Positions 1 through 64,000 of a stretch of DNA of 64,000 nt are shown one piece after another. Source of the DNA: Paenibacillus aceti (GTDB lineage Bacteria > Bacillota > Bacilli > Paenibacillales > Paenibacillaceae). Each line of letters starts with the position of its first letter. The first letter of the stretch is position 1. The notes beneath the pieces were generated by a model. It made no database searches. It was not told the origin of the DNA and was given only the letters and a program-made list of their open reading frames with translations. The stretch covers positions 3,225,319 through 3,289,318 of the forward strand of contig NZ_KZ987724.1 of assembly GCF_003614185.1 (NCBI RefSeq), written 5' to 3'. A program made the translations under genes and the position numbers.

Positions 1-137
1 GTGCTGGTGCGGTTATTGTGTTGGTGGGATGCTGCGACTGTCGTGCTGATGCGATTGTTGCGGGGGCTCTGTGGAGACTATGGGGCTGTGAGGTAGATAG
101 AACTTGCTGCGCTGGCGGGCAGACCGGCAGGAATACG

Positions 138-324
138 AAAAGCCTGCATTTCTGCAGGCTTTTTACGCACTAGACGCCCCTTTGAGCAAAATTCCTGCAA
201 AAGTGCAGGCTTTTCCCTAAATTTCGGTGAAATCAGGAGAAATCCGTTAAAAAACCTGCAAAAATGCAGGAATTCGTGATTTCAGGCCCATTTCGGGCGT
301 AAAAGCCTGCACTTTTGCAGGCTT
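138..324. repeat. Four copies of a short CCTGCA/TGCAGG hairpin repeat
   Basis: Four hairpins with the core CCTGCA-N3/4-TGCAGG lie at about 138-164, 194-210, 255-270 and 301-324. The first and fourth are flanked by AAAAG and CTTTT, so they look like terminator stems readable on either strand; the second and third keep the core and only part of the flanks. No gene overlaps them. The first could terminate a gene left of the window. The multiplication of one stem with spacing of about 50-60 bases is what makes this a repeat family and not a single terminator. Confidence 0.75.
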
Positions 325-353
325 TTGCGAAACCTGAGTTTGGCGGCAAACTC

Positions 354-536
354 TAACGAAACTGTGTATCGCTATTCGCAACAAAAAGCGCCTCTGAAAA
401 TTGCAACGAAACAGGGTATCGCTATTGGTTGACATAAGTGTTCAAAGGGCCTGATTACTCCAAAATAGCGCTATGGTGTTTCGTTAGATTTGAATTGGTG
501 TTGTTTGGGAGCAAATAGCGTTATGGTGTTTCGTTA
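354..536. repeat. Four 23-base repeats, two direct and two inverted
   Basis: A 23-base unit that reads roughly TAACGAAAC-N7-CGCTATT on the plus strand occurs at 354-376 and 404-426, exactly 50 bases apart. The reverse complement occurs at 464-486 and 514-536, again exactly 50 bases apart. The four copies therefore form a large symmetrical palindrome centred near base 445. The middle bases vary while both ends are kept. No coding sequence covers the region. Function is unknown; it could be a dispersed intergenic element typical of this genus. Confidence 0.75.
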
Positions 537-563
537 GAAATAGGACCGCACAGTTGGGTGCAG

Positions 564-777
564 TTGGGCTCACTACGACGAACCCCTTAAGGGGTTCCCA
601 TCCCAAAGGACGCAAAAAAAGCTCTCCGCACGGCTTGGAGTGCCTTTTGACTACCGACCCAGTCGGGGTACTCGCACTTCCGTGCGAGACTCCGTTCGCC
701 CCCCATTTGCTGATGCATTTGGGCTCACTGCGACGAACCCCTAAGGGGTTCTTATCCCAAGGGACAAAAAAAGCTCT
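564..777. repeat. Direct duplication beside the tRNA gene
   Basis: The stretch 564-625 is repeated with few changes at 719-777. Each copy contains a small palindrome around AACCCCTTAAGGGGTT and ends in an A-run followed by GCTCT, which is the left arm of a hairpin. On the minus strand each copy thus ends in a stem plus T-run, the terminator design seen directly downstream of the tRNA. The duplication probably multiplied the tRNA terminator region, perhaps leaving a remnant of a lost neighbouring tRNA unit. I cannot see a second intact tRNA. Confidence 0.6.
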
Positions 778-796
778 ACCATATGGCGAGCTTTTT
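766..796 (-). terminator. Terminator of tRNA-Arg
   Basis: A stem of AAAAAGCTC and GAGCTTTTT with an 11-base middle part reads on the minus strand as a GC-containing hairpin ending in a run of T, immediately downstream of the tRNA gene. Confidence 0.7.
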
Positions 797-801
797 GACT
801 A

Positions 802-875
<74 letters not shown>

Positions 876-988
876 ATGAAAAAGAATGCGATATTAATTA
901 TATCGCATCTGGCTTATTTTTCAAGAGGTTTTATTTAACGTTAATTTACATATTGTGGATCACAGCAACGCGGCAAAGACAACTGCGA

Positions 989-1297
989 TCAATTCTCATA
1001 CCCGACACGCTGCAGAAGCTGCCTCGTCTCCTCGGTGCCAAGTCGGTAAATCTCCCGGTACAAGCCGTCAAGTACGCTCTGATAGCTGTGGTTAACCACA
1101 TCCTCCGGGCTATCTGGCCAAGGGAAAGTGTATGCGAGGAAGGTGCTCTCTTCCTTCTCACCGAGCTGCTGCAGCTTATACCTGATCGAATCGGCTTCCT
1201 CCGGAGTCGCACGTATCACCCATTCATAAGAAGTGGCCTCTGGATCATCGAGCACTGAACGTCCCTGAACGGACACATAAAACATCTTCCTGTCCAT
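989..1297 (-). CDS. Conserved hypothetical protein, 102 aa
   Basis: A small soluble protein with no signal peptide or membrane segment. I do not recognise the family. The N-terminal half looks like a beta-strand (FYVSVQGRSVL) followed by a short alpha/beta stretch rich in acidic residues; the C-terminal half is helical with a QQLGEKEE segment. The start at 1297 is chosen because AAGGGAG stands eight bases upstream; an in-frame ATG at 1324 lacks such a site. It is transcribed away from asnB and stands alone, so context gives no functional clue. Confidence 0.65.
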   Translation of the reverse strand: MDRKMFYVSVQGRSVLDDPEATSYEWVIRATPEEADSIRYKLQQLGEKEESTFLAYTFPWPDSPEDVVNHSYQSVLDGLYREIYRLGTEETRQLLQRVGYEN

Positions 1298-1447
1298 CTT
1301 TCCGCTCCCTTCAAGCTTGGTCATCTATTTTAGTCATAGTTTTCCGTAGAGGACAGACATTTTATGCCCCTTTCCGGCATAATTTGTTATTACTTTTCGC
1401 CCGGTTGCTACGGGGACGGAAGCCATCATAGAGAGGAGACACCACAA

Positions 1448-3292
1448 ATGTGCGGAATTGCCGGCTTTATCGAATGGAACCGGGATTTGACTCTGGAGTC
1501 GAACCTGGTCTTGTCCATGACATCCTGCCTCGAATCCAGAGGACCGGATGCTGAAGGTACCTGGATTTCCGGTCCCTGCGCCTTCGGCCATCGCCGACTG
1601 AGCGTCATGGACCCGGAGAACGGGGCTCAGCCGATGGTCATTCAGGAGGAAGAAGCTACCTTTACAATCGTGTATAACGGAGAGATTTATAACGCCCCGG
1701 AATTAAAGGAGGAATTACAGCAGCGGGGGCGCCGATTCAGGACAAACTGCGACACCGAGGTTCTGCTTCAGGCCTATATTGAATGGGGGCCGGATGCGGT
1801 ACAACGGCTGAATGGGATATTCGCCTTCGCGATATGGGATAGCGTGCGGGAGCATGTCTTCCTGGCTCGGGATCGGCTAGGCGTCAAGCCTCTTTTCTAT
1901 AGTGAAGCCGGGGAGACATTTATTTTTGGCTCCGAACCTAAAGCGTTGCTCCAGCATCCCAAGGTAGAAGCGGCCGTTGGCCCCGAGGGGCTGGCTGAAA
2001 TTTTCGTAATCGGCCCTGCCAGAACCCCCGGACACGGGGTCTATCGCAACATCAAGGAGCTTCTGCCCGGACAGGTTATGCTCTTCAGTCGCAACGGACT
2101 GCGCCGCTTTTCCTATTGGAAGCTGGAGGCCCAGGAGCATGAGCACAGTGTAGATGAAACCGCCGCCCATATTCGTGCATTACTACAGGATACGATGGAC
2201 CGCCAGCTCATTTCCGATGTTCCCATCTGCACTCTGCTGTCAGGAGGACTTGACTCCAGCGCTCTGACCGCCCTCGCGGTCGATTATTATCGTAGGACCG
2301 GCCAAGGCCGGATGCATACTTATTCAGTCGATTATGAGGACAATGACCAATACTTCCAAGCCCATAGCTTTCAGCCCGGGGCGGATGCCCCCTATATCCA
2401 ACGCATGGTCGATGGGTTCGGTACCGAACATCACTGGATTACCTTCAATACTTCAGAACTCGTCGACGCTTTGACAGACTCGACTCTGGCTCGCGATCTG
2501 CCAGGTATGGCAGATGTCGATGCTTCATTGCTGTTATTCTGCAGAGAGATCAAACAGAATGCGACCGTCGCCATTTCTGGTGAAGCCGCCGATGAGGTCT
2601 TCGGAGGCTATCCCTGGTTCCACCGCAAGGAATTGCTGGAATCCGGCACCTTCCCCTGGTCAGTAGCGACCGATCTGCGATCCAGTCTGTTATCGCCCGA
2701 GATCAGAGACTGGATTCGCCCAGAGCAATATGTCGCCGACAGATACAGCCAAGCCGTAGCGGAAGTTCCTCATCTAAACGGTGAGGATGAACAACAAGCC
2801 CGCATGAGATTGATGTCCTATCTTAACATTACCCGCTTCATGCCGACTCTGCTGGACCGCAAGGACCGCATGAGCATGGGTGCTGGGCTAGAGGTCCGAG
2901 TTCCCTTCTGTGACCATCGGCTCGTTCAATACGTCTGGAATATCCCTTGGGAGATCAAGACGGTCGGGGGACGAGAGAAGGGCATTCTGCGCAAAGCGCT
3001 GGAAGGTAGCCTGCCTGAGGACGTACTTTACCGCAAAAAAAGCCCCTATCCGAAAACCCATCATCCCGACTATCTAGCCAAAGTGAAGGAGCAGATGCTC
3101 CATATTCTCGATGATCCTGCTTCACCGATCCTGCCGCTGATTGACGCAGATAAAATACGCTCGATCGCCGCCTCGCCGGAAGCTTCCACTAATCTGCCCT
3201 GGTTCGGCCAGTTAATGTCAGGGCCACAGCTTTTCGCCTATCTCACGCAGGTTAACTTTTGGCTATCGCACTACCGTATTTCCATTCACTAA
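1448..3292 (+). CDS. asnB: Asparagine synthetase, glutamine-hydrolysing
   Basis: Makes asparagine from aspartate, ATP and glutamine in the cytoplasm. The start at 1448 gives Met-Cys-Gly-Ile, exposing the catalytic Cys2 of the N-terminal class II glutaminase domain (about residues 2-210); the upstream in-frame codons are discarded for this reason, and GAGAGGAG precedes this ATG. The synthetase domain shows the PP-loop LLSGGLDSS near residue 265 and a conserved GEAADEVFGGY stretch near 380. The length of 614 residues matches the AsnB/AsnO group of Bacillus, of which AsnO is tied to sporulation; which paralog this is cannot be decided here. Followed by a strong terminator. Confidence 0.93.
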   Translation: MCGIAGFIEWNRDLTLESNLVLSMTSCLESRGPDAEGTWISGPCAFGHRRLSVMDPENGAQPMVIQEEEATFTIVYNGEIYNAPELKEELQQRGRRFRTNCDTEVLLQAYIEWGPDAVQRLNGIFAFAIWDSVREHVFLARDRLGVKPLFYSEAGETFIFGSEPKALLQHPKVEAAVGPEGLAEIFVIGPARTPGHGVYRNIKELLPGQVMLFSRNGLRRFSYWKLEAQEHEHSVDETAAHIRALLQDTMDRQLISDVPICTLLSGGLDSSALTALAVDYYRRTGQGRMHTYSVDYEDNDQYFQAHSFQPGADAPYIQRMVDGFGTEHHWITFNTSELVDALTDSTLARDLPGMADVDASLLLFCREIKQNATVAISGEAADEVFGGYPWFHRKELLESGTFPWSVATDLRSSLLSPEIRDWIRPEQYVADRYSQAVAEVPHLNGEDEQQARMRLMSYLNITRFMPTLLDRKDRMSMGAGLEVRVPFCDHRLVQYVWNIPWEIKTVGGREKGILRKALEGSLPEDVLYRKKSPYPKTHHPDYLAKVKEQMLHILDDPASPILPLIDADKIRSIAASPEASTNLPWFGQLMSGPQLFAYLTQVNFWLSHYRISIH

Positions 3293-3295
3293 TCC

Positions 3296-3354
3296 AAAAG
3301 AGATCGCCCCCCGATTCAGGTCGATAACCTGGCCGGACGGGGCGATCTCTTTTA
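3296..3354. terminator. Bidirectional terminator between asnB and chitinase gene
   Basis: Near-perfect inverted repeat AAAAGAGATCGCCCC / GGGGCGATCTCTTTT separating two convergent genes, with A/T runs on both flanks, so it can serve both strands. Confidence 0.85.
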
Positions 3355-3363
3355 TAAACTATG

Positions 3364-6300
3364 TTAATTCGATAATTCCAGGGCGCGAAGCATTCTCATC
3401 ACCGTAACCGCCATCTGCGCCTTAGTCACATTTGTTCTTGGAGATAGAGAAGTATCTGAGACTCCCTTCATAATATGATGTTCTACCATCAGAGCCATTG
3501 AGCTCTGTGCATATGCAGCGATTTCCGCACTATCTTGATATTTATCCAGTAATGTCAGACTTGCCGTATTCTCCTTGCCGATGAATTTCATCGCATTAGC
3601 TAGCATGATCGCCAGCTCTTGACGGGTAATTGCCGCGTCTGGATCGAACCGGTCCGCGGATTTGCCTTGCACCAATCCTGCCTGCTTCGCCGCCTGGATT
3701 TCCTCAGCAAATGGAGAATCAGGACTAACATCGCTATAAGGAGCCGTGCTACTCTCCTGCGAAATAATTCCCAAGCCTCTGACGATCATTGCGATGACCT
3801 CGGCTCGTGTAATATGGCGCTTGGCCCCGAACTGATCAGAGGAATCGCCGGAAGTAATCATCTTCGTAACGACCGCTGAAATATCGGCAGCCGCCCAGTC
3901 GAGAGCAGCATCCTTGAAGATACCACTTCCATTTTCGAGTAATACGAAGATTCCGTTAGCATTCAGCTTCAGTTCACCAGTTATAATCCCTTCACCCTTC
4001 GCGAACAAGACTGGTACAGAATGCAGGTGATCCTTGCCCGGTATATACGCCGCGCCTGTAATCGAGTTCATATTTACACCCTCGGCCTTGAACTTCACCT
4101 TGCCGCTCACATAAATATTACCGAAGGACACAGGCTCCGCTGTCTTCCCGTCTGCGGATAATTTCTCTAGCTTGAGCTTGAACGGTTCCCCATAAGTCTT
4201 CCTGCCAGCCAGCAATCCTTGCATAGCCTCTACCGCCGCCGAATCAGCCGAACCTAATGACAGCTTGAGCGCCGCATCCGCAGGAAATACCGACACAGGT
4301 AGTACATACTCCATACCATGGATCACTACAGTCAATCCCGCATGGTCAATTTGGGATAGAGCCGCAATCACCTCTTGCGGAAGAAGGATTTCCGCCTGCT
4401 TCACCCCATCCTCAATGGCAATTCTGAAGGAATCGGTGCCAGCATTCTTAATGGATTTCACCGTCTCTGCAGCAGGCAGGGTAACGACCGCTTTGTCCCC
4501 TTCCTTAGCTACCTTCACCGGCAACAGCCCTTTATCCTTGGATTCAGGTGGAGTTGAAGTTGTACCCGAACCAGAGCTGGAGCTTGGTGGAGTTGACGGC
4601 CCAGTCGAATCCGACGACGTCGTAGCATTCAATGCTCCCGAGGCCACGGACACTCTGTTGATCTTATCCCCCTCCCGGTCTACTGCCAGAACATGAAGTT
4701 TATAATTGGTGGCAGGTGTCAATGACGACACCGTATAGCTGGTGGTATCGGTGGAACCCGCGAATTGGTCGTCTATATAAACCTCATAGACCTTGGCTCC
4801 TTCTACGGCAGCCCATTTCACTTGTACCGAGCTCGCTGTGATTGAATTCGTCGTAAGCAGCTTCGGCGCGGCTAATTCCTGCTCATTCACCCGGCCGTCG
4901 ATCGGCAGCGCCTCGTTCAACACCGTAACCAGCTTATTATCGCGATCCCCGCTAATATCCCAGTTCATCGTTCCGGCGATATCCAGCGTTTTTACCAGGG
5001 AAGCCGTATACGCCATAGTATTCTCATCGTTAAAAGTAATGAAGACTTGTTTATCCGGATTGTACACATACGCCACCTTGGCCGCATCATTCCAATAACG
5101 CTTATACCCTTCCTTATTCACGTAATTGCGATCCAGATCGAAATAATCGAATAGTCCGGTCTCATAGGTACCAAAGGAGGTCGTCGTTGTCGTACAGATC
5201 TGGTACTCTCCATTGGCTGGACAGCCTTCCCAACCCTTTCCGTAAAAAGGCACACCCGCAACCAGCTTGTAATTAGGAACGCCTCCGTTCAGATGGCCCA
5301 GAAGCGCACCTCTTACATTATTTCTCGGGGCACTTTTAGGGGCGCTTTTGGCAGGTAAATTCTTGTCATAGTACAGTGGCGAATTATGGTTTGCTAAGGT
5401 CTGCCAGCTGCCGCTGAAGTCATAGGTCATGATATTAATGAAATCGAGATAAGCCACAGAATTGGCAAAATCAGCGTTCTCAATGAAGCTTTCCGCTTGT
5501 CCCGATGCCATCGACAGAAGATAATACTTCCCATCCTCTGACCCTGCCGCATCCAGCGCATCTCTGATCGCCGACATCATCAGCGTGAAATTCTGCTTAT
5601 CCTCCGGCCTTCTGGAGTTCGATTCATCTCCCCCCTCAACCGGGTACTCCCAGTCGATATCAATGCCGTCAAATTGATACTCGCGCAGGAATTTTACGAT
5701 CGAATTAGCAAAAACGCGCCGAGTAATCTCATCTGCAGCCATATTGGAGAAATTCTTCGACCAGGACCAACCGCCAACAGAAGCCATGAGCTTCAAGTGC
5801 GGATGAGCCGAACGAATCGCCCTGAATTTAGCAAAATTATCTAAATCGACCTCGTTATCACCGATGATAATCTCACCATCGTAGACGTAATCTTGTTGCA
5901 GGGGAATATCCTCGTTCTGGCATGCATTTGGCCTGGAGCCAAACTTCTTCCAGCAAATATCAGCAAATGCATAATTGATATGGCTGCTCTTCGATACATC
6001 TACATCCTCGGGATAAAACTCCCGTCCATACACCGACCACGCGGTATAATAGCTAACCAGTGTATAATCGGCACCTGGTACAGCTGATACAACCTGGCTC
6101 AGTGGTGACTCCCATAGACTGTTCTTGGCCATGACGGTGAAGGAATATGTCTTGCCTTCCTCCAGCCCACTCGCGACATAGCGGTTATTCTCGCTACTGC
6201 CGAGATAGGTACCGTCCATGTAAATATCATACGCCGTAGCTCCTGATACTGGCGCCCATCCGAGTGAGACGGTCTGCCTCGTCGCTGTAATGACCTGCAG

Positions 6301-7146
6301 AGCCTGCGGCGCTTCCAGTGCTCCCCACGATATTGTCACTGCATTACTAGGAGCAGACGGCGGAACTCCCTGATTCTGAGCCCCGACCCGGAAAGTAAGC
6401 TTGGTTCCCACCTCAATCGAGTCGCTTACTGAATAAGTAGCAGTCGTCGCGCTGTTCTCCCAGGTACCCATGATCCAGTTATCGTTAACATATAGATCAT
6501 ATCCTGTTGCCTTAGGGCTTGAACCCCAGGACAGAGTTATGTCCTGATCGGTGATATCGGTGATTCGCAAATAGCTCGGCGGGGTTAATGGCGGGTCCTT
6601 ATATTCGCTCGTATCGGCAGTGGTGGTGAACTCTAAAATATTGCTCTTATAATCATGCGAAGGTCGATCTTTATTCCAAGTAATATATACTCGATAGGTT
6701 GTCTCCGGCTCTAAACCACCAACAGATCTGCTCCAGAGATTTCCCCAATTAAGCCAACCTCCTGTATCAGCATCCCAAATATCGATGTCATTATCATCAT
6801 CCTCAATAAAATCCCAGGCTAACTTAACACTGTTATGCGTCACTTCCTCATACCGAAGATTCGTAGGTCCCGTTTTCACCTCGGCATCTTCTTCGCTGTT
6901 TATTTCTTCTTGGGGATCAGCCTCCTCTGTTTTAGTCTCAATACTCTCTGTTTCTTTGCTGTCTATCGATTCGGGTGGTTCTTGCTCTATCGGCTCTACG
7001 GGTTGAGTTATTTCAAGCGGTTGATCTGCAGGTTCTGTCTCTGCGGCATAGATTTGCGAGGAATCCAGCAATGGGCCAAAGGCTAGGAGGAAAGTTAGAA
7101 CAATGATTGTGGCCCGGAAAAACTTTTTACGAAAAAAAACGCGCAT
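3364..7146 (-). CDS. Cell-surface GH18 chitinase with FN3 and SLH domains
   Basis: A 1260-residue secreted hydrolase. Order: signal peptide ending near Ala-Ala-Glu (1-35); acidic linker (36-92); three fibronectin type III repeats (about 93-176, 185-275, 277-360); GH18 catalytic domain (about 362-755) with the DGIDIDWEYP motif near residues 491-501, whose last Glu is the catalytic acid; a fourth FN3 (about 768-850); Ser/Pro/Thr linker; a domain of unclear type (about 890-1080); and three SLH repeats to the C-terminus. The SLH repeats should hold it on pyruvylated cell-wall polymer. GH18 predicts chitinase activity, although endo-N-acetylglucosaminidase is possible. GAGGGGTG precedes the ATG. 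A promoter and a cre-like site lie upstream. Confidence 0.9.
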   Translation of the reverse strand: MRVFFRKKFFRATIIVLTFLLAFGPLLDSSQIYAAETEPADQPLEITQPVEPIEQEPPESIDSKETESIETKTEEADPQEEINSEEDAEVKTGPTNLRYEEVTHNSVKLAWDFIEDDDNDIDIWDADTGGWLNWGNLWSRSVGGLEPETTYRVYITWNKDRPSHDYKSNILEFTTTADTSEYKDPPLTPPSYLRITDITDQDITLSWGSSPKATGYDLYVNDNWIMGTWENSATTATYSVSDSIEVGTKLTFRVGAQNQGVPPSAPSNAVTISWGALEAPQALQVITATRQTVSLGWAPVSGATAYDIYMDGTYLGSSENNRYVASGLEEGKTYSFTVMAKNSLWESPLSQVVSAVPGADYTLVSYYTAWSVYGREFYPEDVDVSKSSHINYAFADICWKKFGSRPNACQNEDIPLQQDYVYDGEIIIGDNEVDLDNFAKFRAIRSAHPHLKLMASVGGWSWSKNFSNMAADEITRRVFANSIVKFLREYQFDGIDIDWEYPVEGGDESNSRRPEDKQNFTLMMSAIRDALDAAGSEDGKYYLLSMASGQAESFIENADFANSVAYLDFINIMTYDFSGSWQTLANHNSPLYYDKNLPAKSAPKSAPRNNVRGALLGHLNGGVPNYKLVAGVPFYGKGWEGCPANGEYQICTTTTTSFGTYETGLFDYFDLDRNYVNKEGYKRYWNDAAKVAYVYNPDKQVFITFNDENTMAYTASLVKTLDIAGTMNWDISGDRDNKLVTVLNEALPIDGRVNEQELAAPKLLTTNSITASSVQVKWAAVEGAKVYEVYIDDQFAGSTDTTSYTVSSLTPATNYKLHVLAVDREGDKINRVSVASGALNATTSSDSTGPSTPPSSSSGSGTTSTPPESKDKGLLPVKVAKEGDKAVVTLPAAETVKSIKNAGTDSFRIAIEDGVKQAEILLPQEVIAALSQIDHAGLTVVIHGMEYVLPVSVFPADAALKLSLGSADSAAVEAMQGLLAGRKTYGEPFKLKLEKLSADGKTAEPVSFGNIYVSGKVKFKAEGVNMNSITGAAYIPGKDHLHSVPVLFAKGEGIITGELKLNANGIFVLLENGSGIFKDAALDWAAADISAVVTKMITSGDSSDQFGAKRHITRAEVIAMIVRGLGIISQESSTAPYSDVSPDSPFAEEIQAAKQAGLVQGKSADRFDPDAAITRQELAIMLANAMKFIGKENTASLTLLDKYQDSAEIAAYAQSSMALMVEHHIMKGVSDTSLSPRTNVTKAQMAVTVMRMLRALELSN

Positions 7147-7178
7147 TTAGTCACCCCTCTATAAACTTAAATTTCCAT

Positions 7179-7207
7179 ATTCTATTTCAAAATCAAGTTT
7201 GTTGAAA
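7179..7207 (-). promoter_or_regulatory. Candidate sigma-A promoter of the chitinase gene
   Basis: On the minus strand TTTCAA (7202-7207) and TAGAAT (7179-7184) are separated by exactly 17 bases, 33 bases upstream of the start codon. The -35 box is weak. Confidence 0.45.
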
Positions 7208-7216
7208 GCGGTTACC
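7203..7216. promoter_or_regulatory. Candidate CcpA (cre) site over the chitinase promoter
   Basis: TGAAAGCGGTTACC fits the catabolite-responsive element pattern TGWAARCGYTWNCW with two deviations and overlaps the proposed -35 box. Carbon-catabolite repression of chitinase genes is known in bacilli; that it applies here is inference. Confidence 0.5.
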
Positions 7217-7443
7217 TAAAACGGTATATAAATGCTGTCTCCCTCCTTTATCGCTGGACGTCAGATTCACTAGTTCACTTTCTTGTAGTGACATCTCCCC
7301 TTTTTATCATGAAATGGTCTCTAGGGTTATCGGTTTCTTGGGAGTTACATTAAATCATGCGACCTCTCGAGAAAGAACGGAAGGGATAATTTTATATTAT
7401 TCAGGGATAAAAACTTACAATAATGAGGGACCATAACACAAAA

Positions 7444-7485
7444 AAGGCTTGACCCGAAAGGAGATTTCCTCACGAGTCAAGCCTT
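7444..7485 (-). terminator. Terminator after rdgB
   Basis: AAGGCTTGAC and GTCAAGCCTT form a 10-bp stem; on the minus strand a run of T follows. It ends the gerM-rph-rdgB transcription path. Confidence 0.85.
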
Positions 7486-7500
7486 GTCTGCTCCAAGCTT

Positions 7501-8136
7501 CTATTGACGATCACGCTGCTCCAGCTTCTCGGCCAAGAGACGAAGCGCAGCCCCACGGTGACTAATCGCCTGCTTCTCCTCAATGCTCAATTCCGCCATC
7601 GTCTTCTCATACTCCGGCAGATAGAACAGAGGATCATAACCGAAGCCACCTGCCCCCGCAGGGTCTGCAGTAATCCAGCCACCCACGGAGCCCTCAGCTT
7701 CGATAAACTGTCCGGTGGCCGGATCATACAGTGCCAAATGGCATACGAATCTCGCCGTGCTCAGCAGCGGCTGGTCGGTGTCCTCCCCTTGCTGTATGCG
7801 CTCCAGCGCTTTCAACAGCTTCTCATTGTTAGCTTCATCCGATGCGTCCTCCCCGGCATAACGGGCCGAGTAGACTCCCGGAGCTCCATCCAGCTGATCC
7901 ACACAGAGCCCGGAATCATCGGCAAGCACGGGCTGACCGAGACGATCACCCACTTCTTTAGCCTTCTTGCGCGCATTATCAGCAAAGGTCTCTCCGTCTT
8001 CGATCACTTCCGGTACATCGGGAAAGTCATACATGCTCTTCACCGGCTTGTTCAGAAATCCAAGCGCATGGGCGAACTCACGAACCTTGCCCTGGTTCCG
8101 GGTCGCTACTATAATCACATTACCGTCCAACCCCAC
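7501..8136 (-). CDS. rdgB: XTP/dITP pyrophosphatase (RdgB/HAM1 family)
   Basis: Removes non-canonical purine nucleotides (ITP, dITP, XTP) by hydrolysis to the monophosphate and pyrophosphate. The 211 residues are the normal size. The N-terminal ATRNQGKVREF substrate-binding segment, the central LADDSGLCVD motif and the GFGYDPLFYLPE stretch are typical. The GTG start overlaps the stop codon of rph by one base (TAGTG), with GGAGG nine bases upstream, so translation is probably coupled. Corresponds to ysnA of Bacillus subtilis, which also follows rph. Confidence 0.95.
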   Translation of the reverse strand: MGLDGNVIIVATRNQGKVREFAHALGFLNKPVKSMYDFPDVPEVIEDGETFADNARKKAKEVGDRLGQPVLADDSGLCVDQLDGAPGVYSARYAGEDASDEANNEKLLKALERIQQGEDTDQPLLSTARFVCHLALYDPATGQFIEAEGSVGGWITADPAGAGGFGYDPLFYLPEYEKTMAELSIEEKQAISHRGAALRLLAEKLEQRDRQ

Positions 8137-8894
8137 TATGCCTGTCCTCCTGTCTGATCCGCACTGATTTTGAGAGCAATCGCCCCTAACGCCTCTTGCT
8201 GCTGTGATATCATCTCATGAATGCCTTGCTCTGCAAGCTCGAGCATACGGTCAAGCTCCTGACGCGAGAACGGGTTCTCCTCCCCGGTTCCCTGCACTTC
8301 TACGAACTGACCTTGCCCTGTCATCACCACATTCATATCGACCTTGGCCTTGGAATCCTCTTCATATTCGAGATCAAGCACGATATTCTCCCCGACAATG
8401 CCTACACTGACAGCAGCCAGGAAATCCTTAATCGGAAATGTAGGCAGATTATGCTTCTGAACCAGCTTGTTAACAGCGAATGCCATCGCCACAAATGCGC
8501 CGGTAATCGACGCTGTGCGCGTCCCGCCATCAGCTTGAATCACGTCGCAGTCAACCGTAATAGAGCGTTCTCCAAGCGCATGAAGGTCGACGACCGAACG
8601 CAATGAACGGCCGATCAGCCTCTGGATCTCCATCGTTCTGCCGCTAAGCTTGCCGCGGGCCGATTCACGCTGATTACGGGATTGTGTCGCCCGAGGTAGC
8701 ATGGAATATTCCGCAGTAATCCAGCCTTTTCCCTGTCCCTTCATAAACATCGGAACCTTCTCGTCAACGGTTGCCGTGCATATAACTTTGGTATCCCCAA
8801 CCTCAATATACACAGAGCCTTCTGCATATTTATTTATATTTACGGTCAATTTCATCGGCCGCCGTTCATTTACTTCACGTCCGTTAGGTCTCAT
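8136..8894 (-). CDS. rph: Ribonuclease PH
   Basis: Phosphorolytic 3'-5' exoribonuclease that trims tRNA precursors. The 252-residue protein begins with the family-typical [13 protein letters not shown] and contains [14 protein letters not shown] and the basic RSLRSVVDL region near the active site, followed by a [19 protein letters not shown] stretch with the catalytic-site residues. GGAGG precedes the ATG. Downstream rdgB overlaps its stop. It lies downstream of gerM with a terminator in the gap, so it may have its own promoter. Confidence 0.97.
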
Positions 8895-9083
8895 TATAAT
8901 TGCCTCCTACATTTATCATGCTGTCTGTTCGCTTCCCTATTCTACCAAAATGTAAAGATAAAAGCATCTTTTCGCTTCATTTGTGGGAAAGAAACTTCCT
9001 TTTCCAGACCATTCTTTACCATAGCCTAATCTTCCTGTAATTATCCAAAATAGGCAGGGAATCCGTTCAAGCAGACTCCTGTA

Positions 9084-9116
9084 AAAATAAAGGAGGGACA
9101 CGATTTGCGCCCTCCT
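9084..9116 (-). terminator. Terminator after gerM
   Basis: AGGAGGG and CCCTCCT flank a 12-base loop; on the minus strand the stem is followed by TTTATTTTT. It would partly insulate rph from gerM transcription. Confidence 0.7.
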
Positions 9117-9126
9117 AAGCTTAAAT

Positions 9127-10188
9127 TTATAACGGAATGTCGTTGATCCCTTGCGGGCGCATCACAGGCTGTCCATAGTTCTGATTGTCCGTTCCGAGCA
9201 CATCCTTCTCTCCATTTAGCCAGATACGCACCTTATCCTGCGCGGCATTCTCCGATATGGTCAGCACCAGCGACTGCATCATTTGAGCGGGCAGTTTCTC
9301 CCCCGGCTCGAACATATCATCCTTGATGGATACCGTAACTACCCCGTTGTCAGAGCGCTCTACTCCATCGAGAAGCGTATTCTGGGTAAGCACATTCTCC
9401 AGCCCGTCTCCCTTAATAGGCCCCTTGATCATCTCATCAATCGCAGCGGCCACAAGATCGCTCCCATAGGGGACGAAGCGAGTCACCGGTACGAAATACG
9501 CGGTCCCTTCCTCCGTAGCCGCCGAGAAGAAGATCGTTACCGGGCTCGATTGAGATAGATTCGTCTCCCGGTCAAGCTGCAGATTGATACCTAATGAACG
9601 GTTTAGAGGTCTGTCCAGCGGCATCCCGGCTACAGGCATTTCATTCAGCTTGGCCCCGTCCATCCATAGCTGTACATTCTGGATTTCAGGATTATCGACC
9701 AAGGTCCAGGTGAGCGCCTCAGCAATTTTCCGTTCATCGGCTGCCGAGTAATTGCTGAATTCCTTGTTGAATTCCACGACCGCCAGCTTCTCATCGGGCT
9801 TCAAAGTCACGGCCTTCACTTCTGTGCCCTTGGGGAGCACTCCTTTGAATTCTGCTGGGATCAGCTTGGCATAGGCGCCTTCGCTTACCAACGCCTCCAA
9901 CGCGGCCATCGTCTTCGCTGTCGCGTCCCCTTGCGGCAAGTGCAGGGATACGGGAGCAAGCAAGCCATGAGCATTCTGCAAATATACGGTCGAGACTTCA
10001 GCTCCAACGGCCAGGCTTGTCTGATCGACAGAGCCTGTACTCTGCATCATCTGCGCTTCGATATCTGCGGGCGGCGGATCAATCTGTTTCGAGGGGCTTG
10101 TACCAAACAGGCTGCATCCTGATAATACGAGCGGCAAGGCCAACATACTAGCCATGGCCGAATTTCGAATCTGGCGGTTCCATTTCAT
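9127..10188 (-). CDS. gerM: Spore germination lipoprotein GerM
   Basis: A 353-residue lipoprotein: basic N-terminus, hydrophobic stretch, and lipobox LVLSGC near residue 25, so Cys25 should be lipidated and the protein held at the outer face of the membrane. Two GerMN repeats follow (about 65-190 and 205-335), each with a mixed alpha/beta pattern and similar KDEKLAVVEFNKEF / GVVTVSIKDDMFEP segments. GerM is needed for normal sporulation and germination in Bacillus and is located in the engulfing forespore septum. The neighbourhood gerM-rph-rdgB supports the assignment. GGGAGG precedes the ATG. Confidence 0.9.
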   Translation of the reverse strand: MKWNRQIRNSAMASMLALPLVLSGCSLFGTSPSKQIDPPPADIEAQMMQSTGSVDQTSLAVGAEVSTVYLQNAHGLLAPVSLHLPQGDATAKTMAALEALVSEGAYAKLIPAEFKGVLPKGTEVKAVTLKPDEKLAVVEFNKEFSNYSAADERKIAEALTWTLVDNPEIQNVQLWMDGAKLNEMPVAGMPLDRPLNRSLGINLQLDRETNLSQSSPVTIFFSAATEEGTAYFVPVTRFVPYGSDLVAAAIDEMIKGPIKGDGLENVLTQNTLLDGVERSDNGVVTVSIKDDMFEPGEKLPAQMMQSLVLTISENAAQDKVRIWLNGEKDVLGTDNQNYGQPVMRPQGINDIPL

Positions 10189-10339
10189 AACCTGGGTTCC
10201 TCCCTAACAATTTTCTACGCTTTGTATTACTATATATACGAGCCCCTTTTTGAAAAATAACTATATTATTTTTGCGGGAAGAGGAAATACTGCATCATGC
10301 CATCATGATGGAACTATTAAGGAGTAGAGGTGACGGTAC

Positions 10340-10903
10340 ATGGATCAACCAAAAGAAAAAACGCCTTATAGTCTGAACAGTAAGAAAGTTGCCGATGCGA
10401 CCAAGTCCTGGTTACATAAACGCGGCGTAACCGTTGAAGAAATCGCAGAGCTGGTTATGTTTCTCCAGCAGAAATACTATCCGAACCTGACGATGGAGGA
10501 ATGTGTACATAATGTCGAACAGGTGCTGACGAAGAGAGAGGTGCAAAATGCGGTGCTTACCGGGATCCAGCTGGATATCCTGGCGGAGCAAGGCGCGCTG
10601 ATTCCCGAACTGCAGGACATGATCTCCCATGACGAAGGGCTGTATGGTGTAGATGAAATTCTGGCCTTCTCGATTGTGAATGTCTATGGCAGCATCGGCT
10701 TCACCAATTATGGTTATGTAGACAAGCTAAAGCCAGGTGTGCTGGAACGATTGAACGACAAGTCGCTCGGACCTATCAACACCTTCCTGGACGATATCGT
10801 CGGTGCTATCGCCGCCTCGGCCAGCAGTCGGATCGCCCATCGCAAGCAGGCGGAACGAGAGCTTGACAATGGCGGGGAATTTGACGAAGAGGATCTTAAC
10901 TAA
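10340..10903 (+). CDS. Phosphatidylglycerophosphatase A-like protein (YutG family)
   Basis: 187 residues. The C-terminal two thirds contain the PgpA-like signature: GLYGVDEILAFSIVNVYGS, then NYGYVDKLKPGVL and NTFLDDIVGAIAA, with several conserved Asp residues that would bind metal. The family dephosphorylates phosphatidylglycerophosphate in phospholipid synthesis; the B. subtilis homologue YutG has been proposed for that role, but these Firmicute proteins lack the membrane segments of the E. coli enzyme. Good ribosome site AAGGAG. Monocistronic, ended by a strong shared terminator. Confidence 0.8.
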   Translation: MDQPKEKTPYSLNSKKVADATKSWLHKRGVTVEEIAELVMFLQQKYYPNLTMEECVHNVEQVLTKREVQNAVLTGIQLDILAEQGALIPELQDMISHDEGLYGVDEILAFSIVNVYGSIGFTNYGYVDKLKPGVLERLNDKSLGPINTFLDDIVGAIAASASSRIAHRKQAERELDNGGEFDEEDLN

Positions 10904-10922
10904 TCTTAATTAAAACGGATAA

Positions 10923-10976
10923 CAATAAGAGGCTGCTTGTGAAATCGACAAGATTTCACAGGCAACCTCTTTATTT
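10923..10976. terminator. Bidirectional terminator
   Basis: AATAAGAGG...ATTTCACAGG...CCTCTTTATT forms a long stem with few mismatches between convergent genes. Its right end overlaps the last codons of the MBL-hydrolase gene. Confidence 0.8.
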
Positions 10977-11954
10977 TTGGACAAATAACGCCGTCTCCCC
11001 TTCAGCAGGAATCTGTACAGCATAACCGCGCCGCTCTAGCTCCACCAGATGTGCTAACGCCTCTGACATGGCAAATCGCATCTGATGAATACCTAGTCCG
11101 GTTCCGAACAGGCCTGTACAAACCGCAAAGCCACTCAACGGCTGCTTCGCCAGCATCGCTGCAATGACCTCCAGGCGCTCCTCATGATGCTTCAGCAGCA
11201 TGGAGATCCGCTCAGCAAAATGCGAGAACGGCCGTCTATGGCCAGGAAATGCAAGCGCCACTTCATATTGCTCCAACCTGCGAAGCGAGTTCATGAAGGA
11301 CTCCAGCGGCTGCGGATCGCTTCCCGGCATCAGACTCACATTCGGCGAGATCTGCGGCAGAACGGCATCCCCGCATAGCATTAGCCCCCGTCGCTCATCA
11401 TAAAAAGATAAATGGCCCGGCGCATGCCCGGCAGTCTCTATCGCCCGCCAGCTCTGCCCGCCCATCCTAATCTGATCTCCTTCATGGATATATGAAACCT
11501 CAGCAGTCGGATTCACCTGCGGCATGAAGCTCTCCATATGCGCCGGAAGCTGCGCTGTCCAGTCAGCCGGCATGCCATGCTCCCTATACAGCTTCAACAG
11601 ATCTTCATTCATCGTGCTCGCTGCTCCCCACATCCGCAGCGTCTCTTCATGCGCACGGTGCGACATGTAGACTGGCGCTCCGCTCCACTGCTGCAAATAC
11701 CCGGCCAGCCCGTAGTGATCCGGATGATGGTGAGTGATAATGATCGAGCTCACATCCTTCGGGTCAAGCTTCAGCTCCCGCATAAATTCGCGCCACTCTG
11801 CCTCCGTGGCTGCCGTATGCGGTCCGGGATCGATGATCGTAATTCCTTCTTCGCCGCGCAGCACATAGCTGTTCACATAACGCAGCGGGGGCGCCATCGA
11901 TACAGGAACGCGGGTAAGCCCGTATTCCTCCCATGCCTCTATTTGTGAATTCAT
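10971..11954 (-). CDS. Metallo-beta-lactamase-fold hydrolase
   Basis: A 327-residue MBL-fold protein with the metal-binding motif THHHPDHYG near residue 77, a later conserved HAPGHLSF stretch with metal ligand His, the CGDAVL Asp and AFPGHRR His. The C-terminal third is helical and similar to the BLACT/winged-helix tail of LACTB2-type hydrolases, so a thioester, lactone or nuclease substrate are all possible; the substrate cannot be read from sequence. Its ATG overlaps the stop codon of the upstream methyltransferase gene (ATGA), so the two are coupled. Confidence 0.85.
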   Translation of the reverse strand: MNSQIEAWEEYGLTRVPVSMAPPLRYVNSYVLRGEEGITIIDPGPHTAATEAEWREFMRELKLDPKDVSSIIITHHHPDHYGLAGYLQQWSGAPVYMSHRAHEETLRMWGAASTMNEDLLKLYREHGMPADWTAQLPAHMESFMPQVNPTAEVSYIHEGDQIRMGGQSWRAIETAGHAPGHLSFYDERRGLMLCGDAVLPQISPNVSLMPGSDPQPLESFMNSLRRLEQYEVALAFPGHRRPFSHFAERISMLLKHHEERLEVIAAMLAKQPLSGFAVCTGLFGTGLGIHQMRFAMSEALAHLVELERRGYAVQIPAEGETALFVQK

Positions 11955-12751
11955 TCCGCAATCGCTCCTACCATAATCATCCGCGGTGATGTAAGTGGAT
12001 CGAAGGAATCCTCGTCATAGCTTCCATGGACCTTCTCTAGCACTAAGCCTGCCTCCGCCAGCATCGCAGCGAACTGCTCCTGAGAGTACAGCTTGATCCG
12101 CTCCAGATAATGCCTTGGTTCAGCTGCTGAACCTGCGGCTTGCGTCTGATCGATAATCTCAATTCTTTTTTTCACATAGCCGTCCTCGATAATACGCCGC
12201 TCTTTGATCAGCTGCCCCTCATCCAAACGCTCGGATTCCGGCACCAGATGCGCCTTCGTATACTCCGGATTCAAGAAATCTATAATGAATTGTCCGCCCG
12301 GCTTCAGCATTCTGCGCACTTGCTTCAGCACCTTGATGTGCTCGGCATCCTGTTCGAAGTAGCCAAATGAGGTGAACAGATTCACCACCGCATCAAACCC
12401 ACCAGACAGCGGCAAATTTCTCATATCTGCCTGCAACCAGGTGATCCGCTGCTCGGGATCATTGCTTCTTGCTTCACGCAGCAACACCTCGGACAGGTCA
12501 ACACCCGTCACCTCATACCCCGCCTCTTCTAGTGCCATCGCATGCCGGCCCATCCCGCAGCAGAGATCGAGCACTTTGGCTCCCGCCGGAAGCCCCAGCC
12601 AGGAGATCATTTTATGTACTTCATGCTTCGCCCCCTGAAAATCACGATGCTTATATACGAGCAAATAGTCCTCTCCGAAGCTCTGTTCATACCATTCTGC
12701 CATTACCCTCTTCCCCTCTCTAAGCAGCTCCATCCAAGCTAAAGCATTCAT
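11951..12751 (-). CDS. Class I SAM-dependent methyltransferase
   Basis: 266 residues with the SAM-binding motif I VLDLCCGMGRHA near residue 60, an acidic residue ending strand 2 (VTGVDLS), and the post-motif WLQADMRNLPL. The rest is a Rossmann-type core with an LNP stretch and a variable C-terminal region. Substrate unknown. It is the first gene of a two-gene unit with the MBL hydrolase, which may act on a related metabolite. Start supported by GAAGGG upstream. Confidence 0.85.
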   Translation of the reverse strand: MNALAWMELLREGKRVMAEWYEQSFGEDYLLVYKHRDFQGAKHEVHKMISWLGLPAGAKVLDLCCGMGRHAMALEEAGYEVTGVDLSEVLLREARSNDPEQRITWLQADMRNLPLSGGFDAVVNLFTSFGYFEQDAEHIKVLKQVRRMLKPGGQFIIDFLNPEYTKAHLVPESERLDEGQLIKERRIIEDGYVKKRIEIIDQTQAAGSAAEPRHYLERIKLYSQEQFAAMLAEAGLVLEKVHGSYDEDSFDPLTSPRMIMVGAIAE

Positions 12752-12829
12752 TTTCCCTTCATTGTACCGAATCTCCTCTCGAACTCAAAGCGGCAAATTG
12801 AATTATCCGAGTAAATAACGATATAACTG

Positions 12830-12862
12830 CAAAAAAAGAAAGGAGCATACAATGATGCCCCT
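12830..12862 (-). terminator. Terminator after the parvulin gene
   Basis: On the minus strand GGGGCAT and ATGCTCC form a stem with one G-T pair, followed by TTTCTTTTTTT. Confidence 0.65.
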
Positions 12863-12881
12863 CCCCTTCTAGTTCAATATT

Positions 12882-14117
12882 TTATTTTGCAGCAGCCGTA
12901 TCATTCGCCTTTGCCGTTGTGTCCCCCTGATCCGTTAGCTTATTCGTAATTTTTGCCTTGCTGCGTACTTCTTCTAACCAGGTGGAGAATATTTTCGAGA
13001 TTTCCTGTGAGACAAGCCCTTTGCGGATTTCATCCTTCTTCTCTTCCAGGGTCGCTTGATGGGCTTCTTTATGCTCAGTCAGCTTGATAACCTGATAGCC
13101 CTCTTCGGTCTTGATCGGAGCGCTAACCTCATCCTTCTTCAGTTTGAAGGCCACTTCCTCAATGGCCTCTTCTTTAGTTCCTTTACTGAATAAACCGGTA
13201 TCACCGCCGCTTTCCTTCGTGGCTGTATCGAGAGATTTAGTCTTGGCCAGCTCAGCGAAATCCGCTCCGTCCTTCAGTTGCTTAACAATCTCCTTCGCCT
13301 CATCCTCCGTACCTACGAGAATATTAGATAGACGAACTTGCTCCGGTGTATCAAAGACTGTTTTATATTGTTCAAAAATTTCCTTAATCTGCTCATCCGT
13401 CACAGTAACCTTCGATTCAAGCAGCTTAGTCAATTTCAATTGCATATCAATCTGCTCTTTTAACTGATCCAATGCGATGCCGGAAGACTCCAGCGCCTGA
13501 GTGAACGCTTCCTCCGTGTCGTAGCCCTCTTTGTATTCCGCGATTTCATTATCAATATCAGCAGCAGTAATATTAATATTCGCTTTCTTCGCTTCCTGAT
13601 TGACAAGCTCACGGTTAATCAAGTTATCGAGCGCAGTCTCGCCGCCACCGGAAGAAGCTAATTCCTCAAGCAATGTATCCTTCGAGATCTCAACTCCATT
13701 CACGGTAGCTACAGCCTCCGCTTTATTGCTGGCAAAAGGCGGTTTAATCAGCACAATAACGAGCAGGACTGCGAGCACCAGCGATACGATCGGCCAAACC
13801 TTGGAACCTGACTTGCTTGCACCCTCCGGCTCTTGAGATGAAGTCCAGCTAGGATGCTCCACCCGATCATCTGGTTCTGCAATCGCCCCTTCTTCTTCTC
13901 CAGCCGTAACGGCTTCCGTCGAGCTCTCGTCTTGCGTATCTTGTATATTTGTCTGATTCTTCTCCAGAGCCTCTGCCAGAGCATCAGCCTCAGTTGAATT
14001 CTCATTATCCTTCTCGGGAACAGCTTGTCCGGTCAAATCCTCGTGACCGTTCTTCGGTTCGCCTTGCGGCTCCCCCTGATTCCCAGTCCCTTTCAGATCC
14101 TTCTCTTTGTCTTCCAT
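12882..14117 (-). CDS. Membrane-anchored parvulin-type prolyl isomerase
   Basis: A 411-residue foldase of the PrsA/SurA type. It has an unusual long acidic cytoplasmic N-terminus (about 1-106, rich in Glu, Asp, Asn, Gln), one membrane span (107-127), a SurA_N-like helical segment, and a rotamase domain at about 265-360 with LSNILVG, GGDTGLFSKG and EEGYQVIKL motifs. Classical PrsA is a lipoprotein; here no lipobox exists, so it is a signal-anchored variant that should act outside the membrane on secreted proteins. The acidic tail probably faces the cytoplasm. Start supported by GAAGGGAG. Confidence 0.85.
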   Translation of the reverse strand: MEDKEKDLKGTGNQGEPQGEPKNGHEDLTGQAVPEKDNENSTEADALAEALEKNQTNIQDTQDESSTEAVTAGEEEGAIAEPDDRVEHPSWTSSQEPEGASKSGSKVWPIVSLVLAVLLVIVLIKPPFASNKAEAVATVNGVEISKDTLLEELASSGGGETALDNLINRELVNQEAKKANINITAADIDNEIAEYKEGYDTEEAFTQALESSGIALDQLKEQIDMQLKLTKLLESKVTVTDEQIKEIFEQYKTVFDTPEQVRLSNILVGTEDEAKEIVKQLKDGADFAELAKTKSLDTATKESGGDTGLFSKGTKEEAIEEVAFKLKKDEVSAPIKTEEGYQVIKLTEHKEAHQATLEEKKDEIRKGLVSQEISKIFSTWLEEVRSKAKITNKLTDQGDTTAKANDTAAAK

Positions 14118-14336
14118 TCAGCCTGTGACTCCCTTCTTAAATTCCATCTCTTATTTGTAAACCATTTCACTTCTATGACTTTAACAGATTTGTCTGAGTA
14201 TAACCTTAAAGAATCATAAAAAAAAATATTTGGATGGTTTTTTGTGTAAAATCAACACTATAGGAAGGTACATTTCTGTTCTTGCGCAAAAAGTAGTAAA
14301 ATGAAAAGGAAAATATGTTCGGGAGGAACTGTCAAA

Positions 14337-15692
14337 ATGGATTATCAAAATTATTTCCAAAATAACCGCCAGACTCATCTGAATGAACTGACGGAACTGT
14401 TAAAGATTCCTAGCATCTCGGCTCTGTCCGAGCATAAAGGCGATGTACAAAAGGCGGCCGAGTGGATTGCCGAAGCTATGCGTAGCGCCGGGATGGAGAA
14501 CGTAGAGGTTAACCCTACAGCTGGACATCCTATCGTATATGGCGAATATTTGCATGCCCCTGGGAAACCAACCGTACTCGTATACGGACACTATGACGTA
14601 CAACCAATTGATCCGCTGAATCTGTGGGATACGCCACCATTCGAGCCTTCGATTCGTGACGGCAAGCTCTATGCCCGTGGCGCTACAGACGACAAAGGAC
14701 AAATGTTCCTACATATCAAGGCTGTGGAAGCCATCCTGAAGCAAGAGAAGCAGCTCCCTGTGAATATCAAATTCTGCATCGAAGGGGAAGAAGAAGTGGG
14801 CAGCCCGAATCTGCCGATCTTCCTGGATAAGAATCAGGATAAGCTGGCAGCGGATGTCGTCGTCATCTCCGATACTTCACTGCTTGCCCCTGGCAGACCG
14901 GCGATCTGCACCGGACTTCGCGGCCTCTGCTCTCTGGAAGTCAGCGTGCATACCGCGAATACTGACCTGCACTCCGGTACATTCGGCGGCGGGGTTCCTA
15001 ATGCCTTGCATGCCTTGGTTGCCTTGCTCGCTTCATTGCATGACGACAAAGGGCGCGTAGCTGTGGATGGCTTCTACAAAGGCACGCCTGAGCTATCTGC
15101 TGAATTGAGAGAAGAAATCGCCAAGAGCAGTCAGGATGAGAGCAAGCTGGCAGCAAGCCTTGGACTGGATACACTCTATGGCGAAGAAGGCTACAGCTTC
15201 ACAGAGCGGACAGGTGTACGGCCAACCCTGGAATTGAATGGCGTCTATGGCGGTTTCCAAGGAGAAGGCAGCAAGACGGTTATTCCGAAGGAAGCTCATG
15301 CCAAGATTACCTGCCGTCTGGTGGGCGAGCAAGATCCGCAGGATATTCTCGATAAAATCGAAGCTCATCTGCAGCAACGCGTCCAACCAGGTGCCAAGCT
15401 GGTCGTGAAGCAAATGGAGAAGGCGCATGCCTTCAACATTGATCCGGATATCCCACTGCTGCAGAAGGCTGCTGACGCTTACTCGAAAGTATATGGAACT
15501 CGCGCCCTGTTCACCAAGGATGGCGGCTCGATTCCAATCGTAGAGACGTTATCCCGTGTTCTCGAAGCACCAGCCGTCATGATGGGCTTCGGTCTCCCAG
15601 ACGAGAACCTGCATGCTCCAAACGAGCATTTCAATCTCGATAACTTCGACAAAGGTCTGTTGACCATCGTTGAATATCTCAAATCCCTGTAG
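14337..15692 (+). CDS. M20 family dipeptidase
   Basis: A 451-residue zinc peptidase of the M20 family, group of carnosinase-like dipeptidases. Visible metal-site motifs: VYGHYDVQP near residue 81, GATDDKGQ near 115 and EGEEEVGS near 150. The dimerisation (lid) domain follows, and a late His in NEHFN closes the site. Start chosen at 14337 because CGGGAGG stands eight bases upstream; an in-frame ATG at 14301 has no such site. Length agrees with the family. Stands alone and ends in a terminator. Confidence 0.9.
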   Translation: MDYQNYFQNNRQTHLNELTELLKIPSISALSEHKGDVQKAAEWIAEAMRSAGMENVEVNPTAGHPIVYGEYLHAPGKPTVLVYGHYDVQPIDPLNLWDTPPFEPSIRDGKLYARGATDDKGQMFLHIKAVEAILKQEKQLPVNIKFCIEGEEEVGSPNLPIFLDKNQDKLAADVVVISDTSLLAPGRPAICTGLRGLCSLEVSVHTANTDLHSGTFGGGVPNALHALVALLASLHDDKGRVAVDGFYKGTPELSAELREEIAKSSQDESKLAASLGLDTLYGEEGYSFTERTGVRPTLELNGVYGGFQGEGSKTVIPKEAHAKITCRLVGEQDPQDILDKIEAHLQQRVQPGAKLVVKQMEKAHAFNIDPDIPLLQKAADAYSKVYGTRALFTKDGGSIPIVETLSRVLEAPAVMMGFGLPDENLHAPNEHFNLDNFDKGLLTIVEYLKSL

Positions 15693-15710
15693 TATGGGGG
15701 AATGAAAAAA

Positions 15711-15760
15711 TAAAAGGCTATCCTCTATCATCCACAGATGAACAGAAGGATAGTCTTTTA
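15711..15760 (+). terminator. Terminator after the dipeptidase gene
   Basis: AAAAGGCTATCCT and AGGATAGTCTTTT flank a long loop; a short T-run follows on the plus strand. Confidence 0.7.
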
Positions 15761-15800
15761 TGCTACAATAAAGATACTATAAACAAGCGAGGTGAAGCCG

Positions 15801-16061
15801 ATGAAATGGGCAGAAATTACTGAATTACACCCTTGTCGTTTTGTATTGGTGGAAGCAATCAAAGCATACTCTAATAACCAAATACGTCAATTGGAGGATA
15901 TGGCGGTTATTCAGAATTACGACAATCCTCAAGAAGCTTGGGATGGCTATAAACATTTGCATAAGCTGCACCCGACACGTGAACTTTATGTATTTCATAC
16001 CAGCCGAAATGATGTAGAAGTTGTTGAAGAATTTTTCTCAGGGGTTCGGCAACGTGCATGA
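15801..16061 (+). CDS. Small conserved protein coupled to a retropepsin-like gene, 86 aa
   Basis: 86 residues, soluble, mixed alpha/beta: WAEITELHPCRFVLVEA at the N-terminus and ELYVFHTSRNDVEVVEEF near the end. GAGGTG stands seven bases upstream of this ATG; a GTG nine bases earlier is less likely. The stop overlaps the start of the next gene (ATGA). Small proteins of this type often sit directly upstream of retropepsin-like aspartic protease genes; function unknown. Base composition is more AT-rich than the flanks. Confidence 0.7.
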   Translation: MKWAEITELHPCRFVLVEAIKAYSNNQIRQLEDMAVIQNYDNPQEAWDGYKHLHKLHPTRELYVFHTSRNDVEVVEEFFSGVRQRA

Positions 16062-16446
16062 AGATACATCTACAAAAAGGATTGCCGATTGTCTCTATGA
16101 ACTTATCCTGCAACAATCAATCGATTCTTTTGCCTAACCTCCTCTTTGATACTGGCTGTGCCGCAACCGTATTTGACACCGACGCGCTCGCCCAATTAGA
16201 TATTCCATTGACTTCATAAACGGCAAAGCAAAACGAATGTATGGAGTAGGGGGAAGAAGTGAAATTTGTTATGAACAAATCATCCCTAAACTTCAATTTG
16301 AACATTTTGTTTTGAATGATTTTCCTATACAACTCGGATCTATACAAGAGTCTTATGGATTTGACGGAATAATCGGCATTGATTTCATGATTAGAACGAA
16401 ATGCAAAGTAGATTTCCATATCATGGAAATTAATTTGTTAATCTGA
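16058..16446 (+). pseudogene. Retropepsin-like aspartic protease, frameshifted
   Basis: The first frame (16058-16219) encodes 53 residues with the aspartic-protease motif LLFDTGCAATVFD and then stops. The missing part continues in another frame from about 16210 to 16446: INGKAKRMYGVGGRSE, then an FPIQLGS and GIIGIDFM region typical of the second half of the fold. Together about 130 residues, the expected length for a single-domain retropepsin-like protein. The shift (one base relative to the reading frame) lies near 16195-16215. Real decay, programmed frameshifting and a sequencing error remain possible; no slippery run is evident at the joint. Confidence 0.75.
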
Positions 16447-16499
16447 TGCCAACGCATTTTCACAAAGACAAGCCATTATCTCCACTTCTTTAGTCCAAA

Positions 16500-16543
16500 C
16501 AAAAAACCTCCTCTTTCCAGATAAGCTATTGGAAAAAGAAGGT
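16500..16543 (-). terminator. Terminator downstream of gerE
   Basis: On the minus strand ACCTTCTTTTTCCA and TGGAAAGAGGAGGT pair with two G-T pairs and are followed by a T-run. Confidence 0.65.
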
Positions 16544-16572
16544 CCATGTTCTCTGCGCCCTTGGTAAAACCG

Positions 16573-16797
16573 TCAGATTTTTAGCTCCCCAAGCTTGATC
16601 AGCTCAACAACCGCCTGCGCGCGACCCTTGACATTCAATTTTTGCATCACGTTGGAAATATGGTTCCGGACGGTTTTCTCGCTGATGAATAATTGGCCGG
16701 CAATGTCGCGGGTCGTTTTATCCTGTACGAGGAGTTCGAAAACTTCCCGTTCACGATGAGTTAACAGAAATTTGCTGTTACGATCGCTACTCTTCAA
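16573..16797 (-). CDS. gerE: Spore coat gene regulator GerE
   Basis: A 74-residue stand-alone LuxR-type helix-turn-helix protein: LTHREREVFELLVQDKTTRDIAGQ, then SEKTVRNHISNVMQKL as recognition helix, and KGRAQAVVEL for dimerisation. This is the size and sequence pattern of GerE, the last mother-cell regulator in sporulation, which modulates sigma-K-dependent coat and crust genes. The TTG start is preceded by AAGGAGG. Several sigma-K-like promoters in this window could be its targets. In Bacillus gerE lies next to a MarR gene (ysmB), as here. Confidence 0.95.
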   Translation of the reverse strand: MKSSDRNSKFLLTHREREVFELLVQDKTTRDIAGQLFISEKTVRNHISNVMQKLNVKGRAQAVVELIKLGELKI

Positions 16798-16953
16798 AAT
16801 GCGTCACCCCTCCTTGCTCGGGTTTTGTGGTTTACAAGGTTAAGGGATACAGTCAAGACATTTTATGAAGAGATCAGACTATTGGTGCCGTACATCAGCA
16901 AAATAGGCGCTAAATGCATGGTTCGCGGGCTTATTAAGACTTCACCCAATAAA

Positions 16954-16987
16954 AAACCGTCCCCGGATATCACTCCCAGGACGGTTT
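16954..16987 (-). terminator. Terminator after the MarR gene
   Basis: AAACCGTCC and GGACGGTTT make a 9-bp stem; on the minus strand the T-rich ATTTTTTATTGGG region follows. Confidence 0.8.
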
Positions 16988-17016
16988 CCTATTTCATGTA
17001 AAGCTTAAGTGAACTT

Positions 17017-17469
17017 TCAAGCCGGGGCCTCATGAGATTGTCCCATATTGGCCAGCTTCTCTGTTACCTGAAGCAACACATCAAGTTGATGAGAGCTAAG
17101 CTCCTGGAGGTAGCTCTTGAGCACTTCCCTGGATTTCTTCCCTGCCTCCTCGAATACTTCCGCCCCTTCCTCCGTCACCGACAGAAGCACCGATCTGCGA
17201 TCCTGCTCATCATGACGGCGCTGAACATAGCCATTCTGAACCAGGCGATCGACCATAACCGTGATGGCACTAGGCTTTACTTCCAGCGCATCAGCCAGAT
17301 AGCTCACATTGCATGAATCTGTTCGGGCTATCAGAGCGAGCATATGGAACTGCGGGCCGGTTAAGCCAAGATCCCGATGCTGCATAATTTCGCTCTGCAT
17401 TTTGCGGAAGGTCTTGGACCAGGAGGTCATTAGCCGCTCTACATATTCATCATCAAGATTCGAATTCAA
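17017..17469 (-). CDS. MarR family transcriptional regulator (YsmB-like)
   Basis: 150 residues with the winged-helix pattern of MarR: GLTGPQFHMLALI, then SYLADALEVKPSAITVMVDRLVQNGYV as recognition helix region and the wing RRHDEQDRRSVLLSVTE with the conserved Asp-Arg pair. Probably a dimeric repressor. The TTG start is preceded by GAGGGGG. It sits just upstream of gerE on the same strand, like ysmB in Bacillus, and is divergent from the nag operon, whose promoter contains a palindrome it might bind; that is inference. Confidence 0.85.
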   Translation of the reverse strand: MNSNLDDEYVERLMTSWSKTFRKMQSEIMQHRDLGLTGPQFHMLALIARTDSCNVSYLADALEVKPSAITVMVDRLVQNGYVQRRHDEQDRRSVLLSVTEEGAEVFEEAGKKSREVLKSYLQELSSHQLDVLLQVTEKLANMGQSHEAPA

Positions 17470-17574
17470 TATTATCCCCCTCTTCGAACCGTAATGCCTG
17501 ATTCAAGTGTATTATGGCGACGTCGAAAACACAAGGAAACTGTCATATTTCCCGGCTCGATGTGCGTTTATTAC

Positions 17575-17603
17575 TTGATTTTCACAGTGAAATCAACTAT
17601 GAT
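17575..17603 (+). promoter_or_regulatory. Sigma-A promoter of the RpiR-nagB-nagA operon
   Basis: TTGATT (17575-17580), 17-base spacer, TATGAT (17598-17603). The -35 box and spacer also form the palindrome TTGATTTTCAC/AGTGAAATCAA (17575-17596), a possible operator for one of the two divergent regulators. Confidence 0.7.
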
Positions 17604-17609
17604 GAAGTC

Positions 17610-17656
17610 GAAATAATTTTCATACATTTAATAATAATCATAAAAATAATTTTCAT
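17610..17656 (+). promoter_or_regulatory. Paired operator-like repeats in the nag operon leader
   Basis: Two nearly identical boxes, GAAATAATTTTCAT (17610-17623) and AAAATAATTTTCAT (17643-17656), lie 33 bases apart, about three helical turns. The GAAA-N4-TTTC half-symmetry resembles operators of RpiR-type amino-sugar regulators. The first box falls at the expected transcription start, so binding should block transcription. Confidence 0.55.
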
Positions 17657-17687
17657 CAAAAATTCACCATAAAAGAAGGTGATTCCG

Positions 17688-18551
17688 TTGCTCACCCCCA
17701 TCTTGCATGCGCTCTCCAGCAACCTAGACCATTTACCTCCCCAAGAGCGCAGGCTTGGAGAATACATTTTGCAGGCCCCTTCCTCCGTGATTCATCTGGG
17801 GATTACCGAGCTGGCTCTGGCTTGTAGCATCAGCCCGTCAACCGTAACCCGATTTTGCAAAACCTTTCATTTCAAGGGCTTTCCCGATTTCAAAATGAAG
17901 CTCGCTGGTGAATTAGGCCAGAAAACGGAGGTAAATCAATATCAGGACCTGAAAGCAGGTACTGATCTGCATGAAATTGTCAAAGCTATTGAGGCCAATC
18001 ATGTCGCTTCCATTACCGACACAACGAGACTGCTCGATATGAATGAGCTTGAGCAGGCGGTTCGAATCCTGTGCAAAGCCGGGCGTATTGATCTCTACGG
18101 GGTGGCAACCTCAGCGATGATCGCCCAGGATTTCTACCAGAAATTAATCCGTATCGGCAAGAATTGTACGGCCTTCTCAGATTCGCATATGCAGATCACT
18201 TCCGCATCAACACTGGGGGAGGACGATGTCGCGCTGGCTATCTCCTACTCTGGAGAAACCCCGGAGACGATCGACGCGCTTCGATGCGCCAAGGATAGCG
18301 GTGCTATCACGATCTCACTGACGCAGTATGGCAACAATCAACTCGCTTCTCTTGCTGATATAACCCTATTCTCTTCTTCACTTGAGAAAGGTATGCGCCG
18401 TGGCGATATGGCGTCACGCATCGCACAACTTCACGTGATCGATATTCTGTTCACAGGCATGGTCAGCATGGAATTTGAAGATTTCATACCTAAGCTGGAG
18501 AATTCTTACCAGAATGTTCAAACCTACAGAAAACGACAAGGAGGTTATTAA
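17688..18551 (+). CDS. RpiR/MurR family regulator of amino-sugar genes
   Basis: 287 residues. An N-terminal RpiR-type helix-turn-helix (about 1-75; GITELALACSISPSTVTRFCKTFHFKGFPDF) is followed by a SIS sugar-phosphate isomerase domain (about 105-260; IDLYGVATSAMIAQDFYQK and LAISYSGETPETIDAL), which senses a phosphosugar. A TTG start at 17688 is preferred, six bases after AGAAGGTG; the GTG at 17679 overlaps that site. It is the first gene of an operon with nagB (2-base gap) and nagA, so the ligand is probably GlcNAc-6-P, GlcN-6-P or MurNAc-6-P. Confidence 0.9.
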   Translation: MLTPILHALSSNLDHLPPQERRLGEYILQAPSSVIHLGITELALACSISPSTVTRFCKTFHFKGFPDFKMKLAGELGQKTEVNQYQDLKAGTDLHEIVKAIEANHVASITDTTRLLDMNELEQAVRILCKAGRIDLYGVATSAMIAQDFYQKLIRIGKNCTAFSDSHMQITSASTLGEDDVALAISYSGETPETIDALRCAKDSGAITISLTQYGNNQLASLADITLFSSSLEKGMRRGDMASRIAQLHVIDILFTGMVSMEFEDFIPKLENSYQNVQTYRKRQGGY

Positions 18552-18553
18552 TT

Positions 18554-19282
18554 ATGATAAACATTATTAAAGTTAACAATGAGCAGCAATTTAACGAGAC
18601 AGGTGCAGGTATCATTGCCAGCCTGCTACAGACCAACCCACGAGCCAAGCTGGGTCTGGCCACCGGTAGCACACCAGTCGGGGTGTACAAGAGATTAATC
18701 GAGCTGTACAACGAAGGTGTACTTAGCTTCAAGCTGGCAAGCAGCTACAATCTGGATGAATACATCGGGTTGCCTGCGGATCATTCTGAGAGCTACAGAC
18801 GCTTCATGAACGAGAAGCTGTTCAACCATATTGATATGCCGCTGGAGAACACACATGTTCCTTCCGGCAGTTCCAACGAGGCTCAACAAGCGGCCGATAC
18901 CTACAATCATCTGCTGGATGAAGTGGGACAGCTTGATCTTCAATTGCTCGGACTTGGGCATAATGGGCATATCGGCTTCAACGAGCCAGACGAAGAACTG
19001 CAAGCTCAGACGCATATCGTCACGTTGGATGAACGCACACGCCAGGCGAATGCCCGCTTCTTCAACTCCATTGATGAAGTGCCGACGCATGCGATCACTA
19101 TGGGGATCGGTTCAATCCTGAAGGCAAAACAAATCCTGTTAATGGCCAAGGGCAAAGACAAGGCTGAAATCGTAGCCAAAGCGCTCAAAGGGCCGATCAC
19201 TACCCAATGTCCAGCTTCCTTCTTGCAGACTCATCCGAATGTCGTTGTAATTTTAGACCAAGAAGCAGGGAGTCTTGTATAA
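18554..19282 (+). CDS. nagB: Glucosamine-6-phosphate deaminase
   Basis: Converts glucosamine-6-phosphate to fructose-6-phosphate and ammonia. 242 residues, the usual short Firmicute form. Visible motifs: LGLATGSTPVGVYKRL for phosphate binding, SYNLDEYIGLP with the catalytic Asp, LGLGHNGHIGFNEP with the active-site His region and Glu. It begins two bases after the regulator stop and its stop codon overlaps the nagA start by one base (TAATG), so translation is coupled along the operon. Confidence 0.97.
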   Translation: MINIIKVNNEQQFNETGAGIIASLLQTNPRAKLGLATGSTPVGVYKRLIELYNEGVLSFKLASSYNLDEYIGLPADHSESYRRFMNEKLFNHIDMPLENTHVPSGSSNEAQQAADTYNHLLDEVGQLDLQLLGLGHNGHIGFNEPDEELQAQTHIVTLDERTRQANARFFNSIDEVPTHAITMGIGSILKAKQILLMAKGKDKAEIVAKALKGPITTQCPASFLQTHPNVVVILDQEAGSLV

Positions 19283-20457
19283 TGTGCAATTATAATTTTC
19301 AAATCACTCATGCCAAGGTTGTAACCCCTAAAGGCATCATCGCTAATGGAGCGGTCACCATACAGGATGGAGTCATCACTTATGTCGGAACAGCAGACGG
19401 CGTACCTCCTGAAGCAGCACAGCTAGAAACCGTCGATGCTGCGGGCAAATATATTTTGCCTGGATTTATCGATGTCCATGTACATGGCGGCATGCTGGAG
19501 GATTTCTCCAAACCGAGCAAGGCGGGCTTTGATGCCATCACCAAGCTTCATGCCAGTCAGGGAACAACTCTCATGTTAGCTACGACAATGACCATGCCGA
19601 AGGATGTACTCGATGGAGTCTTGGCTGAAGTCAATAACTACATGCACAGTGATATGCCGTATGCTCAGCTCGGCGGTGTCCATCTGGAAGGACCGTTCAT
19701 CAGTCCCAAATGGCCTGGCGCCCAGAACCCGACTCATATCGTTCCTCCGAACAAGGATTGGATAGAGCAATGGGAAGAGCAGTATCCCGGCCTGATCAAG
19801 CAAGTCACCTTCGCACCGGAACGCGAGGGCTCCCATGATTTGATCCGTTACCTTCGTAAGAAGGGAATTGCTGCGGCTGCGGGACATACTGACGCTACCT
19901 ATGAAGAGATTATGTCTGCTCAGGCGGTCGGACTGAACCATTCCGTGCATATGTTCAATGCGATGACTCCACTGCATCATCGTAAACCGGGCACAGCAGG
20001 AGCGATTCTAAGTACTCCGGCGATCAGCGCGGAGATTATCGCCGATGGTATTCACGTGCATAAAGCGGCGATCAAATTGCTGGCCAGCGTGAAGACAGAC
20101 CATAATCTACTGTTGATCACGGACGCGATGTCAGCCGCTGGACTCGGCAACGGCGATTACATGCTCGGCGATCTTCCTGTAGTCGTTAAGGATAATGTAT
20201 GTACGTTGAAGGAAAGCGAAGGAACGCTTGCCGGCAGCACGCTTACGATGATCCGCGGCTTCCGTTACCTTGTACAGGAGGTTGGCCTTTCAATCGAGCG
20301 AGCTTCCGAAGCAGCGAGTGTCAACCCGGCCAAATTACTGCGCATGAGCCATATCACCGGCTCCATTGAGACAGGTAAGCAAGCCGACCTACTTATGATA
20401 GACAACGATCTTGAATTACAGCAGGTCTGGATTAAAGGACGTAAATTCGAGGAATAA
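19282..20457 (+). CDS. nagA: N-acetylglucosamine-6-phosphate deacetylase
   Basis: Removes the acetyl group from GlcNAc-6-P, feeding NagB. 391 residues; amidohydrolase fold with the metal motif FIDVHVHGG near residue 60, the EGPF metal Glu near 132, AAAGHTDAT and NHSVHMFNAM with further His ligands, and LITDAMSAAG with the catalytic Asp. The start at 19282 overlaps the nagB stop; the reading frame is open further upstream inside nagB but that part is unrelated. Together with the chitinase and NagZ it completes a chitin or wall amino-sugar route. Confidence 0.95.
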   Translation: MCNYNFQITHAKVVTPKGIIANGAVTIQDGVITYVGTADGVPPEAAQLETVDAAGKYILPGFIDVHVHGGMLEDFSKPSKAGFDAITKLHASQGTTLMLATTMTMPKDVLDGVLAEVNNYMHSDMPYAQLGGVHLEGPFISPKWPGAQNPTHIVPPNKDWIEQWEEQYPGLIKQVTFAPEREGSHDLIRYLRKKGIAAAAGHTDATYEEIMSAQAVGLNHSVHMFNAMTPLHHRKPGTAGAILSTPAISAEIIADGIHVHKAAIKLLASVKTDHNLLLITDAMSAAGLGNGDYMLGDLPVVVKDNVCTLKESEGTLAGSTLTMIRGFRYLVQEVGLSIERASEAASVNPAKLLRMSHITGSIETGKQADLLMIDNDLELQQVWIKGRKFEE

Positions 20458-20481
20458 CAATAACTTCTATAAAAATATACA

Positions 20482-20518
20482 GAGGCTCCTTTGTTGATAA
20501 AGGGAGCCTCCTTTTTTT
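20482..20518 (+). terminator. Terminator of the nag operon
   Basis: GAGGCTCCTTT and AAAGGGAGCCTC with a six-base loop, followed by CTTTTTTT. Confidence 0.85.
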
Positions 20519-20534
20519 CGTTCAAAAGAGATAC

Positions 20535-21464
20535 TTAGCGATGCATATTCGTGCGGTATCCATCTGTAGTTGTATTATTCACTCCACTCGGTGTATACCC
20601 GCTTGGCCCCGTCATTGTGCCCGTCCGCCCAGGGAAGATACGCTCCACGATCCGTTCGAAATTGCTAATAGATCCGTTAAGCGAAGCTCCGTCACGGGAT
20701 TGGGTCGTATATCCACCTGCCTCCGTTACAAAATCCGGATCGGAGGAGATATAGACATTCTGGATATGCGGTGCGGTCTTCTTGATTTTCTGCGTAATCT
20801 CATCCTTCACATGCTGCGGAACATGATCCCTTACAGTTCCAGTGTTATTATTCGTGTTCGTGCTGAACGGACTCATGGAACGATTCATGGTTCCTCCACG
20901 GGTTCCCCCCATATTGGTATTATAAGTTCCATAGGTCCCGTTAAGCCCATTCGTGTTGACCCCATGCAATCCATTGGTGCCATAAGTCCCGTTCATCCCG
21001 TAGGCACCGGTTCCTCCTCTTGTACCATTAGTAATCCCATTCATGCCTGTTCCCCGAGTACGAGAAATTCCTGTAGAGTTTAAAGGGTTCCCCAGTCCCT
21101 TTGCTGAAATCCCGGAGCTACGATTCACCCCATTGTTGTCATGCAAAGTCAAGGCTACATACGCATCTCGATCTGATACTAATACGTGCGCGGTCCGCAC
21201 ATCGGCAAGCCCGGAAATTTTATTGCTCAGAATCGGACTGGATTTCAAAGAATGAATGCGTTGTGTTGTTCCATGGCCAGCACTGCGCGTGAACATCCGG
21301 TTTCCAGGTTTCACGGAATTTACATCATAGCGATGCTCGGTCTGACGTAAACTTTGGGTCCGGACATTATTGTTCTTCGTCGTTGTACCGCATCCCGTAA
21401 TACTGACCATACCTGCGATAAGAGCAGCAGAGAGCGATAAGCTGATGATTTTGTGTCCTCGCAT
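20535..21464 (-). CDS. YhcN/YlaJ family sporulation lipoprotein with Gly/Asn/Thr-rich insert
   Basis: 309 residues: signal peptide with lipobox SITGC near residue 25; YhcN/YlaJ-like core at both ends (VRTAHVLVSDRDAYVALTL near 90-115 and DEITQKIKKTAPHIQNVYISSDPDFV near 215-240). Between them lies a low-complexity tract of about 100 residues (roughly 115-210) built from repeats such as GMNGTYGTNGLHG, rich in Gly, Thr, Asn. The family is made in the forespore and found in spore membranes or cortex. The insert is absent from the short Bacillus proteins and probably acts as a flexible spacer. The final residues are also Gly/Thr-rich. Confidence 0.85.
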   Translation of the reverse strand: MRGHKIISLSLSAALIAGMVSITGCGTTTKNNNVRTQSLRQTEHRYDVNSVKPGNRMFTRSAGHGTTQRIHSLKSSPILSNKISGLADVRTAHVLVSDRDAYVALTLHDNNGVNRSSGISAKGLGNPLNSTGISRTRGTGMNGITNGTRGGTGAYGMNGTYGTNGLHGVNTNGLNGTYGTYNTNMGGTRGGTMNRSMSPFSTNTNNNTGTVRDHVPQHVKDEITQKIKKTAPHIQNVYISSDPDFVTEAGGYTTQSRDGASLNGSISNFERIVERIFPGRTGTMTGPSGYTPSGVNNTTTDGYRTNMHR

Positions 21465-21631
21465 GTAGTCATCCCCTATCTCAATAATTTTTATTATGAA
21501 CAGGACTTAGGATGCGCCTATCGTGAATACGAAATTCAGGTAAAACTTAACCGCACTGTCTATGCTTGGCGCCAAAGCCTCCGCCTCCACATACGATACA
21601 TATTATGCGGATTTTAAGGGAGGATAAAGAC

Positions 21632-22579
21632 TTGAAGAGAGTAGTCATAACGGGCGGAGCCGGCTTTATCGGCTCTCATCTGGTGAAGCGATTCATTGAG
21701 CGGCAGGATGAAGTCCATGTTATAGATAATTTAAGCACAGGAAGCAAGGAACGCTTGCATCCGGAAGCGAAGCTGCATGTGCTCGATATCCGCTCTGCCG
21801 AGGCCAGGGAGCGGATCACCGAGATCCAGCCTTCATTGATGGTGCATCTAGCGGCGCAGGCCGATGTACAGCGTTCTGTTCTGGACCCTGCCTTCGATCT
21901 GGATGTCAATGTAGGTGGAACCTTAAACATGCTATTTGCCTGCCGGGAAGCTAAGGTTGGCAAGCTGATATTCACCTCCACCTCAGGAGTTTATGGGGAG
22001 ACTGACCAGGAATTGCTGCTCGAATCCGCCCCGGTCAAGCCGATTTCCTTCTACGGGTTGTCCAAGCTGACGGCAGAGTATTATATAGCCCTATTCAACA
22101 GCTTATTCGGTCTGCCCTATACCATATTGCGTCTTGCTAATGTGTATGGACCGGAGCAAACCGCTAAAGGAGAAGGCGGTGTCATCGCCATATTTATGGA
22201 TAAGTTAAAACAAGGGCTCCCGCTTACCGTGAACGGGGATGGAGAGCAGACCCGGGATTTTATTTATGTGGAGGATGTCGTAAGCGCGATTATCTCCGCT
22301 GGCAGCGATGAATTGCGGGATGTGATCCATGCCAGTACGGCCAAGCGGACGTCTCTGAATGATCTGATCAAGCTGCTGGGCCAACTCCATCCAGAGCCCA
22401 TTCAAGTGACTCATCGCGCAGCCAAACCAGGAGATATCCGGCATAGCTGCTTGTCCAATTCCAGAGCCTCTCAGTTGCTGCATTGGCAGCCCTCCCATAC
22501 ATTGCTTCAAGGCTTGGAAGAGACCTACCGCTATGTGATGTCATCGCCCCCCTTCAATCCACCTGTTACCGAAAAATAA
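21632..22579 (+). CDS. NAD-dependent nucleotide-sugar epimerase (extended SDR)
   Basis: 315 residues similar to UDP-glucose 4-epimerase. N-terminal NAD site VVITGGAGFIGSHL, then VHLAAQADVQRS, the Ser-Thr-Ser of strand 5 (FTSTSGVYG) and the catalytic YGLSK. The TTG start at 21632 has AAGGGAGG eight bases upstream; the preceding in-frame codons (from 21566) lack a ribosome site and encode a Pro-rich piece unlike the family. It lies at the left edge of the glycosylation island on the plus strand, and ends in a bidirectional terminator. CATACGATA, a sigma-E/K-like -10 element, occurs near 21590 but without a clear -35 box. Exact sugar unknown. Confidence 0.88.
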   Translation: MKRVVITGGAGFIGSHLVKRFIERQDEVHVIDNLSTGSKERLHPEAKLHVLDIRSAEARERITEIQPSLMVHLAAQADVQRSVLDPAFDLDVNVGGTLNMLFACREAKVGKLIFTSTSGVYGETDQELLLESAPVKPISFYGLSKLTAEYYIALFNSLFGLPYTILRLANVYGPEQTAKGEGGVIAIFMDKLKQGLPLTVNGDGEQTRDFIYVEDVVSAIISAGSDELRDVIHASTAKRTSLNDLIKLLGQLHPEPIQVTHRAAKPGDIRHSCLSNSRASQLLHWQPSHTLLQGLEETYRYVMSSPPFNPPVTEK

Positions 22580-22585
22580 TACAAA

Positions 22586-22617
22586 TAAGCCGACCCTACT
22601 AGCCATGGGCCGGCTTA
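22586..22617. terminator. Bidirectional terminator
   Basis: TAAGCCG and CGGCTTA bracket a loop with further pairing (ACCC/GGGC) between convergent genes. Confidence 0.6.
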
Positions 22618-22623
22618 ACAATA

Positions 22624-22986
22624 CTAAATTGAATAAGTCAGATAATAGGGTCCTGTCATAACCGCTCTGGATTCCTCGGAGCGCACGCTCAAATAGTAGC
22701 TATGATGGTCCTTCGTTGCCGCTTCCGAATAGGTGTCAATCATCAGGCACTTCTCATAGCAGGCCTCTTGTGTCCAGTAGATAATCGGGCCCTTCGGCGT
22801 ATCCCTGCTAACGACGATCTCCATCTCTCCCGTATCCCAATGGATCGGCTTCTCCCAACCAATTTCAAGCTTGAGCTGAATCTGCTGTCCGGGAACCACC
22901 CTGGCGATATCTATGGATGTCAGAGCCACTTCTCTCGGTCCGACGATAAAAGGCTCAAAGGTTCCTCTCGCAGCCCCTTGCTTCAT
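22624..22986 (-). CDS. Hypothetical beta-rich protein, 120 aa
   Basis: A soluble protein of alternating hydrophobic strands (VALTSIDIARVVPGQQIQLKLEIGW... MEIVVSRDTPKGPIIYW), suggesting a beta-sandwich. Two Cys lie close together (ACYEKC). No signal peptide. Last gene of a three-gene set with the 111-residue protein and a GT4 glycosyltransferase (gaps of 3 and 14 bases), so it may be a spore-surface structural protein or an acceptor for the sugar; that is inference from context. I do not recognise the family. Start at 22986 has GGGGG-rich sequence upstream. Confidence 0.65.
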   Translation of the reverse strand: MKQGAARGTFEPFIVGPREVALTSIDIARVVPGQQIQLKLEIGWEKPIHWDTGEMEIVVSRDTPKGPIIYWTQEACYEKCLMIDTYSEAATKDHHSYYLSVRSEESRAVMTGPYYLTYSI

Positions 22987-23000
22987 CTATATCCCCCCAT

Positions 23001-24077
23001 TCAAATACTGTGCAGCATATGGATGAAATTGTTACAGTATTGCTCAATTCCAAACTCAGTCCGGATATGGTGATACGCAGAATCCCTGATATATTCCCTT
23101 CTCGCATGATTCTCGATCAAATCCCTGGCCTCGATGATCGCCTGGCCGATATCGCCCAAGGCGTAACTCTTCCCCGTTACATTATGAATAATGGAGGTAG
23201 CTACCCCATCTGAATCTGTAGCCAGCACAGGACATCTACAGCTCATCGCTTCCAGAAGAGATTGCGGCGCTCCTTCCACCTTGGAGGTGGAGATCAGAAA
23301 GCCGCCGGATTCGCCCACCGTAGAGAAATAATATTTCATATCGGAATTGGGCACATTCGAGAGCAACCGGATCCGACTATGCAGATTCAAATAACTCGCG
23401 ATCTGCATGAACTGCTCACGTTCCGACGGAATTGATAAGTTGATATCTTCGAACATCAGAAGCTCAAGATCCGGATAATAATGGCTTAGCTGATGGCCAA
23501 TCACGAGGAATTCCCGCCAGTTTTTATTGTCCTCCATCCTTCCTACCCAAGCGATAATCGGATGCTGTGGACTATAGACAGGCTGATATGTGAAATGATC
23601 GGAATCGAAGCAATTGTTGAAATTAAAATGCGGAATATAGGGATACAATTCATTGAATAGAGCAGCAATATGCGGTGTTCTCGGATTTAGTAGCGCCGAG
23701 GCATGCGTATTTACGATAGGTATCGCTTCGGTCAACTTCTGGCGGGCGACCTCCTTCGGCCCATATCCTTGAATTTCCAGGATGAACTTTCCATAATAGC
23801 CCAGATTGCGAAATCTCTCAAAGCATTTATGATCCGTCGTTACAATAATCGTCTGATAATTTCCCCGATCAAGAATTTGCTTAGTTTCATAATCGTCCTC
23901 TGTAATATAGATGGGAAAATCAGAAGGGTTCTGCATCCCGGCACCCCAATTATAGTACAGACAATCCGCTTGAATTCCGTAACGGCGCAATGCCTGACAA
24001 CGCTGCCGATTGATCGAATCCATTCCACCGCTCGGTACGAAAAATACAAACAGTACGTTCAGTGCGCCCACCTCCAC
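23001..24077 (-). CDS. Glycosyltransferase, GT4 family
   Basis: About 358 residues, GT-B fold. N-terminal LFVFFVPSGGMDSINRQRCQAL resembles the acceptor-binding opening of GT4 enzymes; the C-terminal half has IIAWVGRMEDNKNWREFL, the donor-site segment GFLISTSKVEGAPQSLLEAMSC (E-x7-E pattern) and PVLATDSDGV. The start is uncertain: GTG at 24077 overlaps a GGAGGTGG sequence which may itself be the ribosome site for a codon slightly downstream. Follows the 111-residue gene by three bases and precedes the 120-residue gene. Donor and acceptor unknown; spore-surface role inferred from the cluster. Confidence 0.85.
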   Translation of the reverse strand: MEVGALNVLFVFFVPSGGMDSINRQRCQALRRYGIQADCLYYNWGAGMQNPSDFPIYITEDDYETKQILDRGNYQTIIVTTDHKCFERFRNLGYYGKFILEIQGYGPKEVARQKLTEAIPIVNTHASALLNPRTPHIAALFNELYPYIPHFNFNNCFDSDHFTYQPVYSPQHPIIAWVGRMEDNKNWREFLVIGHQLSHYYPDLELLMFEDINLSIPSEREQFMQIASYLNLHSRIRLLSNVPNSDMKYYFSTVGESGGFLISTSKVEGAPQSLLEAMSCRCPVLATDSDGVATSIIHNVTGKSYALGDIGQAIIEARDLIENHARREYIRDSAYHHIRTEFGIEQYCNNFIHMLHSI

Positions 24078-24080
24078 CAG

Positions 24081-24416
24081 CTAATTAATTCTGACGGCCT
24101 CTTCCTGAGTGAATATAGCCACAGGCTGGCCGCCGTTCCAGGCTCTCATCGTTACAGCTGTAGTGTCATACTTATTAATATTCGTCACCATTATTAATTG
24201 AAATGGCAAGAACTGCGTCGTAATGCGCGGAATAATCACACTAACGCCCTGGGCCAAATGATAGAGCCCGCGATACAATAAACCGCTTGGCGTATAGACC
24301 GTAACAAGCATCTCGAATCCTTCGCCGCCCAGATTGCACAGCTCCAGATCAAAGGCTTGAATATAACGTGAATCCACCGCACCATGATCTACCGAATTTA
24401 ATCGCAGAATGGACAT
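24081..24416 (-). CDS. Hypothetical beta-rich protein, 111 aa
   Basis: A soluble protein with alternating strands: DSRYIQAFDLELCNLG, FEMLVTVYTPSGLLYRG, QGVSVIIPRIT, FQLIMVTNINKYDTTAVTMRAW. No signal peptide or membrane span. Likely a small beta-sandwich; family not recognised. First gene of the set 24416-22624. CATACGATA, the pattern of a sigma-E/K -10 box, lies at 24449-24457 on the minus strand, about 30 bases upstream of the start, but the -35 region does not match well. Role as spore-surface component or glycan acceptor is inference. Confidence 0.65.
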   Translation of the reverse strand: MSILRLNSVDHGAVDSRYIQAFDLELCNLGGEGFEMLVTVYTPSGLLYRGLYHLAQGVSVIIPRITTQFLPFQLIMVTNINKYDTTAVTMRAWNGGQPVAIFTQEEAVRIN

Positions 24417-24448
24417 GACTAGGCCTCCAAGAATCTAATAATTTCTAT

Positions 24449-24457
24449 TATCGTATG
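24449..24457 (-). promoter_or_regulatory. Sigma-E/K-like -10 element
   Basis: CATACGATA on the minus strand fits CATA-N3-TA. No AC pair at the proper distance upstream, so only half of a sigma-K promoter is seen. Confidence 0.35.
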
Positions 24458-24499
24458 CTTGCTGAAGCAATTTGCACAGGCTATCCATCTATCTCCCCC

Positions 24500-24526
24500 A
24501 CCTATTTCTCTAGTCTTCATACATTG
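24500..24526 (+). promoter_or_regulatory. Candidate sigma-K promoter of the DUF1796 gene
   Basis: AC at 24500-24501, 16 bases, then CATACATTG at 24518-24526, compared with the sigma-K pattern AC-N16/17-CATA-N3-TA (last base differs). It points to the gene starting at 24591. Confidence 0.55.
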
Positions 24527-24590
24527 GTCCAAGCAATGATCCGAATGAAGCATCTAATAGATTATAGAAAATACTAGGAGGCTTCCAGCC

Positions 24591-25217
24591 ATGCTATTTC
24601 ATGAATTAAAAGGGAAATATCAGGCCGTCTTCAGCTTAGGGAACAATTGTCTTCCTGCCATTCAGCTGGAAAGAAACGGATTGCGCCCCTATTCTGGACC
24701 TCTCGACTGGCTAGCTTTTAAGCAAATAGCCGACCTGAACCGGATGCTGCTGAACCGTTTTGAAGGATTTATGGATTACAACCACTTGAGAGTCGAATCC
24801 AGAGTAAGTGAACGCCTGTTCCTGGTAGAAGACAATTATTATCACCTATACTTCAATCACGATTTCTTCACTCATAACAACACGGAAACCCAACTGCTCG
24901 CTTACCCGGAAGTCAAAGCAAAGTACGATCGTAGAGTGAACCGTTTTCTGGAGAAAATATCAACTAGTAAACTCATTCTGTTCGTTCATACGGGCAGCAC
25001 ACTTGAGGAGATTCGTACCCTGGACTCCGTATTATCGCAAATTGTCGTTCATGATTATCGTCTACTGCTAGTTAACCACGCTGCTGTTCCAGGGATTGTT
25101 GACAGCCACTCGCCTCTGGACAAGGTATGCTCTCTGCTCATTCCAGATGGAGAAGTATGGAACGGGAATAATCGGCATTGGTCGCGAATTTTCAAAGGAA
25201 TCCGTATAGAAGAATAG
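24591..25217 (+). CDS. DUF1796 family putative cysteine-peptidase-like protein
   Basis: 208 residues. The N-terminal SLGNNCLPAIQLERNGLR followed by GPLDWLAF is the DUF1796 signature, in which the Cys is predicted to be the nucleophile of a papain-like fold; a His candidate is HDYRLLLVNHAAV. Activity has not been shown for the family as far as I know, and such proteins commonly sit in polysaccharide or surface-glycan loci. It is encoded opposite to nearly all its neighbours, with its own sigma-K-like promoter and a strong terminator. TAGGAGG precedes the ATG. Confidence 0.8.
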   Translation: MLFHELKGKYQAVFSLGNNCLPAIQLERNGLRPYSGPLDWLAFKQIADLNRMLLNRFEGFMDYNHLRVESRVSERLFLVEDNYYHLYFNHDFFTHNNTETQLLAYPEVKAKYDRRVNRFLEKISTSKLILFVHTGSTLEEIRTLDSVLSQIVVHDYRLLLVNHAAVPGIVDSHSPLDKVCSLLIPDGEVWNGNNRHWSRIFKGIRIEE

Positions 25218-25226
25218 GCCGGGAAG

Positions 25227-25270
25227 AGCCAATGGGTCCAAACTGTGCCAGCCATCGAACCCATTGGCTA
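25227..25270. terminator. Bidirectional terminator
   Basis: AGCCAATGGGT and ACCCATTGGCT form an 11-bp perfect stem between convergent genes. Confidence 0.75.
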
Positions 25271-25279
25271 AATCATGTC

Positions 25280-25462
25280 TTATAGCTTAGGATCACCGGG
25301 GCGCAGGGATAGAACCGTGTTGTCGGGCAGCTGGTAATCCCGCGGTAACAGTGCAAATAGCCGATTCCATATTACATAATCCACCTCTACCTCCGGATTG
25401 GAGGATTGTACGGTGAAGATCCGATTATACAAATCCGAGGCGACCATAAAGCGATTGCTCAT
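25280..25462 (-). CDS. Hypothetical small protein, 60 aa
   Basis: A 60-residue protein (RFMVASDLYNRIFTVQSSNPEV near the start, LLPRDYQLPDNTVLSLRPGD near the end). GGGGGGTGAT lies eight bases upstream of the ATG, a strong ribosome site that supports it as a real gene despite its size. It follows a GT4 gene by 22 bases on the same strand and ends before a terminator. No family recognised; no signal peptide. Confidence 0.6.
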   Translation of the reverse strand: MSNRFMVASDLYNRIFTVQSSNPEVEVDYVIWNRLFALLPRDYQLPDNTVLSLRPGDPKL

Positions 25463-25484
25463 CACATCACCCCCCCTAGCAGTA

Positions 25485-26708
25485 TTAATGGTATTGATTT
25501 AGAGCTGTACGGTATACCTCCAGCAGCCGATCAATCATCAGATCCATCGACCAGTGGGAGGTAGCCCATTCCTTGGTAAGCTGGGACATGCTCCGGCGGA
25601 ACGGTTCGTTCTCCAGCAGGAAGCGCAAATGCTCCGACAAAATGAAGGGGTCCTTGACTGGATGAATCAATCCCGTCTTACCGTGCTCCACCATTTCAGG
25701 CAATCCCCCGGCGGTAGAGACGCATACCGGAACTCCTGCCAATTGGGCCTCCATCACTGAGAAGGGCTGATTATCTTGAATACAGGAATGTACGAAAATA
25801 TCGGACAGATTCAGCAATGCAGGCACATCATCCCGCTCACCCAGGAACAGGCAATCCTCTTGTAGCGACAGTCCTCGTACCTGATTCTCCAGTTCCTCTC
25901 TTTTATCACCGGCTCCGACAATCCAGCACACCCAATCATTACGATAATTCTTCAGAATACCTAACGCTGAAATCAGAATATCGATGCCCTTAACAAAGGA
26001 TAAGCGCGCCGGACAGATAATCACTTTCTTGCCGGGGGGCTTCCTAAGATCCGTGCCCAGACTAGCCTTGTGAGAGAAGGCCTGTGCATCGATTCCATAC
26101 TGAATCACCTGAATATTCGGATTGGACACCTGGAGCTCATTCATTAACGAGTTTCTCATCCACTGGTTTGCCGTAATCAGCGGCGTTCCGGCCATAGCGC
26201 CATAGTGCTCAATCGATTCGAAATATTTCCAGGGTGGATCATTCTCCATAATCCCAATTTGAGGATTCAGCTGAAAGAATCGCTTCAATTCACCAGACAC
26301 CGAGCCATGAACATGCGCAATTAATGGTTTATTACGGGGTTTCACCCGATGCAGTGCTCTTGCTGCAAAAATATCCTGGGTATCGATGATGTCATATTGA
26401 TGGAGGCCAAAAAAAGCCGCAGCGAGCTCTAATAAGTAACGATCCATCTCATAGTGGGCAATTAACGGGGCTGAGAACAAGGCAGGCGCCGTATTCGCAT
26501 TCAACTTGGCATCGAGCATCGGGCGAAGCAAATCCTTCGAGATTTCCCACCCGCGGTTAATCACATGAAATTTGGAGTAATCCGGGCTGTTCCCCAACAG
26601 ATCCACTTCATGGCCTCTAGCTTCGAGCGACTCCTTGATCTGGGTCATATATTTCCACACTCCGCCCACATGCGGAATTAACCAGTAAGTGGCCAGCAAT
26701 ATTCTCAT
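25485..26708 (-). CDS. Glycosyltransferase, GT4 family
   Basis: 407 residues, GT-B fold. N-terminal LLATYWLIPHVGGVWKYM with the Gly-Gly loop of GT4, HVHGSVSGELKRFF in the middle, then VIICPARLSFVKGIDILISAL, VGAGDKREELE and the donor-site SVMEAQLAGVPVCVSTAGGLPEMVEHGKTG. Substrate unknown. AAGGAG stands before the ATG. Forms a two-gene unit with the 60-residue protein. The 237 bases upstream (26709-26945) contain no gene and no promoter that I could define with confidence. Confidence 0.9.
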   Translation of the reverse strand: MRILLATYWLIPHVGGVWKYMTQIKESLEARGHEVDLLGNSPDYSKFHVINRGWEISKDLLRPMLDAKLNANTAPALFSAPLIAHYEMDRYLLELAAAFFGLHQYDIIDTQDIFAARALHRVKPRNKPLIAHVHGSVSGELKRFFQLNPQIGIMENDPPWKYFESIEHYGAMAGTPLITANQWMRNSLMNELQVSNPNIQVIQYGIDAQAFSHKASLGTDLRKPPGKKVIICPARLSFVKGIDILISALGILKNYRNDWVCWIVGAGDKREELENQVRGLSLQEDCLFLGERDDVPALLNLSDIFVHSCIQDNQPFSVMEAQLAGVPVCVSTAGGLPEMVEHGKTGLIHPVKDPFILSEHLRFLLENEPFRRSMSQLTKEWATSHWSMDLMIDRLLEVYRTALNQYH

Positions 26709-26892
26709 ATTCTCTCCTTCCCAGACGAAGATCCGTTCACGAGCCGGATATCTCCTCTACAACAACGTCATAGTACAATATATTGACATCATGGACAGCA
26801 AGACACGACACTTGAACCCCTGCCCAGAAAAACAATATGGCTCCATACAAAAAGCCAATCATCCACCGATTTGACACCGGGAATACATAAAA

Positions 26893-26931
26893 CAGGCGAC
26901 CCTGCATTCAATTGAGAATGCGAGTCGCCTG
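26893..26931 (-). terminator. Terminator of the 146-residue surface-protein candidate
   Basis: CAGGCGAC-CCTGCATTC and GAATGCGAGTCGCCTG form a long stem with a small internal mismatch; T-rich sequence follows on the minus strand. Confidence 0.8.
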
Positions 26932-26945
26932 TAAGAGTTTCTGAA

Positions 26946-27386
26946 TTAGTCTGAATATGCTGCGGCAATCATGCTTTCAGGACCGACACGAGTTGGGAAT
27001 ACGACGATACCCAAGTCTGGTGGTACACTGATAAAGGCTTCATATACTAGGAAATCGGCTGGTGGCAAGTAATCTACTCCGTTGAAGGTAATCACCGTGT
27101 TCGTCAAAGCACTGGCGATAGGAAGGTCATGGGTTGCACTGTAGATCACCGTAGGAACACCAGAAACTACACGCACAACAGTGATTACCACTGGGGTAAC
27201 GAGAAGCGACACCAGTATAGAGACTGTAGCAGTTACTGTGAATTGTACCTCAAGGTTGCTGCCTGCATCGGTAGCATCCAGCCCCAGAGTTGCGAACAGC
27301 GCTGGAGTTGTTGTCAGCGGGACTGCAATAGAATCGGTGGTTGAAGAGTTCATGGAAACCTGACTATCTAACAAAATTTTTGGCAT
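26946..27386 (-). CDS. Candidate spore-surface structural protein, 146 aa
   Basis: A 146-residue protein nearly free of Lys and Arg, rich in Val, Thr, Ser, Ala and Leu. After MPKILLDSQVSMNSSTTDS come repeated hydrophobic strands (LEVQFTVTATVSILVSLLV, VVITVVRVVSGVPTVIY), which look like a beta-sandwich of the BclA/C1q-like type and not like membrane helices. No signal peptide, as expected for mother-cell-assembled coat or exosporium proteins. It has a full sigma-K-type promoter (27412-27438), a strong ribosome site GGAGGGAG and its own terminator, so it is a single-gene unit probably expressed strongly late in sporulation. Family not firmly recognised. Confidence 0.7.
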   Translation of the reverse strand: MPKILLDSQVSMNSSTTDSIAVPLTTTPALFATLGLDATDAGSNLEVQFTVTATVSILVSLLVTPVVITVVRVVSGVPTVIYSATHDLPIASALTNTVITFNGVDYLPPADFLVYEAFISVPPDLGIVVFPTRVGPESMIAAAYSD

Positions 27387-27411
27387 TTGGAATCTCCCTC
27401 CTTTCTGATGC

Positions 27412-27438
27412 TATTCTATGCTGAGAGAATGATTTGGT
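27412..27438 (-). promoter_or_regulatory. Sigma-K-type promoter
   Basis: On the minus strand AC (27437-27438), exactly 16 bases, then CATAGAATA (27412-27420): full agreement with the sigma-K pattern AC-N16/17-CATA-N3-TA, followed after about 18 bases of leader by the 146-residue gene. Confidence 0.7.
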
Positions 27439-27502
27439 ATGGACATACTCTCATTCTTCGATAAAAAGGCATCCGTTGAAGGGAGATTCCTCTATGAAAA
27501 TG

Positions 27503-28216
27503 TTATGAATTGATTAACTTCGAGATTACTGTCCGCGCCCGCTCTTGAATATGATTGTATTCATTCTGGATCGCATCCATATGACGCAGCGTCCCCATCT
27601 CATTATGCCAACGATACATCGTCAATGTCTGATGCAGGTAAGGAAAATGAATTCCCGCTTGAATGGCGCGCAGCCAAAACTCCAGATCATGCGTATAGCG
27701 AAGCGATTCATCGAACATTCCAATGTACTGGAACAGCTCCCTGCGCATCATGACTGTGCAGCCATTAACGGGATTTACGTGCAAGAAGGAGCGATAGAAG
27801 ACCTGCGGATATTGATAGCGACTATCGGGCACAACATCCGCTTTCGTAACGCGGCCCATCCCATCAATATAATGATAATTGGTATGTGAAATCAGCGCTT
27901 TATGCTCGATCATGAACTTAACCTGGTTATTGATTTTATCTGGAGCGAACAGATCATCGGAGCTGAGCCAGGCGATGTACTGTCCTGAAGCATGGCGGAT
28001 GCCATGGTTCAGCGCGGTGGCCGTTCCCCCGTTCGATTTGCCCAAGTAATGCACACGATTTAAATAAGGGGCCACCAGCTCCTGATGACTGGTCGACCCG
28101 TCGTCCACAACAATAATTTCTATCGGCTGATAGGATTGATTCAAGGCGCTTTCTATCGCCTGATTGACATAAGAACAGTTATAGAAAGGGATGACAATCG
28201 TAACTAGAGGATTCAT
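27503..28216 (-). CDS. Glycosyltransferase, GT2 family
   Basis: 237 residues, GT-A fold. Starts VTIVIPFYNCSYVNQAIESAL, then IIVVDDGSTS, the DXD-like SSDDLFAPDK region and a C-terminal EFWLRAIQAG segment containing the catalytic-base pattern, followed by YRWHNEMGT. The start at 28216 overlaps the stop codon of the upstream epimerase gene (ATGA) and has AAGGAG; upstream in-frame codons belong to that gene. Last gene of the tight nucleotide-sugar operon, so it probably transfers the sugar made there. Acceptor unknown. Confidence 0.9.
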   Translation of the reverse strand: MNPLVTIVIPFYNCSYVNQAIESALNQSYQPIEIIVVDDGSTSHQELVAPYLNRVHYLGKSNGGTATALNHGIRHASGQYIAWLSSDDLFAPDKINNQVKFMIEHKALISHTNYHYIDGMGRVTKADVVPDSRYQYPQVFYRSFLHVNPVNGCTVMMRRELFQYIGMFDESLRYTHDLEFWLRAIQAGIHFPYLHQTLTMYRWHNEMGTLRHMDAIQNEYNHIQERARTVISKLINS

Positions 28217-29145
28217 CGAATCACTCCTTCCGTAGCGCGATAGTATTCTATAATATCCTCTAGCGATTCCATAAGCGGAATCTGCGGACACCAGCCGAAG
28301 CCTTCTACCTCAGCCGCCCGTTCCGATGAGCTGGCACCGGCGGATGCCCGCTCATCCCCCCAAATAAGCGGGATATTCCGCTCGGCGACATTCAACATTT
28401 TATCTGTAATCTCTTCCAGACTGCGCTCGATCCCTGAGCATACCGGGTAGACCTCCCCATATGAACCGAAGAGGAGCAAATATCCGTAAGCGCGGACAGC
28501 ATCGCGCACATCGAGGAAATCACGGCGTTCTGCTCTGGATGAGATACGAAAAGGAGCCGTCTCCTTCCCTAGCTCGGTGCGCACTACATGCCTGCCCAGC
28601 AATGAGCAGAAGCCTGTAGACGCACCGGGACCGATTAAATTAGAGGGCTCCGCCAATATAACCTTCTGATGGAATAGCCTTCGCCAAGACAGGGTTGCCG
28701 CTTTCTGCAGACTCTTGCTCAGGCCGTAAGGATTCGTCACCTTATCGAACACGGTCAGCTCTAACGCCGCCCGCGAGCCTACGACCAGCATGATGCAGTC
28801 CGGTCTCGTACGCATCGCGTCAAGCAAGTACAGCGTCGGCAATAAATTGGACTGTAGATAAACCGTGGGCATTTCCCAGGATTCAAAGACTGAATTTTTT
28901 CCTCCCAGGTGGAGAATGTAGTCAGGGGCAATTTCGGCAACGAGATAGGATAAACGCGAATAATCCAATAAATCACAGGAGTAATAATGAACCCGGTCTA
29001 CCTTGTCAACTTTATGCTTATCGCGTACTAAGGCAGCGACCTGCATCCCGAGCCTGGAGAAGTATTCGCATGCATGTCGGCCGGTAAAGCCAGAAGCGCC
29101 GGTAATGAGAATTATTCGGTCCCGGAGAATTTCTGTCTCATCCAT
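28213..29145 (-). CDS. NAD-dependent epimerase/dehydratase (GDP-mannose dehydratase-like SDR)
   Basis: 310 residues of the extended SDR family. NAD site ILITGASGFTGRHA, then SCDLLDYSRL, LHLGGKNSV, and the catalytic NPYGLSKS. The pattern is closest to GDP-mannose 4,6-dehydratase or related 4-reductases, but the substrate cannot be fixed. The start at 29145 has AAGGAG eight bases upstream; it lies inside the end of the preceding reductase gene, an overlap of 34 bases. It could supply or modify a second sugar beside the N-acetyl-L-amino sugar of the operon. Confidence 0.82.
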   Translation of the reverse strand: MDETEILRDRIILITGASGFTGRHACEYFSRLGMQVAALVRDKHKVDKVDRVHYYSCDLLDYSRLSYLVAEIAPDYILHLGGKNSVFESWEMPTVYLQSNLLPTLYLLDAMRTRPDCIMLVVGSRAALELTVFDKVTNPYGLSKSLQKAATLSWRRLFHQKVILAEPSNLIGPGASTGFCSLLGRHVVRTELGKETAPFRISSRAERRDFLDVRDAVRAYGYLLLFGSYGEVYPVCSGIERSLEEITDKMLNVAERNIPLIWGDERASAGASSSERAAEVEGFGWCPQIPLMESLEDIIEYYRATEGVIR

Positions 29146-29954
29146 ATCTCCATCTCCTTCAGCATATCGCGATAGTGAGGGACCTCGTATTTCCAATCCG
29201 TACGGGTAGCTATAATACTCCGATCGAGGACCGGATTATCACTTGGTATGATCTTCACCCCGGTTACCTTCCATATCTCCTGCATCAGCAGGAGCAGCTC
29301 ATATTTACTGATCCGTTCCGGATAGGACAGATGCACGAGACCCGAGACGGGAGAATCTAATAATGAATCTATCGCTTTCGCCAATTCGAGCGTAGTAACC
29401 CCGTTCCATAGTACATTCGTATAGCCCTGGATTTCACCCTTGCTACGCATGAACCATTGCATCAGGCCTATTCCCTGTTCGCGTAACTCAGGACCGATAA
29501 TCGAAGTGCGGATAGTGACATGGCCTGGGGCCTGCACTTCTCCTAGCGCTTTCGTGACTGCATAGACACTGACCCCATCGGGCTCATCATCTTCCCGGTA
29601 ACCCCCACGAGTACCCAGGAATACACAATCCGAACTAATATGAATTAATCTTGCGCCCAGGCTGTCTGCCATCCGTTGCAGTCGATGCGGGAGGAAACCA
29701 TTGATATGATAAGCATTGATCTTGTCATTATCGGCAAATTGATTCAGGACTCCTACAGCGTTAATAATGACCTGGGGACGGACGGCTTCAAGCACCTTCT
29801 CCAGCTTGTAGCAATCCGTCACATCCAGCAATAAACCGCCTTCGTCTGTTGCATCCCGGGTCGTATAGAATACGGTATGTCTCCCTTGTCGCCGGAAATA
29901 TTCAATAATGAGATGGCCGGCCATCCCCTGGCCGCCCAGCACGAACAGTTTCAT
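29112..29954 (-). CDS. RmlD-like nucleotide-sugar 4-reductase (WbvR-type candidate)
   Basis: 280 residues similar to dTDP-4-dehydrorhamnose reductase: FVLGGQGMAGHL cofactor site, INAVGVLNQ, HISSDCVFLG and the catalytic Tyr-Lys in VYAVTKALGE. Between a UDP-GlcNAc 4,6-dehydratase/5-epimerase and a GT2 it should reduce the 4-keto intermediate of an N-acetyl-L-amino sugar. CapF/WbjC of the L-fucosamine route are about 370 residues with a C-terminal cupin domain; this protein lacks the cupin and has the length of WbvR of the L-quinovosamine route. Start overlaps the preceding stop (ATGA). Confidence 0.8.
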   Translation of the reverse strand: MKLFVLGGQGMAGHLIIEYFRRQGRHTVFYTTRDATDEGGLLLDVTDCYKLEKVLEAVRPQVIINAVGVLNQFADNDKINAYHINGFLPHRLQRMADSLGARLIHISSDCVFLGTRGGYREDDEPDGVSVYAVTKALGEVQAPGHVTIRTSIIGPELREQGIGLMQWFMRSKGEIQGYTNVLWNGVTTLELAKAIDSLLDSPVSGLVHLSYPERISKYELLLLMQEIWKVTGVKIIPSDNPVLDRSIIATRTDWKYEVPHYRDMLKEMEIWMRQKFSGTE

Positions 29955-30937
29955 GAGAGGAAACCTCCACGCCTTAATATTTCCTTGATCTCTTCCTTCG
30001 TCATTAAATTCTGATCTGAGCTGAAGCTGCTGAAGGAGACTGGCGGGCAGTCCTTATAATGCTCCTTTAATTCCGGCATATTGATGGTAGGCAGGATGAC
30101 CAGGTATTGCTCATCATATACCACGGTATTCATGCTCTCGAAATCGCTCATTAGAATCTCATGGATTTTCTCACCCGGGCGAATTCCACTCTCCACCAGC
30201 TTCACTCCAGTGATACCGGAATCTTCAATCAGCACTTCGGCCAAGTCTACAATCCGGCAGGTAGGCATCGTCATCACGAAGATCTCCCCGCCGATACTCT
30301 CTACTGAGGCCTTGAACAACAGGGTAATCGCATCCCGCAGAGTCAAGAAGAAGCGCGTCATGTTAAGATCGGTTATGGATACCTGCTTCTTCTTCCTGAT
30401 CTGATCCTTGAACAGATGAACCACACTCCCGTTCGTTCCCAGCACATTTCCACCGCGAACGGTAACGAATCGGGTCTTGCTATGCAGTAAATTCGCGTAT
30501 ACGATCAACTTCTCTCCGATCGCTTTGGTCATGCCGTAGAAATTGGATGGATTCGCTGCCTTATCCGTTGAAATATATATGACCTTGCTAACTCCATTCT
30601 CTATCGCCGCTTCGATCACATTTTGCGTGCCTAGCACATTGGTCTTTAGCGCTTCGTACGGCTGATCCTCACATACCGGAACATGCTTGAGCGCAGCCAG
30701 ATGGAACACATAATCCACGCCCTGGCATGCCGCCTTGAGCGCCTCCTTGTCACGAACATCACCGATGCAGAAGTTCAGCCTCGAATCCTCGAATTTACGA
30801 TTCATCGCGACCTGAGTGGATTCGTTCCGCGAATATATAATAACCTCCTTAGGCTGCTGAGGCAGCAATTGGGTAACCAATTCATACCCCCAAGAACCAG
30901 TGCCTCCAGTCACCAATATACGCTTGTTCTCAAACAT
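29951..30937 (-). CDS. UDP-GlcNAc 4,6-dehydratase/5-epimerase (CapE/WbjB/WbvB type)
   Basis: 328 residues, polysaccharide-biosynthesis SDR. Cofactor motif ILVTGGTGSWGYEL, then NFCIGDVRDKEAL, HLAALKHVPVCE, STDKAANPSNFYGMTKAIGE with a Met-Thr-Lys variant of the catalytic motif typical for this subfamily, and VRGGNVLGTNGSVV. Produces UDP-2-acetamido-2,6-dideoxy-beta-L-arabino-hexos-4-ulose from UDP-GlcNAc. Start chosen at 30937 with GGAGGG upstream, overlapping the preceding 2-epimerase gene by eight bases. Second step gene order: 2-epimerase, dehydratase, reductase on one transcript. Confidence 0.9.
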   Translation of the reverse strand: MFENKRILVTGGTGSWGYELVTQLLPQQPKEVIIYSRNESTQVAMNRKFEDSRLNFCIGDVRDKEALKAACQGVDYVFHLAALKHVPVCEDQPYEALKTNVLGTQNVIEAAIENGVSKVIYISTDKAANPSNFYGMTKAIGEKLIVYANLLHSKTRFVTVRGGNVLGTNGSVVHLFKDQIRKKKQVSITDLNMTRFFLTLRDAITLLFKASVESIGGEIFVMTMPTCRIVDLAEVLIEDSGITGVKLVESGIRPGEKIHEILMSDFESMNTVVYDEQYLVILPTINMPELKEHYKDCPPVSFSSFSSDQNLMTKEEIKEILRRGGFLS

Positions 30938-32021
30938 GCCATTTCCCTCCAAACATAAATTTGACTACTCTCTCTGCAACCCGCTCGGCCATATATTCCT
31001 TCGGACATTCCCATTTCCGGTCCATCCCGATCATCAGCTGTACCGCAGCGAAAATCCTCTCTGCCTGGAGACCGGACACGATATTGCTACCGCAATCGAC
31101 CGTCTCCGGACGCTCCGTCGATCTTCGCAGTGTAACCGTAGGAACTTGCATGATGCAGCATTCTTCCTGAACCGTCCCGCTATCCGTCAACGCGCATAGC
31201 GCATGACGCTCCAGCATCACGAAATCGAAGAAGCCGAAGGGTTCATGAAATTCAATCAACGGATGCAGCTTGAGCTTGAAATCATCCGACATTCGCGACC
31301 TTGTACGCGGATGAAGGCTGCAAATCAGACGATGCCCGAACTTCTCTGCCACCAGATTGAGCCCCTTCATAATTTCCAGCAGGTTCTCTGGATGATCCAC
31401 ATTCTCGGCACGATGCGTCGTAACCAGGAAATACTCCCGGGGTCGGAGCGACAAACGCTCCAGAATGTGACTTCCGGAAATATCCTCCCAGTAATGCTCG
31501 ATGACCTCACGGATCGGATTTCCGGTCGTTACGATCCGATACCCGGGAACTCCTTCGGCGATCAAATGCTGCTTGCTCTGCTCGGTGTAAGGCATGTTTA
31601 TTGAGGAAATGGCATCAATCACTTTCCGGTTCTTCTCTTCCGGCACCTCCAAATCGAAGCAGCGATTTCCCGCCTCCATATGGATGACCGGATAGCCCAT
31701 GCGTTCGGCAAGAATAGCACATAGCGCACTGTTCGTATCTCCCAGCAGCAGCACTCTGTCCGGCTTCTCCGTGTCCAGAATTTCCTCCATCTGTGAGAAC
31801 ATGGCCGCCAGTTGCTCACCAAGAGTTGCTTGCCGATCCTGCAGGACATAATCCGGTTGTCTTAGCCGTAATTCCTGGAAGAAGATGCCGCTCAGGCTCT
31901 TCGTAAAGTTCTGTCCGGTATGCACAAGAATGTGCTTCTCTGCATAACGATCCAGTAACGGAATAATTAGGCTTAATCGGATAATTTCCGGACGTGTCCC
32001 TAAAATCGTCATGATTCTCAC
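30930..32021 (-). CDS. UDP-N-acetyl-sugar 2-epimerase (CapG/WbjD/WbvD type)
   Basis: 363 residues of the WecB-like non-hydrolysing 2-epimerase family: ILGTRPEIIRLSLII, LVHTGQN, LLLGDTNSAL, HMEAGNR, TTHRAENVD, and SGTVQEECCIMQVPTVTLR with the active-site Glu residues. Together with the next two genes it gives the complete UDP-L-FucNAc or UDP-L-QuiNAc pathway, where this enzyme inverts C2 as the last step. GTG start preceded by AAAGGGG. In standard UDP-GlcNAc 2-epimerases (MnaA) the gene is usually separate; the tight operon favours the CapG-type role. Confidence 0.9.
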   Translation of the reverse strand: MRIMTILGTRPEIIRLSLIIPLLDRYAEKHILVHTGQNFTKSLSGIFFQELRLRQPDYVLQDRQATLGEQLAAMFSQMEEILDTEKPDRVLLLGDTNSALCAILAERMGYPVIHMEAGNRCFDLEVPEEKNRKVIDAISSINMPYTEQSKQHLIAEGVPGYRIVTTGNPIREVIEHYWEDISGSHILERLSLRPREYFLVTTHRAENVDHPENLLEIMKGLNLVAEKFGHRLICSLHPRTRSRMSDDFKLKLHPLIEFHEPFGFFDFVMLERHALCALTDSGTVQEECCIMQVPTVTLRRSTERPETVDCGSNIVSGLQAERIFAAVQLMIGMDRKWECPKEYMAERVAERVVKFMFGGKWHV

Positions 32022-32085
32022 ATTCTCAACCCCTTTGCATATATAGTGAACGCGCCCTTTGTACTCGCAAGAACAGATCGATGCT

Positions 32086-33525
32086 CTACCGCCCCTTGCG
32101 CCGCCGGGAAGATCTCCGTCGCTTGCCTCGGAGTGAGGACCGCTTCACCGTCTTACGTCTCAATAGCAATAGCCCCCGGCCTTTGACCCTCTTTCGTCTG
32201 CCTGATCTATGACGGCGTCTATGTCTACTGCTCTTCACTGGGGATTGCGACGCACTTGCTTCATCCTGTGCCATCGCAGCAGGGATATCCCGGGGCGGTG
32301 TGGCGAACGGTGCAGGAGGCATAGGAAGATGAACCAGCTTCCCGGTCAAACCCTGGATTTGGCGGACGATTTGCTGGACTCGTTCGCCATACGCCCCTGC
32401 TCCGAATCGGGCCATCGCTCCGTGATGATTGTCCCTGCCAACCTGCTCCGCCACCCCCGGGTTATCAAGCAGCTCCCTTACTTTGGCAGCTAACTCCCCC
32501 ATATTTCCGGTTGGCACCAAATAGCGTCCACTTCCGACAGCCATAAGGATCTCTTCCAGCCCCCCCGAGGCATAAGCTACGACCGGCTTGCCGAAGATCA
32601 GCGCCTCCAGCGCAGTTAATCCGAAACCTTCCCTTACCAGTCCGGGAATCACTACGATGTCCATCGCACAATAGGCCGCCTCAATATTCAGCTCATGGTC
32701 GACGAATATAAACCTTTGCTTCATGGCGGAGTAAGTGACCAGACGTCTGAGCTTGCGGGCAAACCCCTTATTAATCTCTCCTCCGATAATGACGAACCGT
32801 GCCTCCGGATGCCCTGCTCCAATGATCGTAGCTGCTTTGATGAAATGATCCGCACCCTTCTCGGGAGTCAGGAAGGACGAGATATAGCCGATCAGCTTCG
32901 CATGCTCTGGTACCCCCCATTTCTTCCGCTTCTGCTGTCGGAAGCTCTGCCATTCCGCAGGACGGAATTCTTCATGATTCCATGAGGGGTAGAACAGTGC
33001 CAGCTTGCTCTCCGCCAGATAACTCCGAAATGGCGACATCGCCGATGTAGAAATACATATGATCAAATCGCTATACCGGTCGATGGTATGAATCGCATGC
33101 TGCAGGTAAGCATCGGCGAAGATGACCTCGGTAATATGCCAGATGACGGGAATAGCCAGTGATTTGGCGGCAACCGCCGGTATGACATTCACACAGGTAT
33201 TTACAAAAACATAATCCGGGCGTTCAGCCTCAAGAAGAGCGATTGCCTCCTTGCACTCGGGAGATAGTGCATAGGCTTCTACATCCCGGGGCAACCCCTC
33301 ATAGGGGGTAAACATACCGTACAATAGCGGGAATTCCCGAATGATCGTTCGAATCCCCGCATCGGTGGCCAATTGGGTGAGTCTTCCCTCATGCGGCGCA
33401 ACGATCGTGCAATCGAAATAGGAGGAGAATGTCCGAGCCAGAAAGAGCAATAACTTCTCTGCTCCAGTAATGTTCCGGATATTACTCACATGTGAGAAGA
33501 GCATCAGCTTTTTTTTATCTGACAT
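32086..33525 (-). CDS. GT4 glycosyltransferase with Arg/Lys-rich C-terminal tail
   Basis: 479 residues. GT-B body (about 1-400): LMLFSHVSNIRNITGAEKLL, APHEGRLTQLA, HITEVIFADAYL, then LIGYISSFLTPEKGADHFI and REGFGLTALEALIFGKPVVAYASGG. After a Pro-rich linker (about 400-430) comes a tail of 49 residues with 27 Lys/Arg, composed of RRR and SSR clusters. Such tails are not part of the GT4 family and resemble those of coat-type basic proteins. GGAGG eight bases before the ATG at 33525 sets the start. It probably acts on the spore surface, the tail giving electrostatic binding; inference. Confidence 0.85.
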   Translation of the reverse strand: MSDKKKLMLFSHVSNIRNITGAEKLLLFLARTFSSYFDCTIVAPHEGRLTQLATDAGIRTIIREFPLLYGMFTPYEGLPRDVEAYALSPECKEAIALLEAERPDYVFVNTCVNVIPAVAAKSLAIPVIWHITEVIFADAYLQHAIHTIDRYSDLIICISTSAMSPFRSYLAESKLALFYPSWNHEEFRPAEWQSFRQQKRKKWGVPEHAKLIGYISSFLTPEKGADHFIKAATIIGAGHPEARFVIIGGEINKGFARKLRRLVTYSAMKQRFIFVDHELNIEAAYCAMDIVVIPGLVREGFGLTALEALIFGKPVVAYASGGLEEILMAVGSGRYLVPTGNMGELAAKVRELLDNPGVAEQVGRDNHHGAMARFGAGAYGERVQQIVRQIQGLTGKLVHLPMPPAPFATPPRDIPAAMAQDEASASQSPVKSSRHRRRHRSGRRKRVKGRGLLLLRRKTVKRSSLRGKRRRSSRRRKGR

Positions 33526-33601
33526 ATCAACTTCCTCCATATCCCTACATCCTTCCTGATTGCTCCAAGAAGGTGATAACCTGCATGCATCAGAACTCTT
33601 A

Positions 33602-34732
33602 TTAGAAAATAGTGCCGAGCAGTTCATTCAGACGATGACTGTACGTGTGCTCGCGGAAGGTTCTTTCCAGAGCTCTTAAAGCGATCTCCTGACGTTCTTT
33701 CTCGTGGGACAAGTAGAAATTGATCTTGTCGATCAGCTCATCGCCATTTGCGAAGGTCTCGATTTCGACTCCTGGCTTGTAGAAGGAGGCTAAGTCCTCA
33801 CGAACATCGACAAGCTGCAGCGTGCTACTAGCCGAGATCTCGAAAGTACGCGGATTGGGAGAGATTGCCCCGATCTGTAAAGCGTTATTGTTCACTGAAC
33901 TATCGAGTGCAGAGCGATGCAGATTAATGACGATCTTCGTCCCGCTGTAGACCTCTGCCGTCTCTACGGGTCCCATCCACTTGCCGATTTCAATCCGGTC
34001 GGGATATTGAGTATATTCGGGCAGTCGATCCCACCAGATGCCGTTGATCATTAACCCCTTCTCCATCAGAGGACCGATGAGCGGGCGCAGGAACTCTACA
34101 CGATTCCAGTAAGCTGAACCGATAAAGCTGACCTGGCGACGAACCGCGGAACGGGTTAATGTTGGCCGGTAGTGGCCTGTATAAGCAGCGAAGGGTAAAT
34201 AATGAACATTGCGGCAGCCAAGAGAGCGGTATAGATCCAGGCAATTGCGCTCCAATGTGAAGACATAATCATAGTGAGGCGCAATCTTGGTCGTCATGTC
34301 GGTATAATAAGGATCATCTGTCAGCCAGATAGCCGTTCTAATGCCCAGTGCGCGGACAGCGTCAACCTGTTCAACCGGCAGATCCATGCCATCGAGCGCG
34401 AGCAATAAGTCAGGTCGGTGCGCTGCCGCCAATTCACGGATCGGCTGGCTCACTTCTGTCGTCACTACGCTGGCGGTCAAGGTCTTCAGCGTCTCGATCA
34501 CCGCCTCATCGATCGGCGAGTAAGGAAATCCCTTACCTGAGCTTACGTACAGAATCCTGATTTGCCGGAACGGCAATGGCGGTCGCGCCTTTTCCACAAT
34601 GCTCTTCGAGCGCCCCCGCAAATACCCCTCGGCATATCCATCCTTGAGCCCGTCTTCCCATCCTCTGCGCCCGGTATCGTCTGATGGATGCCCCGGAAAT
34701 GGATGGACGGAATGTCCTCCTGGTTGTATCAC
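33602..34732 (-). CDS. CgeB-like glycosyltransferase with N-terminal Gly-aromatic repeat (copy 1)
   Basis: 376 residues. The body resembles the CgeB spore-maturation family (DUF3880 plus a GT-B-like second half): IRILYVSSGKGFPY, DLLLALDGMDL, TAIWLTDDPYYTDM, VFTLERNCLDLYRSLGC, then VSFIGSAYWNRVEFL and NPRTFEISASSTLQLVDVREDL. Before it, residues about 23-41 carry the tag GWEDGLKDGYAEGYLRG, i.e. an aromatic or Leu plus x-x-Gly every four residues. CgeB influences the outermost spore layer in Bacillus. GTG start with GAAGGAG. Paralog of the next gene (shared motifs throughout). Confidence 0.85.
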   Translation of the reverse strand: MIQPGGHSVHPFPGHPSDDTGRRGWEDGLKDGYAEGYLRGRSKSIVEKARPPLPFRQIRILYVSSGKGFPYSPIDEAVIETLKTLTASVVTTEVSQPIRELAAAHRPDLLLALDGMDLPVEQVDAVRALGIRTAIWLTDDPYYTDMTTKIAPHYDYVFTLERNCLDLYRSLGCRNVHYLPFAAYTGHYRPTLTRSAVRRQVSFIGSAYWNRVEFLRPLIGPLMEKGLMINGIWWDRLPEYTQYPDRIEIGKWMGPVETAEVYSGTKIVINLHRSALDSSVNNNALQIGAISPNPRTFEISASSTLQLVDVREDLASFYKPGVEIETFANGDELIDKINFYLSHEKERQEIALRALERTFREHTYSHRLNELLGTIF

Positions 34733-34764
34733 GATACTGTCACTCCTTCTTTCGTAATGGAAAT

Positions 34765-35853
34765 CTAGAATACGAACTCAAGCAGCTGACTGACTCGATT
34801 CGCAAATGTGTGATTCTTCCGTGTGGTCCATAGAGAACGCCAGGCAATCTTTACCCTCTCTTCCTCATGTTTAAGATAATGATCAATCTTGGACCGTAAA
34901 TCATCGCCATCCGTAAAGGTCTCGATGTCATAGCCGGGACGGTAATGCTTGAACAGATCCTTGCGAACATCCGTGATCTGCAGCGTTCCACAGGCGGAGA
35001 TTTCATAAGTCCGCGGGTTGATCGAGCTGCCGGAAATGCCCCTGCCGTTCCGATTGTCCGATCCTGCCGTTGTCGGACGATGCAGATTGATTACAATCTT
35101 GGATCCGTTGTAATAAGCAACGGTCTCGGATACGGGAATCCAGCCGCTGCGGATGAAGCGCGATAATTGATCGTGATGGCTGAGCCGATCCCAGTGGCCA
35201 CCGGCAATCAGGACTTTCTTGTCCTGCAGATAGGAGGCCAACTGATCGAATAGCTCCACCCTGTTCCAAAAAGCATTGCCTATGAAGCAAATATCGAACT
35301 TCTGCTCCGGCTTCGTCCTTACCGGAGCGAACGTATTTGGAGATATGGCCAGGGGTAAATAATAAACTTGTGAGCAGCCTGCCTCTTTATAGAAAGAAAT
35401 GCAGTCCTGCTCATGAGTAAACACTACATCATAGGCCATGGATAGCCTCGCCGTATCGTCTGTAAAATAAGGATCATCCACGAACCATACTGCCGTCTTT
35501 ATCCCCATCTGGCGAATCATCCTGATATGCTCCTCATGTTCGGCCGGAAAAACATGCAAACCATTCATAACAAGCACCAGATCTGGACGCCCCGCTCTTG
35601 CCGCCTCAAGCATCGATTCCGGAGTCGTGACGATGCACTCTGCCGTCAGCTCCTGGAGCGCTTCACTAAGCCCCTGGTCGATCGCTTCGAATCCTTGGGG
35701 GACATACAGAACTCTAATGTTCTTCTTGCCGGATATCCTCGGTGGAATTCTGGCCAATATGGCCTGGCAGCCGCCATAACGGTACCCCTCTTGATATCCA
35801 GCCCTGTAATCCTCACTGGAGATCCGCATCTTAGCATTCTTCAAGACATTCAT
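34765..35853 (-). CDS. CgeB-like glycosyltransferase with N-terminal Gly-aromatic repeat (copy 2)
   Basis: 362 residues, paralog of the downstream gene: IRVLYVPQGFEA, TAVWFVDDPYFTDD, VFTHEQDCISFYKEAGC, FDICFIGNAFWNRVELF, NPRTYEISACGTLQITDVRKDL. Tag DYRAGYQEGYRYGG at residues 15-28. The start is uncertain: the ATG at 35853 has only a weak site (AGATAGG) and an in-frame ATG eight codons later has none better; both keep the tag. CATATATTT, part of a sigma-K-like -10 box, lies about 50 bases upstream without a proper -35. It stands downstream of the terminator that closes the adaptor operon. Confidence 0.83.
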   Translation of the reverse strand: MNVLKNAKMRISSEDYRAGYQEGYRYGGCQAILARIPPRISGKKNIRVLYVPQGFEAIDQGLSEALQELTAECIVTTPESMLEAARAGRPDLVLVMNGLHVFPAEHEEHIRMIRQMGIKTAVWFVDDPYFTDDTARLSMAYDVVFTHEQDCISFYKEAGCSQVYYLPLAISPNTFAPVRTKPEQKFDICFIGNAFWNRVELFDQLASYLQDKKVLIAGGHWDRLSHHDQLSRFIRSGWIPVSETVAYYNGSKIVINLHRPTTAGSDNRNGRGISGSSINPRTYEISACGTLQITDVRKDLFKHYRPGYDIETFTDGDDLRSKIDHYLKHEEERVKIAWRSLWTTRKNHTFANRVSQLLEFVF

Positions 35854-35970
35854 CCTATCTGTGAATGGATTTCCTAGGTCTGTATAAATATATGCTAGGG
35901 GTACACGTGCATCATGGACGACTACCCCGCGTCCGCATAAATTGGCGAATGCCTTCTATGTATAAACAGA

Positions 35971-36006
35971 AAATCCCCTATCCAGCCGTGCAGCCGAATA
36001 GGGGGA
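35971..36006 (-). terminator. Terminator closing the tagged-enzyme operon
   Basis: CCCCTAT and ATAGGGG with inner pairing CGGCTG/CAGCCG form a stem; on the minus strand ATTTTCTGTTT follows. It separates the adaptor gene from the CgeB-like gene. Confidence 0.7.
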
Positions 36007-36042
36007 GTGCTCCTTAATTTTATGAGATTCATAGATTTAAAT

Positions 36043-36405
36043 TTAGGCCTGATCTTGATAGCCTATTTTATGCCCGTCCTCAAATCCTTCGGAGAACCCT
36101 GAATCAAAGCCCACTTGATAGGCATCATTATAGGAAGTTTGATAATCCGTCGATTCATTTGAGGGTTCTTCCGGTACGGTAACCTCTACAGGCTCCGGTA
36201 CTGGGGTCCCTTCTGTACGGCGGCGGTTAGGGTAGCGGCTGCGACGCAGCCTGCCCCTCCGTCCCGATTTAAGCCTGCGGCTGCGTCTACCTAGTAGCCT
36301 GCGTCCGCGTTTCAAAGCAATTTTGCGCCTGCCCTTACCCTTACGGGCTCTACCCAGCCGCTTCGATTTGGAGCGGCTACCGGCGCGGACCTTAGCTTTT
36401 AACAT
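36043..36405 (-). CDS. Bipartite basic/Gly-aromatic protein, candidate adaptor, 120 aa
   Basis: Residues 1-63 contain 32 Lys/Arg (KRGRRLLGRRSRRL and similar); residues 64-84 are an acidic Pro/Glu linker; residues 88-117 carry six spaced repeats of Tyr/Phe-x-x-Gly or Ala (YQVGFDSGFSEGFEDG). Thus it combines both accessory segments found separately on the glycosyltransferases around it. GGAGGAAGAGG sets the start at 36405; codons further upstream belong to the preceding gene, with which it overlaps by seven bases. Last gene of the operon. No catalytic motif. I propose a scaffold or docking protein of the spore surface; this is inference and no family is recognised. Confidence 0.7.
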   Translation of the reverse strand: MLKAKVRAGSRSKSKRLGRARKGKGRRKIALKRGRRLLGRRSRRLKSGRRGRLRRSRYPNRRRTEGTPVPEPVEVTVPEEPSNESTDYQTSYNDAYQVGFDSGFSEGFEDGHKIGYQDQA

Positions 36406-36713
36406 ATTGCCTCTTCCTCCTGTTCTCCTCGGGTGACATCTGCTGCTGCATAGCAAGAATCCGTAATCCAGGGCGTTGAAGGAGTTCCATAATGAATGCG
36501 ATGTAAGGCTACCCCACATACTGTATGGGCAATCGCTTGCTGATATTTCACAAGTATCTTCACATTTTCAGCCAGATGACGGGCTGTATCTTCGGAATGA
36601 TGAGTCATGTCTGCCATGCTATCCAGAATGCGCGCCAACGCCATTTGGCTCTTGGCAATGGCTTCTACAACATTTATTTTGGCCTTCTCTCTAGCATGAA
36701 GATCGATCATCAT
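36399..36713 (-). CDS. Small helical protein, third of three tandem relatives, 104 aa
   Basis: Almost all-helical: INVVEAIAKSQMALARILDSMADM, then HLAENVKILVKYQQAIAHTV, and a non-helical C-terminus with two Cys. Its core pattern (hydrophobic-x3-A-x-Q-x3-A-x-IL) is shared with the two genes upstream, so the three seem to be distant paralogs. GGAGG precedes the start, and the start overlaps the previous stop (ATGA). No enzyme motif. Context between a GT2 and the adaptor candidate suggests a structural or partner role at the spore surface. Confidence 0.65.
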   Translation of the reverse strand: MMIDLHAREKAKINVVEAIAKSQMALARILDSMADMTHHSEDTARHLAENVKILVKYQQAIAHTVCGVALHRIHYGTPSTPWITDSCYAAADVTRGEQEEEAIC

Positions 36714-37060
36714 TTGTCTGTATCCTCCAAATCAAAGCCGCCGTCACCGAACAAGCCATCCAGGCTTCCTTCCTTCTCGCTTTCCTCTTCTGCCGAGATA
36801 AGCACGGTTTTCAAATTGCTGCATAAGCCGTTCTGCAGCTTCGTCAGTCCCTCCACCACCTCCACGACCTGATCATGAATATCGAGCGGCTCGGATAACT
36901 GCTTCTCATGCTCATCAAACGAGTGATGATGAACATGATTTAATATCCAGTTACGTACCTTCTCGGCTTCAATAGCCTTCGCCTCCAGAATCATGGCAAC
37001 GTTCCACTGGACCTTGGAGGCTGCATCCAAAATGTGCAAATAAGCATGCTCCCTGCTCAT
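36710..37060 (-). CDS. Small helical protein, second of three tandem relatives, 116 aa
   Basis: Helical protein: HILDAASKVQWNVAMILEAKAIEAEKVRNW, a His-rich turn (HVHHHS), then HDQVVEVVEGLTKLQNGLCSNLKTV, and an acidic Gly/Asp C-terminus. Related in pattern to the genes on both sides. The start at 37060 is supported by AGGGAGGG; a slightly longer frame starts at 37081 without such a site. The acidic end (GSLDGLFGDGGFDLEDTD) could contact the basic segments nearby; inference. No recognised family function. Confidence 0.65.
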   Translation of the reverse strand: MSREHAYLHILDAASKVQWNVAMILEAKAIEAEKVRNWILNHVHHHSFDEHEKQLSEPLDIHDQVVEVVEGLTKLQNGLCSNLKTVLISAEEESEKEGSLDGLFGDGGFDLEDTDK

Positions 37061-37084
37061 GGCACCCTCCCTGCTTCGCACTCA

Positions 37085-37372
37085 CTACTCTTCATCCTGG
37101 CTTCTCATCTCTTTCAAGACGAAGCCCAAATTCTCGGCCATAGCCTCTTGAAGATCAGCGATAGCATTCAAATAAGAAACGACGCTTTTGTTGACACGGC
37201 CTGAGTTCTCGATCAGACCAGGTACTCCCTCAAACCCAGGCTCAGTATCAGGGATGGCATGGACGACCTGTGCCATGCGAACGGCAACCTGCCGTTCGGC
37301 ATCTATCACTCTTGCCATTTGTTGATGGGAATGAGACATATGGGTAATAATTTCTGTAATTTTCTGCTCCAT
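37085..37372 (-). CDS. Small helical protein, first of three tandem relatives, 95 aa
   Basis: Helical protein: ITEIITHMSHSHQQMARVIDAERQVAVRMAQVVHAI, a short loop with Pro and Glu, then VNKSVVSYLNAIADLQEAMAENLGFVLKEM. No membrane span or signal. GGAGG sets the start at 37372. It follows the GT2 gene after 113 bases without a terminator and precedes its relatives by 24 bases. Small proteins of this type appear, to my knowledge, mainly in Paenibacillus surface-glycan loci; function unknown. Confidence 0.7.
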   Translation of the reverse strand: MEQKITEIITHMSHSHQQMARVIDAERQVAVRMAQVVHAIPDTEPGFEGVPGLIENSGRVNKSVVSYLNAIADLQEAMAENLGFVLKEMRSQDEE

Positions 37373-37485
37373 CCTGATTCCTCCAAGCCTTTTTGTATGC
37401 TTATAATAGACGGCACAGGCTATGCCCGGCATTCATCTTGGTTCAGCATATGCACGGTAATAGCCTGTCGTTCCAGGAAATGAAC

Positions 37486-38796
37486 CTATAAAAACGGCGA
37501 TTTCAGTCGGGTGGGCGGAGCGATCGGAAGTCCCTCCGGCCAGACGCTCCAGGATTCTGAGGAAGCTGAGCGTTCTGGAATAGCGAATCCCCAGGCTGTG
37601 CAGGCGTAAGCGGATATAAATTCTCTCCTCGTCCCCCGATCGAGCTGGCATATCGCCCCATTTTCCAGCATGACCACTTTTCCATCCCCTGACTGCCCGG
37701 CCATAATCACGTCCAGCTCAGCCTGACCATACTCACTACCCGTAGGAATTTGCTTTAACTCAATCACGGATAGCCTGATGGAACGAGCCTTAATCATCTC
37801 ATTTTGTACTCCGGCAGCTAACGGGTGCTTCACTCCATGCTCCAGCCAGAACAGCTTTCCACCTACACTGCTGATCCAGATATGGGTCGGGAAGAAGTCA
37901 ACAGCTTTATAATTAGTAGCCGACCTGTCTGTCAGCTGCCGCGCCGATTCATAGCGTTCTCCCCATTTATAGGTAAAAAACTGCTCATTCCTGTCGTTGA
38001 CAGCGGTAAATTGCTGCTGGCCAAGCCCCTTCATCGTGACGCTTCCTATATGATGAACAAAGGTGTCAGCAGCGATCTTCATCCTCTTGCCTTGCAGGCG
38101 TAAGCGCAAATTCCAATCATCATCCTCAAAATTCCCGACTTCATAGCCCTCATCCAAATATCCTACCTGTTCAAAGGTGCTGCGCCGCAGTAGAATACAG
38201 AAACCGACCAGCCTGCTCGTATCCCGCCATTTTCCGGGGTCACTGTGATTATAGGCAGCGGCAAATTCCAGCATTCGTGCAATGTCATCATAAGGAACAC
38301 CGATCTGCTGCTCCCCGCTAATGTAATTAGTAACCGGGCCTACCGCCGCCGCATCCGGACATCCGTGGAGACAGGCCAGCATTTGTGTCAGCCAGCCCTC
38401 CGTCACGAATACATCATTATTCAACAGCACCATCGTCTGTCCTCTCGCCATCATCAGCCCGGTATTGATCGCCTGGGCAAAGCCGAGATTTGTCGGATGC
38501 GCCGCGATACGAATCGACCTGCAGCGACGGCGTAACTCTTCTACCGTTCCATCCTGCGAGCCATTATCGACAATAATGATTTCATAGGGAGATACCGTAT
38601 GCGCCGCGATATAGCTCAGACACTGGAGCAGGAGATCTTTCTGGTTATAGGTTGGAATAATGATGCTGGTTCCCTCGAACCAATTACCATAGGTTGCTTG
38701 CCCAGCTTTAACCCCCTTGTCATATCCCGCTCGATACCCGCGTTGATAGTCGTTAGGATTACTTGAGTTATTGTTGCCTCGCCGACTGCTCCGCAA
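37486..38796 (-). CDS. GT2 glycosyltransferase with N-terminal Gly-aromatic repeat
   Basis: 436 residues in three parts: a short basic/Asn start and the tag DYQRGYRAGYDKGVKAG (residues 16-32); a GT2 catalytic domain (about 40-290; SIIIPTYNQKDLL, IIIVDNGSQDGT, VLLNNDVFV as DXD equivalent, NFEDDDWNLRLR); and a C-terminal domain of about 120 residues (FPTHIWISSVGGKLFWLEHGVKHPL) of unknown role. TTG start with GGGGAGG seven bases upstream. The GT2 core is a paralog of the gene at 40835-41566. Probably acts on the spore surface; substrate unknown. Confidence 0.85.
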   Translation of the reverse strand: MRSSRRGNNNSSNPNDYQRGYRAGYDKGVKAGQATYGNWFEGTSIIIPTYNQKDLLLQCLSYIAAHTVSPYEIIIVDNGSQDGTVEELRRRCRSIRIAAHPTNLGFAQAINTGLMMARGQTMVLLNNDVFVTEGWLTQMLACLHGCPDAAAVGPVTNYISGEQQIGVPYDDIARMLEFAAAYNHSDPGKWRDTSRLVGFCILLRRSTFEQVGYLDEGYEVGNFEDDDWNLRLRLQGKRMKIAADTFVHHIGSVTMKGLGQQQFTAVNDRNEQFFTYKWGERYESARQLTDRSATNYKAVDFFPTHIWISSVGGKLFWLEHGVKHPLAAGVQNEMIKARSIRLSVIELKQIPTGSEYGQAELDVIMAGQSGDGKVVMLENGAICQLDRGTRREFISAYACTAWGFAIPERSASSESWSVWPEGLPIAPPTRLKSPFL

Positions 38797-38812
38797 GATG
38801 CAGCCTCCCCTC

Positions 38813-39712
38813 TTAATTGAGCGTCATTTCTCCTGAATTGAATTTATCCGCCAGATGGCCCATATCGAGCGCAACCTTGCCCCTCTCTTCGGCGATCCGC
38901 ACACATAGAATTACAGCCGCGATTCCCGCCGCCACGAACGCAATATCGAAATCAATAGCGGCAATCTGCTCCATGATGCGCTGGATATCAGAGACGCCGC
39001 GAACCGGAGTGACCACTCCCTGAATCTGTAGCCCATTCGCTTGCAAATACACGGCCAGGCGCGGAGACTCATTGCCGATCAATAGAATTTTACGTCCGGT
39101 CAGCAGAGGTCTCAGCCATCCTTCCTCATTCAGCGCATAGTTCACAATAGATGAAGCCAGCCTCAGCTTCCTGTAGTCAATTCCATAATATCGAAGAACT
39201 GGAAACAGGAGTCCTTGATAGGAAGGATGCCGGGATTCAGGGATACCGACGATACTTGCCCGCGAGATCGCCCTGGCCATATCAATTCGTGCGTGAGGGT
39301 CCGGAAGATTGACTCCTGCATACGGCAAAAAGGCCCCCCAGCGCTGTACCTGCTCCACTGGCATGACCGTATCATGGGCTAACGTCAACAGCTCGCCATC
39401 ACCGAGTCGTACCAATGAGAAGGATCTGCCCTGTATAAGCGCCTCATTCAGCTCCCGACTGACAGCATCAGTTGTAATGAGCGGCACCAATGAGGAGGTC
39501 AAGCTGCGCATTCCGGCTTGTATAACGTCATCCACCGTCAATTCAGGCAAGATCATTTGCTTGGGTATCAGCTGACCTAGCTTGGCCTCTCCGCCATCGT
39601 ACACCCCCTGCCGATATCCTTCCTCATAGGCCGCAGCTTCGGCCTCCTTATGGGAGTTGTCTAGATTTGGCGGCGTCGGTGCCACCCAAGGCACCTCGAC
39701 CGGATCGCTCAT
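38813..39712 (-). CDS. GT-D fold glycosyltransferase with N-terminal Gly-aromatic repeat
   Basis: 299 residues. After a Pro-rich start comes the tag AYEEGYRQGVYDGG (about residues 28-41). The catalytic part has FSLVRLGDGELLTL, the DGE motif of the GT-D (DUF1792-like) glycosyltransferases, then GIPESRHPSYQGLLFPVLRYYGI, ILLIGNESPRL and DIAFVAAGIAAVILCVRIA, the Rossmann-like second part. The ribosome site is poor. It lies 15 bases after the small basic gene and 16 bases before the tagged GT2 gene. Donor and acceptor unknown; GT-D enzymes are known from serine-rich adhesin glycosylation. Confidence 0.82.
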   Translation of the reverse strand: MSDPVEVPWVAPTPPNLDNSHKEAEAAAYEEGYRQGVYDGGEAKLGQLIPKQMILPELTVDDVIQAGMRSLTSSLVPLITTDAVSRELNEALIQGRSFSLVRLGDGELLTLAHDTVMPVEQVQRWGAFLPYAGVNLPDPHARIDMARAISRASIVGIPESRHPSYQGLLFPVLRYYGIDYRKLRLASSIVNYALNEEGWLRPLLTGRKILLIGNESPRLAVYLQANGLQIQGVVTPVRGVSDIQRIMEQIAAIDFDIAFVAAGIAAVILCVRIAEERGKVALDMGHLADKFNSGEMTLN

Positions 39713-39727
39713 ACTTTTATATGTTTT

Positions 39728-40021
39728 TTACTCATCAGACTCCCGAATTTGCTCATTTGCCCAATTCTCGCCCGTCCCTTTTGCTGTATAGATCCCGCGG
39801 GACGAACCTTGATTAATCTGGCGGGGGCGCCGCTGGCTTCTGCGTTTTTTCCCCCTCGCCAATCCGCTCCGCGGATGCCAAGTCGATGTGCTTTGCCATG
39901 GACCACGCCGCGACCTGCGCCCACTGCGCTCTCCGTATGACAAGGGGCCGGCCAGACGAGGCACCCTCCTTATTCTCCGGCTCTTGCCGACCTTTCGGGA
40001 ATTATATCCTCTGACCGACAT
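39728..40021 (-). CDS. Arg-rich small protein, 97 aa
   Basis: A short protein dominated by Arg, Lys, Gly and Ser (SRKVGKSRRIRRVPRL, GKKRRSQRRPRQ) with an acidic end (NEQIRESDE). The start at 40021 has GGAGAGGAG in good position. Another frame (39709-39924) ends in an ATGA overlap with the next gene and is also basic, but has no ribosome site, so I prefer this one; some doubt stays. It resembles in composition the basic parts of the adaptor candidate and of three glycosyltransferases in the same locus. Confidence 0.55.
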   Translation of the reverse strand: MSVRGYNSRKVGKSRRIRRVPRLAGPLSYGERSGRRSRRGPWQSTSTWHPRSGLARGKKRRSQRRPRQINQGSSRGIYTAKGTGENWANEQIRESDE

Positions 40022-40071
40022 CAATCCCGCTCCTCTCCAGACTGGTGAAACGATCCATCCTGACTTATGAC

Positions 40072-40803
40072 TTAGGGCAGCACGCCCCTCATATACACTT
40101 CCGCCTCACGCAATGACTCAGGGGTCCCCGCGTCGCCCCACCATAGCTTCAAAATGTCATATTCCAGCTTGCCTTGCTCCGCGTATCGGTTATTGACATC
40201 CGTAATTTCCAACTCTCCCCGGGCCGAACGGCTTATCCCCTTAATGATGCTGAACACCGTGTCATCATACATATAAATTCCGGTTACTGAATACTTCGAT
40301 TTGGGATGCTTCGGCTTCTCTTCAATATAAGTAATAAGCTCAGGTTGCTTCTGATCGAAGACAGGAACCCCATAACGTCTCGGATCATCCACAGGCTTGA
40401 GTAATACTCTGGCGCTGCCACTCTGCTGCTGTTCATATTGCTGCACATAAGGTGTCAAATCATCGAGGAATAAGTTATCCCCGAGCAATACGACGAACTT
40501 CTCTCCAGCAGCTATGAATCCCTCGGCTAATTCCAGCGCTTCAGCGATCCCTCCGGCGGATTCCTGAACCCGGAAATTCAGCTTGACGCCGAAGTTCTCC
40601 CCGCTGCCGAAGAAATCAGCATAGAGACCCGCCGATTGTTTGCCAATCACCATGAGAATATCGTTGATTCCGGCCTGACGCAGCCGTTCTATGCCATAGC
40701 AGACCATAGGGTATCGCCCGACCGGAAGCAAGTGCTTATTAATTAATCGGGTTAACGGATACAGACGTGTTCCGGTGCCGCCTGCCAAAATCACACCTTT
40801 CAT
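40072..40803 (-). CDS. Glucose-1-phosphate thymidylyltransferase-like, short SpsI type
   Basis: 243 residues. Nucleotidyl-transfer motif GVILAGGTGTRLYPLTRLINKHLLPVG at the N-terminus, then PMVCYGIERL, LLGDNLF with the metal Asp, YIEEKPKHPKS and YDDTVFSI. About 45 residues shorter than RmlA and close in size to SpsI, the enzyme of spore-coat polysaccharide synthesis in Bacillus subtilis. Product should be a dTDP- or UDP-hexose. No rmlB, rmlC or rmlD gene is in the window, so the activated sugar is used directly or converted by enzymes elsewhere. GGAGGGGG sets the start. Confidence 0.88.
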   Translation of the reverse strand: MKGVILAGGTGTRLYPLTRLINKHLLPVGRYPMVCYGIERLRQAGINDILMVIGKQSAGLYADFFGSGENFGVKLNFRVQESAGGIAEALELAEGFIAAGEKFVVLLGDNLFLDDLTPYVQQYEQQQSGSARVLLKPVDDPRRYGVPVFDQKQPELITYIEEKPKHPKSKYSVTGIYMYDDTVFSIIKGISRSARGELEITDVNNRYAEQGKLEYDILKLWWGDAGTPESLREAEVYMRGVLP

Positions 40804-40834
40804 GAACTCCCCCTCCTTCAAAGTAAATACCTTC

Positions 40835-41566
40835 TTATATAAACTGCCAAGGATCCACGCCCCATTTTTCGATAAACAAGCCTCGATTCCGTCCGACCAG
40901 ATCCTTCCAGCCGTCGGGATGATGCTGTTTAAAGCTGGCGCTTCCGGCGTGATAGACTAATGTATCCCCGCTGATCAACAGGCGGTATCCTTGCCTTCGA
41001 GCCCGATAGCAGTAATCATCATCTTCATAATGCCCCGGTGAGAATCGCTCATCGAGCAGCCCCATCTCATCGAGCAGCTGGCGCTTGAACAGCAGACACA
41101 TTCCAACGAGCCGCTGAACCTCCTGCCATTTTGCCGGATCTGATCGATTGTATTGCTCAGCATGAGCATAATACTCTTCAAGTCCATTCCAGCTCACCTC
41201 CAGCTGCTGTCTGCCGCTGCAGTAATTCGTTACCGGCCCTACCAGGCCGACATGGTCCGCACTATGCAAGGCTGTTAGCATATTGCTAAGCCAATTGTGC
41301 GATACAATCACATCATTGTTCAGTAGCAGAATCTGATCGCCCGCAGCAATGCTCATTCCCCGATTACATGCAGCGGGAAATCCCGCATTATCAGCTAGAG
41401 ATATAACGATAAGCCCTTCACGCAGACCGTATTCGGCGGTTCCGTCCTGAGACCCGTTATCCACAATAATGATCTCGTACGGAACTTCAGTGAAGCGGCG
41501 AATCGCCTCCACACAAGGGACCAGTAGCTGCAGGCCGTTATAGGTCGGAATAATAATACTAGTCAA
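40835..41566 (-). CDS. Glycosyltransferase, GT2 family
   Basis: 243 residues, GT-A fold, without tag or basic extension. SIIIPTYNGLQLL, IIIVDNGSQDGT, LLLNNDVIV, GPVTNYCSGRQQ and YEDDDYCYRAR; closely parallels the catalytic part of the GT2 at 37486-38796, so the two are paralogs. The proposed TTG start at 41566 lies six bases after GAGGGAG and just behind the stop of the preceding gene; the longer frame to 41647 overlaps that gene and has no comparable site. Substrate unknown. Confidence 0.85.
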   Translation of the reverse strand: MTSIIIPTYNGLQLLVPCVEAIRRFTEVPYEIIIVDNGSQDGTAEYGLREGLIVISLADNAGFPAACNRGMSIAAGDQILLLNNDVIVSHNWLSNMLTALHSADHVGLVGPVTNYCSGRQQLEVSWNGLEEYYAHAEQYNRSDPAKWQEVQRLVGMCLLFKRQLLDEMGLLDERFSPGHYEDDDYCYRARRQGYRLLISGDTLVYHAGSASFKQHHPDGWKDLVGRNRGLFIEKWGVDPWQFI

Positions 41567-41577
41567 GCTGAACTCCC

Positions 41578-42615
41578 TCAACGTCCATTCCTCACTTTCG
41601 CCAGCTCGCCGCGAGTGAGCCTTGTGAAATTCAAGCGCGTGCCGCAAGCCTTCATCACTTCCGCCAACGCTTCAATATGATCACCCTTAATCAATCCGGC
41701 TACCGCATTGGTCGGCCCTGTATTCGTGCTGCGAATACGGTTCTTCTTCACTACATTTACAGAATGAGGTGCTGTGACTGTAAGGCCATGGAGGAGTGCC
41801 AATGCATGTGCCTTGGGAGGTACGATTAGACTGATATGACCTAGCGTATTCAGAGCTTTGCGGGACAGGGCGTGGGGAACTGCAGTAAGAGAATTGGCTA
41901 ATAAGTCCCTCCGACCGAGCGTCATATTCAGGAACATCTTGCTGTATGTCACGGCATCCTGCTTCATGAAGGATGGCAGAAACGGAGTGATATCATTGAG
42001 AGCCACATCGCTCCCTTGCTCAATCGCGAGCAGGAATGGAGCCAAATCCTCCGCGGCGACTGGCAGGTCCCCGTCCACGAATAAGACGGAATCACAGGTC
42101 GTCATTGCCGCACCCAGAGCTCGGCCTACATCATGGCCTAGTCGCTCCGGGAAGCTCAGCTTAATGAGGCGGGGGTGATGCTCCAATGCTGAGAAACTGC
42201 CGTCACTGCAGCCATTGAGTACCACGATAATCTCTTGGAGCGGCAGACGAATGAGCTCCTCCACGACGGAATTCAAGGTGGCTCTCTCATTACTAGCAAT
42301 GACGACCGCCGCCGCTGTTCCCATAAACGAGAGCGGGATGTAGTTGCCAGGCTGAGCTTCTCTTTCACCCTTCAGTACCAGTGACTCGAGCTCTGGCGGA
42401 CTGCTTGATCCTGCACCTCTCATGCTGCTATCCTTGATATCATTATGCTGCCGGGTCCTTCGCCTTACGGAAGGATGATTTCTCGCAGAACGGCTTCTTG
42501 CCGGATTGATTCCCGCAAGCTGTCGTCTTCGATGACGTCCACTATTGCCGTACTTCCTCGTCTTTTTTCTACGTGTGATCATTCGCATTTTTCGCATCCG
42601 CATCCGCATTCGCAT
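41578..42615 (-). CDS. GT2 glycosyltransferase with Arg-rich N-terminal extension
   Basis: 345 residues. Residues 1-55 contain 23 Lys/Arg and begin with the dipeptide run MRMRMRMR, encoded by a hexamer repeat (ATGCGA/ATGCGG). A linker follows, then a GT2-like domain from about 97: AAVVIASNERATL, IIVVLNGCSDGS, GHDVGRALGAA, LFVDGDLPV (DXD), SLTAVPHALSRKAL, VPPKAHALAL and GDHIEAL. The same set of motifs occurs in the next gene upstream, its paralog. GAGGTGATGAA precedes the first ATG, but several ATG codons in the hexamer run could serve. Confidence 0.82.
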   Translation of the reverse strand: MRMRMRMRKMRMITRRKKTRKYGNSGRHRRRQLAGINPARSRSARNHPSVRRRTRQHNDIKDSSMRGAGSSSPPELESLVLKGEREAQPGNYIPLSFMGTAAAVVIASNERATLNSVVEELIRLPLQEIIVVLNGCSDGSFSALEHHPRLIKLSFPERLGHDVGRALGAAMTTCDSVLFVDGDLPVAAEDLAPFLLAIEQGSDVALNDITPFLPSFMKQDAVTYSKMFLNMTLGRRDLLANSLTAVPHALSRKALNTLGHISLIVPPKAHALALLHGLTVTAPHSVNVVKKNRIRSTNTGPTNAVAGLIKGDHIEALAEVMKACGTRLNFTRLTRGELAKVRNGR

Positions 42616-42619
42616 TTCA

Positions 42620-43435
42620 TCACCTCACCTTGCTTCGTAATCTGCCCAGATCCCTATAGCCACCGCGTTGTCCACGCTCTTGAATCAGCCAATGGATCGC
42701 TTCTAAATGATCGCCGACCACGAGTGAAGTTAACGGGTCCTGACCCCCAAACGGCTTGCGAACCGGGTTCATTCTTCCTACATCCACCATATCTGCTATA
42801 CGCACATCCAGTCCCTTTACGATAGCCACAGTATGAGCTAATGGAGGCACCTCCAGCGATTTAGAGCCAATAGCGAGGACAGCGCGCCGGCTTAGAGCAT
42901 GGGGGACTGCCGTCAAGGAGCCACCTTGCAGATCCGGGCGTGCCAGCCAAGCATTTAACGTATGCTTCGCGATCACCACCGGATGCGCATCCGTCCTGTT
43001 CACCGGACCGGAATATCCATTTAAAGCTACATCCATACCGGACAGCACAGCATTCACAAAAGGCCTCAGCCGCGCCGCTGGAATGATCATATCGGCATCG
43101 ATGAACAGCAGCACCTCTCCCCTGGCTGCCTCTGCACCGATACGCCTGCCCACATCATGGCCTAACGGCTCGGCATAACGGAGCACCTTGGCCCCTATGG
43201 CGGCAGCGATCTCCGCTGTGCTGTCCGTTGAACCATTCGCGACCACAATCGTCTCACTGCACGGATGAACTCGGCCAGCTTCGCGCAGTACAGCGGGAAG
43301 TCGGGTTCTTTCATTCATCGCCGGAATGATGATAGATACTAGGGGATTCGGGTGATTTACGATCTTCGGCAGCCTTCGCCTTGGAGCCGACTTTCTGGTA
43401 CTTGGGACCAAGCCTCTCTTCCTTCTTCTGATCAA
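42620..43435 (-). CDS. GT2 glycosyltransferase with short basic N-terminus
   Basis: 271 residues; first 24 contain 11 Lys/Arg. GT2 body: SIIIPAMNERTRL, TIVVANGSTDST, LGHDVGRRIGAEAA, LFIDADMII (DXD), SLTAVPHALSRRAV, VPPLAHTVAIV and GDHLEAI. Paralog of the following gene, from which it is separated by four bases. TTG start with GGGAGGTG upstream. It is the first gene of the long operon that ends with the adaptor candidate, and a sigma-K-like promoter lies 41 bases upstream. Confidence 0.85.
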   Translation of the reverse strand: MIRRRKRGLVPSTRKSAPRRRLPKIVNHPNPLVSIIIPAMNERTRLPAVLREAGRVHPCSETIVVANGSTDSTAEIAAAIGAKVLRYAEPLGHDVGRRIGAEAARGEVLLFIDADMIIPAARLRPFVNAVLSGMDVALNGYSGPVNRTDAHPVVIAKHTLNAWLARPDLQGGSLTAVPHALSRRAVLAIGSKSLEVPPLAHTVAIVKGLDVRIADMVDVGRMNPVRKPFGGQDPLTSLVVGDHLEAIHWLIQERGQRGGYRDLGRLRSKVR

Positions 43436-43475
43436 GCCTGCACCTCCCCGTCTTGTTGTACCAGACTATATAGAA

Positions 43476-43502
43476 CAGTGTATGTCAGCTAATAAACGGT
43501 GT
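43476..43502 (-). promoter_or_regulatory. Candidate sigma-K promoter of the 11-gene operon
   Basis: On the minus strand AC (43501-43502), 16 bases, CATACACTG (43476-43484), one deviation from AC-N16/17-CATA-N3-TA. It sits between the terminator of the GT4 gene and the GT2 gene at 43435, where an operon promoter is expected. Confidence 0.55.
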
Positions 43503-43532
43503 AACGGCAAATGTACAATCATGTTCAATCGC

Positions 43533-43568
43533 AAAAAAATAGCGCGGGAACGTCTTCCCCGCGCGCTA
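43533..43568 (-). terminator. Terminator after the CotSA-like gene
   Basis: TAGCGCGGGAA and TTCCCCGCGCGCTA pair around a four-base loop; on the minus strand a run of seven T follows. Confidence 0.85.
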
Positions 43569-43575
43569 ATAGCTA

Positions 43576-44772
43576 TTATATTCCATCAGTTCCTCTTATT
43601 AAATCTCCCCACCGCTTTGCGGTGTGCTGCCAGCGAAATCGAATTCGGGCCAATTCCCTGCCAGCGCAGCCCATCCTCCGTCGTAAGTCCTCATCTCCAA
43701 GCAGATAGGTTACCCGCTCAGCCAATCTGTACGAGAGACCTTCCGAGGGAAGCAGGAACCCGGAGCGACCATCATCGATGATCTCGGGGATTCCCCCTGT
43801 ATTGGCAGCAACGACGGGAATCGCTGCGGCCATCGCTTCCACATTCACTAGGCCGAACGCTTCCTCCTCGCCTGAAGGAACGACCACCACATCGGCTAGA
43901 TTATACCAATCTGCCACTTTAGGATACTCAATATATGGAAGGAACACGATACGATCTTGATAAGGCTCAGCGAGTTTCTTCAGCTTACGGACATAACCGG
44001 TCTCCCGCTGAGCGCTATAGAATGCACTGCCCACGACGATCAGCATCGCATCAGGTACCTGCTCCTGAATCGCGGGCCAGGCATTCAGTATATGGTGTAC
44101 GCCTTTTGTCGGCAGCAGTCTTCCTACATAGAGCACAACCTTCCGGTTCTCCCAGCCGAAATCCGCTAGCCTGGCCTGACGCAAGGATTCGCCAAGCGGG
44201 GTCCAACGAGGCAGAAAATCCTCCAGACTTACTCCCAACGGATTAACCTGGATCGGCACCTGCAGTTGGGGAAAACGAAGTCTAAGCTCAGTGCTCAAAT
44301 ATTGGCTATTCACTATAATGCCATCCACGCTGTTCAACCAGTGGAAGGTCTCGGAGCTAGGGCGGTAAGTAGCGCTTATAAAGGTTGTAGAATGAAGGGT
44401 CAACAGCACGCGAGTGAAGGGCAGCTTGCCTTTGATCTGGGAAGCCAGTCTTGGGCGGTTATGCACATCTACGGTATCCGGATGCCATTTACGCAGATGC
44501 TGCAGAACCGATTGTAAATAACGGCGTCCGCCTGGCAGCCGATAGCAAGGGACAGAGCCTACCATGCCGATATTCGGAAGCTGGCGGTCCGCTACTCCGA
44601 ATATGCGAATATTCAATTCATCTGCGGCAAGCGGGGCAACCTTCTCAATCACCCTCTCGACGGAACTGCTCCTGCCTGACGGAATGACAAAGGAGCCTGG
44701 AGTAATCACCGCTACCTTCTTACGTCCCGTCATCGACTTTCTCTCCTGGTCAACCATTACAACACTATTCAT
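43576..44772 (-). CDS. GT4 glycosyltransferase, CotSA-like
   Basis: 398 residues, GT-B fold. VAVITPGSFVIPSGRSSSVERVI at the N-terminus, VDVHNRPRLA, IIVNSQYLSTEL, then VVLYVGRLLPTKGVHHIL, VVPSGEEEAFGLVNVEAMAAAIPVVAANTGGIPEII. This is the pattern of the CotSA type glycosyltransferases found in spore coats. GGAGGG is in position for the ATG at 44772. Transcribed divergently from the YheC/D-like gene and terminated on its own. CGTATATTTA with AC 17 bases upstream on the minus strand is a weak sigma-K-like candidate. Confidence 0.85.
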   Translation of the reverse strand: MNSVVMVDQERKSMTGRKKVAVITPGSFVIPSGRSSSVERVIEKVAPLAADELNIRIFGVADRQLPNIGMVGSVPCYRLPGGRRYLQSVLQHLRKWHPDTVDVHNRPRLASQIKGKLPFTRVLLTLHSTTFISATYRPSSETFHWLNSVDGIIVNSQYLSTELRLRFPQLQVPIQVNPLGVSLEDFLPRWTPLGESLRQARLADFGWENRKVVLYVGRLLPTKGVHHILNAWPAIQEQVPDAMLIVVGSAFYSAQRETGYVRKLKKLAEPYQDRIVFLPYIEYPKVADWYNLADVVVVPSGEEEAFGLVNVEAMAAAIPVVAANTGGIPEIIDDGRSGFLLPSEGLSYRLAERVTYLLGDEDLRRRMGCAGRELARIRFRWQHTAKRWGDLIRGTDGI

Positions 44773-44985
44773 TTCCAGCCCTCCGCATAAATCTCTTCAA
44801 AGATTGCTCATCAAGCCACTCGGGGATCAAGCATGATCTCTGATAAATATACGGCTGCAATCTGTAAAAGGTGACTACCAAGCCCGCATCATAAAACAGG
44901 CTGTTGTCGCAGAACAGTCGTCCACGCTTTCGGGTCAGTCCAACATAGAGTGTTAAAGAAGGCTCAAGGAGGAAGGAGGAACACT

Positions 44986-46086
44986 ATGGGGCAAAACCAC
45001 GTCGGAATCCTGCTCAATTCCAGCATGTTTCGTGGTATTCCCACAAGACGTACCGGTCAGGAATCGATCAAAAATTACGAGGAAGTCGCTAAGGAATTCA
45101 ATCTCATTCCCTGTTTCCTCCGCCTGGGCGATATCGACTTGAAACAGGGAAAATGCATTGCCTATATGTACAATGGCCGCGAATATGCTAAAGCTGTCAT
45201 CCCTATCCCAAAGGTCATCCACAATCGGGCTTTATACTCGGACCCGGCCGTCCACAGGAATGTCCTCCAGCTTATTTCGCAAGGAACCAGCGTGTTCAAT
45301 GCCAATAACCGCTACCGTAAGGATCTGATCCACAAGCTGCTGTGGAACAATAAGTATCTTCGCAGCTACCTGCCTGTCTCTGTTCCCGCAACCTCTTCCG
45401 GACTGCAGCAAATGATGGAGCAGTATACCGACCTTATTCTTAAGCCAGTACGCGGATCAGTAGGTCATGGAATTATACGGCTGCGAAAAGGAAGCAGAGG
45501 CTGGGAGATGATTCATTACTCCTCACGAAATAAAGGCTGGATCAACTCGCAATTATACCCTGGCGATCTTCCGCTATGGGTCAGGAAGCTGCTCGCCCGC
45601 ACTCCTTATCTGGTACAGGATCGAATCCCTCTACTTGAATACAATCATCGGCCGCTAGACCTGCGGGTTACTGTACAGAAAGGAATTAACGGCATATGGA
45701 ATGTGACCGGTCTCTATGCCAAGGTTGCCCCCTCCGATAGCTTCGTCTCCAACATCGCTAAGGGAGGGACAGCATACCCGGCAACTCTGCTGCTGAATGA
45801 ATTGCTGCCTGCTACTATCGTAGCCGGCGTCCTCGCTCATGTTAAATCTTTATCGCTCTCTATCGCCGCTGAGCTATCCGCGAATTTGCCGCTGTTAGCC
45901 GATCTGGGGCTAGACATCGGTCTTACGGGAAACGGACGCCCTTACTTTATAGAATGCAACGGACGAGATCAACGCTACGGATTTCGTAAAGCCGGGATGA
46001 CAGAAATTTGGAAGGACACTTACCGCACACCTATGGCCCATGCCCGTTATTTGCTGAATCATCAGCAATTAATAGCCACTAAATAA
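44986..46086 (+). CDS. YheC/YheD family endospore coat-associated ATP-grasp protein
   Basis: 366 residues. HVGILLNSSMFRGIPTRRT at the start, IPKVIHNRALYSD and FNANNRYRKDLIHKLL in the N-terminal part, then an ATP-grasp-like region with LILKPVRGSVGHGIIRL (Lys for ATP), LVQDRIPL, DLRVTVQKG, and DLGLDIGLTGNGRPYFIECNGRDQR with the metal-binding Glu-x-Asn. This matches the YheC/YheD coat-associated proteins of Bacillus. AAGGAGGAAGGAGG precedes the ATG. Reaction unknown, probably ligation of an amino acid or acid to a surface polymer. Single gene with strong terminator. Confidence 0.9.
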   Translation: MGQNHVGILLNSSMFRGIPTRRTGQESIKNYEEVAKEFNLIPCFLRLGDIDLKQGKCIAYMYNGREYAKAVIPIPKVIHNRALYSDPAVHRNVLQLISQGTSVFNANNRYRKDLIHKLLWNNKYLRSYLPVSVPATSSGLQQMMEQYTDLILKPVRGSVGHGIIRLRKGSRGWEMIHYSSRNKGWINSQLYPGDLPLWVRKLLARTPYLVQDRIPLLEYNHRPLDLRVTVQKGINGIWNVTGLYAKVAPSDSFVSNIAKGGTAYPATLLLNELLPATIVAGVLAHVKSLSLSIAAELSANLPLLADLGLDIGLTGNGRPYFIECNGRDQRYGFRKAGMTEIWKDTYRTPMAHARYLLNHQQLIATK

Positions 46087-46103
46087 TTGGACAGGAATTT
46101 CGT

Positions 46104-46138
46104 TAAACCGTCAGGGCAAATCTCCCTGACGGTTTTTT
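46104..46138 (+). terminator. Terminator after the YheC/D-like gene
   Basis: AAACCGTCAGGG and CCCTGACGGTTT with short loop, followed by TTTT. Confidence 0.9.
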
Positions 46139-46148
46139 GAGATCAGCC

Positions 46149-46952
46149 TTAACGGTACCTTACATCGGTAATTCCGAACGGAGGCAGCAGAATCGACATT
46201 AGCAGCGCAGCGGCAACGGCTGCACTTAACAGAAGAATAACCCATATGTCACTTTTTGAATACTCCGAGGGATAGTAATAGCTCCTCTCCCCCTGTCCAT
46301 CGAAGGCCTTCGTCTCCATGGCAACCGCTACCCGATGGGCACGTCGAATTCCCTGAGCCAACAAGGGAACCATGTATAACTTGAGGATTCCAAGCCATTT
46401 CATACCTCCCCGCAGGGAACGGACACCGCGAATTCTCAAGGCATTGCGACGGATAAGCAGCTCCTCCCAGACCATGGGCAGCAGCCTGATCGAGGCCATG
46501 AAGCTATAGGCATATTTAGGCGGCAGCTTCGCCTTCTGCATCAGCGCATAGAACAGGGCGACTGATGGCGTTGTCAGCACGAATAGCAAACCTTCCATAG
46601 CGAAGGTTACGGACTTGAAACCGATGTGTATACCTCGATAGAAGCTTTCTTGCGAAATCTGAATAAGCCCCCACTTCCACCAGACTGTATCCCCTTTGCC
46701 GAATAGAATCATCGTTGAAGAAGAAGCGATGAAGACCAGCAGGAAGGGGAGGATAATAAGTGATATTTTCCAGAATCTATGGCCACTGAAGAGGAGCAGC
46801 AATAACAGGAAACAGGCCATCTGATAGAAGACAAAATCGAGCCGATGAGTAAATAAAGTAAGCATGAACAGCAGGATCATACAGAGAAGCTTGGCGACCG
46901 GGTTAGCCCGGTGAAAAGAGTTCACATGCTGCGGAATCAGAAAATCATTCAT
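46149..46952 (-). CDS. ykoC: ECF transporter T component (YkoC-like)
   Basis: 267 residues with about five to six membrane spans. The family motifs linking to the ATPase are visible as AFRI-type sequence: RRNALRIRGVRSL and, further on, RRAHRVAVAMETKAFDG (the A-x-x-x-R-G/E-type coupling helices). With YkoD and YkoE it forms an energy-coupling-factor importer for a thiamine precursor, supported by the TPP riboswitch upstream. ATG overlaps the stop of ykoD by eight bases. Last gene of the operon. Confidence 0.9.
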   Translation of the reverse strand: MNDFLIPQHVNSFHRANPVAKLLCMILLFMLTLFTHRLDFVFYQMACFLLLLLLFSGHRFWKISLIILPFLLVFIASSSTMILFGKGDTVWWKWGLIQISQESFYRGIHIGFKSVTFAMEGLLFVLTTPSVALFYALMQKAKLPPKYAYSFMASIRLLPMVWEELLIRRNALRIRGVRSLRGGMKWLGILKLYMVPLLAQGIRRAHRVAVAMETKAFDGQGERSYYYPSEYSKSDIWVILLLSAAVAAALLMSILLPPFGITDVRYR

Positions 46953-48486
46953 GCCCAGCCACTCTCCTGTTCCCCACTCTGCGCTTGAAGGCCATTTCCT
47001 GACCGCGCTTCGTCAACTTGGTTGAAACAAGCCGTCCGTCCGCTACTTTCCACTCCAAGGTTGCTATAGTATCACTAAGCTTCTCCTCATGGGTGACCAT
47101 CACGATGGCCATTCCCCTTCTTCGCAGCTCCTCGCATAAGCTTAGAATGGCGAAGGTGTTCACCGCATCCTGCCCGAATGTCGGTTCATCCAGCAGCAGC
47201 AACGCCTTATCCAACACGATAGATCCGGCCACACTTAGACGCCGCTTCTGCCCGAGCGAGAGTTGATAAGGATGGCGATGCTCCAGACCTTCCAGCCCGA
47301 ATTGACGCAGGCTCTGCCTGACCAAAGACGATATATCCTCTCTGGCATAGCCCTCCTCATACAGCGAGAAGGCAATCTCTTCACTCACCTGGTCCGCTAC
47401 GAACTGCATCTCTGGATTCTGGAACACAAATCCAATCTGCTGTGCAGCCTGCTCAGTCCTTCGCTTGCCTGACTTGGCAGCATGCATATCCTTCCCCCTC
47501 AGTCTGTACACACCCTCAGCAGGAAGAAGCCCCATAAGACTAAGCAGCAGAGAGCTCTTACCCGCGCCGTTTGGCCCCGTAATGACGATGAAATCTCCGG
47601 GGTATACTTCGGCCTGCTCGACCTCGATCACAGTAGTCCGCTGCCGGAAGCCGCGGAATTGCTGCAATTCAATGAGTGGCTCTAACGAGAGTCCGCTGAT
47701 ATCCTCCATTTGGTTATCCAGCAGCAGTTGGCCTGAATGGGACTTGAAGAACACCTCCCAGACCCCGGGATACCAGATCCCGAATCGTCCCAATTCCTCA
47801 CGATAGGCACTGAATAACCGCCCTGGAGAAGCCTGACCAAGCACTTGACCCTCCGGGCCGAACAACACAACACTATCGACCAGCCCGAGCATCTCCTCAA
47901 TCCGGTGCTCCACGATCACCATCGTCCGCTGATCGGCAATGGAGTGAATGGCCTCCCATATTTGCTTGCGACCTTCGGGATCAAGTAATGCCGAGGGCTC
48001 ATCGAGGAACAGCACCTCTGGATCAGCAAGAAGCACGGATGCAAGCGCCAGGCGCTGCTTCATTCCCTGAGACAGAGATTGGATTGGAATATGGAGCTGA
48101 TTGAAGGACAATCCCACCTGCTCCAGAGCCTGCCGCATCCGTGGCTCCATCTCCTCTCGCGGGACACATAAATTCTCCAGGACAAAGGCCAGCTCTTCAT
48201 CGACATAAGGCATGCAGAATTGAGTATCCGGGTCCTGAAACAATACGCCTCTGGATTTCGGCACAATCCTCTCCTTGCACTTCATCGGAACCTCGACCAG
48301 TTCAGGCATAATTCCACTAAGCACTTGCAGGAGTGTAGATTTGCCGCAGCCGCTCGGGCCAAGCAGTAGCACTTTCTCACCACGCCTGACTGAGAAGGAC
48401 AGGTCCTTGAACACGAAAGACTCTTCCCCCGGGAATTTCAACCGAAGCTCCTGCACTCCTGCCATAATATCTAGCTCTGTCATCAT
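46945..48486 (-). CDS. ykoD: ECF transporter ATP-binding protein, two domains (YkoD-like)
   Basis: 513 residues formed by two ABC ATPase domains in one chain. First: LLGPSGCGKSTLLQVL, SLSQGMKQRLALASVL, VLFLDEPSALLDPEG. Second: ITGPNGAGKSSLLLSL, QLSLGQKRRLSVAGSI, LLLLDEPTFGQDAVN. This fused form is typical for YkoD. It powers uptake together with YkoE (substrate binding) and YkoC. Start placed at the ATG that overlaps the ykoE stop (TGATG); two neighbouring codons (TTG before, ATG after) are possible as well. Confidence 0.93.
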   Translation of the reverse strand: MMTELDIMAGVQELRLKFPGEESFVFKDLSFSVRRGEKVLLLGPSGCGKSTLLQVLSGIMPELVEVPMKCKERIVPKSRGVLFQDPDTQFCMPYVDEELAFVLENLCVPREEMEPRMRQALEQVGLSFNQLHIPIQSLSQGMKQRLALASVLLADPEVLFLDEPSALLDPEGRKQIWEAIHSIADQRTMVIVEHRIEEMLGLVDSVVLFGPEGQVLGQASPGRLFSAYREELGRFGIWYPGVWEVFFKSHSGQLLLDNQMEDISGLSLEPLIELQQFRGFRQRTTVIEVEQAEVYPGDFIVITGPNGAGKSSLLLSLMGLLPAEGVYRLRGKDMHAAKSGKRRTEQAAQQIGFVFQNPEMQFVADQVSEEIAFSLYEEGYAREDISSLVRQSLRQFGLEGLEHRHPYQLSLGQKRRLSVAGSIVLDKALLLLDEPTFGQDAVNTFAILSLCEELRRRGMAIVMVTHEEKLSDTIATLEWKVADGRLVSTKLTKRGQEMAFKRRVGNRRVAGHE

Positions 48487-49091
48487 CAATCATCCAGGGC
48501 AGCCATATCTTTAGACTCAACCGGACGAAGCAGGCTCGTCACTCCGGTCTTCTCCACCGCCTTCGCCAGACTGTAGGCCAGGAATCCAGCGATCACAACC
48601 GAACTGACCGCACGCATCGAATACTTGGCGATGAACATCCAAGGCTCATAATCCGCAACATATCCATAGAAAATATCGGGAAGCAGCGAGCCGACCGCCG
48701 CAGCAAACCCGGCCAACCCAGCCACTGGCGCAGAAAATTTGCGGTAGCGGAACGCGGCGAATACCAGCTCCGCAGCCAGCCCCTGGAACAGACTATAAAT
48801 GAGCAGCTGTATGCCCCAGCCACTGCCGAACAGCACTTCCACATGAGCTGCTGCCACCTCGGCAATCAAAGCTACGCCCGGCTTGCGGATCAAGAGAAAT
48901 ACTAGCGTGGAGGCGATGAACCACATGCCGTATACCAGTTCATCCGCCTGGAAGAACAATGGAGATAGCAGACTGTACACCGAGCTCCAGAAATGGTATA
49001 CCACCCCGAGCACGACGGATATAAGCACTGTGACCAGAAGATCGCTAAGCTTCAATCCCTTACTTCCCTTTTGCAATTGAACCTCTCCCAT
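48486..49091 (-). CDS. ykoE: ECF transporter S component for thiamine precursor (YkoE-like)
   Basis: 201 residues, about five to six membrane spans with polar ends (LLVTVLISVVLGVVYHFWSSV, MWFIASTLVFLLIRKPGVALIAEVAAAHVEVL). The pattern fits YkoE, the substrate-specific component for hydroxymethylpyrimidine or a related thiamine precursor. AAGGAG stands upstream of the ATG. First gene of ykoE-ykoD-ykoC under a TPP riboswitch. The ykoF gene that accompanies these in Bacillus subtilis is not present here. Confidence 0.92.
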   Translation of the reverse strand: MGEVQLQKGSKGLKLSDLLVTVLISVVLGVVYHFWSSVYSLLSPLFFQADELVYGMWFIASTLVFLLIRKPGVALIAEVAAAHVEVLFGSGWGIQLLIYSLFQGLAAELVFAAFRYRKFSAPVAGLAGFAAAVGSLLPDIFYGYVADYEPWMFIAKYSMRAVSSVVIAGFLAYSLAKAVEKTGVTSLLRPVESKDMAALDD

Positions 49092-49147
49092 TACCTAACA
49101 CTCCTTATTTACTATATTATTGCGGGGATATTCGGTTTAGAGAACAA

Positions 49148-49335
49148 CAAAAAAACCGGCTGAATAAGCTCAGACGGTTGTAAAGTCCCTCCCATGCAGA
49201 CTCGAAGAGTCTACAAATAGACATCAAAGGACGATAGATTCTCTACGCTGGCATTATCCAGATCAGATTAACGGTCTGCAGCGGATTATGCTGCCATCTC
49301 AGCCTGATTCACTCAAGCCCCCGTATCCCTATGCA
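49148..49335 (-). promoter_or_regulatory. TPP riboswitch with terminator
   Basis: On the minus strand the aptamer (about 49335-49225) shows the THI-box core: CTTGAGTGAATCAGGCTGAG and later GATCTGGATAATGCCAGCGT. Downstream, at 49179-49148, AACCGTCTGA and TCAGCCGGTT form a hairpin followed by seven T: a terminator. High thiamine pyrophosphate should therefore end transcription before ykoE. The stretch between contains GACTCTTCGAGTC, possibly part of the switching helix. Confidence 0.93.
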
Positions 49336-49486
49336 ATTAACAATACAATACACTACATCTTTCCTAGTTAGCAAGTATCAATTACAATTTTTTCATATTT
49401 ATTGCTTTCGACCCTATTCTATGTCAAGATAGCGGAAGTAAATATGGCAGCTCTATCTGCCCTTTAATTATGGGAGGAAATAACAA

Positions 49487-50284
49487 TTGGCTACCAAATG
49501 GATGATATGGATGACAGAGCTTTCCTCGCGGAAATCAATTTGCCGATTAACAGGCCGCTTTTCCCATTCTAAATGGAGCAGGTTTGTCATTCCACGCTTT
49601 GCTAAAGCTTATGGGATTGCATTGGATGAAGCAGAGAAAGGCATTAAAGAATATCGTACGCTCAATGAATTTTTTACACGTAGGCTCAAAGCGGGAATGC
49701 GTCCGATTTGCCCGGACCCCGATAGTCTGATAAGTCCCGTTGATGCGTTGATCACAGCCATGGGCCAGGTTCAGTCTAGCACGATTCTCAATGTAAAAGG
49801 ACAGGATTATTCCATCGATGAACTGCTCAACCATTCTCCAAGAAGCGAGGCCTTTCGGAACGGATACGTCTTTGTCCTCTATCTAAGCCCAACCGACTAC
49901 CATCGTATTCATGCACCGGTTGGCGGTAGGAAGCTTGAGAGCGAGCATATCCCGGGTAAGGTATATCCTGTGAATGATTTCGGCATGACCCATATGCGCT
50001 CTGTACTCTGCCGCAACGAACGGCTGATTACTTATATGGCCCATGAATATGGGGAAGTTGCCGTCGTCAAGGTCGGTGCGATGAATGTGAGCAGTATTAA
50101 ATATGTGGACAGCGAAGCTAAGCAATGGGAACGCGGCGATGAACTGGCTTATTTTGAATTTGGCTCAACCGTCGTACTCCTGACGCAGAGCGGTACCTTC
50201 GAGCCTTCACCTGATCTGGAGATCGGACAGAAGGTCAAGGTCGGCACGCAGCTTGGACATTTCCACAGATCCCCAGCCTCGTAG
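49487..50284 (+). CDS. psd: Phosphatidylserine decarboxylase
   Basis: Makes phosphatidylethanolamine from phosphatidylserine at the membrane. 265 residues, the size of the Bacillus proenzyme. YRTLNEFFTRRLKAGMRP, SPVDA with the Asp, LSPTDYHRIHAPVGG with the catalytic His, and FGST, which replaces the usual LGST: self-cleavage between Gly and Ser yields the pyruvoyl group. TTG start with GGGAGG upstream. Stands alone; pssA is not in the window. Confidence 0.95.
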   Translation: MATKWMIWMTELSSRKSICRLTGRFSHSKWSRFVIPRFAKAYGIALDEAEKGIKEYRTLNEFFTRRLKAGMRPICPDPDSLISPVDALITAMGQVQSSTILNVKGQDYSIDELLNHSPRSEAFRNGYVFVLYLSPTDYHRIHAPVGGRKLESEHIPGKVYPVNDFGMTHMRSVLCRNERLITYMAHEYGEVAVVKVGAMNVSSIKYVDSEAKQWERGDELAYFEFGSTVVLLTQSGTFEPSPDLEIGQKVKVGTQLGHFHRSPAS

Positions 50285-50298
50285 TTAGGCCTGTGCCC

Positions 50299-50342
50299 CA
50301 CCAAGAACTGACCTGAGCATATGTGAGGTTAGTTCTTGGTTA
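50299..50342. terminator. Bidirectional terminator
   Basis: ACCAAGAACTGACCT and AGGTTAGTTCTTGGT, nearly perfect, between convergent psd and the AraC-type gene. Confidence 0.85.
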
Positions 50343-50347
50343 GCGGA

Positions 50348-51133
50348 TTAGCGAATTTCCGAAGGACTCTTGCCAGTATACTGCTTGAACTGCCGGCTGA
50401 AGAAGAATATATCCCGGTATCCTAGCGCATCAGCCACCTCGGTTACGTTCATCCCTGCATGTAATAGCAAATGCTGGGCCCGGTCAATTCTGCATTTAAT
50501 AATATATGACTGGACGGACATGCCGATAATCTCCTTGAACTTGATCGAGAAATAACGCGCCGATAATCCCGCCCGACTAGCCAGATCCTCAACCCTATGG
50601 GGCAGTCCAGGATGCTGCAGGACATAATTCGCCACCTCGCGCACCACCTCGACCAGTTGATTACTCGCTTTTTTCTCCCGGGGCACTTCACGTTCCTCGC
50701 GCAGCAAGTGAATAAGCAGCTGCTTCAAGATCAGACGAGCCTCCTCCTCCGCTCCATAAGCATTCACCAGGAACAGACGCACATAACGGGACAGCATGTA
50801 TTCAAAATCCAACGTATGATCCAATACCCGATACGATTTCGGAACCTCCAGCACTGGTTCATCAATATCAAAATGAATATAAGTTAGCACGAGCGGACGC
50901 TGTGAATTATGCGTCGCCGTTGGATGATCCCCTTTACGGAACAGGAAGCAGCTCCCTTGACCTACCTGATAGGATTGGTTGTTCAGGACAACATTTCCTT
51001 CCCCGCTCCACACATAGAACAAATCATAGTTCTCCAGTGCTTTCTCTCGTTTGCGCCATTTCCAGTTAGGTTCGCATACAATTTTGGCAAATGCCGGCTT
51101 CAGGATAAAAGATGATGGTGAAACGTGAAGCAT
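50348..51133 (-). CDS. AraC family transcriptional regulator
   Basis: 261 residues. N-terminal cupin sensor (about 1-150; DLFYVWSGEGNVVLNNQSYQVGQGSCFLFRKGDHP) and a C-terminal pair of helix-turn-helix motifs (about 165-261; VEDLASRAGLSARYFSIKFKEIIGMS and VTEVADALGYRDIFFFSRQFKQYTG). Likely a carbohydrate-responsive activator. The start at 51133 follows GAGGGAGGG; the longer frame to 51187 has no such site. Divergent from an aminotransferase gene, but no link is evident. Ligand unknown. Confidence 0.87.
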   Translation of the reverse strand: MLHVSPSSFILKPAFAKIVCEPNWKWRKREKALENYDLFYVWSGEGNVVLNNQSYQVGQGSCFLFRKGDHPTATHNSQRPLVLTYIHFDIDEPVLEVPKSYRVLDHTLDFEYMLSRYVRLFLVNAYGAEEEARLILKQLLIHLLREEREVPREKKASNQLVEVVREVANYVLQHPGLPHRVEDLASRAGLSARYFSIKFKEIIGMSVQSYIIKCRIDRAQHLLLHAGMNVTEVADALGYRDIFFFSRQFKQYTGKSPSEIR

Positions 51134-51323
51134 GTCCTTCCCTCCCTCAAAATCAGTTCTTGTCAGTATTATACTCAATTTTGCCATAGCTTGAACATCT
51201 TCATATGCAGCCTCGTGACGGCCTATGCTCTAAATGATATAATGTAAGGCAGTTTAAGCGGAAAATGTCCCTATAGTTACAGAATATGAAAACTATATTT
51301 CATTTCGGAAGGATGGAACGAGA

Positions 51324-52619
51324 ATGAGCCTGAATCCACTCGCAGAGCAGTTAAATAATACTCTGCAGCAGAGCAATGTGTATAATATGTTATCAACGCT
51401 GGGCAAAGAGATCTATTTCCCGAAGGAAGGGATCCTGAGCCAATCCGCCGAAGCGTCCGCAGGCGCCAAGAAATATAATGCCACGATCGGGATCGCAACG
51501 GAGAATGGTGTTCCTATGCATCTTGCCGCTATTCAGGACACCTTGTCCGCCTATAAGCCACAGGACTTATATCCTTATGCACCGCCTGCAGGCAAACCGG
51601 AATTGCGGAAATTATGGCGTGAGAAAATGATTCAGGAGAACCCGGCTCTGGCAACTAAGAGCTTCGGCAGTCCGATTGTTACCAATGCGCTAACCCATGG
51701 TCTGAGCGTCGTTGCCGATCTGTTCGCGGATGAAGGCGATGCTGTCATCTATCCGGATAAGAATTGGGAGAACTATGAGCTAACCTTCGGAATTCGCCGT
51801 CATGCCAAGATCGTCAATTACCCGCTTTTTACGGAGGATATGAAGTTCAACAGCGCAGGCCTTCGCGAAGCTCTGCTGGCGCAGAAGGATAAAGGCAAAG
51901 CGATCGTAGTCCTGAATTTCCCGAACAATCCGACGGGCTATACACCTGGAGCGAAGGAAGGTCAGGAAATTGTAGCTGCCATTCACGAAGCTGCTGAAGC
52001 CGGTATCCAGGTTATTGTTGTAACAGATGATGCCTATTTTGGCCTGTTCTTTGAGGAATCCTTAACAGAATCGCTGTTCGGCCAGCTCGCCGGGCTCCAT
52101 CCACGGATTCTCCCGATCAAGGTCGATGGCGCTACCAAGGAAGAATACGTATGGGGCTTCCGAGTCGGGTTTATTACCTATGCCCATGAGGATCCGGGGA
52201 TTCTCGCCGCATTAGAGCAGAAGACGACCGGGATCATTCGCGCCACCATATCCAGCGGATCGCATCCGTCACAGACCTTCGTGCTGCAGGCGCTCAAATC
52301 CCCGGATTTCCGCACGCAAAAGGAAGAGAAATTCCAAATCATGAAAGGGCGCGCCAACAAGGTCAAGACACTGCTCAATAGCGGAAAATACGGAGATGTC
52401 TGGGAGTATTATCCGTTCAACTCCGGTTACTTCATGTGTCTTAAGCTGAAGACGGTGAATGCCGAAGCACTGCGCCAGCATCTGATTCATCAGTACGGCG
52501 TCGGCACGATCGCCCTTGGCGACACCGATCTGCGCATCGCCTTCTCCTGTATTGGCGAGGAGAATCTCGAGGATCTGTTCGACCTGATTTACCAGGGCGT
52601 GCGGGATTTACAGCAATAA
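51324..52619 (+). CDS. PLP-dependent aminotransferase, class I/II fold
   Basis: 431 residues. Fold-type I aminotransferase: Tyr-Pro-rich DLYPYAPPAGKPELRKLW near residue 75, VLNFPNNPTGYTPG, VVTDDAYFGLFFEE with the PLP-binding Asp and Tyr, and KVDGATKEEYVWGFRVGF with the Schiff-base Lys. The C-terminal DTDLRIAFSCIGEENLEDL contains the carboxylate-binding Arg. This subgroup's substrate is not known to me. GGAAGGATGG stands upstream of the ATG. Single gene, followed by the small YjcZ-like gene. Confidence 0.88.
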   Translation: MSLNPLAEQLNNTLQQSNVYNMLSTLGKEIYFPKEGILSQSAEASAGAKKYNATIGIATENGVPMHLAAIQDTLSAYKPQDLYPYAPPAGKPELRKLWREKMIQENPALATKSFGSPIVTNALTHGLSVVADLFADEGDAVIYPDKNWENYELTFGIRRHAKIVNYPLFTEDMKFNSAGLREALLAQKDKGKAIVVLNFPNNPTGYTPGAKEGQEIVAAIHEAAEAGIQVIVVTDDAYFGLFFEESLTESLFGQLAGLHPRILPIKVDGATKEEYVWGFRVGFITYAHEDPGILAALEQKTTGIIRATISSGSHPSQTFVLQALKSPDFRTQKEEKFQIMKGRANKVKTLLNSGKYGDVWEYYPFNSGYFMCLKLKTVNAEALRQHLIHQYGVGTIALGDTDLRIAFSCIGEENLEDLFDLIYQGVRDLQQ

Positions 52620-52659
52620 AATTGAATTTTCCTTAGACAACCGATACATTCGCCCAAGC

Positions 52660-52685
52660 ACATTCCCGGCTATAGTCATACCATA
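52660..52685 (+). promoter_or_regulatory. Sigma-K/E-like promoter of the YjcZ-like gene
   Basis: CATACCATA (52677-52685) matches CATA-N3-TA; AC at 52660-52661 is 15 bases upstream, one base closer than the usual sigma-K spacing. It points to the small gene at 52728. Confidence 0.45.
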
Positions 52686-52727
52686 CATTGTATAAATCAT
52701 CTTCTTAATCAGAAAGGGGAATTGTAC

Positions 52728-52841
52728 ATGAGCGGAGTTATCGAAGAAGGAAGAGGCGGATTCGGAGGACTGTGGACCAGCACAGGAGTTATTCTCGTAC
52801 TCTTCATCCTGCTTGTCATTGTCAGCCGTACATTCATCTAA
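52728..52841 (+). CDS. YjcZ family sporulation miniprotein, 37 aa
   Basis: A 37-residue protein: Gly-rich head EEGRGGFGGLW, then one hydrophobic segment TGVILVLFILLVIVSRTFI, the consensus of the YjcZ/YczN-type sporulation miniproteins. AAAGGGG is eight bases upstream of the ATG. A promoter with a sigma-K/E-like -10 box precedes it. It probably inserts in a spore membrane; exact function of the family is not known. Confidence 0.85.
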   Translation: MSGVIEEGRGGFGGLWTSTGVILVLFILLVIVSRTFI

Positions 52842-52870
52842 TCGACCTTTAACTTCCAACTAGTTCAGAA

Positions 52871-52895
52871 GGCCAGCGGTGCATCACCGCTGGCC
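52871..52895. terminator. Terminator between YjcZ-like gene and ecsB
   Basis: Perfect stem GGCCAGCGGT / ACCGCTGGCC with a five-base loop between convergent genes; T-rich sequence is moderate. Confidence 0.8.
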
Positions 52896-52906
52896 CATTC
52901 TTTGTT

Positions 52907-54121
52907 CTATTCATCCTCTTCCTTCCACTTCTTGACCCATGTCGCCTTCAATCCCCATACCAGAACGATAGCGAGCACAAGACTAAGCAGCACCCAGGTC
53001 AAATTATCCTCCCATGACGCCGCAGTTAGAGGAATCCACATCAGAACCGCCAGCACTAGCAGCAGTCGCGATGCCAGCCGTATCGTCTCTGCCTTATGTG
53101 CTCCGGCAGGCAGCGGATAAAAGGCAGCCGCTGGAGAATCGGCATGAATCTGATGCAGCGATGTCAGCTGAGCGCCGATCAGAAAAGTAAAGAACAGATA
53201 CAAGCCGATGCCGAGCCAGGAAGCCCCGTTCCAGCCGGTCAGCAGCATGCCCAGTAACGTTAATCTCGCTACGATTCCTAGCAATTCGCTGCGTATGAAC
53301 GTCTTTGTAATTAAGAACCGATACGCGGTCGAACGCTGCCAAGGCATACGATTTCCGACCGAGGACAGCCAGCGTCTACGGATGACCTTCTGGCCATCAG
53401 CAGGCACTTCCACAAACCAGCCCAGCCACATCATCACTTTGGCGGCTCCCGTCTTCTCCGCGGCGATCAGATTGTCCCACGGTACGGCGTGTTTCATTGG
53501 AAAACGCAGGGCCAATATGTAATTCACGCCCACCAGCACCGTGAAGATGCTGCTCTTCCAGGCAGGCTGCCATAACCAGGCGGCCAGCATGAGCAGAATC
53601 ACGGACCAGCGAAGCAGACGGTACCACATTCTGGCCCGGGCTGTCGTCAGCCTAAGCTCCTGCCATGAGCCGTAAGCGCTGAGCAGCTTGAGCAGCAGAA
53701 GAAGGAGCATGACCAGCCAGAGCGGCTTGGAGTCTACATCACTGCGAATATACAGCGGCCACACAAGGATCAGAATGATATATAGTCCAATCAGCTTATA
53801 TATAACCCCGCTGCGGTAAGCCGGAGACAGATACGACTTCATATCAGCTTCCCGAGGAAGCAAGAAAATAATATCTGCAGGCTGTACATAGGTCCGGAAT
53901 CCGGAGTACACCGTCATCGGACCGAGTAGGAACAGCATGATCCACAGGACCGGCAGTCCCGGCGGAATATGTTGCAGGAAATTTGTGTACCAGGCCGCGA
54001 AGGCTAGCAGTAGCAGCAAGAATAGAACGGCGACTCCGCTCTGAATGACGTAAGGTACAAATGGCAGCACCTTGCTCCAAAACGACGATTTGCGCTTTCT
54101 GCGCAGTTCTTGAAGCTCCAT
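52907..54121 (-). CDS. ecsB: ABC transporter permease EcsB
   Basis: 404 residues with roughly nine membrane spans; the length equals EcsB of Bacillus subtilis. Features: YSGFRTYVQPADIIFLLPREADMKSYLSPAY, a conserved EcsB region, and RRRWLSSVGNRMPW in a cytoplasmic loop. Pairs with EcsA three bases upstream. Ecs influences protein secretion, regulated intramembrane proteolysis and sporulation in Bacillus; the transported substrate is not clear, with peptide export suggested. Confidence 0.92.
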   Translation of the reverse strand: MELQELRRKRKSSFWSKVLPFVPYVIQSGVAVLFLLLLLAFAAWYTNFLQHIPPGLPVLWIMLFLLGPMTVYSGFRTYVQPADIIFLLPREADMKSYLSPAYRSGVIYKLIGLYIILILVWPLYIRSDVDSKPLWLVMLLLLLLKLLSAYGSWQELRLTTARARMWYRLLRWSVILLMLAAWLWQPAWKSSIFTVLVGVNYILALRFPMKHAVPWDNLIAAEKTGAAKVMMWLGWFVEVPADGQKVIRRRWLSSVGNRMPWQRSTAYRFLITKTFIRSELLGIVARLTLLGMLLTGWNGASWLGIGLYLFFTFLIGAQLTSLHQIHADSPAAAFYPLPAGAHKAETIRLASRLLLVLAVLMWIPLTAASWEDNLTWVLLSLVLAIVLVWGLKATWVKKWKEEDE

Positions 54122-54124
54122 CTC

Positions 54125-54871
54125 CTAATCTCCGCCTTTAACTAAAGAATAGAAAATGTCTTCCAGCGCTGCTCCCGGTAGCTTGGCCTGCTCTGCAATT
54201 TCAGCAAGCGTCCCCTGAGCGATGACCTCCCCCCGGTGCAGCACGATGAAGCGATCGCAATAATTCTCGATCGTAGACAGAATATGTGAGCTGAGCAAAA
54301 TCGAGGAGCCCTGGGATCTCATCTCTATCATAAAGTCCAGCAATGAGCGAATGCCCAGCGGATCCAACCCGAGGAACGGCTCATCGATAATATAGAGCGG
54401 CGGTCTGGCTACGAAGGCGCACATAATCATAACCTTCTGCTTCATCCCTTTGGATAGATGCATAGACAGGCTATCCGCCTTCTCCTCCATATTGAAGAGC
54501 TTGAGCAGCCTGGCCGCCCGCTCCTCATAATCTTCCTTCGCTACATTATATGCTCTTGCCGCGAATTCCAAGTGCTCCCGTACTGTCAATTCCTCATACA
54601 ATAGCGGAGATTCCGGCACAAAAGCGAGCGAGGATTGATACGCCTCCGCATCCTCCTCGCGCTTCTTGCCCTGTACGGTAATTGCGCCGCGTTGCGGTGA
54701 CATCAGTCCGAGAATATGCTTCATCGTCGTGCTCTTGCCTGCCCCGTTAAGACCGATCAGTCCGACCATTTCGCCCTTGTTCACCTGGAACTGAATGTCA
54801 TGCAGTACGGGCCGTCCAACACTATAACCGCCGCTTAAATCCTCTACTTGCAATACGGGTATCTCACTCAT
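54125..54871 (-). CDS. ecsA: ABC transporter ATP-binding protein EcsA
   Basis: 248 residues, single ABC domain: Walker A GLNGAGKSTTMK, signature LSKGMKQKVMIM, Walker B LYIIDEPFLGLDP, switch His in LSSHI. Same length as EcsA. Start at 54871 with AAGGGGG upstream; a longer frame to 54892 lacks support. Followed by ecsB after three bases. The preceding helicase gene ends 28 bases upstream, so all three could share a transcript. Confidence 0.93.
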   Translation of the reverse strand: MSEIPVLQVEDLSGGYSVGRPVLHDIQFQVNKGEMVGLIGLNGAGKSTTMKHILGLMSPQRGAITVQGKKREEDAEAYQSSLAFVPESPLLYEELTVREHLEFAARAYNVAKEDYEERAARLLKLFNMEEKADSLSMHLSKGMKQKVMIMCAFVARPPLYIIDEPFLGLDPLGIRSLLDFMIEMRSQGSSILLSSHILSTIENYCDRFIVLHRGEVIAQGTLAEIAEQAKLPGAALEDIFYSLVKGGD

Positions 54872-54899
54872 CGATGAATTCCCCCTTAACATCCATGGA

Positions 54900-56291
54900 T
54901 TAATGATTGTTCTGCTTGTCCTTCAGCCATTTTGGCGCCCCTTTATTCTTCCGGTCCTGATCCCGGGACTTCTTGCGCGCAGGGGCGGGCTTATTCATAC
55001 GCCCTCCGCCGGAATTACTTGTCTCTCTGGCTTTGGTTTTGATAGGACGTCTCACCTGTTCACTTGCCAAGGTATGAGCCGTCTCCGTGCTCTGCTCCTT
55101 CATCTTGGAGCCGGATCTTCCAGCAGATGTATTGCTTCTCTCCCTGGAATCGGTATCTGTTCCAAGCACTTGTCCTCGATATAAACTGCTCGCCGTGATA
55201 TCAATACCCAGCTCGCGCGAGAACTTGCGCATGATGAACTCCTCCTTGGGAGACACGAGCGAGACCGCCAGTCCGTAACGGCCCATCCGTCCTGTCCGGC
55301 CTACACGGTGGACATAATGCTCTGCATCGATCGGCGGGTCCAGATTGATAACGAGGGTCAGATTCTCAACGTCTAGTCCGCGTGCTGCCACATCACTGGC
55401 GACCAGCAGGCGGATCTTGCCCTCTCTGAAGCGGCGCAGCGTCACGCTGCGCACAGTTTTGTCCGCGTCTCCATAGAGCGCTCCTGCGCTTAAGCCCACG
55501 TAATTCATCTTCGCTTCGACCTCAGCGATATCCGTCGTATTATTAATAAATACGATCGCGCGTTCAGGATTATAGTGGCGTACCACTCTACGCAGCATAT
55601 CGATTTTATCCCGCTCTTCACATTTGAAGTAGATATGCTCCAGGCTGCGCGATGTCCGCTGCTCAGGCTCAATTTCAACCTCGACAGGCTCCTTCATTTC
55701 CTTGCCTGCCAGAGCACGGATATTCTGATCGATCGTTGCAGACAGGAACATCAATTGCCGTTCACGTAGCGTGCCGCGTAAAATCCGTTCCACATCAGCT
55801 GTTCCGCCAAGCTTGAACATTTGATCGACCTCGTCGACGACGACCGTCCGCAGCGTATGCAGCTTAAGCTTCCTCATCTCCACGATCTCGCGAATTCGTC
55901 CCGGCGTCCCGACGACGAGCTGAGGATGCAGGCGCAGGCGCTCCAATTGCCGCTTGATCGCCGCCCCACCGATCAAAGCTTGAACGGTGATGCCGAGCCC
56001 TTCGCCATACTTCTCCGCCTCACGTAAAATCTGCATGGCCAGTTCCTGAGTAGGCGCTAGAATCAAGCCTTGTAGCGTTTTATCATCAGGGTTCATCCGT
56101 TCGAGCAGAGGAAGCAGGTAGGCGAGTGTCTTCCCGGTTCCTGTCTGAGATTGGGCCAGTACATCACGGCTAGCCAGAGCCGCCGGAATACATTCCTCCT
56201 GTACAGGAGTCGGCTCTTGAATGCCATAGTCAGCCAGCTTCCCTGCAAGTAATTCTCCGATGCCAAGACCGGTAAAAGTTGTATTAGACAT
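54900..56291 (-). CDS. DEAD-box-family RNA helicase with DEVD motif II
   Basis: 463 residues. Q motif (GIQEPTPVQEECIP), motif I SQTGTGKT, motif Ib TPGRI, motif II VVDEVDQMF where DEVD replaces DEAD, motif III SAT, and in the second domain ARGLDVENL and HRVGRTGRMGR. After about residue 375 a basic low-complexity tail rich in Ser, Lys, Arg (KKSRDQDRKNKGAPKWLKD) may bind RNA. Perhaps akin to YfmL or CshB of Bacillus. Start at 56291 with AAGGATGG; an ATG three codons earlier overlaps that site. Confidence 0.9.
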   Translation of the reverse strand: MSNTTFTGLGIGELLAGKLADYGIQEPTPVQEECIPAALASRDVLAQSQTGTGKTLAYLLPLLERMNPDDKTLQGLILAPTQELAMQILREAEKYGEGLGITVQALIGGAAIKRQLERLRLHPQLVVGTPGRIREIVEMRKLKLHTLRTVVVDEVDQMFKLGGTADVERILRGTLRERQLMFLSATIDQNIRALAGKEMKEPVEVEIEPEQRTSRSLEHIYFKCEERDKIDMLRRVVRHYNPERAIVFINNTTDIAEVEAKMNYVGLSAGALYGDADKTVRSVTLRRFREGKIRLLVASDVAARGLDVENLTLVINLDPPIDAEHYVHRVGRTGRMGRYGLAVSLVSPKEEFIMRKFSRELGIDITASSLYRGQVLGTDTDSRERSNTSAGRSGSKMKEQSTETAHTLASEQVRRPIKTKARETSNSGGGRMNKPAPARKKSRDQDRKNKGAPKWLKDKQNNH

Positions 56292-56471
56292 TTTTTCCAT
56301 CCTTATCTTAAAAGTTACAATGTTTTGTTAGAAATAGCAGATCATTGCTTCCATTATATGCGATAAAGCTAGGATACAACAAATGCTCATTGAAAATACA
56401 AAGACCAGCTGCTGCCAGCCGGCCTCATTGTCCGCTTTTGATCACATTCTTTTGATCACATTTTAGTTGTG

Positions 56472-57248
56472 TTATTTCTTGTTAAGCATCCGATAGCTCA
56501 AGCGATCCGCAAGTCTCGGGAACATCTGGTAGAGCTTGACACCAATCGCAGCGCTACGCGGCAGATTAACCTCAGCCTTCCCTTTCTCAATAGCTGATAC
56601 CATGGCTCTGGCTACCCGCTCCGGCTTCATCATGAACCATTTCACATTGTTCACATAATTTCCGTCCGGATCCGCAATATGGAAGAAAGGTGTATCGATC
56701 GGGCCGGGATTAATCGTAGTTACCTGGATTCCATAGTCCCGCAGCTCCTGCCGCAATGAGTTGCTGAAGCCTAGCACCGCATGCTTCGTCGCAGCATAAG
56801 CCGTAGATTTCGCGGTGCCGAGCTTACCGGCCATCGAGGCCACGTTGACGATGATTCCGCTCCCCGCCTTCTTCATCGCAGGAAGAACCGCTTTGGTGCA
56901 GCGAACGATACCCATATAGTTCACATTCATCATTTCCGCAAATTCAGCTACAGGCATCGCATCGCAATATTCGAATTTCCCATAGCCGGCATTGTTGACT
57001 AGACAATCGATATGCCCGAATTCCGCTAGAATCTGCTCAAAGGCAGACTGAACCGATGCATCCTTCCCTACATCGAGCTCGATCATTCTACAGGGGCCCA
57101 TCATTCCAGAACTGACACTCTGCAATTTCTGTAGCGATCTGGCAGCGATAATGACCGTTGCCCCCTGCTGAGACAGCAATTGCGCCGTCAAGGCGCCGAT
57201 TCCGCTGGAGGCCCCTGTCACTACGATTACTTTATTATTCAGTGACAT
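56472..57248 (-). CDS. Short-chain dehydrogenase/reductase
   Basis: 258 residues, classical SDR: IVVTGASSGIGALTA cofactor motif, VNNAGYG, NVASMAGKLG with the catalytic Ser, YAATKHAV with Tyr and Lys, and NPGPIDTPF. Arg in AARS of the second strand suggests NADP preference. Substrate unknown. Upstream base sequence contains no clear promoter. Single gene. Confidence 0.88.
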   Translation of the reverse strand: MSLNNKVIVVTGASSGIGALTAQLLSQQGATVIIAARSLQKLQSVSSGMMGPCRMIELDVGKDASVQSAFEQILAEFGHIDCLVNNAGYGKFEYCDAMPVAEFAEMMNVNYMGIVRCTKAVLPAMKKAGSGIIVNVASMAGKLGTAKSTAYAATKHAVLGFSNSLRQELRDYGIQVTTINPGPIDTPFFHIADPDGNYVNNVKWFMMKPERVARAMVSAIEKGKAEVNLPRSAAIGVKLYQMFPRLADRLSYRMLNKK

Positions 57249-57352
57249 GATTATTCAACTCCCAGCTTCTATTCTAACCCAAGTTCATCACTCAAGTTCA
57301 AAAAGTTTGCTGTTCAGCACCGAGAAGGTTGGATGAAGCTAGAACGTAGCTT

Positions 57353-57808
57353 CTATGACACCATGACTTGAATATCCAGTTCGCCAATTCCCTCCATTAA
57401 TAAAGGAATGCAGAGCGCCTTCCGTGCAGGCAGATCGTCCTGATCCGTCTTAATGACGCGAGGCGGTGTAATATCCACCATGATCCCTTGATTCGACAGA
57501 ATCGTACTCGCGTTACCGCTAATCATATTTCCAAGCTCAGAGATCGCACTCTGCCCCATTTCGTCCATTTCCGTCAATACGAAGCCGCCCATCATGGCCG
57601 ATACGATTCTCAAGGCGACGCTCTCCTGTAAGCCGAACACGACCATACCGCTAAAATGACCGCTCATATCAATTTGAATCCAAATTTGATCCCGGGCAGG
57701 CACTACATCCTTGACATCTAAACTGCCAGTCGAAGGACAGACCTGTACCACTTGTTCAATCACTGACCGAGCCGACTCAAGAAAAGGATTTATCATTTCC
57801 GCTTTCAC
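57353..57808 (-). CDS. cheX: CheX-type chemotaxis phosphatase
   Basis: 151 residues of the CheC/CheX/FliY group with one active-site motif, SAISELGNMISGNA (Glu-x2-Asn in the helix), as in CheX. It should dephosphorylate CheY-P or a similar receiver. No other chemotaxis or flagellar gene is in the window, so its partner is elsewhere. Residues GMVVFGLQESVALRIVSAMMGG match the fold's first half. A longer upstream gap (57809-58064) separates it from the divergent LysR gene. Confidence 0.85.
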   Translation of the reverse strand: MKAEMINPFLESARSVIEQVVQVCPSTGSLDVKDVVPARDQIWIQIDMSGHFSGMVVFGLQESVALRIVSAMMGGFVLTEMDEMGQSAISELGNMISGNASTILSNQGIMVDITPPRVIKTDQDDLPARKALCIPLLMEGIGELDIQVMVS

Positions 57809-58064
57809 TATTTGGTCCCCTTTTCACAGAAAGTTAATCGATACTAAAGTCCCGTAATTTATTAAAATATATTATACTTTATTCCCAGATAGAAGTCATT
57901 ACAATTCGATCTGCGTATAAGGAACTAGATCATTGTGATCGGCATATCACGCCATTGCCTTGCGCCCTAATCATCACCTATAATTATTAAAATAAATATA
58001 ATAAGATTCAAGACCGCCCTCAAGCGGATTAAAAGGAGGACGGAGGAAGAAAGGAGGACATGGG

Positions 58065-58967
58065 ATGAATATCAGTCAACTGGAGACACTAATCACCATT
58101 TCCAAAACAAAAAGCTTCCGCAAAGCGGGAGAACTGTTAAATCTGACCCAGCCTGCCGTCTCAGCCCAAATCAAAAGCTTGGAGGATGAGTTCAAAAGCG
58201 TCCTGGTCGACCGCAATCAACCGGTGACACTGACGGACCGAGGACAGGTATTCCTGGAGAAAGCGGAGCAAATCCTCGATATTGTCGAAGAGTTGAAGCA
58301 GAAGCTCTCCGATATGGAGCATACACCACAGGGGCATATTGTGCTTGGAACGACGACCTCGATCGCCATCCAAATCCTGCCCCGGATTCTATCCTATTTC
58401 CAGGATCAATTCCCGCTGATCAAGACAACGATCCAATCCATGCCTTCATCGCTCATTTATCAAAACGTGGAGCAGGGATTAGTAGACATCGGCATAGGCT
58501 ATCTAATTGAGAATAATCCCCATGTATTATCCTCAGTACTGTACTATGATACGTTTGAACTGGCTGTATCTCCGCATCATCCATTAGCGACGACGCCCGT
58601 GCCCACCTTGGAAGCGTTGAAGGATGTTCCGTTAATTATGCTCTCCCCGGATACTGTAGGAAGAATGTTCGTCGACGATCTTTTCAAGAGGCATGGTATT
58701 GAACCCCACATCGTCATGGAATTGTCCAGCAGTGAGGAAGTGAAACGGATGATCGAGATTAATCTCGGAGCCGCAATTATCTCCAAGCAGTCCATTCTGC
58801 GTGAGCTTCGTCAGGGAAGTCTGAAGACGATCCCCATTCCCGAATTGGAAGTCACCCACCCTGTCGGCGTCATCTATAAATCCAGCAGATATATCAACTC
58901 TGCCATGCAGCAATTTCTCGGTGATTTGAAGGGAATGCCGGAGACCCATTTTATCAGCACGGAATAG
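58065..58967 (+). CDS. LysR family transcriptional regulator (CysL-like)
   Basis: 300 residues. N-terminal winged helix: LETLITISKTKSFRKAGELLNLTQPAVSAQIKSLEDEFKSVLVDR; C-terminal effector domain with GHIVLGTTTSIAIQILPRIL and DIGIGYLIENNP. The general pattern resembles CysL/CcpC type regulators. Strong ribosome site region (GGAGGAC). Followed 33 bases later by the PHP phosphatase gene, which may be its target or only a neighbour. Target genes unknown. Confidence 0.88.
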   Translation: MNISQLETLITISKTKSFRKAGELLNLTQPAVSAQIKSLEDEFKSVLVDRNQPVTLTDRGQVFLEKAEQILDIVEELKQKLSDMEHTPQGHIVLGTTTSIAIQILPRILSYFQDQFPLIKTTIQSMPSSLIYQNVEQGLVDIGIGYLIENNPHVLSSVLYYDTFELAVSPHHPLATTPVPTLEALKDVPLIMLSPDTVGRMFVDDLFKRHGIEPHIVMELSSSEEVKRMIEINLGAAIISKQSILRELRQGSLKTIPIPELEVTHPVGVIYKSSRYINSAMQQFLGDLKGMPETHFISTE

Positions 58968-59000
58968 TAACAGAAGGCAGCTAAGAAAGGAGTCCTTAAT

Positions 59001-59810
59001 ATGAAATTTGATCTTCATACTCATCATTTTCGCTGTGGTCATGCCGATGGTACGATCCCGGATTATATTGAAGCAGCCATTGCAGCCGGGCTGTCTGTCA
59101 TCGGAATCAGTGATCATACCCCCTATTTTGGGAGTGAGGAGGATCAAGCTCAACCGCGCATCGCAATGGCGAAATCCGAATTTGCCAGCTATGTGGAGGA
59201 AGTCCTGTCCCTGAAGCAAAAATACGCAGGTAGAATCGAGGTGCTGCTCGGTATCGAATCGGATTATTTCCCCGAGCATGCTGAGGTTTATAGAAATATA
59301 CTTAACCGATATCCATTCGACTATGTCATCGGCTCTGTGCATAGCGTCAAGAACGTCAGCATCTTCAACAAGAACCGCTGGAAGAAGCTGAACCCCGAGC
59401 AACAAATTGCCGATAAAGAGGCTTACTATGAATTGATTCGCGATTCCGCACGCTCCGGGATGTTCCAGATTCTCGGCCATATCGATGCGATGAAAGGCAA
59501 TTACCCCGCCTTCTCCGAAATTCCCGCCACAGCTGCGATCGATGAGACCTTACAGGTCATTGCCGAGCAACAGATTGTGATCGAGATCAATACATCCGGT
59601 AAAACCAAGCTATCCGGTGGATGGTATCCGGCCGACTCGATTCTCGAAAGAGCACTGCATTTTGGCATCGATGTGACCTTCGGCTCAGACGCCCATACCC
59701 CTTCGCGGGTCGGTGATGAATGGAACGAGGTGGCAGCTCGACTGCGCGAGATCGGGTTTGATCATTGGGTATATTTTAAGAATAAGCAAAAAGTGAGCGT
59801 GCCCTTGTAG
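59001..59810 (+). CDS. PHP-domain phosphatase, histidinol-phosphatase type (HisJ/HisK)
   Basis: 269 residues. PHP motifs: FDLHTHHFRCGHA (metal His), GISDHTPYF, a central IGSVHSV, GHIDAMKG and FGSDAHTPSRVG, all His/Asp metal ligands. This corresponds to the HisJ/HisK histidinol-phosphate phosphatase of Bacillus that ends histidine synthesis. No his operon is nearby, so the substrate should be regarded as probable. AAAGGAG precedes the ATG. Confidence 0.88.
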   Translation: MKFDLHTHHFRCGHADGTIPDYIEAAIAAGLSVIGISDHTPYFGSEEDQAQPRIAMAKSEFASYVEEVLSLKQKYAGRIEVLLGIESDYFPEHAEVYRNILNRYPFDYVIGSVHSVKNVSIFNKNRWKKLNPEQQIADKEAYYELIRDSARSGMFQILGHIDAMKGNYPAFSEIPATAAIDETLQVIAEQQIVIEINTSGKTKLSGGWYPADSILERALHFGIDVTFGSDAHTPSRVGDEWNEVAARLREIGFDHWVYFKNKQKVSVPL

Positions 59811-59828
59811 TAACTCCATCGACCTGAT

Positions 59829-59865
59829 AAAAAAAAGGGAACCCGAGCACTCTCGCCGGATTCCT
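59829..59865 (-). terminator. Terminator after the GNAT gene
   Basis: On the minus strand GGAATCCG and CGGGTTCC form an imperfect stem followed by a run of eight T. It does not end the PHP gene, whose strand sees an A-run instead. Confidence 0.65.
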
Positions 59866-59940
59866 AATACAAATATATTCAAAAGGGGGTCATGTATTAA
59901 GTGTACCCCCTCACTATTAGAGGTTCATCACAGTAATATT

Positions 59941-60531
59941 TCATTTGTGTAACAAATCACTAGTCTTGATTAAAGAATATACTTTAAGTCGATTGTGATC
60001 CTCGCTCTCTCCGCGATAACCGACCGTGTTCCCCACATAAGCGCGGAAGGACAGGCCTAATTTCTGCAATACTCGCTCAGAAGCGGGATTGTCTACTGCA
60101 CACCGCGCCTCCACTTCATGTATCCCAAGGGTATTAACCCCGAAATCCAACACCATTCCCGCAGCTTCGGTAGCGATGCCCAGATTCCAGAAGGAGGGCG
60201 ATACTAAGTATCCAAGCCGGGCTTTGCCAGCCTGGGTCGACCACTGCTGCAAAGAGCAAATGCCCACAACCTCCCCCGTATCTCTCCAGATCATAGCGAA
60301 ATGAAGATCACGTAGACTCCTGTAGCTCTCCTCAAAATAGCGGTACAGGCGCTCTGGAAAGAGCAATGTATCCGATTGAAAGGACATATGCTGCCCGACC
60401 AGAGGATCTGTGACAAATTGAAATAGAGTATCGCAATCCTTAGATTCGATTTTTCGCAGCAGCAGCCGCTCGCTTACCAATTCGGGAAATCTCACTCTCA
60501 GCCGCTGCTGAATGCTTAGCTGCTGTTTCAT
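59941..60531 (-). CDS. GNAT family N-acetyltransferase (RimJ/RimL-like)
   Basis: 196 residues. FPELVSERLLLRKIESKDC at the N-terminus, HFAMIWRDTGEVVGICSLQQW, ARLGYLVSPSFWNLGIATEAAGMVLDFG for acetyl-CoA binding, and CAVDNPASERVLQKLGLSF: the RimJ/RimL type, which may acetylate protein N-termini or small molecules. AAGGAG before the ATG supports this start although it lies 92 bases inside the DUF1361 gene upstream. Substrate unknown. Confidence 0.88.
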   Translation of the reverse strand: MKQQLSIQQRLRVRFPELVSERLLLRKIESKDCDTLFQFVTDPLVGQHMSFQSDTLLFPERLYRYFEESYRSLRDLHFAMIWRDTGEVVGICSLQQWSTQAGKARLGYLVSPSFWNLGIATEAAGMVLDFGVNTLGIHEVEARCAVDNPASERVLQKLGLSFRAYVGNTVGYRGESEDHNRLKVYSLIKTSDLLHK

Positions 60532-61273
60532 ATTCTCGCTCCTTAGGAATAGAAGCCATATTGCTCCCCAGTTTACCGAATAAATAGAGTAACAAGTAAC
60601 TGAAAGCGGTAATCAGAAAAATCCATTTGCAGAAGCCTATCGCATGCTGCATATTATCTACATCCGTGAAGTAATTCTTCGTCTCCCGCAGTATAGTGAG
60701 CGGGCTGCGCAGGATATCCCAGCTATTCCAGCGGATGAACCTTCCCAAGTAAATGCCAAAGCTGCTAAGCAGCAGAACAGAGATGGCAAAGCACCAGCCG
60801 ATGAACCCCCCGTAAGCCCGGCGTACTAATTGATGAACCGAGGCGAGCGACAGTGAGCCCAGAGCAAGACCGAGGATCGCGATGAATAATACCGTATTCA
60901 AATGGTTCCAGAAAGGGATTGCCTCCCAGAACCGATAGCTGTCCGTAGGGTAGCCTATAAATGGATGCAGTAAATCAGTGATCAAATACGCGGCGTTCGG
61001 GTAGAAGAACAACCACACTGCGCCGACAGTCAAATACAATCCTCCCCTGGCGATACGTGATCCCAACAGGCTGATCAGATCCAATATCACTGCGAGTCCC
61101 AGTGGAATCCAGGCCAGGAAGGTGTTCCATATCAGAAATAAATAGGGTGGCTTGCCCCCACCCGGAGATTTAAGCTCTACTGCATATTTTAATCCGATGA
61201 CGGTAGCGATCAGCAATATTAAATAGATAACCAGTTTCATAGGATAGCCTAATTCTTGTAAACGGCGCTGCAA
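60440..61273 (-). CDS. DUF1361 membrane protein
   Basis: 277 residues with about seven membrane spans (LVIYLILLIATVIGLKYAV, FLIWNTFLAWIPLGLAVIL, LYLTVGAVWLFFYPNAAYLITDLLH with the conserved WLFFYPNAPY-like motif of DUF1361). Function unknown. The last about 40 residues are Ala/Lys/Glu-rich and cytoplasmic and overlap the following gene by 92 bases, so the tail probably arose by loss of an earlier stop codon. The start at 61273 is approximate; AGGAGGAGATAG lies upstream. Confidence 0.85.
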   Translation of the reverse strand: MQRRLQELGYPMKLVIYLILLIATVIGLKYAVELKSPGGGKPPYLFLIWNTFLAWIPLGLAVILDLISLLGSRIARGGLYLTVGAVWLFFYPNAAYLITDLLHPFIGYPTDSYRFWEAIPFWNHLNTVLFIAILGLALGSLSLASVHQLVRRAYGGFIGWCFAISVLLLSSFGIYLGRFIRWNSWDILRSPLTILRETKNYFTDVDNMQHAIGFCKWIFLITAFSYLLLYLFGKLGSNMASIPKEREYETAAKHSAAAESEISRIGKRAAAAAKNRI

Positions 61274-61405
61274 AAGCTATCTCCTCCTCTCTCTGCCTAT
61301 TAACGCAGTATGTTCAGATCTGTACCTCATATACGTATCGGGTGAACAGATAGTTACGATTTCTGGTACAATTCAGGATAGATACATCCTAAGGAGCGTT
61401 ATCAG

Positions 61406-61762
61406 ATGCAGCCATTTACCACGCAAGTTATCCATATTATATCATCCATTCCCGAAGGAAAGGTCATGACCTATGGTCAGATTGCCAAAGAGGCCGGAAG
61501 TGCCCGGGCAGCCAGGCAGGTCGTCCGTATTCTCCATTCCATGAGCCGTAAATATCAGCTTCCATGGCATCGAGTGGTGAACTCAAAAGGAGAGATCGCC
61601 CTCCAGGACGATGAGGGAGCCTCTCTGCAAAGATTGCTGCTGGAAAGCGAGGGCGTATATATCCAAATGGAAGGAAGGATTGATCTTGGACAATATCAGC
61701 ATCAACCCCAGCCCTTACCCTCGCCTGAGCAGCCTAAGCAAGCAGAGGAGGAATCATTTTAA
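61406..61762 (+). CDS. Alkyltransferase-like protein (ATL)
   Basis: 118 residues, only the C-terminal DNA-binding part of O6-alkylguanine transferases. The active-site motif PCHRV is PWHRV here, with Trp instead of the acceptor Cys, as in ATL proteins of the Atl1/YbaZ type. Such proteins bind alkylated guanine, cannot remove the alkyl group and pass the lesion to nucleotide excision repair. Also AARQVVRILHSM, the recognition helix with the Arg finger. A Gln/Pro-rich tail follows. Its end overlaps the convergent gene by nine bases. AAGGAG upstream. Confidence 0.92.
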   Translation: MQPFTTQVIHIISSIPEGKVMTYGQIAKEAGSARAARQVVRILHSMSRKYQLPWHRVVNSKGEIALQDDEGASLQRLLLESEGVYIQMEGRIDLGQYQHQPQPLPSPEQPKQAEEESF

Positions 61763-63055
61763 CTTATATTCCGTCAAAAATTGGGTGATTCGCTGATTAA
61801 GCTCTTTCACATTCGGCCCTTTGGCTGAGTCATCGCTTAGCTTAAACTTCTGTTTCAGACTAAGCACTTCATATACTCGTTGATCCAGGACATCCATCGG
61901 GATAGTTCCTTGCTCTACGGCTTCGGTGATCGCTTGAATCGCCGCTTTTTCCTTCTCGATCTCATGTCCGACCAGGACGATATTGCCGCCGGCCAGAATG
62001 AACTGAACCGCTGCCTCCCCGATTGGATAGTGCTCGGAGATCGCCCCCATCGTCATATCATCAGAGATTACGACCCCCTTGAAGCCAAGCTCATCGCGCA
62101 GCAGATCCTGAATGACCGCTTTGGAGAAAGAAGCCGGGCGATCCGGATCCAGATGAGGCATCAGCAGATGAGCGACCATGACCACGTCAGCACCCGCATC
62201 AATTGCCGCCTGAAAAGGCACCAGCTCAAGCTCTCGCAGACGCTCCATATCATGCTCGACGACCGGTAATCCCAAATGTGAATCCACCGATGTATCACCA
62301 TGTCCCGGGAAATGCTTGACGACCGGAATGATCCCTTGTCCGCTCAGTCCCTTCATTTCCGCAAGCCCCATCTGGCTGACCACATCGGCGGAATCGCTGA
62401 AGGATCGATCTCCGATGACGGGATTATCCGGATTGCTGTTCACATCCAGCACAGGAGCAAAGTCCATATTCAGTCCGAAGCCTGTCAGTTCCGCACCGAT
62501 CAATTCCCCCAAATTCTCGGCAGCCTTCGAATCCTTCGTAGCGCCGATTTTTCCCGCCGCAGGTAGCTTCACTAGCTCAGCCGGCATCCGTGAGACCCGT
62601 CCGCCTTCCTCATCCACACTGAGGAATAACGGAACCGGATTGTGCTTGTTCTCCTGCTTGAGCTTATTCAGCAGGCCAACCGCCTGCTCTGTATTCACGA
62701 TATTGTTCTTGTAGAGAATAATCCCGCCGACATGACGCTTCTGCAGCAGTTCGCGAATAGGTTCATTGCTCTCAGTCCCGTCCATACCGACAATGAACAG
62801 TTGTCCGATCTTCTCCGCTGTGCTTAACGCAGCTAGCTGCTCTTGAACAGGATCTGTCGGTTCAGGGATCGACAGATTAGCATTCCCACCGCTGGACTGC
62901 CCGTTAGTCGAGTCTCCCTCCGTCTTGTCCGCTGGAGTATTAGCGCCATTAATAGCGCCAGAATTGGCGGCTCCGCCTGCCCCACAGCCTGCAATCAGTA
63001 TAAAGGTAGCTAGCAAAGGAATGGCCAGGTAGCGATTTAGCCATCTATCTCTCAT
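61754..63055 (-). CDS. nagZ: Lipoprotein beta-N-acetylhexosaminidase, GH3 (NagZ)
   Basis: 433 residues: lipoprotein signal with ILIAGC near residue 23, a Gly/Asn/Ser linker, then the GH3 (beta/alpha)8 domain: GQLFIVGMDG, LFLSVDEEGGRVSRMP, MDFAPVLDVNSNPDNPVIGDRSF, and KHFPGHGDTSVDSHLGLPVVEHD, which carries the catalytic His-Asp dyad of NagZ enzymes, and VISDDMTMGAI with the nucleophile Asp. Releases GlcNAc from muropeptides or chitin oligomers outside the cell. Fits functionally with nagBA and the chitinase. Start region without doubt by the signal peptide. Confidence 0.93.
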   Translation of the reverse strand: MRDRWLNRYLAIPLLATFILIAGCGAGGAANSGAINGANTPADKTEGDSTNGQSSGGNANLSIPEPTDPVQEQLAALSTAEKIGQLFIVGMDGTESNEPIRELLQKRHVGGIILYKNNIVNTEQAVGLLNKLKQENKHNPVPLFLSVDEEGGRVSRMPAELVKLPAAGKIGATKDSKAAENLGELIGAELTGFGLNMDFAPVLDVNSNPDNPVIGDRSFSDSADVVSQMGLAEMKGLSGQGIIPVVKHFPGHGDTSVDSHLGLPVVEHDMERLRELELVPFQAAIDAGADVVMVAHLLMPHLDPDRPASFSKAVIQDLLRDELGFKGVVISDDMTMGAISEHYPIGEAAVQFILAGGNIVLVGHEIEKEKAAIQAITEAVEQGTIPMDVLDQRVYEVLSLKQKFKLSDDSAKGPNVKELNQRITQFLTEYKLK

Positions 63056-63188
63056 ACGTTATGCCTCCTGTCTATTTCTTAGTGTGTCAAGCTCGTTGTA
63101 TGCTAGGATTCCCTGCCCTCATCATTACATCCACTATGAGATAGAAAGGAGACATCCTCCCGTCAGATGTCCCCTTGCACTCAACTGT

Positions 63189-64000
63189 TTATTCTCTAGG
63201 GTAGAGCTTCTGCAAGAGCTGCTCAACCTGCTGCTCCGCTTCCTCCATCGTCTCTGCAGCAATCGTGATGAAATCACCATCCCCGTAATATTGCTCCGAA
63301 TAAGCATACCGTTTGTCATAGTAATGGAGCAACAGCAATTCTACGGCCTGCTCATATTGTTCTTGCTCCAAGTACGTAGCAATATCTGCGGCGATCGGAA
63401 CATGGATCTTGGAACGAATCCTTTGAAAAGCTTCCTTGCACTCCTGCGGATGCTTTCCGGGTTCATAGTCTTTGATAATATTCTGCACTCGTACTTCCAG
63501 CGGTAGTTCGAGCTTGACATGATAGCCTTGATCCTTCTTCGACAGGATGAAGTCAGGAACGCAAATTTTGCCGATTCGTTTGCTCTCCGCTTCCAGCATG
63601 ACATAATCCGCCTGCTTCAAGCGCAGCAGCTCCTCCAAAAGCAGAGCATCGAACATTCTCTGGTTATGGGCTCTCAGTCCGATCTGTCCGAAGGCCGAGC
63701 CGCGATGTCCAGCCATCCCCTCCAGATCAATGACCGGGTAACCCTTGGCCTGTAAATTGCGTAGTATATTCGTCTTGCCATTCCCTGTATCCCCATGGAT
63801 GACCAGAGCTTTTGGTTTAAACTCCAAGCTTTCCAGGGTCGAGACGACCCATTTTCTATAATTGCGATAACCGCCAGCCAGACGACAGACATGAATATCC
63901 ATCAAGGATAATAAGGTCGCTGTCGTCTTGCTGCGCATCCCCCCTCGCCAGCAAAATACCGTCTTGGGTCCTTCGATATCCGCAAATTGCCGAATAAAGG
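63189..64000 (-). CDS. mnmH: tRNA 2-selenouridine synthase (MnmH/SelU), 5' part beyond the window
   Basis: The frame is open to the right edge, so the gene start is missing. The visible N-terminal end is FCWRGGMRSKT (Cys codon at 63951-63953), the catalytic rhodanese loop of SelU, followed by a P-loop region HGDTGNGKTNIL and DLEGMAGHRGSAFG. The enzyme replaces sulfur of 2-thiouridine at the tRNA wobble position by selenium through geranylation. About 270 residues are seen; full proteins have about 350. An ATG at 63938 would give a product without the active Cys and is rejected. Confidence 0.9.
   Translation of the reverse strand, partial: FIRQFADIEGPKTVFCWRGGMRSKTTATLLSLMDIHVCRLAGGYRNYRKWVVSTLESLEFKPKALVIHGDTGNGKTNILRNLQAKGYPVIDLEGMAGHRGSAFGQIGLRAHNQRMFDALLLEELLRLKQADYVMLEAESKRIGKICVPDFILSKKDQGYHVKLELPLEVRVQNIIKDYEPGKHPQECKEAFQRIRSKIHVPIAADIATYLEQEQYEQAVELLLLHYYDKRYAYSEQYYGDGDFITIAAETMEEAEQQVEQLLQKLYPRE

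Follow-up and report, generated by a model that had tools for sequence, protein, structure and literature searches.

Repeats of the G-Y/F-x-x-G type are known from SMN, FliH, and Yae1-Lto1. The YG zipper of SMN is described as a soluble helix that forms dimers and oligomers and provides the oligomeric core of a multiprotein complex (PMC8287954; PDB 4gli). For FliH, G-Y/F-x-x-G repeats with a proposed role in helix-helix contact are described, Tyr or Phe being very frequent at position x1 (PMC2674601). Yae1-Lto1 is reported to carry a deca-GX3 motif on its two proteins that is needed for their adaptor complex (PMC4523923). For the Bacillus subtilis crust, a study lists nine glycosyltransferases with a potential part in its glycans, CgeB being one of them, and names CgeA as a possible glycosylation hub (PMC10502511).

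In a stretch of 64,000 nucleotides from Paenibacillus aceti (Paenibacillaceae), referred to below as the window, five neighboring proteins share a Y-x-x-G-Y-x-x-G-Y-x-x-G-like segment, hereafter the tag: CgeB1, CgeB2, a GT2 enzyme, a GT-D enzyme, and a small basic protein. The first-pass annotation had reported this recurrence, and a pattern scan of the window's open reading frames recovered all five segments in place, each on the minus strand. The features, in window coordinates, are as follows.

33602..34732, minus strand: CgeB1, a DUF3880 plus Glyco_trans_1_2 glycosyltransferase with an N-terminal tag
34613..34660, minus strand: CgeB1 tag, WEDGLKDGYAEGYLRG
34765..35853, minus strand: CgeB2, a DUF3880 plus Glyco_trans_1_2 glycosyltransferase with an N-terminal tag
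35770..35808, minus strand: CgeB2 tag, YRAGYQEGYRYGG
36043..36405, minus strand: basic protein of 120 residues with the tag at its end; proposed hub
36058..36120, minus strand: basic-protein tag, YQVGFDSGFSEGFEDGHKIGY
36399..36713, minus strand: h104, a small protein with no Pfam match, found in many related clusters
36710..37081, minus strand: h123, a small protein with no Pfam match, found in many related clusters
37085..37432, minus strand: h115, a small protein with no Pfam match over the cut-off
37445..37472, minus strand: sigma-K-like promoter sequence, AC-N17-CATATGCT
37486..38796, minus strand: GT2 glycosyltransferase with an N-terminal tag
38701..38748, minus strand: GT2 tag, YQRGYRAGYDKGVKAG
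38813..39712, minus strand: GT-D fold glycosyltransferase (PF22882, E 1.1e-79) with an N-terminal tag
39590..39628, minus strand: GT-D tag, YEEGYRQGVYDGG
39728..40024, minus strand: basic frame of 98 residues, directly upstream of GT-D and in the same reading frame

In Pfam and NCBIfam searches, CgeB1 and CgeB2 show DUF3880 followed by Glyco_trans_1_2, the arrangement that identifies a CgeB-like glycosyltransferase, and GT-D exceeded the cut-offs for both PF22882 (267.1 bits) and NF040628 (249.2 bits). DUF3880/Glyco_trans_1_2, GT2, and GT-D are different Pfam families, which we take to represent three different folds; the claim that the tag sits on enzymes of different families thus holds for three Pfam classes, and a looser form occurs on GT4 enzymes in the variant clusters described below. 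The open frame of the basic protein itself begins at 36519. In one relative, L012, a basic stretch like that upstream of GT-D is part of the GT-D frame. An Rfam scan of positions 33400-41000 returned nothing up to E 1.

The tag has the SMN-type pattern of interdigitated YxxxYxxxY and GxxxGxxxG, with Gly directly before the aromatic residue, and it runs in the same phase as the SMN repeat (Y-x-x-G-Y-x-x-G-Y-x-x-G); unlike the tag, SMN is a single protein of eukaryotic RNP assembly. FliH resembles the tag in being bacterial and in having G-Y/F-x-x-G repeats in the same phase, but it is a flagellar export protein whose repeats form AxxxG(xxxG)mxxxA runs. Pfam found no FliH domain (PF02108) in the five tagged proteins, and the match of the basic protein to NCBIfam FliH was weak (E 4.7e-5, 22.8 bits, against a cut-off of 192). 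Yae1-Lto1 shares GX3 spacing on two different proteins but serves Fe-S assembly and has a 40-residue motif, compared with three to five repeats in the tag; the basic protein scored 19.5 bits with Yae1_N (PF09811), and in the variant clusters GT2 scored 19.4 bits and the basic protein 19.0, all below the gathering score of 27.5. The assertion that no system of this form had been described therefore does not stand against these published repeats. An aromatic residue at every fourth position had also been proposed; the repeat is present, but some of its positions in the five tags hold Leu, Val, or Gly, and the aromatic columns of the tag alignment are not invariant.

No Pfam or NCBIfam family passed its cut-off over the tag, and a profile search of solved structures matched four chains, the best at only E 0.25 and SMN 4gli fourth at E 2.2. 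The two AlphaFold models were poor (mean pLDDT, 50 and 36) and too weak to use; the CgeB2 tag was modeled, with low confidence, as a single helix (13-34). A search with an 18-column profile made from the five segments recovered exactly these same segments from the whole genome (E 3.5e-6 to 7.7e-5; next match, E 0.295), and strong matches were confined to one cluster. When an independent profile, made from 43 tags of other genera, was used, the five ranked 1, 2, 3, 5, and 9 of 10 matches in the genome (E 5e-5, 0.0014, 0.041, 0.083, and 1.36), with noise and FliH interspersed. A lone tag is therefore poor evidence; it is the recurrence that carries the case.

The tag layout is kept in at least 12 related genera. 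In 100 loci, the motif precedes 73 of 79 CgeB1, 60 of 61 CgeB2, 85 of 85 GT2, and 63 of 74 GT-D orthologues; of the remaining enzymes in these clusters, 9 of 421 have it. The search region was the N-terminal extension and 15 further residues in the tagged classes and residues 1 to 80 in the remaining enzymes. Orthologue rows were kept if they were long enough, scored above 60 bits, and matched near the query start. Sixty loci were picked by tag match among the matches listed (CgeB1, 48/50; CgeB2, 44/45; GT2, 50/50; GT-D, 35/41; other enzymes, 5/291). The other 40 were picked, not at random, by the GT-D domain among the matches listed, from genomes without a tag match at E 0.001 (CgeB1, 25/29; CgeB2, 16/16; GT2, 35/35; GT-D, 28/33; other enzymes, 4/130). 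Residue shuffles of the same extensions yield the motif in 4-7%. Of the 11 GT-D proteins lacking it among the 74, one (L160) does so owing to an extension shortened by the script. Within the catalytic parts of enzymes, the simple pattern is found as well (GT2, 46/50; CapD, 25/30). For K+R content, tagged extensions (median, 0.16-0.23) and control N-termini (0.075-0.31) have overlapping values.

The tag stays with its orthologue, and the aligned tags show that every class has its own signature, which argues that the tag is an old, fixed feature. The contrary view, that it is not inherited with the enzyme, is not borne out, and a freely moving cassette was not supported on these grounds. The tags of CgeB1 and CgeB2, whose enzymes are relatives, may have one shared origin. 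DUF3880 relatives outside the family, considered here in contrast to the B. subtilis CgeA/CgeB case although B. subtilis was not picked by name, are without the N-terminal tag: GxxxGxxxG occurs N-terminally in 2 of 58, both doubtful, and in 0 of 5 third DUF3880 copies inside the family. Of the 35 non-family genomes with a DUF3880 match, 34 supplied these 58 proteins (G516 was left out); most of the proteins begin at or near the domain, and a few have longer N-terminal parts. A looser pattern was found in 18 of the 58, and, judging by the N-termini, we attribute most of these matches to the beginning of the catalytic region (e.g., WIHGLPNGF).

In the variant clusters, all 12 long GT4 enzymes have GxxxGxxxG with Y/F, against 0 of 16 untagged GT4 paralogues. 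This repeat is looser; 3 of the 12 pass the motif used for the other classes, and the scores with the tag profile are E 0.14 or worse. In a GT4 tree, rooted for drawing only and with long branches flagged, tagged and untagged enzymes separate at one branch (support, 100/99); 11 of the 12 tagged enzymes were included, L158 having been dropped by the length filter.

The basic protein consists of little besides K/R-rich sequence (K+R of 0.34 ahead of the tag) and the tag. A protein of this kind is present in 87 of 101 loci; since K+R above 0.18 before the tag was demanded, the basic character of the counted proteins is partly built in. It was not found in 13 of the 40 GT-D-chosen loci and in 1 of the other 60, most of which have tagged enzymes. 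The first gene of the presumed operon running to the basic protein is h115, with a likely start (MEQKITEI) inside its frame. AC-N15..17-CATATGYT, a pattern picked after inspecting upstream sequences, stands ahead of h115 in 31 of 41 loci and its core in 36 of 41; in fifteen other gene classes, the full pattern was matched at most twice per class and the core at most three times. The sigma-K consensus is AC, 16-17 bases, and CATAnnnTA; the last -10 base of the putative h115 promoter varies across loci. A looser sigma-K pattern was found before h115 in 28 of 41 loci (shuffles, 1.2) and also before two other glycosyltransferase genes (15/54 and 4/21; shuffles, 2.5 and 0.9). The presumed operon of the basic protein has a conserved, putative sigma-K-like promoter.

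The shared tag on unrelated sugar enzymes and a basic protein suggests that these proteins are docked together in a single assembly, probably at the developing spore. A role in docking or assembly during sporulation would agree with the tag-plus-basic protein and the sigma-K-like promoter. Such a role bears on how glycosyltransferases are brought to the outer layers of the spore and how several of them could work in sequence on the same glycan. We propose that the tag is a soluble, YG-zipper-like (GxxxG) segment that would pack as a helix. It would join CgeB1, CgeB2, GT2, GT-D, and, in some lineages, perhaps a GT4 enzyme with each other and with the small basic protein as their adaptor. The adaptor would hold the enzymes by its tag and, by its K/R-rich part, either an acidic glycan or the surface of the developing spore. 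All these proteins would be made late, in the mother cell, from the sigma-K-like promoter, and the assembly would build or attach an outer spore glycan; spore-surface location, self-assembly, and the choice of partners by the tag are what we infer from this arrangement. As a whole, a docking tag for late-sporulation glycosyltransferases, with a basic hub, mother-cell expression, and an outer spore glycan, is a reading that we hold with moderate confidence. We are more tentative about a Paenibacillaceae docking code, in which a YG-zipper-like helix on glycosyltransferases of three folds (four families with GT4) and a basic hub would form a spore-surface glycan assembly line.

Each tag could instead only homodimerize its own enzyme, with no shared assembly and a likeness due to convergence on a simple helix-dimer motif. 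FliH, reported to form a dimer, has the same motif and accounts for all 3 non-family matches among 398 genomes of the phylum (a non-family genome match in one search, G477, was left out of the follow-up); homodimerization alone could therefore explain the tags, and the class signatures would suit it as well. However, hardly any other glycosyltransferase or sugar-nucleotide enzyme of the clusters has the motif, yet a small protein in which Pfam recognized no catalytic domain does, and we consider this explanation unlikely, if still a serious one. The tag might also be an address read by another protein, such as h115, h123, h104, or a coat protein, rather than by other tags. These three small proteins of unknown family do stand before the basic protein in many clusters, behind one promoter-like sequence, but their frames in the window have no match to the tag pattern, and published accounts report or propose that such GxxxG helices pair with one another; an address is thus rather improbable.

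Binding of glycan or nucleic acid by a basic-aromatic N-terminus, with incidental Gly spacing, would account for the K/R-rich stretches often found ahead of the tag. It would not account for the three shared columns that hold Gly in 93-100% of the aligned tags of each class, albeit in a register picked by a Gly-favoring score, and we give this explanation very little credence. The motif is short, and single tags lie near noise with the independent profile, as an artefact of chance or composition would predict; yet the tag is near-universal in orthologues of twelve genera and conserved in 100 further loci, which makes chance very unlikely, and the counts in the 40 loci from genomes without a tag match led us to reject it as scarcely credible.

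The docking proposal can be tested with few constructs, because the tag is shared and one small partner is mostly tag and basic sequence. If true, it would give a role to an uncharacterized small basic protein found across many Paenibacillaceae and offer a natural docking pair for putting enzymes on spores, and the docking code would amount to a soluble, scaffold-based bacterial equivalent of the assemblies formed by SMN and Yae1-Lto1. In the open-licence literature, we found no paper joining glycosyltransferase, GxxxG, and spore coat, or DUF3880 and spore, and none on this tag among papers on CgeB and Paenibacillus, as judged by title and abstract opening. The genes near the cluster include a YheC/D ATP-grasp gene and sugar-nucleotide genes; YheC/D proteins are linked to spores.

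The five proteins in which an aromatic-x-x-G unit recurs every four residues lie in a glycan gene cluster whose order runs nucleotidyltransferase, GT-D, GT2, h115, h123, h104, 120-residue basic protein, CgeB2, CgeB1, GT4, UDP-GlcNAc 2-epimerase and further sugar genes. The same order was found in Paenibacillus sp. D2_2, a relative located via the GT-D protein. The features discussed here are as follows.

About 40.8 to 29.1 kb, minus strand: glycan gene cluster
37445-37472, minus strand: sigma-K-like promoter sequence (pattern match upstream of h115)

In the four tagged enzymes (GT-D, GT2 and the two DUF3880 glycosyltransferases, CgeB1 and CgeB2), the tag is near the N terminus, ahead of the catalytic domain; in the basic protein, it is at the C terminus. 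The window genome encodes two DUF3880 proteins, and both are tagged. A YheC/D ATP-grasp gene is found ~4 kb past the upstream end of the cluster on the opposite strand. The small proteins h115 (37085-37432), h123 (36710-37081) and h104 (36399-36713), all on the minus strand, match no Pfam family over the cut-off and accompany tagged proteins in many clusters.

In the whole 5.6-Mb genome, a profile built from the five segments returned precisely those five below an E value of 1e-4, the next match standing at 0.295. Since this test is circular, a second profile was made from 43 tags of other genera; with it, the five took ranks 1, 2, 3, 5 and 9 among ten matches, their E values being weak, and the genome's own FliH ranked seventh. 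A single tag is thus weak evidence, and the case rests on recurrence. In the kind of search across genomes proposed in the first-pass annotation, the five-segment profile matched at E up to 0.001 in 253/395 Paenibacillaceae genomes (14 of 19 genera), versus 33/398 genomes of a class-wide sample, 32 of which were family members. In a phylum sample, the 43-tag profile matched in 9/398 genomes, six of them from the family and the other three through FliH.

We then compared orthologues in 60 loci fetched around tag matches, where cluster order is largely alike across genera. The motif preceded 48/50 CgeB1, 44/45 CgeB2, 50/50 GT2 and 35/41 GT-D domains and occurred in 5/291 other enzymes of the same clusters. 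To lessen selection by tag match, 40 loci were added from a GT-D domain list, all from genomes lacking a tag match at E 0.001. Here, the motif was present in 25/29 CgeB1, 16/16 CgeB2, 35/35 GT2 and 28/33 GT-D proteins, compared with 4/130 other enzymes; plain GxxxGxxxG was present in 29/29 CgeB1 and 19/33 GT-D. Both sets together span twelve genera. Among DUF3880 proteins of 34 non-family genomes, GxxxGxxxG near the N terminus was seen in 2/58, both long frames with doubtful starts, and among third DUF3880 copies within the family in 0/5. At four g16 loci (L143, L147, L150 and L156), GT-D bears a second, longer YG repeat before the usual tag; by eye, this extra repeat looks like the one in the basic protein.

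A small K/R-rich protein with a tag was found in 87/101 loci (59/60 tag-chosen, 27/40 GT-D-chosen and the window), the search having imposed a K+R floor of 0.18 before the tag; median length was 115 residues and median K+R before the tag 0.33. Its best conserved part, by eye, is the tag, with the consensus AYQEGFNSGFAKGFEDGH. The tag on five neighbouring proteins, as originally described, is confirmed; it extends across the family as a trait of several enzymes and of a partner consisting mostly of tag. Many GT-D and GT4 proteins also have basic stretches ahead of the tag, and basic N termini are present on some untagged cluster enzymes. In the window, a 98-residue basic frame (39728-40024, minus strand) precedes GT-D, in frame with it but cut off by a stop; in the related locus L012, a basic stretch and GT-D form a single frame. 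The untagged neighbouring GT4 (32086-33627, minus strand) has another basic stretch, a long K/R-rich C-terminal tail. In the L012/L078 genome, the cluster CgeB1, GT2 and GT4 are seemingly split into several frames, through decay or sequencing error.

In variant clusters, a long GT4 bears a looser tag: its N-terminal extension contains Y/F-x-x-G-x-x-x-G-Y/F-x-x-G in 12/12 proteins, versus 0/16 untagged GT4 paralogues, twelve of which directly adjoin the tagged GT4. Only 3/12 carry the motif by which the other tagged classes were scored, a profile search on these tags gave E 0.14 or worse, and Glycos_transf_1 was over the cut-off in 2/3 tagged-type proteins scanned. In a GT4 tree, 11 tagged and 16 untagged rows split at one branch (support 100/99), so a single gain or loss suffices. 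Apart from this variant, each tagged class retains its own signature, a pattern that favours early acquisition and vertical inheritance thereafter.

The first-pass annotation knew of no described system of this form; the kind of motif is, however, known. G-Y/F-x-x-G repeats are helix-packing elements in FliH and SMN, as is GX3 in Lto1. Published accounts describe Tyr or Phe as very frequent after Gly in FliH, with helix-helix contact proposed (PMC2674601), SMN as dimerising through a YG zipper and also forming higher oligomers (PMC8287954), and Lto1 GX3 glycines as needed for pairing with Yae1, the pair acting as an adaptor (PMC4523923). At an E value of only 2.2, the tag profile also matches YMSGYHTGYYMG in the SMN chain of 4gli, with the repeat in phase. 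The literature searched yielded no instance of such a motif in use on a set of sporulation-type glycosyltransferases.

Several tagged enzymes together with a protein made up almost wholly of a basic stretch and a tag have the layout to be expected of a docking system, the basic protein being its putative hub. The tag may instead homodimerise each enzyme alone, or a third protein may recognise it as an address. AlphaFold models of CgeB2 (mean pLDDT 50, three sequences behind the model) and GT-D (mean pLDDT 36, two sequences) are too weak; in the former, the tag forms a single low-confidence helix (residues 13-34). For docking on a hub, a functional niche exists, as B. subtilis CgeA is suggested to be a possible glycosylation hub (PMC10502511).

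Upstream of h115, AC-N15..17-CATATGYT is present in 31/41 loci, with a spacing of 17 in 22 of the 31, and the GCATATGYT core in 36/41. This pattern was fixed after inspecting h115 upstream regions; among fifteen other gene classes, it occurs only ahead of SpsI (2/56), and the core ahead of SpsI (3/56) and GT-D (1/42). A looser pattern fixed beforehand was found in 28/41 loci for h115 and also in 15/54 and 4/21 for two other cluster genes. Because the h115 pattern resembles the sigma-K consensus, late mother-cell expression of the h115 operon, which presumably runs on to the basic protein, is likely. Between the basic protein and CgeB2 (35880-35953, minus strand), a block recurrent in several genera consists of CGCCAATTT, ~45-50 bases and then GCATATA. 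It has no Rfam match and might be a further sporulation promoter accompanied by a site for a regulator; the CGCCAATTT element, in shortened form, occurs in 36/100 loci, some clearly in other contexts.
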